This document shows positions 1-34,026 of a stretch of 34,026 nucleotides of DNA, in pieces. The stretch's first letter is position 1. Each line of letters begins with the position of its first letter. The stretch comes from an uncultured Candidatus Saccharibacteria bacterium (GTDB taxonomy: Bacteria; Patescibacteriota; Saccharimonadia; Saccharimonadales; Saccharimonadaceae). The stretch lies in the NCBI GenBank assembly GCA_946560015.1, contig CAMNUC010000005.1, forward strand, positions 1 to 34,026, given 5' to 3'. The notes under the pieces were generated by a model. That model ran no database searches. It saw nothing but the letters and a program-made list of their open reading frames with translations, and had not been told where the DNA came from. A program made the translations under genes and the position numbers.

Positions 1-317
1 TGGTAAGCAGCTTTAGAAATCAGGAAAAAGGCGATGTGTGCGCCACGATCTGTATATTCTTGGCGCATTTTAGGAATGAGGCTATTCGGAGTCTGGCTAG
101 TAACCATGAAACGATAGGACGCTTCGTCGGGGTTGACCTGGAGCGGAACAATGTAATCCTTGCGCATGTCTTCAATACTGAGAACATCTGGCACGAGTGG
201 AACGGTCTCCTCAAAAGTACGCGTATCGAGATAAGGCAACCCCAAAATGCCAGCTCGGCGGCGGGTGGCTTCTTCTTCATTATCACGGCGTTTGCGTTGG
301 ATTTCTGCTTCGTTCAT
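1..317 (-). CDS. Type IV pilus assembly / type II secretion ATPase (PilB/GspE family), N-terminal part, truncated by the window start
   Basis: Reverse complement from ATG at 317 reads MNEAEIQRKRRDNEEEATRRRAGILGLPYLDTRTFEETVPLVPDVLSIEDMRKDYIVPLQVNPDEASYRFMVTSQTPNSLIPKMRQEYTDRGAHIAFFLISKAAY, open to the edge; resembles the N-terminal GspE/PilB (MshEN-like) domain. Absent from the ORF track because it has no stop inside the window. Confidence 0.7.
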   Translation of the reverse strand, partial: MNEAEIQRKRRDNEEEATRRRAGILGLPYLDTRTFEETVPLVPDVLSIEDMRKDYIVPLQVNPDEASYRFMVTSQTPNSLIPKMRQEYTDRGAHIAFFLISKAAY

Positions 318-446
318 TAATTATTTGTGCCCAATTATGCTTATAGCTATATTGTAACATAAGCGGGAAGGTTTGACGATGGATTTTTTGATAGATGTAC
401 TCTACTGAACCGTAAACAACCAGACATATCTGTTAAACAAGAAATT

Positions 447-1528
447 ACCTCCCAAACATCTTACACACTTTTCTAGTAAGATTAGTAAAGGATGCTAAGG
501 ATGAGGAATAGAGTTATGCAAGATAAACAGCGCCGGATTTATGGCGCTAGAATACGTCTTGGTTGGTTCATGGAGGCAAAGAGACTAAAATCAGTCACAA
601 AGGCTTGCGCGCAATTAGGTGTACCAAGAGAAACTTATTACTATTGGTATAGAAAATGGAAGATTGGCGGACGAACCTTGAAGAGCCTGATGGATCAGCC
701 AAAGACTCCAAAATCACACAAGAATGACCCTGATGAAGAAACTGTATCATTAGTAGTGCAGTTAAGACTTGGATTGGTGTACGGAGAGGACGCCTTATCG
801 TTTGTATGTAAAAGAGACTACGGGGTTAAGGTATCATCACATGGCGTACATAACATACTATCTCGTGCTGGACTACTAGAAAAGCGCAAGAAAAAAGCTC
901 GGAGACAGTACCGAGTTAGCGATTATCCATATAAGCCGGGTGAAGTTATGCAAATGGATGTTAAGCATTGGAAACACTCGGCTTATCAATATGATATCAC
1001 AGACTGTTGTACTCGGATTAAGTTCAAGATGATCTTTGAGGATTATAATACCTATACTACTACCAAGTTCCTAGAGAAAGCCATCAAATTTTACGCACCA
1101 GCATTTGATATAGAACTCATCCAGACCGACAATGGCTCTGAGTTTACAAATAACCAAATCTATCTTGATAGCAAGAAAGAACCACCTTTATCATTACCAG
1201 AGAAATGGTTGATTAGGCATAATATTGGTTTCCGTCATATACCACCCAGTTCACCACATCTTAACGGACGCATAGAGCGTCCTCATGGCGTAGATAAATG
1301 GCGATACCCACGTATGACTACCGGTAGTCATACAGTTACTGAACTGCGTGAATTCTGTGAGGAAGATTGTCTGGACTACAATACGTATCGTCCACATTCC
1401 AAATTATATAATCTTACACCGGTAGAGTTCCTACAAAGTCTAGAAGGCTATGAGCATGCTTGCCCAGACTTTAGTGTGCTATACTAGAAACATTAACGAC
1501 GAGAAGTTGTGCAACTTGTTTGGGAGGT
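447..1528 (+). mobile_element. Complete insertion sequence, IS481/IS3-like DDE type, ~1.08 kb
   Basis: Imperfect terminal inverted repeats: left ACCTCCCAAACATCTTACACACTTTTC, right end reverse-complemented ACCTCCCAAACAAGTTGCACAACTTCTC. Flanked by direct TTA (445-447 and 1528-1530; the last base of the left TTA can equally be assigned to the TIR). Confidence 0.8.
492..1487 (+). CDS. DDE integrase-type transposase (rve domain, IS481-like)
   Basis: N-terminal HTH-like region (KACAQLGVPRETYYYWYRKWK) and DDE motifs: VMQMDVKHW, LIQTDNGSEF, SPHLNGRIERPHGVDK. Confidence 0.9.
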   Translation: MLRMRNRVMQDKQRRIYGARIRLGWFMEAKRLKSVTKACAQLGVPRETYYYWYRKWKIGGRTLKSLMDQPKTPKSHKNDPDEETVSLVVQLRLGLVYGEDALSFVCKRDYGVKVSSHGVHNILSRAGLLEKRKKKARRQYRVSDYPYKPGEVMQMDVKHWKHSAYQYDITDCCTRIKFKMIFEDYNTYTTTKFLEKAIKFYAPAFDIELIQTDNGSEFTNNQIYLDSKKEPPLSLPEKWLIRHNIGFRHIPPSSPHLNGRIERPHGVDKWRYPRMTTGSHTVTELREFCEEDCLDYNTYRPHSKLYNLTPVEFLQSLEGYEHACPDFSVLY

Positions 1529-1617
1529 TAACCTTTTCTCGCAAAAATAATGTGATTTTTTACATCTGTCTGTGTTCCTTAATGTTAGTGTGCGGTGGAT
1601 TGGTTTTATCCTCTTTT

Positions 1618-3045
1618 TTAATTTGCAGTAGCAGTAATAGTAACCTCAGTAGCATAAGTACCAGAAGGAAGGGTAGAGTCTACGGATATGGCTACTGGAA
1701 AGGTAATAGTTTTACTTTCTGCTCCTAGTGATTCATAGAATAAGACTTTGTTATTACTAATACCAATAGGACTAAATAATGTGTTTGCGGTAGTATCACC
1801 TAGTGTGCCTCCTGCCAGTGCTGAGTTAGTCTTCTTAATACCCCATGCTCTAGTACCAGGAGTGATAGTAGTATCGGTAGTGATCATTGGTATATTGTGA
1901 TTAGGTACTATGGGTGATTGTTCTAAAGTAGATTGATTAGTACTAAGTAGTACTTGGTACTTTTGATTAGAACTAATAGTAGCCGTAATATCTCCATGAG
2001 CTACAGTAGTAAAGTCTACTTCACTACTCATACCAGATGTAGCATCAATACTGATGACAGGGGAGACGGTAATAGCTACATTAGAAGTGGTAGAATCTGG
2101 GAGAACTACTGGCGGGAAGTCTGGATCATCTGGGTAGTTGGGGTCTGGGAATAGCTCTTCACTATCATTACCATTGCCGGAGAGGTTGGTGGTAGTGGTG
2201 AGGGCGAGACAGCGGACAGAGTTACCGTAGTAGCGCTGGCCGCGACTGTTGCCGTTGGATGGATTGGCGGCGTTACTGTAGAGGTACAAGATGTACGCTT
2301 GATTAGAATAGTAAGGCGTAGACGACCAATAGAAACCGTTGCCGCCGACGTAGTCGATACCACTGGAGCTCGCGCGCCCGCTATACTGGAAGTATATCGG
2401 GCTACCACGCATAATGGTAGATCCAGCAGCGTTATCACCTGCACCATAAGCTGTAGTTAATCCACCAAATGAACCTTTAGCTGTAGTACTACTTGTTGGC
2501 AGATGCCAGCCATTAGGACATACACCTTGTACTGTACCAGTTGCAGAAGTGTCTCCATTCATCGCAGCTGGCCAGGAGTAGTAGTTACCTCTTGATGCAT
2601 GATCACCGTCTGTGTGACCTGGATTACAGTATTGTGCTACTGTAATTGTATCCTGCCAGCCAGAACAATCTGTACCTCGGCTAGTACCACCACCATTGTA
2701 GGCTAGGTTCTGCGTCATCCAGCAGTTACCATCTTTAAGCTTAGTGACCCAGTAAGACTTGCCATCACGAATATCTATGAGTTGTTTAGTCTTATTCTCC
2801 TTAGTATTAGTACAGATTTGGTCAGACATTTGTTGCATGTACTTGATGTTCATGAGAGTGCGTTGGTCGGTAGTAGTATCGGAACGAGTTATGGTATTGG
2901 TGGGATTGATGGTACTATCTGTTGCAAAGGTGGGGTTAGGGATGTAGGTGAGGTAGGAGAAGAGAGCGAGAGTAGAGCAAGATGCCATAACAGTAATTAT
3001 GGGGATTTTGCATTTGTTAAAGTTAGTGTTGATTTTGAGCATCAT
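1618..3045 (-). CDS. Secreted/surface protein with Fibrobacter succinogenes major paralogous (FISUMP) domain
   Basis: Signal-like N-terminus; GKSYWVTKLKDGNCWMTQNLAY ... CPNGWHLPTSS ... GFYWSSTPYYSNQAYILYLY ... RGQRYYGNSVRCLA. SD AGGAGG upstream; alternative start at 3042. Confidence 0.85.
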   Translation of the reverse strand: MMLKINTNFNKCKIPIITVMASCSTLALFSYLTYIPNPTFATDSTINPTNTITRSDTTTDQRTLMNIKYMQQMSDQICTNTKENKTKQLIDIRDGKSYWVTKLKDGNCWMTQNLAYNGGGTSRGTDCSGWQDTITVAQYCNPGHTDGDHASRGNYYSWPAAMNGDTSATGTVQGVCPNGWHLPTSSTTAKGSFGGLTTAYGAGDNAAGSTIMRGSPIYFQYSGRASSSGIDYVGGNGFYWSSTPYYSNQAYILYLYSNAANPSNGNSRGQRYYGNSVRCLALTTTTNLSGNGNDSEELFPDPNYPDDPDFPPVVLPDSTTSNVAITVSPVISIDATSGMSSEVDFTTVAHGDITATISSNQKYQVLLSTNQSTLEQSPIVPNHNIPMITTDTTITPGTRAWGIKKTNSALAGGTLGDTTANTLFSPIGISNNKVLFYESLGAESKTITFPVAISVDSTLPSGTYATEVTITATAN

Positions 3046-3091
3046 GCCTCCTATGTGTAATTATGGGTTAAGTTGAGGGAGCCAGATTTTT

Positions 3092-3315
3092 GGTAACAAA
3101 AATAGCGCACAACGGCATATAACAATATATGCTTGTGGACAAATTGTGCGCTTACTGATACCAAAAAAGGCGCCACGAGCGGGCTACCTAACGTGAACAC
3201 TTTCCCAAAGGAATCTGTTTTGCATTAGACGCTACATGACGCCATTTTATTACAAAACAATACAAATATATTACATTTGCGTATTCACATTAGTAGCCAC
3301 CTTTATTGTATCATA
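3092..3315 (-). ncRNA. Conserved promoter plus double-hairpin leader/sRNA, copy A, upstream of the FISUMP gene
   Basis: TATGATACAATA (3315-3304), 60 nt, hairpin 1 (3243-3169) closed by GGCGTCA/TGGCGCC and followed by T6, hairpin 2 (GCGCACAA/TTGTGCGC enclosing GCATATA-TTGT-TATATGC) followed by TATTTTT GTTACC. Second copy at 33640-33865. Confidence 0.75.
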
Positions 3316-3357
3316 TAATGCAGAAAAGCGCAGTCTTTTTACGAGAAGATTACCTAA

Positions 3358-3383
3358 AGTTTTCGACACACAGGTCAAAAAGT
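3358..3383 (-). repeat. Hairpin repeat copy 1 of GTTTTCGAC-N6-GTCRAAAA
   Basis: GTTTTCGACACACAGGTCAAAAAGT; near-identical to 3414-3439. Confidence 0.6.
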
Positions 3384-3401
3384 CTTATCCCTCCACCCCT
3401 G

Positions 3402-3605
3402 TTAGCTCGGAAAAGTTTTCGACATGCAGGTCGAAAACTCCAAAGCTATACTGATACCAAAATCTTCATAAGATTGTTTGGAGTTTTTAATTGCCTCATC
3501 TTGAGTTTGAACAAAGAGAACATCTTGACCTTTGTTACTTTCATAGATAAAATCCTGCAGAGACTTACTAGTATAGCACGAATCGTTAATGGTTTTAATT
3601 TTCAT
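3402..3605 (-). CDS. Small hypothetical protein (67 aa) overlapping the ATPase stop
   Basis: ATG overlaps the 3' end of the ATPase gene in another frame (possible translational coupling); MKIKTINDSCYTSKSLQDFIYESNKGQDVLFVQTQDEAIK... Confidence 0.5.
   Translation of the reverse strand: MKIKTINDSCYTSKSLQDFIYESNKGQDVLFVQTQDEAIKNSKQSYEDFGISIALEFSTCMSKTFPS
3414..3439 (-). terminator. Rho-independent terminator-like perfect hairpin (repeat copy 2)
   Basis: Minus strand AGTTTTCGAC-CTGCAT-GTCGAAAACT followed by TTT; 10-bp perfect stem downstream of the ATPase/small ORF. Confidence 0.55.
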
Positions 3606-6120
3606 TGTAATTCCCCTTTTTAGACTGCTTACGGCGACGGGGTTTCTTGAATAGGTCGAAGACGAAGGTGGCTAAAATGGCAAGCCCAAACGCACCAAGC
3701 AATTCAAGAGGATTAAGTGGAGTCATGCCGATAATGCGGTTAAGAAACGGAACATAAATGAACAAAAGTAACACTACAAGAATAATGGAATTAATAAGTA
3801 CAATAACCTTATCTTTGAAGTCCTGGAAGAAGTTCTTGATAGCATAATCGTCGGACTGCAAGACATAGACAACAAAGACATTTGACAAGACAAGTGTAGA
3901 AAAAGCGAAAGTTGAGGCGAGCGGTTGCGTAGCGCCGTTCTGAAGGAAGAAATAATACCCGGCGAACGATGCTGCAAATAGCGCCACGCCTTGCAGAAGA
4001 CACCTGAGAATAGTTGGTAGATTTAGCAGTGGCTCATTAAGCTTGTGCGGCGGCTCTTGCATAACATCGCGGTCAGGCTTGAGTCGCTGAAAGATAATAG
4101 AAGAAGTAGGGTCGATAATTAGCTCCAAGAGTACGATATGAACAGGGAGCAGCAAAAGCGGTAGGCCAAAAAGTGGCACGAAGAGAGATGCTAGAATAAT
4201 TGGAATATGGATAACAAGAATATAGGCGATGGCTTTTTTGATGTTGTTGTAGATGGTGCGACCACCGCTAATAGCTTCGACGATGGTATTGAAGTTATCA
4301 TCCATCAGGATAAGATCAGAAGCTTCTTTGGCGACGTTGGTGCCACGTAAGCCCATTGCGATACCAATCTCGGCTTTCTTGAGGGCCGGTGCATCGTTAA
4401 CTCCATCACCAGTCATAGCAACGACTTCATGGTTATTTTGCAGAGCTTCGACGATGCGCATTTTGTGGCTAGGATATACACGCGCAAAGATGTTGGTGGT
4501 TTTGACGCGTTTGGTGAGCTCAGCGTCACTCATGGTTTCTAACTCGGCACCAGTAATGACTTCGGCGCAGTTCTCTAGGCCGATTTTCTCGGCGATACCT
4601 TCGGCAGTTTCTCCATTATCACCAGTGATCATGATAACTCGCACGCCTGCACTGCGGCAAGATTTAATCGAAGACTCCACACCAACACGGGGCGGGTCAA
4701 CCAGCGCAACTAAGCCGACAAAAGTGAGAGAATTATCTTCAAGCTCGCCAGGGATCTTGGTAACATGCTCGCCCTTAGCGATAGCAAGGACACGATAGCC
4801 GAGCTTAGAGAAAGCATTTGCTCTAGAAACGATTTGGCTGTAGGTGGCTTGATTCAGGTGACATAGTGGGAGAATACTCTCGTGGGCACCTTTAGCGCAG
4901 AGGACTTGCTGGTTGTCAATCTGCCAGATTTGCCCCATCATTTTATCTTCGTTATTGAAAACATATTCGTGGACTAGTTTATGCTCGTAAACTGCTCGGT
5001 CGACACCATGCTGAAAAGCATATTCCTGGATAGCAATCTCCATCGGGTCATAGGGATTTTTGGGACAGGCGAGAGCGGCAATCTGAGCAAAATCGGCTTC
5101 GTTGGTAAAGATATCTTGGACGGTCATTTTGTTCTGTGTGAGCGTGCCAGTTTTGTCGGTACAGAGTACAGTAACAGCACCGAGGGTCTCAACGGCTTTC
5201 ATATTGCGAGTGAGGGCTTTGTGTTTGGCGAGTCGCCAGGCCCCCATCGCTAGAAATACAGTGAGAACAACTGGTATTTCTTCGGGAATAGTAGCCATTG
5301 CCATTGTAATACCCGACAAAACCGACTGGATGATACGGTCCTTGAACTCAAGATTGTCATTATAGAAGAAATTTACTATGACAACTATAACACAGAAGCT
5401 GAGGCTGATAATCGTACAAATAATAATGAGTTTACGAATTTGTTTTTCCAGAGGGGTTTTGACTTTTTTGATAGACTTTAGGGCGCGACCGATTTTGCCA
5501 TACTCGGTATTACTACCTACTGCAGTGATCTGGACTACAGCGGAACCGTTTGTGACGTCACAACCAGCATAGCACATGTCGAGACGAAAATGCTCACTAG
5601 AAGTGTCCTGAAGTTTCTTGTATGCTACGGCTGATTCGCCAGTTAGAGCTGATTCATTAACACCCAAACCTTGCATAGTAATAATCTTGCCGTCGGCTGG
5701 GACTTTGTCACCTTCTTTGAGCAGAACAATATCGCCCACTACCAAATCTTTGCTATCAATAGTAGTCTGCTTGCCATTGCGAATGACTGTAATATTAATG
5801 GCAGATAGAGTATTCAGCTCCTCGAGGGCTTTATCGGTCTTCTGCCCCTGGACAAACTCAATGCCTGCTACGAAAAGTACACAAACGAGCATAATAACCC
5901 CATCGCCAGCCTCACCCAGAATAAAATAGATACTTGCTGTGATTAGTAGCAGTAAGAACATCGGCTCAGTGAAAATATGAAGAATTTTTTGAAGGATATT
6001 CGGTTTGTGGGCTGGCGCGATTTCATTAGCACCGTATCTTTCACGTGATTGAACCACTTCGGCGTCGGTGAGCCCGTGATTTGAATTGGTGATTTGCGTT
6101 TCTGAATGAGACTTATTCAT
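3595..6120 (-). CDS. Cation-transporting P-type ATPase (Ca2+/P2-like)
   Basis: VNESALTGES, LCTDKTGTLTQNKMTV, MITGDNGETAEGIAEKIGL, MTGDGVNDAPALKKAEIGIAMG, C-terminal TM segments. Confidence 0.95.
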   Translation of the reverse strand: MNKSHSETQITNSNHGLTDAEVVQSRERYGANEIAPAHKPNILQKILHIFTEPMFLLLLITASIYFILGEAGDGVIMLVCVLFVAGIEFVQGQKTDKALEELNTLSAINITVIRNGKQTTIDSKDLVVGDIVLLKEGDKVPADGKIITMQGLGVNESALTGESAVAYKKLQDTSSEHFRLDMCYAGCDVTNGSAVVQITAVGSNTEYGKIGRALKSIKKVKTPLEKQIRKLIIICTIISLSFCVIVVIVNFFYNDNLEFKDRIIQSVLSGITMAMATIPEEIPVVLTVFLAMGAWRLAKHKALTRNMKAVETLGAVTVLCTDKTGTLTQNKMTVQDIFTNEADFAQIAALACPKNPYDPMEIAIQEYAFQHGVDRAVYEHKLVHEYVFNNEDKMMGQIWQIDNQQVLCAKGAHESILPLCHLNQATYSQIVSRANAFSKLGYRVLAIAKGEHVTKIPGELEDNSLTFVGLVALVDPPRVGVESSIKSCRSAGVRVIMITGDNGETAEGIAEKIGLENCAEVITGAELETMSDAELTKRVKTTNIFARVYPSHKMRIVEALQNNHEVVAMTGDGVNDAPALKKAEIGIAMGLRGTNVAKEASDLILMDDNFNTIVEAISGGRTIYNNIKKAIAYILVIHIPIILASLFVPLFGLPLLLLPVHIVLLELIIDPTSSIIFQRLKPDRDVMQEPPHKLNEPLLNLPTILRCLLQGVALFAASFAGYYFFLQNGATQPLASTFAFSTLVLSNVFVVYVLQSDDYAIKNFFQDFKDKVIVLINSIILVVLLLFIYVPFLNRIIGMTPLNPLELLGAFGLAILATFVFDLFKKPRRRKQSKKGNYNEN

Positions 6121-6291
6121 AAGTGTAATAATTATACCATAAAACTCTTGCTCGGGTTGTTTTCTGTGATATAATAAACTTAATCATGATATAACTTTGT
6201 CACCTCAGCAAAATCTTTTGTGAAATAGAGAAGGTTTTGTTGCTTTTTTGATGGTATCTAGTACAATAGTCTTATAGAAAGAGGTAATATT

Positions 6292-7605
6292 ATGGCAGAA
6301 AAAATCACCGATGCAGTATTTAACTGGATTGGCAAAGAGAAGAAACGTCAAAGTGAGGGCCTAGAGCTAATTCCAAGCGAGAACTATGTCTCTGAGAATG
6401 TGCTTAAGGCGATGGGTTCGGTATTGACGAATAAATATAGCGAAGGTTACCCTGGCAAGCGTTACTATGGCGGTAATGAAAATATTGATAAAATCGAAAA
6501 CCTTGCGATTGAACGCGCAAAGAAGCTTTTTAATGCCGACCACGCAAACGTGCAGCCACACTCAGGGGCTAATGCAAATGAGGCAGTGTACTTTGCATGG
6601 TGCCAGCCGGGCGATACGATTCTGGCAATGTCGTTGCCAGCAGGTGGGCATCTCACACATGGTTCGCCAGTGACGCGCAGCGCAAAAATTTATAATTTTA
6701 TTGGTTATGGCGTGACCGAAGATGGTGATATAGATTACGACGAATTAGAGCAGCTTGCGAAGGAATATCAACCAAAGGTGATCCTGGTAGGGTATTCGGC
6801 ATTTATGAAAATCCCAGATTTTGACCGAGTGAAGAAGGTGGCTGAGAAAATTCCCGATTGTCTTCTAATGGCGGATATGGCGCATGTGTCGGGCTTGATT
6901 GCGGGCGGCGTGCATCCAAATCCACTAGAGCATGGATTCCATGTAATGACTACCACCACACACAAGACCTTGCGCGGCCCACGTGGGGGCTTGATTCTTT
7001 CAATGGGAACGGTGGGTAATCCTTTGCGCAAAACCGAGCATAAGCTGGAGAATATCCCAACCTTGATTGACCGAGCAGTATTCCCTGGTACGCAAGGTGG
7101 GCCACTGGAGCATGTGATTGCAGCGAAGGCGGTGGCGTTTGAAGAAGATTTGCAGCCAGAATTTAAAGATTATGCAGCACAAATTGTAAAAAATGCCAAA
7201 ACTTTGGCGGAAGAATTGAAACAGGCTGGGTTTAAGCTGCAAGGTGACGGTACGGATAACCACTTGATTTTGGCAGACGTGAAAAATAGCTTCGGCTTTG
7301 ATGGCAAGATTTATGAAGTAGCGCTGGACAAGATCGGGTTGACATTAAATGCTAATTCCCTACCTTACGACAAGGGTGCAGCCTTCCGTCCATCCGGTGT
7401 ACGTCTCGGTACTCCCGCTATGACGACACGTGGTCTTAAAGAAACCGAAATGAGGCAGATCGCAGCCTGGATGAAACAGGTGGCGGAGATCTGTGTAAAG
7501 GTGCAAAACGAAGAAAGTTTGGAGAATTACGCTAACGAACTCGACAAGCTGCGCGATGAGGTGCGCGAGTTGGCGCTGCAGTATCCGGTGCCAGGGATAG
7601 AGTAA
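6292..7605 (+). CDS. glyA: Serine hydroxymethyltransferase
   Basis: LELIPSENYVSENVL, NKYSEGYPGKRYYGG, ADMAHVSGLIAGG, TTTTHKTLRGPRGGLIL; SD-like GAAAGAGGT upstream. Confidence 0.97.
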   Translation: MAEKITDAVFNWIGKEKKRQSEGLELIPSENYVSENVLKAMGSVLTNKYSEGYPGKRYYGGNENIDKIENLAIERAKKLFNADHANVQPHSGANANEAVYFAWCQPGDTILAMSLPAGGHLTHGSPVTRSAKIYNFIGYGVTEDGDIDYDELEQLAKEYQPKVILVGYSAFMKIPDFDRVKKVAEKIPDCLLMADMAHVSGLIAGGVHPNPLEHGFHVMTTTTHKTLRGPRGGLILSMGTVGNPLRKTEHKLENIPTLIDRAVFPGTQGGPLEHVIAAKAVAFEEDLQPEFKDYAAQIVKNAKTLAEELKQAGFKLQGDGTDNHLILADVKNSFGFDGKIYEVALDKIGLTLNANSLPYDKGAAFRPSGVRLGTPAMTTRGLKETEMRQIAAWMKQVAEICVKVQNEESLENYANELDKLRDEVRELALQYPVPGIE

Positions 7606-7661
7606 GATACGCTATACAGCTAGCACGGGTTGCGGTTTTGTAAAAAGTTAATGTTTATCTA

Positions 7662-7690
7662 TTGACAAATATCGTAACCTGTGCTATTAT
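7662..7690 (+). promoter_or_regulatory. Near-consensus sigma70-type promoter
   Basis: TTGACA (7662-7667), 17-nt spacer, TATTAT (7685-7690). Confidence 0.8.
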
Positions 7691-7696
7691 TGAGAT

Positions 7697-7987
7697 AGGC
7701 CTCTAGCTAGGTTTGGTTTGCGGTGTACTATTATTGCATCCGGCTAGATTGGCTGGGGAGCACTTTGAGAATATGATGGTTTATCTGAGCTGGTTAGCAG
7801 ATTGATTATTTAGTCGGGTATTTTAGGCAGCGATAAGTACTTAATCTTTAGTTATACGTTCGTGAAGATTGAGGGTTTTTGGCTGCCTAAAAAGCAGTGG
7901 GCGACATAGAGGGAAAAGTCCTTCTTGAAAAACGGAGAAAACTCCGGTGTCACTGTGGGCGAAAGCCTTCCGAAAGGATGAATAATC
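7697..7987 (+). ncRNA. Long structured 5' leader of the following hypothetical gene
   Basis: About 290 nt between predicted start site and ATG. Perfect 11-bp stem TTTTAGGCAGC (7821-7831)/GCTGCCTAAAA (7882-7892), inner AATCTT/AAGATT, then CGGAG-AAAA-CTCCG, GGC-GAAA-GCC and CCTT-CCGA-AAGG just before the ATG. Confidence 0.55.
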
Positions 7988-9070
7988 ATGAAGAAATGCG
8001 TAGGTATTAACCTTGGTGCCGTGGTGGCACAAACTCAGCGCAATCGGGTAGTACCCGAAGTCCACGATAAGTCAGATGGCGTCTACTCTGTAGCATTTAG
8101 CGATCCGAAGTTTCTGAGGGTAGAGTTCCATATGCGCGATGAGGTGCTGTTGGACTGTCATGGTCGGCCGATGGATCCCCTGGCGGGTATTAAACTTCCT
8201 GTGGTAGCTAACGCCCTGGCATTGCCTCTGGGAACGCGATTCCTATTTGGCGATACCAGATTGGCTCCCGAAGTTGGTAACCAAACGGACGAACTGATTT
8301 TCGAAATCAAAACACCGGAAAAGGCGAACAATATTTTTGCGTTGGTAAAGCAGAAGACAACTGGCGAGGAGTACGAGGCGGCCACCTGGTCTAAAACTCG
8401 GGTACAGTCCTTATACCCAAACCTTGACGCTGTACATTCGGCTTCTGCCTCATACTGTGGCACATACTGGGAAGGGTATATCTTTTCCATTGGCGAAACC
8501 GAGAGGGTATGTCATACTAGCGTGTGTTCCATGGCGGAAGACACCATCGAGTCAATCGAAACTGTTTGTGATGAGGCCTACCGAGATTATCGTGATGCAA
8601 ATTATCGCCTGTACGAGCATCTCACCGATCTACTTCCAGTGTTCAATCAGCAGATGGCTACAATTGCAAAAACGCCCGGATACGAAGGCGTCGATACTTT
8701 CGAGGTACTCCTTGACGGCGACGTGCCACAGCTCGTATGCAATGGACGGATTTACAATGGAGAAGAGGACGCCCGGCGACACATTGACTATTTGGCACAG
8801 CGTTCGGAACTTTGTCGAGATTTTCGGCAGCAGTTCGCGAAGTTGCTCAGCAGAATTGAGGCTTGCCACGGGAAACTTGATATCTCTGGCACTAATTACG
8901 CCATTGCAAAGTTCCCTCGCCACTCGATTGGCGAGGGGGACAAAATCTACCGCGAACGGGGTTTTCACTACTCCGAGGGCGGAGTCGCTGAACTGATCGC
9001 ATGGCTCACCGAAGAGGAAGCAAATTTGAAAAAATGGGCTGAGTCCAATACTGCCGTGCTTGAAAGCTAG
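7988..9070 (+). CDS. Hypothetical protein, 360 aa, no recognised family
   Basis: Long ORF with upstream AAAGGA, own promoter and downstream terminator. Confidence 0.85.
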   Translation: MKKCVGINLGAVVAQTQRNRVVPEVHDKSDGVYSVAFSDPKFLRVEFHMRDEVLLDCHGRPMDPLAGIKLPVVANALALPLGTRFLFGDTRLAPEVGNQTDELIFEIKTPEKANNIFALVKQKTTGEEYEAATWSKTRVQSLYPNLDAVHSASASYCGTYWEGYIFSIGETERVCHTSVCSMAEDTIESIETVCDEAYRDYRDANYRLYEHLTDLLPVFNQQMATIAKTPGYEGVDTFEVLLDGDVPQLVCNGRIYNGEEDARRHIDYLAQRSELCRDFRQQFAKLLSRIEACHGKLDISGTNYAIAKFPRHSIGEGDKIYRERGFHYSEGGVAELIAWLTEEEANLKKWAESNTAVLES

Positions 9071-9141
9071 AGTTAATCTTGCCGTGTCTAAGAACCGGCG
9101 CCGCCATGAGTAGAAATACAGAAATACATAAACCATTCTTG

Positions 9142-9167
9142 CCCCGGCTATATAGTCGGGGTATTTT
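9142..9167 (+). terminator. Rho-independent terminator
   Basis: CCCCGGC-TATATA-GTCGGGG followed by TATTTT. Confidence 0.75.
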
Positions 9168-9225
9168 CTATCTAGGTAATCTCATAATTCTGTGATATAA
9201 TTATCCCAGTAGAATTGGAATGCGA

Positions 9226-9301
9226 GGGGCAGTAGCTCACCTGGTAGAGCGCAGCATTCGCATTGCTGAGGTAGTCGGTTCAAGTCCGATCTGCTCCACC
9301 A
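9226..9301 (+). tRNA. tRNA-Ala (anticodon CGC)
   Basis: GGGGCAG/CTGCTCC acceptor with G3:U70, anticodon loop TTCGCAT, CCA encoded. Confidence 0.95.
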
Positions 9302-9328
9302 AGCTTTCCAGATTTATTGAGGATGATT

Positions 9329-9350
9329 AGACGCGAGGGCGTCTTTTTTA
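9329..9350 (+). terminator. Rho-independent terminator after tRNA-Ala
   Basis: AGACGC-GAGG-GCGTCT followed by TTTTTA. Confidence 0.75.
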
Positions 9351-9430
9351 TTGTTTGGGGAACTCTTTGTCTATATTCACCCAACCACAAAAGTTCGTGT
9401 TTATTACTGGAATATAGTATAATTAACAAT

Positions 9431-10624
9431 ATGAAGTCTGAGGTTAGTGCTAATGATTTGCTGAAATTTGAGCAGATTTATCATGATAACCCAGAAAATT
9501 CGGTTACAGAAACCAGGGTTCGGGATGAAGGACTACTCGAGGCGAGCAAGAATTCGCAAAAGTATAAGTTTAAGTTCAATATTGAAACACCCAAGACAAA
9601 AATCTATCATCAGCATGACAGCCATCAGTGTAACATTTATGCGTTTTTAAGAGTAGTAAAGGACGTATTGCGGCAAAATACTGATTTGAATGTGGGTGCT
9701 CTTGATTTATCTTCAAATTACATTAACTTTTATGACAAATTAGAGAAGGCAAACGCACTATATAATGAATTAATCGACGCAGACGAACTGTCTTTAGAGC
9801 TGATTAGGGATAAGACTGATTGGTATATTGGAAGTTTTGGAACATTTCATTTTTGTCGAGAGATTGTCAATAAATACGGTTTAGCGCCCACACAGAATAT
9901 GAAGGAAGTAGATCGTAGATACAATGATCGATTGGTTATTAAGCTATTGCGCGACAAGATAAAGTCTGATGCAGTTTCCCTGCTCAAAATGAGTTCAAAA
10001 ATAGAAAAACTCTCCAAAAAGTCGAGTTTGATGTACGGAGTTTATCAATTTTTGGCAAAGGTTTATGGTATGCCACCAACGAACTTTACTTTCGCAGGAG
10101 AAGATTTTACGCCATTAGAATTCAAGAATCACTTTTTAGGCGATGCGCTGGAGGACTTTGTGGCCGTAACGGCGTTTGACCAAGAGACTTTATTGAGTAG
10201 TTATGCTTTTGTGCCAAATATTTATTTGAATGACAGCGAAACGATCTTATACTCGGATCACGTTAAAATCAAAGAAGCAATCATTAAACAGTTAATTAGC
10301 GGCGTCAGCGTGTGGTTCTCGGCGGAAGAGTTTTTGTCCTCTAATTATCGTGATGGGATACTAGATAATGAGGCTTACGGGTTTAGCCGAATTTTAGATA
10401 TTCCAGACCTAACGGCGCAACAAAAGCTAACACTTGGTGTTACGACTTACGACCATGCTATGTGCATCACTGGGGCGTTGACAAAAAATAACATAGCGGA
10501 ACAGTTCCGGGTGGACAATAGTTTCGGACAACGTGGTAAATATGGTGGGCAGATGCTGATGACAAGTTCGTTCTTAGAAAATTCAGTAATTACTTTGGTG
10601 ATCAATCGAAAATTCCTGATGTAG
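9431..10624 (+). CDS. Divergent bleomycin hydrolase / aminopeptidase C family (C1B) cysteine peptidase
   Basis: Cys motif HDSHQCNIYAFLRV, His motif TYDHAMCITGA, Asn motif FRVDNSFGQRGKYGGQMLM. ATG at 9431 preferred: the ORF-track start at 9317 lies in the tRNA terminator and TATAAT lies at 9418-9423. Confidence 0.8.
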   Translation: MKSEVSANDLLKFEQIYHDNPENSVTETRVRDEGLLEASKNSQKYKFKFNIETPKTKIYHQHDSHQCNIYAFLRVVKDVLRQNTDLNVGALDLSSNYINFYDKLEKANALYNELIDADELSLELIRDKTDWYIGSFGTFHFCREIVNKYGLAPTQNMKEVDRRYNDRLVIKLLRDKIKSDAVSLLKMSSKIEKLSKKSSLMYGVYQFLAKVYGMPPTNFTFAGEDFTPLEFKNHFLGDALEDFVAVTAFDQETLLSSYAFVPNIYLNDSETILYSDHVKIKEAIIKQLISGVSVWFSAEEFLSSNYRDGILDNEAYGFSRILDIPDLTAQQKLTLGVTTYDHAMCITGALTKNNIAEQFRVDNSFGQRGKYGGQMLMTSSFLENSVITLVINRKFLM

Positions 10625-10707
10625 TATCATAAGACTTCTCAATTTAACAATTTTATGATATAATTATAGAGAGTACGTTTTTGCGCACTAGTTCTTTGGG
10701 AGGTGAT

Positions 10708-10740
10708 ATGTATAATGTTGCGCAATGTAGTCAGACATAG
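10708..10740 (+). CDS. Putative 10-aa leader peptide MYNVAQCSQT
   Basis: Strong SD GGGAGGTGAT directly before ATG; ends just upstream of the SD of the next gene. Confidence 0.35.
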   Translation: MYNVAQCSQT

Positions 10741-10754
10741 ATATAGGGAGGGGC

Positions 10755-11591
10755 ATGTCAATGTTAAAAATCACACTATTAGTTGTCGTCGTTATTGCGT
10801 TTATTAACAGTATCTCGTTTATGGCAGCTATGGGTCTGCGCTATTACTCTGGCGTGGCTGGACTGCGCACCGTACGAGATGTCAGCCAAGATGAACCAGT
10901 GATGAATTATTTTATCGCTGGGATGCTGAATCATCCCGAACCAGCATTTCAATTCATCACAAGCTATATGAAAGGAGGTATTACTTACGCCGATTTTCGC
11001 AATACTGGCTGGACGGCGTGGGAAACCGCGGAGGCAATCGAGGCGCACATCTATAGACACAGGTACACCAAGGTACGGATTTTTTCAATCTCAGTGGGAG
11101 ATCATGTAGCACGCTATTTAGAGCAGCACTATTACAACGATGACGCCGTTCATCTGGAGATCATCGCAATTAACCCTTGTTCTTCACCAACCGCGTTGAA
11201 AGACAGCGTGGACGCCGCTGTCATGCTTGGTTCGCCAGTAGTTAAACTGGGCTGTATTCTTGCTGGATGGATTAGCGTAATCCCGATGCCATTCCTGAAG
11301 ACGCCCGGGGATAATTATTCTTTGTTCCTATTGAGTAGCCAGATTACACAGATTGCCGACTGTTCGACACCAGGGTTCACAGACCATACCATAGGCGTGG
11401 TCTTGAGCGAGCAAGACGAGTTTCTGGACGGTGACGCACTGCATGAATACTTTGAGACGTGCCCAGTAATTACGATTCCTGAATGCAGACATGGCGACAC
11501 TATTGGCAATGCCGAAGCTTATCGCCAAGCCGTGATTGGGATCTTGCAGCACAGCAAACTCCAGACCTCAACTCTAGCCCCTCCACAGTGA
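10755..11591 (+). CDS. Membrane-anchored alpha/beta-hydrolase-like protein
   Basis: N-terminal TM segment; nucleophile-elbow-like RIFSISVGDHVARYL; C-terminal PECRHGDTIGNAEAYR. Fold assignment is inference. Confidence 0.6.
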   Translation: MSMLKITLLVVVVIAFINSISFMAAMGLRYYSGVAGLRTVRDVSQDEPVMNYFIAGMLNHPEPAFQFITSYMKGGITYADFRNTGWTAWETAEAIEAHIYRHRYTKVRIFSISVGDHVARYLEQHYYNDDAVHLEIIAINPCSSPTALKDSVDAAVMLGSPVVKLGCILAGWISVIPMPFLKTPGDNYSLFLLSSQITQIADCSTPGFTDHTIGVVLSEQDEFLDGDALHEYFETCPVITIPECRHGDTIGNAEAYRQAVIGILQHSKLQTSTLAPPQ

Positions 11592-11599
11592 GGGGCTTT
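11577..11599 (+). terminator. Rho-independent terminator overlapping the TGA stop codon
   Basis: GCCCCTC-CACAGT-GAGGGGC followed by TTT; TGA at 11589-11591. Confidence 0.75.
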
Positions 11600-11637
11600 G
11601 ATATTATTGAGGGATCTACATGGTTGGGAGCTATTTA

Positions 11638-12462
11638 TTATTTATTAGTGGTTTTGCTCTCATCGTCATTACTGTTGGGTCTCTTCATGAATGCGATAAT
11701 TTGCTCACGCTTCCAGCTAGCAATCGCAACAATTGCCACTGCTACCAAGGAAAGCCCTACCACTAGCCCAATATTGCCATTGATGCCCATACCAATATAG
11801 TTTGTTAGGACAATGGTCGGGAATCGACCTAAGATAGAGATGAGCATAAGTTTGCGCATGGGCAACTTTGTGAGGCCGGCGATATAGCAAATCAAATCGT
11901 CTGGGAACCCTGGCAACAGGAAAATGGCAAAAATAATTAGCGCGGAGCCTTTTGCATTAATAATGAAATCAAATTTTTCTACGGCTGGTTTTTTAAAGAT
12001 TTTTTCAATTAGTGGACGTCCAAACTTACGCGCAATTAGAAAAACTAGCCAAAACCCAATAAAACTACCGATGGTGGTCCAGAGGATGCCCCAATGACCA
12101 AATAGAAACCCGCCTGCACCACCAACAATTTGACCAGGAATGGGCGCTACTACGACCTGTACGACTTGTAATGCAATATAGATAAGTGGGGCTAGTAATC
12201 CAGCTCTATTAATGAGCTCAACTAACTCATCACGGTTAGACAAAAGCTGCATAAGCGGGCCTTGAGCTATGACATCCCAAGCTAAATAGCCCAATATTAG
12301 CAAAACAATTACGCCAGCAATAATGAATTTAATGATGGTAGATTTGCTGATGTTCTTTTTGAGCGGTATAGCGCCAACGGGTAGACGATTAGGCTGATTT
12401 TGGGCTAAGTTGGCGGTTTGAGATCTCTCTTTTGTAGAGTTTTGTCGAGATTTATTTGGCAT
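11638..12462 (-). CDS. TVP38/TMEM64 (DedA/VTT-domain) family membrane protein
   Basis: VVAPIPGQIVGGAGGFLFGHWGILWTTIGSFIGFWLVFLIARKFGRP; ATG at 12462 overlaps the rny stop. Confidence 0.85.
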   Translation of the reverse strand: MPNKSRQNSTKERSQTANLAQNQPNRLPVGAIPLKKNISKSTIIKFIIAGVIVLLILGYLAWDVIAQGPLMQLLSNRDELVELINRAGLLAPLIYIALQVVQVVVAPIPGQIVGGAGGFLFGHWGILWTTIGSFIGFWLVFLIARKFGRPLIEKIFKKPAVEKFDFIINAKGSALIIFAIFLLPGFPDDLICYIAGLTKLPMRKLMLISILGRFPTIVLTNYIGMGINGNIGLVVGLSLVAVAIVAIASWKREQIIAFMKRPNSNDDESKTTNK

Positions 12463-13969
12463 ATTCGACGGCACGAGTCTCACGAATTACATTAACTTTA
12501 ATGACGCCAGGATAAGACATTGTGGCCTCAATTTTGTTAGCGATGTCGCGAGCTAACTTCAAGGCCGACAAATCATCAATCTGTTTGGGCTCGACGATGA
12601 CGCGAATTTCGCGTCCAGCAGAGATAGCATATGCCTTATCAATACCCGGGAAACTAGTAGCGATGTTTTCAAGATCACGCATACGCTCAGCGAAGTTCTC
12701 AGCGGAGATATTGCGAGCACCAGGACGAGCAGCCGATAAAGAGTCGACAATCTTGACAATGACCGCCTCTGGAGTAGTAGGCTCAATGTCATCGTGGTGT
12801 GCGGCCATAGCATGGACGATATCATCTGACATGCCATATTTTTTGGCAAGCTCAGCACCAATCTCAGCATGTTTACCCTCAATCTTATGAGTGACGGCCT
12901 TGCCAATATCGTGTAGAAGTGTGGCCGTTTTAGCAACACGCTTATTGGCGCCAATCTCCTCAGCAATCATGCCAGCAATATGCGCCATCTCGACTGAGTG
13001 AAGTAATACATTCTGACCATAGCTCGTGCGAAACTTAAGCTCTCCAAGCAGATGTAATAATTCCCTTGGCACACCGACTACGCCAACCTCGCGGGCAGCG
13101 TCTTCGCCAGCGCGAACAACTTCTTTCTCAATTTCGCGCTCGGCTTTGGCAACGGCATCTTCAATAGAGGATGGGTTGATGCGCCCATCTTTCATGAGGC
13201 GTTCAAGAGCATAGCGAGCAACTTGGCGGCGAATCGGGTCAAAGCTGGATAGAACCACCATTCCAGGGGTATCATCTACCATGATATCCACGCCGGTAGC
13301 ACGTTGTAGGGCCTGGATGTTGCGCCCTTCTTTACCAATGATACGCCCTTTCATATCGTCATCTGGAAGTTTGAGTGCGGTGATGGTGCGGTCAGCAGTC
13401 ACCTCCGAAGACATACGTTCCATTGCGGTAAGCAAGATGGCCTGAGCAGTTTCGTCGACTTCATGCTTAATTTCTTTTTGTTCTTTTACGACAAGACCGG
13501 CAAGATCTTGCTTAATGTCACGCTCAGTCATTTGCATAAGTTTCTCACGTGCGGCTTCCTTGGTGAGGCCGGCAATTTTTTCGAGTTTTTCTTGCTGACG
13601 AGTGCGGATATCACGCACTTCGGATTTGAGGTCATCAAGCTCTTTTTCTTGCTTAGCTAGGCGCTCGGTTTTTCTTTCGAGCTGATCGAGCTTATTGTCG
13701 AGATTATTCTCTCGCTCACTAAGACGGCTCTCAGTATTTTTCCATTCTTTGCGGCGCTCAGTTTCTTCTTGCTGAGATTTGGCAGCCAAATTAGCGGCAT
13801 CACTCTTAGCCTTAGAGACAATATCTGAGGCTTCGTTTTTAGCTTTGCGTACTAAATCATCGGCTTTAGTCTTGCCACCGTTTTCATTCTTTTTATTGTA
13901 GGCTAAAATTCCGCCTGCACCAACAACTGCGCCAATAATGACGGCAACGATTGTTATCACTACGTTCAT
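12452..13969 (-). CDS. rny: Ribonuclease Y
   Basis: N-terminal TM plus coiled coil, KH motif GRIIGKEGRNIQALQ, HD motif TLLHDIGKAVTHKIEGKH. Confidence 0.96.
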   Translation of the reverse strand: MNVVITIVAVIIGAVVGAGGILAYNKKNENGGKTKADDLVRKAKNEASDIVSKAKSDAANLAAKSQQEETERRKEWKNTESRLSERENNLDNKLDQLERKTERLAKQEKELDDLKSEVRDIRTRQQEKLEKIAGLTKEAAREKLMQMTERDIKQDLAGLVVKEQKEIKHEVDETAQAILLTAMERMSSEVTADRTITALKLPDDDMKGRIIGKEGRNIQALQRATGVDIMVDDTPGMVVLSSFDPIRRQVARYALERLMKDGRINPSSIEDAVAKAEREIEKEVVRAGEDAAREVGVVGVPRELLHLLGELKFRTSYGQNVLLHSVEMAHIAGMIAEEIGANKRVAKTATLLHDIGKAVTHKIEGKHAEIGAELAKKYGMSDDIVHAMAAHHDDIEPTTPEAVIVKIVDSLSAARPGARNISAENFAERMRDLENIATSFPGIDKAYAISAGREIRVIVEPKQIDDLSALKLARDIANKIEATMSYPGVIKVNVIRETRAVEYAK

Positions 13970-14094
13970 AAACGTATCCTTCCTAATTGTTTGCTAACAT
14001 TTTTCTCTATGCCAGCGGGGTAACAAATAACTATAAATTAATAAAATTCTGTTTTTAGTATACCATACTTTTATGAAAACTAGTTAAGATTACC

Positions 14095-14880
14095 CTATTT
14101 GCTTCTTTCGCCGTCGGCGCCTAGTAAATTTAAGCTAATGCAAGTGTCGTGCAAGAGTTTTTGCCGAAAGTCTAGTACTCTAACTTTATAACCAAATATT
14201 TCCTCGAGTTCTGTCTTTAGACCCCAAAGGCAAGTATTGAGTACTAGCACTACGTCACTGGGAATGAGACGATGTTCCGACTGGGTTGCAGATGGGTAAT
14301 ACTTTTCTTTGATGATTGTAGCTAAAATTGATTCATTTTTCTGGGAGATTGATACTGCCTTATTTGAGGTTTGCTGATGGAGTTCGAAATATGGGCTAAG
14401 ATCAGTACGCATAACTTCCGACGAGAGCTGCCCAGTACCTGCAAGCTGGTTCCAACCAGAACAGTCAGGCACAGCCAATGTAGAGAAGGGTAGATTATCT
14501 TTGAGGTTCTCACAAAGCGCAGATTCCAGAAGAGGCTCGTTCATCATAACCGTAATCCGAGTAGGATAATTGGAAGATTTAAGGATACGATAATAGTTCA
14601 CCCCAACGCTAACAAACTTTTGCTCGGTGTAGCGGTCACGTAAATAATCTATGGCGAGTGAGACTGTATAGCCGCCTAGGACAATTAAATCAACTTTGCC
14701 AATGTGTTTGTGGAGACTTTTCTCGATTAACCGGCAAATCTGAGTATGGGATCTTACGTCATATAGATTATACTGCTTATCGATTACACACTTAACATCC
14801 ACTACACCAAGCTCCTCAGAGAGATACTTCGCTACAACTTTCCCACCATAGCCACCATCAAACACTACGATTTTTAACAT
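14095..14880 (-). CDS. Glu/Asp racemase (MurI)-like fold protein, divergent
   Basis: VVFDGGYGGKVVAKYL (cf. DSGxGG), DLIVLGGYTVSLAIDYLR (cf. VIACNTA), VLNTCLWGLKTELEEIFGYKVRVLD (cf. GCTHxPLL). Confidence 0.6.
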   Translation of the reverse strand: MLKIVVFDGGYGGKVVAKYLSEELGVVDVKCVIDKQYNLYDVRSHTQICRLIEKSLHKHIGKVDLIVLGGYTVSLAIDYLRDRYTEQKFVSVGVNYYRILKSSNYPTRITVMMNEPLLESALCENLKDNLPFSTLAVPDCSGWNQLAGTGQLSSEVMRTDLSPYFELHQQTSNKAVSISQKNESILATIIKEKYYPSATQSEHRLIPSDVVLVLNTCLWGLKTELEEIFGYKVRVLDFRQKLLHDTCISLNLLGADGERSK

Positions 14881-15110
14881 TTTTGCCCTTGTTGATTAAT
14901 TTATTCTCTACTATACAACAGATATTGTGGCCGGGTTTGGCGTTGCGTGAAACTATTTAATGCTTCGTTAAGTTATAGAAACTTTCTTTGTTGTTGGGGG
15001 CTTTTTTGCGGCAAGCGCGGAGAAACCTGCGCGGAGAGTTGTGAGCGAGGTTTCGTCGGAGCAGAGCAGTGGTATCTTAAATCAAGGACTTATGGTACAA
15101 TATGTATAGT

Positions 15111-15187
15111 GCACTCGTAGCTCAGCGGATTAGAGCACTTGTCTTCGGAACAAGGGGTCGCGCGTTCGAATCGCGCCGAGTGTACCA
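15111..15187 (+). tRNA. tRNA-Arg (anticodon UCG)
   Basis: Full cloverleaf; anticodon arm CTTGT-CTTCGGA-ACAAG; CCA encoded. Confidence 0.95.
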
Positions 15188-15310
15188 TTTTTATTGGTAC
15201 GCTATGTGAGTTTCTGGTCTATACGGAAGCTTTTATTGTTATGAAGGATGTTATATTAGGCACGTTCGGGAATGATTTCGTCAACATAATAAGATTAGAT
15301 AAAAATATTA

Positions 15311-15339
15311 TTGACTATATTCACTATCTATGATAGAAT
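15311..15339 (+). promoter_or_regulatory. Promoter upstream of the TetR-like gene
   Basis: TTGACT, 17-nt spacer, TAGAAT (15334-15339), TG upstream of the -10. Confidence 0.65.
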
Positions 15340-15442
15340 GGTAAACATTATAAATTAACACGCGCTTTGTAAGACGTGGGTAGTAGATAAACACAGAGTT
15401 AAGCGTGTTTGTTAGTTACCACGAAGCCCGAGGTTTAGGGCG

Positions 15443-16222
15443 ATGACACGATTTATGGATTGCGAGAAAGGGCAATCTGTAATGTTGTCTAAAGAACTAA
15501 ATATTAATAACTTTAATGGTAATGGTGGTAAAGGTGCTGGCAATGGTGCGAATAATCATTCTGATAGTATAAGGGCTGATAAGAATTTATCCAGTGTTAA
15601 ATCCACTAAGCAGCTATCGGGTAGTCTAATTAAGCGACAAATGGACAAGCAAGGAGAGGATAAACAATCCAAGCTTAGCACAGGACCAACGAATCCTCAG
15701 CATAAGAAGTATCGACAAAATGAGAAGTTAATACGGAAAGAGATAAACGAAACGGTTGCAAAGCGCAGCATATCAGCAAAAGTAAGTAAGATCTGTAAGC
15801 AGGCTAGCATTTCTACACCGACATTTTATCTACATCATCGTAACCCCGATGAGGCGTTAATGAGCTATGAAGAAGATCTATACGGTGAATTCTTGAGGCT
15901 CGTAGTGGAAAATGCCAAGAAATATACACAAGAAGCAGACAAGATACATATCTTTGAACTACTGCTACTATATATTAGCAAAAATAATGGATACTTCAAG
16001 GCAAGTTTGGTGAGTAATAATCTTCATCTGCTTTATAATATACTGGGCGAATTATGCGTATACGTTGTGGGAGATAAAATATCTGACAGGACGGGGCTTT
16101 TCTATATTACAAATCTACTGGCGGTGATTATGTGGTGGGGCAATAAGGAAGACTTTTCTAAACAGAAACTTGGGGAGAGAGCAAGAGAAATGACAGCGGT
16201 GAGAGTGTGGTATAAAGGATAG
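15443..16222 (+). CDS. TetR-like HTH protein with low-complexity N-terminal extension
   Basis: RKEINETVAKRSISAKVSKICKQASISTPTFYLHHRNPDEAL resembles a TetR N-terminal HTH; N-terminus rich in N/G/K/S. Start could be later (15482). Confidence 0.6.
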   Translation: MTRFMDCEKGQSVMLSKELNINNFNGNGGKGAGNGANNHSDSIRADKNLSSVKSTKQLSGSLIKRQMDKQGEDKQSKLSTGPTNPQHKKYRQNEKLIRKEINETVAKRSISAKVSKICKQASISTPTFYLHHRNPDEALMSYEEDLYGEFLRLVVENAKKYTQEADKIHIFELLLLYISKNNGYFKASLVSNNLHLLYNILGELCVYVVGDKISDRTGLFYITNLLAVIMWWGNKEDFSKQKLGERAREMTAVRVWYKG

Positions 16223-16253
16223 GCTCAATACTTGTTGTAATTACAGAGTTGAA

Positions 16254-16739
16254 TTAACGTTCATCCTTAATCATCTGGAACGTGCCCATTTTGAGGTAGC
16301 GTTGATATCCCAAGAGAATATTGCGACACCATGGGGTAATCTCCATATGCAACGCATCTTCTAGTTTATACCAACCATTTTCTGGTACCTCCTCAGTGTC
16401 GGTTTGTTCGTGTTCACTAGCCCATTCTCTAATGAAGAAACAAAGTGTGAAAGGCTGGCTATCACCATCTTGATAATGGAAGATTCGCTGAGGACCAGAG
16501 ATAGCCCCGAACGGGATAAGGTTTTCTTCGGTAGCAGTAATGCCAGCTTCTTCTTCGAGTTCATGCAAGGCAGCACTAGACCAAGAATCTCCTGGTTCAA
16601 CATGGCCGCCGACACAGCTCCAGCCACCGACATGCGGCGCATAGACTAATTTCACTTCTCCGTTGGGGTTAATTGGTAATACATCAACCGTCGCAGTAAT
16701 TATGCGCATGTTGCCAGCTTTTTGGCGAAGCTGCCACAT
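16254..16739 (-). CDS. NUDIX hydrolase
   Basis: Nudix box GGHVEPGDSWSSAALHELEEEAGI; alternative start at 16760. Confidence 0.9.
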   Translation of the reverse strand: MWQLRQKAGNMRIITATVDVLPINPNGEVKLVYAPHVGGWSCVGGHVEPGDSWSSAALHELEEEAGITATEENLIPFGAISGPQRIFHYQDGDSQPFTLCFFIREWASEHEQTDTEEVPENGWYKLEDALHMEITPWCRNILLGYQRYLKMGTFQMIKDER

Positions 16740-16817
16740 ATATGATCCTTTATATACCATTTCGCTTTAACGGCGCTTCCTTATTTCATCTAATTAGTTA
16801 GGCTTTATTAAAATAAA

Positions 16818-16836
16818 CAAGCCCCTCGGGGCTTCT
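16818..16836 (-). terminator. Terminator hairpin downstream of tRNA-Lys
   Basis: AAGCCCCTCGGGGCTT with T-rich sequence on both sides (possibly bidirectional). Confidence 0.6.
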
Positions 16837-16847
16837 TTATTTTATAT

Positions 16848-16924
16848 TGGTGAGTCGGGTGGGGATCGAACCCACGACACCCTGCTTAAGAGGCAGGTGC
16901 TCTAACCGGCTGAGCTACCGACCC
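16848..16924 (-). tRNA. tRNA-Lys (anticodon CUU)
   Basis: GGGTCGG/CCGACTC acceptor, anticodon arm CCTGC-CTCTTAA-GCAGG, CCA encoded. Confidence 0.95.
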
Positions 16925-16991
16925 AAGTGCGGTCAAACTTTGACTCTTTTATTATATCACCTATTGCACCAAAAATAAATAGTAAAACACC

Positions 16992-17456
16992 CTATTTTTG
17001 TATTTTTGCGTATTTTCCCCACCATTTGGTGAATCCGACCTCGCTTTGGTAGGCTTCTAGGTCGCTGTCATCGCTCGCACTGAGAAAAGTTACTAGTTTC
17101 CCTTCGCGATATAATGCCACCGAAGGGTTATACCTTAGCTCCTCAATTAGCTCCGCTTCACGCATCTCTACGAAATCGATTTTTTCAAATGTGATCTGGT
17201 ATTTTTCGCTAAATTCAGTAACGACTTTCTCAAAATCTGTCGATGCGGTACATGCTGGCTTAGATATCAGCAGAGCAAAGCTTTTCTTTTGAGCAATCAG
17301 ATTTCGCAACCGTTCTACATTAATATTCTCAAAACCATCTTTACCATAATATTCGTCCGACAATGCAAACTTTCTTGGCCACAGCAAAACTGCCGCCGTT
17401 GCCGCCGCAACTACTGCCAGTCCTACGCCAATACTAATCGCAGTTTTCTTTTTCAT
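16992..17456 (-). CDS. Membrane-anchored thioredoxin-like protein with a single Cys
   Basis: N-terminal TM; SFALLISKPACTASTDFEKVVTEFSEKYQITFEKIDF ... NPSVALYREGK (thioredoxin-like pattern without CXXC). Confidence 0.6.
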   Translation of the reverse strand: MKKKTAISIGVGLAVVAAATAAVLLWPRKFALSDEYYGKDGFENINVERLRNLIAQKKSFALLISKPACTASTDFEKVVTEFSEKYQITFEKIDFVEMREAELIEELRYNPSVALYREGKLVTFLSASDDSDLEAYQSEVGFTKWWGKYAKIQK

Positions 17457-17457
17457 A

Positions 17458-18198
17458 TTATTTTTTCACCTCATGCAAGGTAGTGAAATCGATATCATGA
17501 TATGGTACTTTCCAAAAGTCATATACCGTCTCACCATCACGCGTAGTCTTTACAATGACGGCGTTGCCCCCTTCGTAGTACCAATACCCGCCCACGTTGT
17601 AGATCTTATTCGCATCCCAACCGAGCTTCACGAGTAGTTTTTTCATATCCCCAGCGTAACCTGCTCCACCACACATTAAGAAAATATTTTTATTCCTTGG
17701 AAATAAGTCTTCTAGGATTTGTAAAGATTCCTCATAATTTGCGGTCAGGTTCCCCTCTCTGTCTGCCGTGAAAAGTGTCTTGCCGGTATATGTATTGCCT
17801 ACTTCTGCAGGTAAGTTTGATACATTGACGATATAAGGGTACGGCACAACCTCAAATCCATTTACGAAGCCAGACAAATAAGAATCTCCGCCGATCGCTT
17901 CGTAATTCCCAGGGTCTTTTAGCATGCGCATATCTCGATAAACAGTATCGTTCCGTCCCAAATATTTATCGATTGTTTCTTCGTTGATATTTTTATCGAT
18001 GCCAAACTGTTGCCCGCGCAACCCTTCTGATAATTCCGGGGTCGGTAGACTGGCCGAGACGCTGGTATTATCGGGCTTATTAGTTTGCTGCCGATAATGT
18101 CCCGAGGTAATTGTCCAAGTGACACCACAAGCAATGACTAATAGGGACGTAAATGCCACAATTATCCCGAAGTTTGGCTTCTTCTTCACTTTTTCCAT
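17458..18198 (-). CDS. Membrane-anchored rhodanese-like protein
   Basis: KNIFLMCGGAGYAGDMKKLLVKLGWDANKIYNVGGYWYYEG resembles a rhodanese active-site loop. ATG 18198 preferred (SD GGAGG); adjacent to the thioredoxin-like gene. Confidence 0.7.
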   Translation of the reverse strand: MEKVKKKPNFGIIVAFTSLLVIACGVTWTITSGHYRQQTNKPDNTSVSASLPTPELSEGLRGQQFGIDKNINEETIDKYLGRNDTVYRDMRMLKDPGNYEAIGGDSYLSGFVNGFEVVPYPYIVNVSNLPAEVGNTYTGKTLFTADREGNLTANYEESLQILEDLFPRNKNIFLMCGGAGYAGDMKKLLVKLGWDANKIYNVGGYWYYEGGNAVIVKTTRDGETVYDFWKVPYHDIDFTTLHEVKK

Positions 18199-18326
18199 TG
18201 TTCCTCCAGTTGGTTCCATTATATCCTGAACTCTATAAAAAATCAATCACCATGTGGGCACCATATCGTTTGCGTATCGATGTGAAATTGAGTGGTAGGT
18301 ATATTGTATATTCCGCACGGTCATAA

Positions 18327-18905
18327 TTACTGCGCACGGCGCTTCTTTTCTAGCCATTCCGGCACTTCGGTGAACTTGATCTCTGGGCAGAAGTTAATGT
18401 CATGCGCCGTTACGTCATAATAAACTTGATAGATCTCGCATGCTGACCCATAATGAGCATCTTCCATGTCAAACCCAAGCTTCTCTGCTATAGCTTTTAC
18501 GTTTTCTTCACTCGAGCCTTCGATTTCGCTATAGCTAGGTATCCATGGCCAGGTGTCTATTGTAATTTCTACACCATCTAGTTCCCACTCTTCGCGATAA
18601 GTTTCTTGTATTGCTTTAGCCTCGAAGCCGCATGCTTTTACAAACTCCACTGCCTTGTCATAATCATTTACTTCAAGGCAGACTTCTTTCATGCCCGATA
18701 ATGTTAAGCTATCTAGCTGTTTGTAAGACAAGGTAATCTTATTACCTTCGTCGCGTACTCGAACAAAAGCTCTCTCGCCTAGGTTGAAGATTGTTCGCTT
18801 CATCAGGGTTTCTGATTGTATTAACTTTGCTCCCGCTGCACGGAGTTTCTCACGTAAATTATCTTTATCTATATTAATAAAAGTTGCTTCTATCTCTGGC
18901 TGCAT
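18327..18905 (-). CDS. CYTH-domain protein (triphosphate tunnel metalloenzyme / class IV adenylate cyclase-like)
   Basis: MQPEIEATFINIDKDNLREKLRAAGAKL ... RVRDEGNKITLSYKQ ... VEITIDTWPWIPSYSEIEG. Confidence 0.8.
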   Translation of the reverse strand: MQPEIEATFINIDKDNLREKLRAAGAKLIQSETLMKRTIFNLGERAFVRVRDEGNKITLSYKQLDSLTLSGMKEVCLEVNDYDKAVEFVKACGFEAKAIQETYREEWELDGVEITIDTWPWIPSYSEIEGSSEENVKAIAEKLGFDMEDAHYGSACEIYQVYYDVTAHDINFCPEIKFTEVPEWLEKKRRAQ

Positions 18906-19068
18906 TATTACTCCTCACTTCTGGTGTTAATTATATACCATAGCAAAGGTGCTGTGCAAAATTTGCAACTAATCACCGTCTGGGCTACCTAGTTTACAAT
19001 AAGTAAATCGGATTCATTTTGCTAGTTTAGCCCTCTCGTATTTATTAACTTTGTTATATAATTAATCT

Positions 19069-20523
19069 ATGACCACTCCGAAATCCGCTCAGCCCGCAGC
19101 CCCAGACCTCGCTCAGGTCAACCCTGCCCTGAAGTCTTACATCGAAGCTCGCGTTTTCCCAGAATACACGAAAAACGATTGGGGTCATCAGCTCGGTCAT
19201 ATCAATTATGTCATTCGTCGTAGCTTCGAGTTCGCTAAAATCGCCGCAAAAGAATCGGCGAAATGGTCTACCAAAGCCACTACTACAGAACCACAACTCA
19301 AGACTTTTCCTCTGAATCCCGATATCATCTACACCGTAGCTGCTTATCATGACATCGGTCACCATGTCGACGCCGCCCATCACGAAAAAGTCTCCGCTGC
19401 GGTGTTCCGCGAAGACCCCGAAATGCCTAAGTTCTTTTCCGTTGCAGAGATTGAGACAATTGCCGAAGCTATAGAGGATCATCGTTCGCATTGCGAGCAT
19501 CCTCCGCGCAGTACTTACGGCAAAATCGTCACTTCCGCCGATTGTAACATTGATATTGATGTCATGCTTCGCCGCACTTACACCTACCGCTTGCGCAATT
19601 TTAGCAACTTTTCTCTTGACGAAATCATTATTGACGCCCGTCAACATCTCGCCGAGAAATATGGCGAACACGGCTATGCATTAAACAAAATGTTTTTTGA
19701 TGACCCAGAGTTCAAAACCGCTTTAGAAAATCTTCGTGCCCTCACTGCTGACGGAACCGCCTTTCGCCAGCGTTTTCTCAAGGTCAATAACCTCGAACAG
19801 CTCTACGTCCTTGAGCAACAACTCTCACAATATCTCTCCAGAGTCGATCCTGATCTAAAAACTTATATAGAGGCCCAAATCCTCCCTCAGTACAGCCAGA
19901 ACGACCGCGCTCATGGCATTCTCCATATCCGCGAAGTTATTCGTCGTGCTTTCCTCCTTGACGATGTTTTTTCGCTCAATCTCAATCCGGATATGGTTTA
20001 TGCTATTGCCGCTTACCACGATCTTGGTAAACATATCGACAATGATCGCCACGAATTTATTTCCGCTCAACTCTTCCTAGAGGACTCAAAAATGCCCGAC
20101 TTCTTCTCCGGCGTAGAACGTCAAATTATTGCTGAAGCCATTGAAGACCATCGTTCCTCTAAGTCGGACACTCCACGCTCAACTTACGGCAAACTTATTT
20201 CTTCTGCTGATCGCAATACCCGCATAGAGATGGTTTTCGTGCGCAGCTTTTTTGTCGGTAAAGACCGTCAGCCAGAAACCACTGTCAAGGACTTTCTCGA
20301 TTATACCTTCCAACGTCTTTCCAGGCGCTACAGTGAAGATGATCCTGAGAATATGTTCTACGCCGACCAAGAATATCTCGATTTTCTCGCCGCAATTCGC
20401 AATCTCCTCCAAAGTGAAGCTGTTTTCAAAGATCGTTATTGTGCCGTTAACCAAATCTCATCCCGCGAGCATACTCTCGCCGAAGAACCTGGTGTCGAAA
20501 TCTCACCCGCCATTTTAATATAA
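19069..20523 (+). CDS. Tandem HD-domain phosphohydrolase (two HD units)
   Basis: Internal duplication: LKSYIEARVFPEYTKNDWGH..AYHDIGHHVD..EAIEDHRS..PRSTYGKIVTSAD and LKTYIEAQILPQYSQNDRAHG..AYHDLGKHID..EAIEDHRS..PRSTYGKLISSAD. Confidence 0.85.
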   Translation: MTTPKSAQPAAPDLAQVNPALKSYIEARVFPEYTKNDWGHQLGHINYVIRRSFEFAKIAAKESAKWSTKATTTEPQLKTFPLNPDIIYTVAAYHDIGHHVDAAHHEKVSAAVFREDPEMPKFFSVAEIETIAEAIEDHRSHCEHPPRSTYGKIVTSADCNIDIDVMLRRTYTYRLRNFSNFSLDEIIIDARQHLAEKYGEHGYALNKMFFDDPEFKTALENLRALTADGTAFRQRFLKVNNLEQLYVLEQQLSQYLSRVDPDLKTYIEAQILPQYSQNDRAHGILHIREVIRRAFLLDDVFSLNLNPDMVYAIAAYHDLGKHIDNDRHEFISAQLFLEDSKMPDFFSGVERQIIAEAIEDHRSSKSDTPRSTYGKLISSADRNTRIEMVFVRSFFVGKDRQPETTVKDFLDYTFQRLSRRYSEDDPENMFYADQEYLDFLAAIRNLLQSEAVFKDRYCAVNQISSREHTLAEEPGVEISPAILI

Positions 20524-20538
20524 AAGGAGTCTATCACC

Positions 20539-21273
20539 ATGTCTAAAGCCACAGAGGTAACTAAAACTGAAACCGTTATAACTTACGAGGCTATCCCTCA
20601 ACTTCCCGGCATTAATCCTAATCTTCGCACTTACGTCGAACAGGAAATCTTCCCACGCTACAGCAAGTTCTTTTCGCACGGAATCCACCACATTCATCGC
20701 GTTATTGCCGATGCTCTCATGCTTGCCGAATACTATCACAAAGATTTTAATATTACTTATGCTGCTGCCGCCTGCCACGATCTTGGGTTAAAAGTTAATC
20801 GTGCCGAGCACGAGCGGGCTTCTGGCGAAATCATCGCCGCCGACAAAAACTTACTACAGTTTTTCTCGCCAGCCGAGCTGCAAGTTGTGCGCGAAGCCGC
20901 CGAAGATCATCGCGGCTCGCGTAAAACTCCGCCCCGTAGTTTTTATGGTCGCATGATTTCTGACGCTGATCGAGACTTTGACCTAGCCACGAATGCCTGG
21001 CGCTCGCTCGCTACTAGTGTTAAAAACTATCCTGAACTCGCTACCTGTGACGAACAGTTCGAGCTTTGCTATGAGTACCTATCTCGTCGCATCACTGATG
21101 GAAAACACTTCAATCTCTGGACTAATAACCCAACCCTAATCAAGCGTCGCGACAAATTCGAACGAGGTTTTCTCGACCGCGACTATTGTCACACAATCTA
21201 TACCGAGGCCTACAATCGCATGAAGGAAGATGGCACTCTCAAAAAGATTCTAACCTACTACGAAGATTTCTAA
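20539..21273 (+). CDS. HD-domain phosphohydrolase, paralogue of the upstream units
   Basis: LRTYVEQEIFPRYSKFFSHGIHHIHRVI..ACHDLGLKVNRAEHERAS..EAAEDHRG..PRSFYGRMISDADRD; SD AAAGGAG 15 nt after the previous stop. Confidence 0.85.
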   Translation: MSKATEVTKTETVITYEAIPQLPGINPNLRTYVEQEIFPRYSKFFSHGIHHIHRVIADALMLAEYYHKDFNITYAAAACHDLGLKVNRAEHERASGEIIAADKNLLQFFSPAELQVVREAAEDHRGSRKTPPRSFYGRMISDADRDFDLATNAWRSLATSVKNYPELATCDEQFELCYEYLSRRITDGKHFNLWTNNPTLIKRRDKFERGFLDRDYCHTIYTEAYNRMKEDGTLKKILTYYEDF

Positions 21274-21368
21274 CCAAGCCGAAGCCCGGCTCACCGTTCC
21301 TGTCTTTGCTCTAGCTTCTTAATTTGATTAAATTCTATTTTCATTTCTTTTATCTCGTAGGAAACTGT

Positions 21369-22049
21369 TTAGGTTTTTAAGGCTTCAACGATTTTAGTAA
21401 AATTCTCCTTACCTAGATTCTTTTCCGACAAGATTACGTTGCGTGAGCTATGTGGGGTGATGTAGTTGCCAGACTTTTGGTAATGCACAAGCTCCGGTAC
21501 AGCTTGGCGCCACAATTTTTTGCCTCGCATTAAGAGGATAGTTGCATTATTACTGATAGCTTGACGAACCAGCTCGAAGCCGTAGTGTTGTGACTCCAGT
21601 GGTTTATTAAGCTTAATATCAAAAGTGCTGGAGTAATACGGAAAATATTCAACAACAGCAAAATTACGATTCAAGCCATCACACGTCACTCCGTGGCGAG
21701 ACAGTGGATTAAAAATCTTTTGACGGAATCATTGGCCACCACTAGTCCAGTCAAATTCATCGTCAAGATGAACCAATCATGAAGTGGTAGAGTCTAAATT
21801 ATCACGAAGCGCTTGCTGAAGTTTACGGCAATCTAGCTCCACAATATCTTCGGTCCTGGAGTACCCAGGGTTGAGTAATAAGCAAACAACTTTGGCAGAT
21901 ATGACATTGCCAAAGTATGGTTGCGGTAAAAGTTCTATATGAAGATTATAAAAATCAGCCAGTTTAATGTCTTGATCGCATTCGGCGAGGTAGGGTGGGT
22001 TCTTCTGTCTGGCTACTTTAAGCCAAGGATTAACTGACACCTTCGACAC
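21369..22049 (-). pseudogene. Conserved-hypothetical gene interrupted by two in-frame TGA codons (21777-21779 and 21729-21731)
   Basis: ORFs 21777-22049 and 21369-21689 and the 29 codons between them share one frame: ...NLDSTTS*LVHLDDEFDWTSGGQ*FRQKIFNPLSRHGVTCDGLNRNFAVVEYFPYYSS... Confidence 0.7.
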
Positions 22050-22083
22050 CGGTAATATTCCTATAATATCATTAACAAAACTG

Positions 22084-22159
22084 TGGTCGGGGCGACTGGA
22101 CTCGAACCAGCGACCTCACGGTCCCAAACCGTGTGCGCTACCAACTGTGCTACGCCCCG
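22084..22159 (-). tRNA. tRNA-Pro (anticodon UGG)
   Basis: CGGGGCG/CGCCCCG acceptor, anticodon arm CACGG-TTTGGGA-CCGTG, CCA encoded; D-stem GCAC/GCGC has one A:C mismatch. Confidence 0.93.
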
Positions 22160-22266
22160 ATAATAACTCAAGCTAGCTGATCAGCTAACCTGATAGATAT
22201 ATTATACTACAACTTGGTAATTTTACTAGAGGGAAAATGTTAGGGTCTCTGTGCTATAATAGATGC

Positions 22267-23295
22267 ATGTTGATTCGTGAGAATGTGCCGATTGCGGCGT
22301 TGACGACGATGCGGTTAGGTGGGCCGGCGAAGTTTGTGCTCGAGATAAGAAATAATGACGATGTAGTCGCGGCATACGATTTTGCAAAAGAACGCAATTT
22401 GTCAACCTGGGTAATGGGGGGTGGCGCAAATACAATTGGGCTTGATGCGGGTTTTGAAGGGGCAATCTTACTAAATAGAGCGAATGGGATTGAAGTTATT
22501 TCTGAAAACGATACAGAATTGATAGTAAAATGTCAAGGCGGAGAGATTTGGGATAATGTGGTGAGATTTGCTTGCGAACGTGGGTATTCGGGCATTGAGG
22601 CGATGAGTTTAATACCTGGAACAACGGGAGCGGCACCAGTACAAAACATTGGTGCTTATGGTCAGGAGGTGTCGCAAGTTATCGTAAATGTCGATGCATA
22701 CGATACAAAAACCCGCCAATTCGTCATGTTAGAAAAATCAGAAATGGATTTAGGATACCGACACACGCGTTTTAACGTTGGAGCTGATAAGGATAGATTT
22801 TTCATCACAGCAGTGACTCTGAGATTGAAAAAGGCTCATATGCAGCCACCATTTTATACTTCCCTGCAGGCTTATCTTGATGAGCAAGAAATCAAGGATT
22901 ATTCACCGATGACAATTAGGACGGCGGTTTGCGCGATTAGAGAAAGTAAGTTGCCAGATCCAGAGAAGGTTGCGAGCGCGGGGAGTTTCTTTAAAAACGT
23001 TTACGTTGAGAAAGATGAGATTGCAGAGGTAGAGGCTAAGGGTGTTCCGGTGCGTCGTGAGGCTAACGGCAGAGGCAAAGTAAACGCAGGGTGGATGGTG
23101 GAACAATGCGGGTTGAAAGGTAAAGAACTGTACGGGTTCCGAGTAAACGATAAGGCGGCGTTGGTGCTGATTAACGAGAAGGCGAAAAGTTACGCAGATT
23201 TAGCCAAAGCACGTGCGGAGATTGTGGAGAAGGTAAAGAATAAATTTGGTCTGACCTTAGAACAAGAACCAGTGGAGATTCCAGTAAAGGAGTAG
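22267..23295 (+). CDS. murB: UDP-N-acetylenolpyruvoylglucosamine reductase
   Basis: NVPIAALTTMRLGGPAKFV, VMGGGANT, IEAMSLIPGTTGAAPVQNIGAYGQE, GSFFKN, AGWMVEQCGLKG. ATG at 22267; the ORF-track start contains the -10 box. Confidence 0.95.
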   Translation: MLIRENVPIAALTTMRLGGPAKFVLEIRNNDDVVAAYDFAKERNLSTWVMGGGANTIGLDAGFEGAILLNRANGIEVISENDTELIVKCQGGEIWDNVVRFACERGYSGIEAMSLIPGTTGAAPVQNIGAYGQEVSQVIVNVDAYDTKTRQFVMLEKSEMDLGYRHTRFNVGADKDRFFITAVTLRLKKAHMQPPFYTSLQAYLDEQEIKDYSPMTIRTAVCAIRESKLPDPEKVASAGSFFKNVYVEKDEIAEVEAKGVPVRREANGRGKVNAGWMVEQCGLKGKELYGFRVNDKAALVLINEKAKSYADLAKARAEIVEKVKNKFGLTLEQEPVEIPVKE

Positions 23296-23301
23296 TGAGC
23301 A

Positions 23302-24093
23302 ATGAAAAGTTTGAATGGAGCAGAATTAGCGGGGTATATTAAAGAAAACCAGGCACATTTGGCACGGGGTTTGCTGGCGCGGGGCGTAAAGCCAAGACTG
23401 GTGATTATTCGCAACAGTAAGAGTCCGGTGATAGAAAAATACGTATCGTTAAAGAAAGGCTACGGCGAAGACATTGGCGTGGAAGTAGAAGACCGGTTAT
23501 GTGAAGATTTAGAAGCGGCGGTAAACGAAGCTAATACGCGTGATGATATACATGGCGCGATAATACAGTTGCCACTGGAAGGCGAGCAGAATGTGGAGAG
23601 CATTGTTAATTCCCTAGCGCCAGCAAAAGACGTGGACGGGCTGGGAGAAAAAGCAGAGTTTGACTCGGCGACAGCAACAGCAATTAATTGGTTGTTGGCG
23701 GGATATAATATTGATCTTACAGGGATGTCGATTGCACTCGTGGGGCATGGGCGCCTAGTAGGCGGCCCACTTGAGAAAATGTGGCGAGATTCTGGATATC
23801 AAGTGAGAACATTCCGGAGAGGCGATGATTTGTCGGAACTGAAAAGTTTTGATGTGGTAGTTAGCGCAACGGGTGTACCACACTTGATCAAATCGGAAAT
23901 GATAAAAGTTGGCGCCGTAGTAATAGATGCAGGTACAGCCAGCGAGGGCGGTGTCTTGGTGGGAGATCTTGATGATAGCGTCCGTGAACGTACAGATCTG
24001 ACAGCAATCACGCCAAAGATTGGCGGAGTAGGACCGCTAACGGTCACGGCGCTGTTTGAGCATGTGCTGATAGCGGCGGGAAAGGTTGGTTAA
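23302..24093 (+). CDS. folD: Methylenetetrahydrofolate dehydrogenase/cyclohydrolase
   Basis: HGAIIQLPLEGEQN, PAKDVDGLGE, GMSIALVGHGRLVGGPLEKMW, VGAVVIDAGT, TPKIGGVGPLTVTALFEH. Confidence 0.93.
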   Translation: MKSLNGAELAGYIKENQAHLARGLLARGVKPRLVIIRNSKSPVIEKYVSLKKGYGEDIGVEVEDRLCEDLEAAVNEANTRDDIHGAIIQLPLEGEQNVESIVNSLAPAKDVDGLGEKAEFDSATATAINWLLAGYNIDLTGMSIALVGHGRLVGGPLEKMWRDSGYQVRTFRRGDDLSELKSFDVVVSATGVPHLIKSEMIKVGAVVIDAGTASEGGVLVGDLDDSVRERTDLTAITPKIGGVGPLTVTALFEHVLIAAGKVG

Positions 24094-24911
24094 AGTTTAT
24101 TGCTTTTGCCGAGATTACAGCGTTCGCATAGGGTCTGCAAGTTACCCATGACGGTCTTACCTCCTTTAGAAACTGGTATAATGTGATCGACGTGCAACTT
24201 AGCTCCTTCACCAGCAGATATGCCACAGATACAGCATCTAAAATCATCCCGCTTTAGTACGTTGTAGCGGATACTATCACTCATGATTGAACGCTCGTAT
24301 TTTACACTAATAACATAATTTTTTTGTTGCTGCCATTTGTGGTAAGCGGCTGCTAGCTCCTTAAATCGGTACACACTTTTTCTTTCATAATACTTTTGAC
24401 CTTTGGGACTACGATAATAAGCTTTGAGCTTTAGCTCAATATTATACGGTATAGGGAGTAAGTTCTTTTCGATGAGAATCTTCTCGTATTTTAGGAATTG
24501 TTTTTCACTGAGATGTTGAGATTTGATCTTTTCTGGATGAGGTTTAACGCTACAGTTGCATAAATCTGCCATATACTTATCATATGCAGTTTTGTTGGAG
24601 ATTGCAGTGTGTATGTCTTCACGTAAATTAGCAATGTTATTTTCTAAATGATAAATAACTATTTCATACCATTTTAGTTTTTGGAGACTTCTATAAGACT
24701 TAGTGGGGTGGGTAATTGCCCTTTTAGGGCGAATAAGTTGCGGGAAGGCATAGGTACTGTTAAGCCTTTGCAAAGTTTTATAATTTTTACTAATTGCGGC
24801 AACTTTCTTGAGCATCCAATGTCGATACAAAGCGCGAATAATTAGTATTATTGTAGCAATAGTGAGGAGGGCTGACGTAATGGAGACGTAGTCATCGCCT
24901 GTTAGCATCAC
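24090..24911 (-). CDS. HNH endonuclease-domain protein with N-terminal TM segment
   Basis: RYNVLKRDDFRCCICGISAGEGAKLHVDHIIPVSKGGKTVMGNLQTLCERCNLGKSNK. Confidence 0.85.
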   Translation of the reverse strand: MMLTGDDYVSITSALLTIATIILIIRALYRHWMLKKVAAISKNYKTLQRLNSTYAFPQLIRPKRAITHPTKSYRSLQKLKWYEIVIYHLENNIANLREDIHTAISNKTAYDKYMADLCNCSVKPHPEKIKSQHLSEKQFLKYEKILIEKNLLPIPYNIELKLKAYYRSPKGQKYYERKSVYRFKELAAAYHKWQQQKNYVISVKYERSIMSDSIRYNVLKRDDFRCCICGISAGEGAKLHVDHIIPVSKGGKTVMGNLQTLCERCNLGKSNKL

Positions 24912-24912
24912 A

Positions 24913-26703
24913 TTAATCTCGCTTCAACATGACGGTGAAGGCTTCGGAGGGGATGTCGATTTTGCCGAAGCGTTTCATGCGGGCTTTGCCTTTTTTCTGT
25001 TTTTCGAGGAGTTTGGCTTTGCGGTCGCGATCACCAGTGTGAATCTTGACAGTAACGTCTTTGCGGTAAGCGCCGATGGTTTCGCGGGCAATGATTTTGG
25101 CGCCGATAGCAGCTTGCAAGGCAACCTCGAAATTTTGACGCGGAATGACTTCTTTGAGTTTTTTGGTAATACTACGACCAAGCGCATCAGCTTCAGTGCG
25201 GTGGCACATAATACTGAGAGCATCCATGCGATTGCTAGCGACGAGAAAATCTAAGCGGACAAGATCCTCAGGACGATAATCGGAAAGCTCGTAATTAAAA
25301 CTAGCGTAGCCAGAAGTAACGGACTTAAGCTGGTCATAAAAATCAGTAAGCAAATTCGCCATAGGTGCCTCGAAATCGATGACGGCACGGTCTTCGATAT
25401 AGCTGAGGTTGGTCTGGTGGCCACGCTTTTCGTTAATGAGATTAAGGACGCCGCCAATCATGTTTTGGGGGAGGATAATCTCACCTTTAACCCATGGCTC
25501 GCGAATCTCGAGGATAGTGGATTGATCAGGAAGATCAGATGCGGAGCGAATGTTAAGATCTTCGCCGTCAGTGGTGGTAACTTCGTAGTTAGTAGAGGGG
25601 TTAGTAATGACAAGATCGAGACCAAATTCCCTTTCGAGCCGCTCACGAATGATATCCATGTGGAGCAATCCTAGGAAACCGATACGTAGACCAAAGCCTA
25701 AAACTGGAGAGTTTTCTGGCTCAAAGACGAGAGCGGAGTCGGAAAGAGCAAGCTTCTCGACGGCTTCTTTGAGGTCGTCATACTGGTCGTTGGAGACGGG
25801 GAAAAATCCGGCGTAGACAAACGGTAAAACATTTTTATAACCTGGTAATGGTGCGGTGGCAGGAGTCTTAGCAAGTGTGACGGTGTCACCAACTTTGGCT
25901 TCACGAGTGGTCTTGAGGTTGGTAACGATGTAGCCGATTTCGCCTTCACTGAGGTTCGGCTTGGGCGACATTTTGGGAGTTAAAGCACCGACTTCGAGTG
26001 CGATACCATTAGTATTAGTTGCCATCATTTTGATCTCGGAGTTTTTGTCAATTGAACCATTAAAAATACGGACGTACAAAACAACACCGCGGTAATCGTC
26101 GAAGTAGGAATCGAAGATGAGAGCGCGAGTTTCGGAATGTAGAGGTGTAGTATTTTTGGCTTGAGGATTAGGGGCCTTTGCAACGATAGTATCGAGAATC
26201 TCAGGGACACCTTGGCCGGTCTTACCGGAAGCCAAGATGATTTCTTCGGGCTTGCAGCCGAGGAGGTTGACGATTTGGGAAGTAACTTTCTCAATATCGG
26301 CGGCAGGGAGGTCGACTTTGTTAATGACAGGGATGATATAAAGATCTTGCTCGAGCGCTAGGTAAACGTTGGCAAGAGTTTGAGCTTGAATGCCCTGCGT
26401 AGCGTCTACCACCAAAACTGCAGCTTCGACGGCTTGGAGCGAACGAGAGACTTCATAAGAAAAATCGACATGTCCGGGTGTATCGATTAGGTTAAGCTGG
26501 TAGCCTTTCCAGTTCATTTGCACTGGCGTAAGTTTGATGGTAATACCCTTCTCGCGTTCTAGATCCATGGAGTCTAGAAGTTGAGCCTTCATCTCACGTA
26601 CAGCAACGGTGCCCGTGAGCTCCATCATGCGGTCGGCGATGGTGGATTTGCCATGATCAATATGTGCAATAATGCAGAAATTCCGGATTTTTGACTCTTC
26701 CAT
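24913..26703 (-). CDS. lepA: Elongation factor 4 (LepA)
   Basis: IRNFCIIAHIDHGKSTIADRMM, DTPGHVDFSYEVSRSLQA, VINKVDLP, C-terminal KGKARMKRFGKIDIPSEAFTVMLK. Confidence 0.97.
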   Translation of the reverse strand: MEESKIRNFCIIAHIDHGKSTIADRMMELTGTVAVREMKAQLLDSMDLEREKGITIKLTPVQMNWKGYQLNLIDTPGHVDFSYEVSRSLQAVEAAVLVVDATQGIQAQTLANVYLALEQDLYIIPVINKVDLPAADIEKVTSQIVNLLGCKPEEIILASGKTGQGVPEILDTIVAKAPNPQAKNTTPLHSETRALIFDSYFDDYRGVVLYVRIFNGSIDKNSEIKMMATNTNGIALEVGALTPKMSPKPNLSEGEIGYIVTNLKTTREAKVGDTVTLAKTPATAPLPGYKNVLPFVYAGFFPVSNDQYDDLKEAVEKLALSDSALVFEPENSPVLGFGLRIGFLGLLHMDIIRERLEREFGLDLVITNPSTNYEVTTTDGEDLNIRSASDLPDQSTILEIREPWVKGEIILPQNMIGGVLNLINEKRGHQTNLSYIEDRAVIDFEAPMANLLTDFYDQLKSVTSGYASFNYELSDYRPEDLVRLDFLVASNRMDALSIMCHRTEADALGRSITKKLKEVIPRQNFEVALQAAIGAKIIARETIGAYRKDVTVKIHTGDRDRKAKLLEKQKKGKARMKRFGKIDIPSEAFTVMLKRD

Positions 26704-26802
26704 ATTAGGCTATATTATAGCATGATATTGGTTTTAGGGGAATAGGACCAGATACTGTGGGTAGCTTTTTATTATGAGATTTTGGTATAATATGTGGTAA
26801 AT

Positions 26803-27834
26803 ATGAGCGCAAAAAAAGTGTTGGCAGTGTCAGGTGGGGTGGATTCGATGGTGATGCTGGATATTTTTCGGAGTGATGATGTAATAGTAGCGCATTTTAA
26901 CCATGGTACGCGGCCGTCGGCGAACGATGATATGAATTTTGTGCTTAGAATAGCGGATGAGCGTTACAATCTAGGGGAGCAGAGCGTAACACGAGCGGCG
27001 AATCTGGGCGAAGGAGTGTCGGAAGAGGCGGCGCGGGAGGCGAGGTACGAGTTCTTGCGGGCGGTAGCACGGATGCAACCAGTAGCGGGCGAGGTAAAGC
27101 TGAGGGCTTGGCGGGCTGGTTCCCTGCCGCAGGGGATAGAAATTAAGATGACAGAAGTTTATACGGCACATCATTTGGACGATTTGGTGGAATCGGTAGC
27201 AATTAATTTGACGCGTGGTACGGGGTGGCGAGGGTTGGCAGTGCTGGACGCACCTGGGGTGCGGCGGCCGTTCTTGGAGCCGGAAATTTTGCCAGAAGAG
27301 CTGCGGAAGCTGGCGCCGTTTGATAAAAAGGACATTTTACGATATGCGGCAGCGCGGGGGGTTAGGTTTCGACAAGATCCGACAAATACCTCTGATAAAT
27401 ATTTGCGAAATCGGCTGCGAGAAAAACTACATGGGGGTAAGGATGGACGAAGCACTGATGATACTCTTGCGGAAGGGTGGAGAGCTGAGCGAAAGTGGCG
27501 GACTGGGCGGCGAAATGAGCAAAGAGTGAAGCGAAAGATTTATAAATTATGGCTCAGACAAAAACAGTTGAAGCAAGAGATTGACGAGCTGGTGGCATGG
27601 CTTTTGCCGGGCGAAGGGCAACCGTGGCAGCGGAGTTGGTTTGAGAATCTAGACAAGAACGTGGCATTGGAACTACTACGAGCAGGAGCCCTAAGAGCTG
27701 GGATCAGCGCGACACGCCCACAACTGGAGGATTTTCGCCAGGCGATTTTGAATTATGCGCCAGGAAAGTGTTTTAATTTGCCGGGAGATAGGTTGGTGAA
27801 ATTTACAAAACGAGAGTTCTGGTTGGATTTTTAA
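26803..27834 (+). CDS. tilS: tRNA(Ile)-lysidine synthase
   Basis: VLAVSGGVDSMVMLDI, VAHFNHGTRP, AREARYEFLR, TAHHLDDLVES, RNRLREKL. GTG 26794 is an alternative start. Confidence 0.9.
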   Translation: MSAKKVLAVSGGVDSMVMLDIFRSDDVIVAHFNHGTRPSANDDMNFVLRIADERYNLGEQSVTRAANLGEGVSEEAAREARYEFLRAVARMQPVAGEVKLRAWRAGSLPQGIEIKMTEVYTAHHLDDLVESVAINLTRGTGWRGLAVLDAPGVRRPFLEPEILPEELRKLAPFDKKDILRYAAARGVRFRQDPTNTSDKYLRNRLREKLHGGKDGRSTDDTLAEGWRAERKWRTGRRNEQRVKRKIYKLWLRQKQLKQEIDELVAWLLPGEGQPWQRSWFENLDKNVALELLRAGALRAGISATRPQLEDFRQAILNYAPGKCFNLPGDRLVKFTKREFWLDF

Positions 27835-27927
27835 GCAGCCTAGATCTCGTATGACTTTGTGAACATTTTTAGGTTGTTTTAGACGGGCATGTGCTATAAT
27901 GAGTGCAGTTTTAAGTGGAGTTTGAAT

Positions 27928-28758
27928 ATGATTACGAAGGCGATTGTACCAGTGGCAGGATGGGGCACACGACGGCTGCCGATTACGAAAATTATTGAGA
28001 AATCAATGCTGCCGGTGGGTAATAGACCGCTGGTGGATTATTCAGTGCAGGAGCTGATCAGAGCAGGTGTCACAGATATCTATATGGTGATTTCTAATGT
28101 AGAGCCGTGCCAAGTGAAAGCTTTTTATCAGGACAATAAGGCTCTGAATGACTACCTAATTGAGCGTGGGAAGGAAGATCGCTTGAAATTGGCGAAGACC
28201 TTGCCAGATGATGTGAAGATCCACTATATTACGCAGGACCCATCAGGTAAGTATGGTACAGCAGTACCGATTGCGATGGCGGTGGAAGAATATAAGATTA
28301 ATGAGCCGGTACTGGTGTTTATGGGGGATGATTTTATCTGGAACCCAGATGGCGAATCATCAGCAGAGGCGCTAATGAAGACCTTGCAGAGCGAGAGTGA
28401 ATCAGCGATTTTTGGGGTGGAGATACCACGGGAGGACGTTGAGAAGTATGGTGTATTCTCGGTAGAAGATGGCTTACTTAAAGAGGTGATTGAGAAGCCA
28501 AGTGTAGAAGAGGCACCATCAAATCTAATTAACGTCAGTAAATATGTAATGTCTCCAGAATTACTGCAAGAGATAGTACGGTATGTAAATGAGAATGATT
28601 TTGGGCCAAAAGACCAAGAATATGTGGTGACAGATCCGATTGATGGTTATATCAAAAAAGGTGGAATTATGCATGTGGCGACGACCGACGGCGAATATCT
28701 GGACGGCGGATCGCTCGAGGGATGGGTGCATGCGAATAACGTGGTTTGTGGCGCATAA
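27928..28758 (+). CDS. galU: UTP--glucose-1-phosphate uridylyltransferase
   Basis: ITKAIVPVAGWGTRRLPITKIIEKSMLPVGNRPLVDYSVQELI, MGDDF, VIEKP; ATG 27928, the ORF-track start contains the promoter. Confidence 0.93.
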   Translation: MITKAIVPVAGWGTRRLPITKIIEKSMLPVGNRPLVDYSVQELIRAGVTDIYMVISNVEPCQVKAFYQDNKALNDYLIERGKEDRLKLAKTLPDDVKIHYITQDPSGKYGTAVPIAMAVEEYKINEPVLVFMGDDFIWNPDGESSAEALMKTLQSESESAIFGVEIPREDVEKYGVFSVEDGLLKEVIEKPSVEEAPSNLINVSKYVMSPELLQEIVRYVNENDFGPKDQEYVVTDPIDGYIKKGGIMHVATTDGEYLDGGSLEGWVHANNVVCGA

Positions 28759-28848
28759 ATCTTTGCGGCGTATGGGTTGTGAGGTGTTTGTGATGCGGGA
28801 TCTAGTTGAGCGATGTTCACAACATGTGGTCTGTATGCGGAATTATGT

Positions 28849-28863
28849 GTGATACTATATCAC
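28849..28863. promoter_or_regulatory. Candidate operator palindrome upstream of the HTH-murA gene
   Basis: GTGATA-CTA-TATCAC perfect inverted repeat. Confidence 0.4.
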
Positions 28864-28986
28864 TAGATGAATAATCGTACAAGTTAGTATATCATGATGT
28901 GAATGAGTCTTTGGGATAATTCCCTGTTTTGGGTAATTTTGGTGACTTTTTGATAGTAATTATTCGTTCTGTGATATAATTGTTTT

Positions 28987-30591
28987 ATGAGTAAATCACG
29001 TGTTGAACCGAGTTATCAAGAAGCGATTGGGCGCGTAGTAGAACGTTTGCGCACCGAAAAAGGCTGGACGCAAGCGCAGCTAGCCGAGGCGATTGGTAGT
29101 AGTCAGTCAGCAATTCATCGCATTGAAAAGGGGCGACAGAATATTTCCTTAGATTTGACTAAAAAATTATCTCGGGCGCTAGGTGGGCAGATTTTATCAG
29201 TAAATGACTCTGTATCGCAAAGTTATCGCATTAATGGTGGTAAAGAGCTACATGGTGAAGCGATAATCAATACGAGCAAAAACGCAGCAGTAGCATTGCT
29301 TTGTGCTTCCCTTTTGAATAGCGGCGTCACGACACTGAAACATTTGGCGAGGATTGAGGAAGTATTCCGAATTATTGAGGTGTTAGAGTCAATTGGGGTA
29401 AAATGCCGCTGGATCAATGATGGTCAGGACCTAGAGATTACCCCGCCGACACAGCTAGATTTACACCATATTGATGTAGAGGCGGCTCGTAAAACACGTT
29501 CTGTGTTGATGTTTATGGGACCACTTTTGCATAAGTTTAAGAAGTTTCGTCTACCATATGCGGGTGGATGTACACTGGGTACGCGGACGATTGAGCCACA
29601 TCTAAGAGCCTTGTATGAATTTGGATTGAGGGTCGATGCAGCAAGCTGCAGTGGGTTTTATGAAACGACCGTAGAAGAGAAAAAAGTTCGGCAAGAACAA
29701 TGGAAAGCAGCACGTTCGGTAGAATCAGTGCGTTCGCTCTACCCGCCAAAGAAGATTGTGCTGATTGAGCGGGGAGATACCGTGACTGAGAACGTACTGA
29801 TGGCGGCGGCGTTATATCCGGGTGAGACGACAATAGTAGGAGCATCTTCGAATTATATGGTACAGGATTTGTGCTTCTTCTTGGAGAAACTAGGGGTGAA
29901 GATCCGCGGAATCGGATCGACTACGTTAAGAGTGCGTGGGAAGTCAGAGATAAACTCAGACACCGAATATGCGCCAGCAGAAGATCCAATTGAGGCAATG
30001 TCGTTTATTGCGGTGGCGCTGGTAACAAAGTCCTGTTTAACAATCCGGAGAGCGCCGATTGAATTCTTGGAGATTGAGCTAGAGATTCTAAAAAGTATGA
30101 ATGCGCGGATTGATCAGTCGCCAGAATATTACAGCGCGAATGGGCGCACGCGACTAGTGGATCTAAAAATCCATAAATCTGAGCTAGTGGCGCCGACTGA
30201 TAAAATCGCGCCGATGCCATTCCCTGGTCTGAATATTGACAACTTACCATTCTTCTCGGTGATTGCGGCGACAGCAAAAGGTCGCACTTTGATACATGAC
30301 TGGGTGTTTGAAAACCGAGCGGTGTATGTCACTTATCTTGAGAACTTGAATGCGAAAGTGGAACTGCTAGACGCGCACCGCGTATATCTAGAAGGGCCGA
30401 CAAATTGGCGAGCGGCAGAATTAGTGGCACCACCGGCTTTGCGCCCGGCAGTAGTAGTGATGATTGCAATGCTGGCAGCGCCAGGGACTTCGATTCTGAG
30501 GAATATCTATTCGATTAACCGTGGGTATCAAGATTTTGCGGCGAGACTAAATAAGCTGGGGGCGGATATTAAACCGCTGCTAGAGATTTAG
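28987..30591 (+). CDS. XRE-type HTH domain fused to UDP-N-acetylglucosamine 1-carboxyvinyltransferase (MurA-like)
   Basis: HTH: RLRTEKGWTQAQLAEAIGSSQSAIHRIEKGRQNISLDLTKKLSRAL; MurA: NTSKNAAVALLCA, YAGGCTLGTRTIEPHLRALYEFG, YMVQDLCFFLEKLGVKI. Confidence 0.9.
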   Translation: MSKSRVEPSYQEAIGRVVERLRTEKGWTQAQLAEAIGSSQSAIHRIEKGRQNISLDLTKKLSRALGGQILSVNDSVSQSYRINGGKELHGEAIINTSKNAAVALLCASLLNSGVTTLKHLARIEEVFRIIEVLESIGVKCRWINDGQDLEITPPTQLDLHHIDVEAARKTRSVLMFMGPLLHKFKKFRLPYAGGCTLGTRTIEPHLRALYEFGLRVDAASCSGFYETTVEEKKVRQEQWKAARSVESVRSLYPPKKIVLIERGDTVTENVLMAAALYPGETTIVGASSNYMVQDLCFFLEKLGVKIRGIGSTTLRVRGKSEINSDTEYAPAEDPIEAMSFIAVALVTKSCLTIRRAPIEFLEIELEILKSMNARIDQSPEYYSANGRTRLVDLKIHKSELVAPTDKIAPMPFPGLNIDNLPFFSVIAATAKGRTLIHDWVFENRAVYVTYLENLNAKVELLDAHRVYLEGPTNWRAAELVAPPALRPAVVVMIAMLAAPGTSILRNIYSINRGYQDFAARLNKLGADIKPLLEI

Positions 30592-30781
30592 AGACTAATG
30601 AATATGGAGTAGTGACTCGAGAGTTGGTTTTTTGAGGCTCTGGTGCCGGCGGGCTAAAGCTAGCTTTCTTATGGTAAAACGCGGCAAGTATTGTAGCATA
30701 CTTTAGCTCATGGCAACAAGCATAGCTGGTATAAAAGTTTGTAGATGCGAAAAACGGAAAAAGATTTTTTATTGTTAGCGC

Positions 30782-30811
30782 TTGTTATTTTAGAAACTTT
30801 TGCTATATAAT
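30782..30811 (+). promoter_or_regulatory. Promoter of the 19-aa ORF unit
   Basis: TTGTTA, 18-nt spacer, TATAAT. Confidence 0.55.
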
Positions 30812-30875
30812 CGCCGACGTGGGCGAAAAGTATTTGGCAACGCACCTTAAGTGAATAGAATGAAGGGAGGCAGTT

Positions 30876-30935
30876 ATGGTTCTAAAACTGAAAATTTGGT
30901 TCTTAGTAATCGAGATTAGTTTGAAGCTAAAATAG
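30876..30935 (+). CDS. Small hydrophobic/basic peptide, 19 aa (MVLKLKIWFLVIEISLKLK)
   Basis: GGGAGG SD at proper spacing, upstream promoter, followed immediately by hairpin AGTTGGCTG-CTAAATA-CAGCCAACT. Confidence 0.5.
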   Translation: MVLKLKIWFLVIEISLKLK

Positions 30936-31053
30936 TTGGCTGCTAAATACAGCCAACTAAACATAACTTGATTCCATTCTACCAACAACTAATAGCAGAG
31001 TCAATACTTTTTGCCCCAAACATGCTATAATCATAATAACAAAGGAAGGTAAT

Positions 31054-32145
31054 ATGACGAAAAAAGCTACAAAACCAGAGACTGGCGAAGATTCCGGCAA
31101 GAAGCAAGCCCTTGATCTCGCAATTCAGCAAATTACAAAACAATTCGGTACTGGCGCGATTATGAAGCTTGGCGACACACGAAAGATTGATGTGGAACTT
31201 TTGCCGTCGGGATCATTATCGCTAGACCTAGCGCTGGGTGGTGGCTATCCAAAGGGACGGATTATTGAGATTTATGGACCAGAATCTTCCGGTAAGACTA
31301 CTTTGGCGCTGCACGCGATTGCAGAAATGCAGAAGCAAGGTGGACAGGCAGCGTTTATCGACGCAGAGCACGCACTGGACCCAGCCTATGCAAAGAAGAT
31401 TGGGGTGGATACGGATAATCTATTTATCTCGCAGCCGGACAACGGTGAGCAAGCTTTAGAGATTTGTGAGACTTTGGTGCGGAGCGGAGCAGTGGATCTT
31501 ATTGTAGTGGACTCGGTAGCGGCGCTAGTGCCACAGGCAGAAATTGATGGCGATATGGGCGATGCACAGATGGGTCTGCAGGCGCGCTTGATGTCGCAAG
31601 CGATGCGGAAGCTGACTGGGATTATTTCGAAGTCAAAGGCGACAGTGATTTTTATCAACCAGATTCGTATGAAGATTGGCGTAATGTTCGGCAACCCAGA
31701 AACGACGACTGGCGGCAACGCGTTGAAGTTTTATGCTTCGGTGCGGATGGATATTCGACGGATTGGGCAGATTAAAAACGGCGAAGACATTGCCGGTAAC
31801 CGCACAAAAGTGAAGATTGTGAAGAATAAGATCGCGGCACCGTTTAGGACGGCTGAGTTCGACATTATGTACAATGAAGGCATCAGCAAGACTGGTGATA
31901 TCTTGGATATTGCAATTCAAAAGAACATTATCGAGAAAGCTGGCGCGTTCTTGAAATATAAAGGCGAGACGATTGCGCAGGGTCGAGAAAATGCGAAGGA
32001 ATTACTGCGGAAAGATCCGGCTTTGATGAAAGAAATCGAGCATCAGGTGCGTGTGGCGGCGAAGTTGGACGCAGATGATAGTGTGGCGAATGAAGGTGAT
32101 GACAATGCGGTAGAGGGCGGAGCTACCGAAGTAGCTGCGAACTAA
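31054..32145 (+). CDS. recA: Recombinase RecA
   Basis: [97 protein letters not shown]. Confidence 0.99.
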
Positions 32146-32933
32146 TGCTAAAAATTGAAAGCCTGCACGAAGATGCTGACACTGGGCTAGAAACACCCTC
32201 TAGCCGGAGTGTTCGTGTTGCAGGAAGAGCATCGAGCTGCGCAAGAGATGCGTCGGTACTCACGATTACGCAACTAACCTCGGGCGTACGGGATCCAAAT
32301 CGTGTTAACGTTTTTGTGAATGATAAGTTCGCGTTGTCGTTAGATGTAAAACAAGTGGTAGACTTGTCAATAAAGGTAGGCAAGAGCTTAAGTGAAACCG
32401 AATTACAAGAGCTGCATACCGCATCAGAATTTGGCAAACTATATCAACGTACACTGGAGTGGGTGCTGATGCGCCCGCGCTCAGTCTGGGAGACGCGCGA
32501 TTATCTGAAACGTAGGCAAATTAAGCGCACTCAGCTAAACCGTAAACGTTCGCATGATGAGTTGAAGCCCTTACCTGAAATACAAAGTTCGGCAATAGAA
32601 CTTGTGGTAGAAAGGATGATTGAGCGCGGGTATGTAGACGATCGGAAGTTTGCGGAGTTTTATGTAGAGAACCGCTTCGTGAAAAAAGGAGTCAGCAAAC
32701 GTCGACTGGAGCAGGAGCTGCGCAAGAAGCATGTGCCCGAGGAAGTAATTCACGAAGTGCTGAGCACTTCCACGCGTAGCGAGAAAGAAGAGCTTGCGAA
32801 GATGATTGCTAAGAAAAGTAAGCGGTATGACGAGCAGAAATTAATTGCGTACTTGGTGCGGCAAGGGTTTAGCTACCAGCTGGTTATTGATGCAGTGGAG
32901 AAGATAAAGGCTGCTGGTGAGATGGGAGTTTAA
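32145..32933 (+). CDS. recX: Regulatory protein RecX
   Basis: ATG overlaps the recA stop (TAATG); YVDDRKFAEFYVENRFVKKGVSKRRLEQELRKKHV, YLVRQGFSYQLVIDAVE. Confidence 0.9.
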   Translation: MLKIESLHEDADTGLETPSSRSVRVAGRASSCARDASVLTITQLTSGVRDPNRVNVFVNDKFALSLDVKQVVDLSIKVGKSLSETELQELHTASEFGKLYQRTLEWVLMRPRSVWETRDYLKRRQIKRTQLNRKRSHDELKPLPEIQSSAIELVVERMIERGYVDDRKFAEFYVENRFVKKGVSKRRLEQELRKKHVPEEVIHEVLSTSTRSEKEELAKMIAKKSKRYDEQKLIAYLVRQGFSYQLVIDAVEKIKAAGEMGV

Positions 32934-32978
32934 ACAAAATTTAAGGTTAATTCCCTAGCGGTGTGTTATAATGAGGTT

Positions 32979-33575
32979 ATGTTAATCAATGGCTCGAGAT
33001 TAGAAGGTTGCCCGGTGATGAGCCTGCATATTGGCGGGGAAATTGCGCGGGTGACGGAGCCGATTGTCGATCCGAACAGCTTGAAGATAATTGGGTTCAA
33101 GGTGGAGGGCAAAATGATTCGTGATGAAGTGGGGGATATTTTGCCGATTGAGAGCGTACGCGAATTCTCAAGGATGGGGATGATTGTTGATTCGATTGAC
33201 GAGTTCGTACATGATGCAGACATAGTGAAGATTAAGAAAGTTCTGGAGCTAAATTTTGCGCTGCCGGGGCTAAAAGTAGTGACGCGAAAAGAAATCAAGC
33301 TGGGTAAAGTGTTGGATTTTACAGTGGATACTGAAGCTTGGTATGTCCAACAAATCATTGTGCAACGCCCGCCGTTGAAAGCGTTTTTTGACCCAGAGCT
33401 AACGATCCCGCGTAAGCAGATTATCGAGGTAGACGACTATAAAGTGATAGTGAAAGATGAGCATGAAAAAGTAAAAAGCAAAGTTGAGAAAATTGAGGCT
33501 GCGGCTACTTTCGTGCCGAATTTCATTAACCCATTCCGCGAGCCGGACTTTGCGAATGAGAAAAATACGAAATAG
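32979..33575 (+). CDS. PRC-barrel-like domain protein
   Basis: PVMSLHIGGEIARVTEPIVDPNSLKIIGFKVEG; second repeat LKVVTRKEIKLGKVLDFTVDTEAWYVQQIIVQ. ATG 32979; the ORF-track start contains the -10. Confidence 0.75.
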   Translation: MLINGSRLEGCPVMSLHIGGEIARVTEPIVDPNSLKIIGFKVEGKMIRDEVGDILPIESVREFSRMGMIVDSIDEFVHDADIVKIKKVLELNFALPGLKVVTRKEIKLGKVLDFTVDTEAWYVQQIIVQRPPLKAFFDPELTIPRKQIIEVDDYKVIVKDEHEKVKSKVEKIEAAATFVPNFINPFREPDFANEKNTK

Positions 33576-33639
33576 TTCTGGTGTAGGCGCAGAGAAAAAT
33601 GGTTGTTTTTTGGAAGAAATAAGCACTTTGCTAGAAAAG

Positions 33640-33865
33640 TATGATACAATAGGGTTGCACACAATCATGGATGAGTAAAATGTTTTGTTTTGCTGTCATC
33701 CTGCGAAAGAAGGCGTCACCGAACGTCTAATGCAGGATAGGCTTTTAAAGTTACCCATGATTAGTGTGCCCGTTCGTGGCGCCTTTTTTGACATCAAGAA
33801 GCGCACAAAGGACAATATTCCCGGCATATAAATAATATATGTTGTTGTGCGTTATTTTTGTTACC
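33640..33865 (+). ncRNA. Conserved promoter plus double-hairpin leader/sRNA, copy B, upstream of the CDS at the right edge
   Basis: TATGATACAATA (33640-33651), 60 nt, hairpin 1 GGCGTCAC(C)GAACG...CGTTCGTGGCGCC (33712-33783) plus T6, hairpin 2 GCGCACAA..GCATATA..TATATGT..TTGTGCGT plus TATTTTT GTTACC. Confidence 0.75.
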
Positions 33866-34007
33866 TCAAAATAGGTAGCTTGAGCGCGGTAGAAACTAAC
33901 TAAGCTTGTCTATATCAAGCGAGACTAGACTTAGCTCATGTTCCCTTTCGCTCTCAACTTTCCACGAGCAAAAAGTTATAACTATAAACCAAAAGGAGGG
34001 CCATAAT

Positions 34008-34026
34008 ATGCGTCACAGGTCTAAAT
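34008..34026 (+). CDS. Start of a CDS truncated by the window end (MRHRSK...)
   Basis: AAAAGGAGGG SD at 33991-34000, then ATG at 34008; downstream of leader copy B. Confidence 0.6.

Follow-up and report, generated by a model that had tools for sequence, protein, structure and literature searches.

We find that many surface-protein genes in one genus of Candidatus Saccharibacteria are preceded by a structured leader RNA, predicted from sequence alone and without a match in Rfam, which has the anatomy of an on/off switch placed between promoter and gene, and which is repeated about 39 times in one near-complete genome. From about the first transcribed base the leader forms a long stem (P1), whose sequence differs in every copy while pairing is kept, followed by a second variable stem (P2). 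The P2 loop holds GGCRYCRYRAGG, which pairs as a pseudoknot with CCTYGYGGYGCC lying between P1 and a U-tract, and a further downstream strand can pair instead with the same 3' arm and U-tract, giving a mutually exclusive fold. We interpret this element as a cis-acting transcription attenuator or RNA switch for a surface-protein regulon. Its structure and gene context are demonstrated here, whereas termination, the direction of switching and any trigger are inferred.

Two copies in the window and the structure of the leader

The window is a 34,026-nt stretch, corresponding to contig C5 (CAMNUC010000005.1) of an 831-kb, 54-contig genome (GCA_946560015.1). A preliminary description reported two copies of a promoter plus double-hairpin RNA element, at 33640-33865 on the plus strand (copy B) and 3092-3315 on the minus strand (copy A), and this observation is confirmed: both copies share TATGATACAATA, then exactly 60 nt, then a series of conserved blocks, and both fold far better than dinucleotide shuffles (z of -4.1 and -6.7). 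The features of the two copies and their genes are as follows.

33640-33650 (+): copy B promoter, extended -10 (TG-A-TACAAT)
33653-33670 (+): copy B P1 5' arm (GGTTGCACACAATCATGG), at about the transcript's 5' end
33698-33704 (+): copy B P2 5' arm (ATCCTGC), from a constrained fold
33712-33725 (+): copy B PKa, the 5' pseudoknot arm (GGCGTCACCGAACG), in the P2 loop
33732-33738 (+): copy B P2 3' arm (GCAGGAT)
33755-33770 (+): copy B P1 3' arm (CCATGATTAGTGTGCC)
33771-33783 (+): copy B PKb, the 3' pseudoknot arm (CGTTCGTGGCGCC), pairing with PKa
33784-33789 (+): copy B first U-tract (T6)
33799-33859 (+): copy B hairpin 2 (AAGCGCACAA...TTGTGCGT) with second U-tract
33860-33871 (+): copy B downstream strand (GTTACCTCAAAA), whose UCAAAA can pair with UUUUGA of the first U-tract; the minimum-energy fold of the full leader pairs it and releases PKb
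34008-34026 (+): start of the ORF downstream of copy B (MRHRSK..., running off the contig, the same gene continuing on contig C2), with Shine-Dalgarno (SD) sequence AAAGGAGG at 33992-33999
3305-3315 (-): copy A promoter, extended -10
3281-3301 (-): copy A P1 5' arm (GGTGGCTACTAATGTGAATAC)
3251-3259 (-): copy A P2 5' arm (TGTTTTGTA)
3231-3243 (-): copy A PKa (GGCGTCATGTAGC)
3216-3224 (-): copy A P2 3' arm (TGCAAAACA)
3182-3200 (-): copy A P1 3' arm (GTGTTCACGTTAGGTAGCC)
3169-3180 (-): copy A PKb (GCTCGTGGCGCC)
3157-3168 (-): copy A U-tract plus GGTATC, pairing with 3085-3097 in the alternative fold
3085-3153 (-): copy A hairpin 2 (AAGCGCACAA...TTGTGCGC), second U-tract and the strand GTTACCAAAAATC
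1618-3045 (-): gene behind copy A, encoding 475 aa with a Fib_succ_major domain (PF09603, E 4e-11) and an N-terminal hydrophobic segment

BLASTN detects further copies in the same genome, and hand-checked copies total at least 10, plus one variant with a different pseudoknot sequence. In this variant (contig C37, 3900-4800) the same architecture (extended -10, P1 TGTCTAAAGTTGT/GCAACTTTAGACA, pseudoknot, U-tract, SD and membrane-protein ORF) is combined with an unrelated pseudoknot sequence (GTAGGGCACTGCTC/GAGCAGTGTCCTAT), such that the layout may extend beyond what our covariance model can find. On contig C15 (18700-19282) two leaders lie in tandem about 370 nt apart with no evident ORF between them, the first with a different second hairpin (AAGGGGAGC...GGCTCCCCTTTTT). 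Assembly breaks fall in or just after these units on contigs C1, C2, C5, C9, C10, C15, C25 and C26, apparently because the genes behind them are repetitive, so that MAG annotations undercount both the RNA and the surface genes. Elsewhere in the window (28987-30591, plus strand) we find an unusual fusion, a 534-aa EPSP-synthase/MurA-like protein with an N-terminal Cro/C1-type HTH domain.

Hand comparison of nine copies revealed what two could not. The first 12-20 nt after the promoter differ completely from copy to copy, but are complementary to the nucleotides just before the conserved CGTGGYGCC (P1), while the conserved GGCRYCA..., inside the P2 loop, pairs with that conserved 3' strand over 8-14 bp. 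Because PKb lies outside P1 and PKa lies in the P2 loop, P1, P2 and PKa:PKb together make a pseudoknot, with PKb followed by a U-tract. The 60 nt, originally taken as a poorly conserved spacer, are in fact the 5' arms of P1 and P2. Likewise, the proposed first hairpin is a pair of arms (PKa/PKb) separated by the P2 and P1 3' strands, and hairpin 2 belongs to a downstream fold that competes for the first U-tract, being replaced in other genomes by a copy of the PKa arm. The idea of two terminators in series is rejected, since hairpin 2 is absent from most of the family.

The earlier interpretation is only partly supported. A structured RNA with its own promoter ahead of surface-protein genes, one or more U-tracts, an attenuator-like layout and the absence of a known family all hold, whereas the model of two simple terminators and the spacer do not, the ligand-riboswitch idea has no positive evidence, and a stand-alone sRNA is disfavoured. 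The discovery of only two copies, or of an Rfam match, had been named in advance as grounds for rejection, and neither occurred. Searches of Rfam 15 at gathering score with the window and 20 loci returned only tRNAs, and a search at E<=10 returned eukaryotic chance matches far below gathering. Moreover, no paper found in literature searches has both Saccharibacteria and pseudoknot, and other searches returned no description, although most subscription papers, preprints and supplements lay outside their reach.

Distribution, covariation and downstream genes

A pattern with both pseudoknot arms found at least 119 stretches in the GTDB-representative collection. Of 80 of these, 79 are Candidatus Saccharibacteria MAGs, many from goat, sheep and cattle gut, and one is a MAG labelled Oscillospiraceae. 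A complete element with P1 and a downstream ORF lies on a 161-kb contig (CANQHN010000002.1) binned as Oscillospiraceae in a rabbit MAG, representing either misbinning or transfer. There were no matches in viral contigs. A covariance model of the pseudoknot arms only (R1) hits 70 of 147 genomes sampled from the window's genus, with at most 28 hits scored per genome. In one related genome, G080 (CAMVCW01; 98% complete), there are 39 strong hits (49.8 bits or more), the remaining 23 being opposite-strand echoes of the palindromic helix, and the 39 leader-gene units are dispersed singly over the whole genome (contigs C1-C6) rather than in arrays. In a 393-genome sample of the order, hits outside the genus are weak, and those of 27-40 bits that we examined in other genera lack PKa or P1, such that they look like ordinary terminators.

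Statistical support for P1, P2 and the pseudoknot is overwhelming. Across 40 copies, 97% of pseudoknot cells are paired, with 54 double changes versus 14.7 in shuffled controls and at most 7 when slid (slid controls are 36-59% paired). On a MAFFT alignment of 44 leaders, made from sequence only and not fitted to structure, P1 and the pseudoknot are 96.7% paired, 14 of 17 P1 pairs and 6 of 15 pseudoknot pairs have compensatory changes, and 205 cells are double-changed, versus 50 shuffled and at most 43 slid. RNAalifold also recovered P1 unaided. However, those 44 leaders were picked for a P1 of at least 14 bp beginning GTGC, and so an unselected test matters: for 132 hits found by the pseudoknot pattern alone, P1 pairs within a copy at -30.6 kcal/mol versus -13.7 across copies (p=5e-57), and P2 at -18.5 versus -7.8 (p=1e-55), with about nine of the hits lacking P1 coming from loci whose palindromic helix also matched on the wrong strand. 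The -10 hexamer ends 4-6 nt before P1 in 100 of 113 copies with a P1 stem, from which we infer, given the usual spacing of -10 and +1, that P1 begins at about +1. Conserved bases are nearly all in the pseudoknot arms, the A-tract before PKa, the U-tract after PKb and the C's between P1 and PKb. PKa of most copies (e.g. ATGGCACCGTAAGG) often reads AUG-GCN-YCN-UAA/UGA, a start-stop mini-ORF (such as AUG GCA CCG UAA), yet the AUG is lost in copies where that pair changes to C-G, suggesting that this is probably a coincidence of the wobble pattern.

All 37 copies fetched from G080 have the fold. Of these, 36 precede a gene, mostly 65-86 nt downstream with an SD, and one runs off its contig. The products are about 500-600 aa, with an N-terminal hydrophobic segment and C-termini resembling Fib_succ_major (FISUMP). 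Across genomes, 89 of 90 full-length downstream proteins have the hydrophobic segment, and of 10 diverse ones 7 match PF09603 at E<=0.01, three of them above its cut-off.

A competing fold and its interpretation

Between the U-tract and the start codon many leaders carry a second PKa-like strand (for example ACAAAATGGCACCGCAAAG), typically 28-36 nt after PKb. In minimum-energy folds of full leaders, PKb pairs downstream in 132 of 136. Under a strict criterion (at least 10 of 12 PKb and 4 of 6 U-tract bases paired downstream) this is observed in 63% of full leaders, versus 15% with dinucleotide-shuffled downstream sequence (p=3e-23). In the window's genome the same job is done by the strand closing hairpin 2 (UUUUUGGUAUC with GUUACCAAAAA in copy A; UUUUGA with UCAAAA in copy B), which changes in a compensatory way between the two copies. 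Copy B cut at its U-tract folds as the nested terminator (-46.6), whereas extended through hairpin 2 it folds as P1, P2 and hairpin 2 (-68.5).

We therefore propose, with moderate confidence, a new family of cis-acting leader RNA acting as a transcription attenuator or two-state switch in front of individually promoted surface-protein genes. The sequences themselves establish an extended -10 promoter positioned to place the RNA 5' end at P1, the conservation of P1 and P2 as pairing rather than sequence, the pairing of PKa in the P2 loop with PKb next to P1 and ahead of a U-tract, an enrichment after the U-tract of strands able to pair with PKb and the U-tract, so that PKa:PKb (fold A) and PKb:downstream (fold B) exclude each other, and a following gene that encodes a secreted or membrane-anchored protein, usually of FISUMP type. 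What we infer is the behaviour of this structure: in the nascent RNA P1 and P2 would fold first, PKb would snap onto the P2 loop, and the 12-16-bp helix plus U-tract would end (or pause) transcription in many rounds (OFF), while in rounds that read through, fold B would take PKb and the U-tract away, leaving the ribosome site open (ON). The set point may be constitutive and stochastic, or moved by a protein or condition; no ligand pocket is visible, and no sensor or ligand is identified.

Fold A places its helix directly before A/G-UUUUU, the hallmark of an intrinsic terminator, with T's more constant than their possible A partners: T occurs at position +6 after GCC in 95% of copies, although unlike +2 to +5 it was not required by the search pattern. 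As a plain hairpin, however, the arms would enclose about 35-65 nt, and five U's is only a moderate tract. Fold A can act only co-transcriptionally, because fold B is available once the downstream strand exists. Yet fold B forms 30-50 nt after the U-tract, and so cannot prevent the termination decision itself unless polymerase pauses. Furthermore, the nested fold of RNA cut at the U-tract usually keeps P1/P2 rather than PKa:PKb (5 of 136 have PKa:PKb), and coexistence of these helices needs a pseudoknot, which the folding methods used do not score.

Several alternative hypotheses may explain the element, although we consider each unlikely. The foremost is a translational switch, in which PKb, the U-tract and downstream strands control access to the SD rather than termination. 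Fold B partners do lie between the U-tract and the start codon, and some leaders have striking SD-masking stems, such as CCCUCACUUAG/CUAAGUGAGG and UACCCCGUUUA/UAAACAGGGUA. However, pairing with the SD region is only marginally better within than across copies (p=0.02), so that masking is not upheld as a universal feature, whereas the U-tract is nearly invariant. Somewhat less likely is a stand-alone sRNA of about 150-170 nt, with P1 sealing the 5' end, the pseudoknot and U-tract making the 3' end, and the gene position secondary. The element's own promoter at about +1, compact closed fold and U-tract are compatible with this, and a terminated product would be such an RNA whatever its role, yet essentially every copy is directly upstream of a surface-protein gene with its SD, and fold B, after the U-tract, is also non-random.

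A 5' mRNA stabiliser without switching, in which P1 at +1 and the pseudoknot protect a long-lived mRNA, would account for P1 starting at the inferred first bases of the transcript in nearly all copies, but explains neither the U-tract nor fold B, and is doubtful. A metabolite riboswitch, suggested by the leader position, pseudoknot and exclusive folds, appears very unlikely, given that outside the pseudoknot helix, A/U tracts and P1 ends there is almost no conserved base, with no conserved unpaired aptamer core, and that the genes behind it are surface proteins with no metabolic theme. Least likely is a DNA-level element (a folded single strand, or inverted repeats for cassette recombination among surface-protein genes). 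Although several contigs of the window's genome end in or just after the element because the downstream genes are repeated, G-U pairs are abundant in both helices (UG in 38 of 44 leaders at one pseudoknot pair), and orientation and promoter spacing are fixed, which fits RNA and not DNA.

A more far-reaching possibility, which we regard as tentative and rather unlikely, is a genus-wide RNA-switch regulon in genome-reduced bacteria, in which dozens (up to about 39) of paralogous surface proteins each have their own promoter and their own copy of a pseudoknot attenuator, with stems so diverged that hardly any two copies are alike. Expression of each protein would then be gated separately and stochastically by RNA folding, or jointly by one trans-acting factor recognising the constant pseudoknot helix, giving a repertoire of surface states without DNA rearrangement. 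How Saccharibacteria control the surface proteins with which they meet hosts and each other is poorly known, and a recent review states that the mechanisms governing differentiation between attached and swarmer cells remain completely unknown (PMC11665869). A leader repeated about 39 times in a 0.8-Mb genome would, to our knowledge, be among the densest cis-RNA regulons, and its constant core (pseudoknot helix and U-tract) makes testable predictions for Term-seq and reporters. It also adds a large RNA family, unknown to Rfam, with strong covariation and a pseudoknot-terminator architecture.

Relation to known systems

FISUMP (PF09603) surface proteins are mostly what the genes behind the RNA encode, but FISUMP genes occur in 144 of 147 genomes of the genus, while the RNA is in 70. 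No leader of this kind was detected upstream of 20 FISUMP loci in RNA-negative genomes (several with uncertain gene starts) by a sequence-free scan that recovers 97 of 109 known leaders, and 8 of 109 on reversed sequence. A requirement of the RNA for FISUMP expression is hence rejected, and the RNA would be an added control layer.

Intrinsic-terminator attenuators in 5' leaders (trp/his-type and riboswitch expression platforms) share with the element a promoter, a leader with exclusive folds, and a GC-rich helix followed by a U-tract, then SD and gene. Here, however, the terminator-like arms are split, so that the 5' arm sits in a hairpin loop inside a long P1, the alternative partner is downstream of the U-tract, and there is no leader peptide or known sensor. 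In H-type pseudoknot riboswitches (SAM-II, preQ1) a hairpin loop likewise pairs with a strand just downstream, near the gene's 5' region, yet the present element has a 12-16-bp pseudoknot helix, an extra 17-25-bp P1, a U-tract after the pseudoknot strand, no conserved unpaired pocket, and surface-protein genes behind it. T-box leaders also occur as many paralogous leaders in one genome with a terminator and variable stems, but the genes here are not amino-acid related, no Rfam T-box match was obtained, and no T-box bulge or specifier loop was seen by eye. The element is best called a new family of attenuator-type leader RNA with an unusual pseudoknot-terminator layout.
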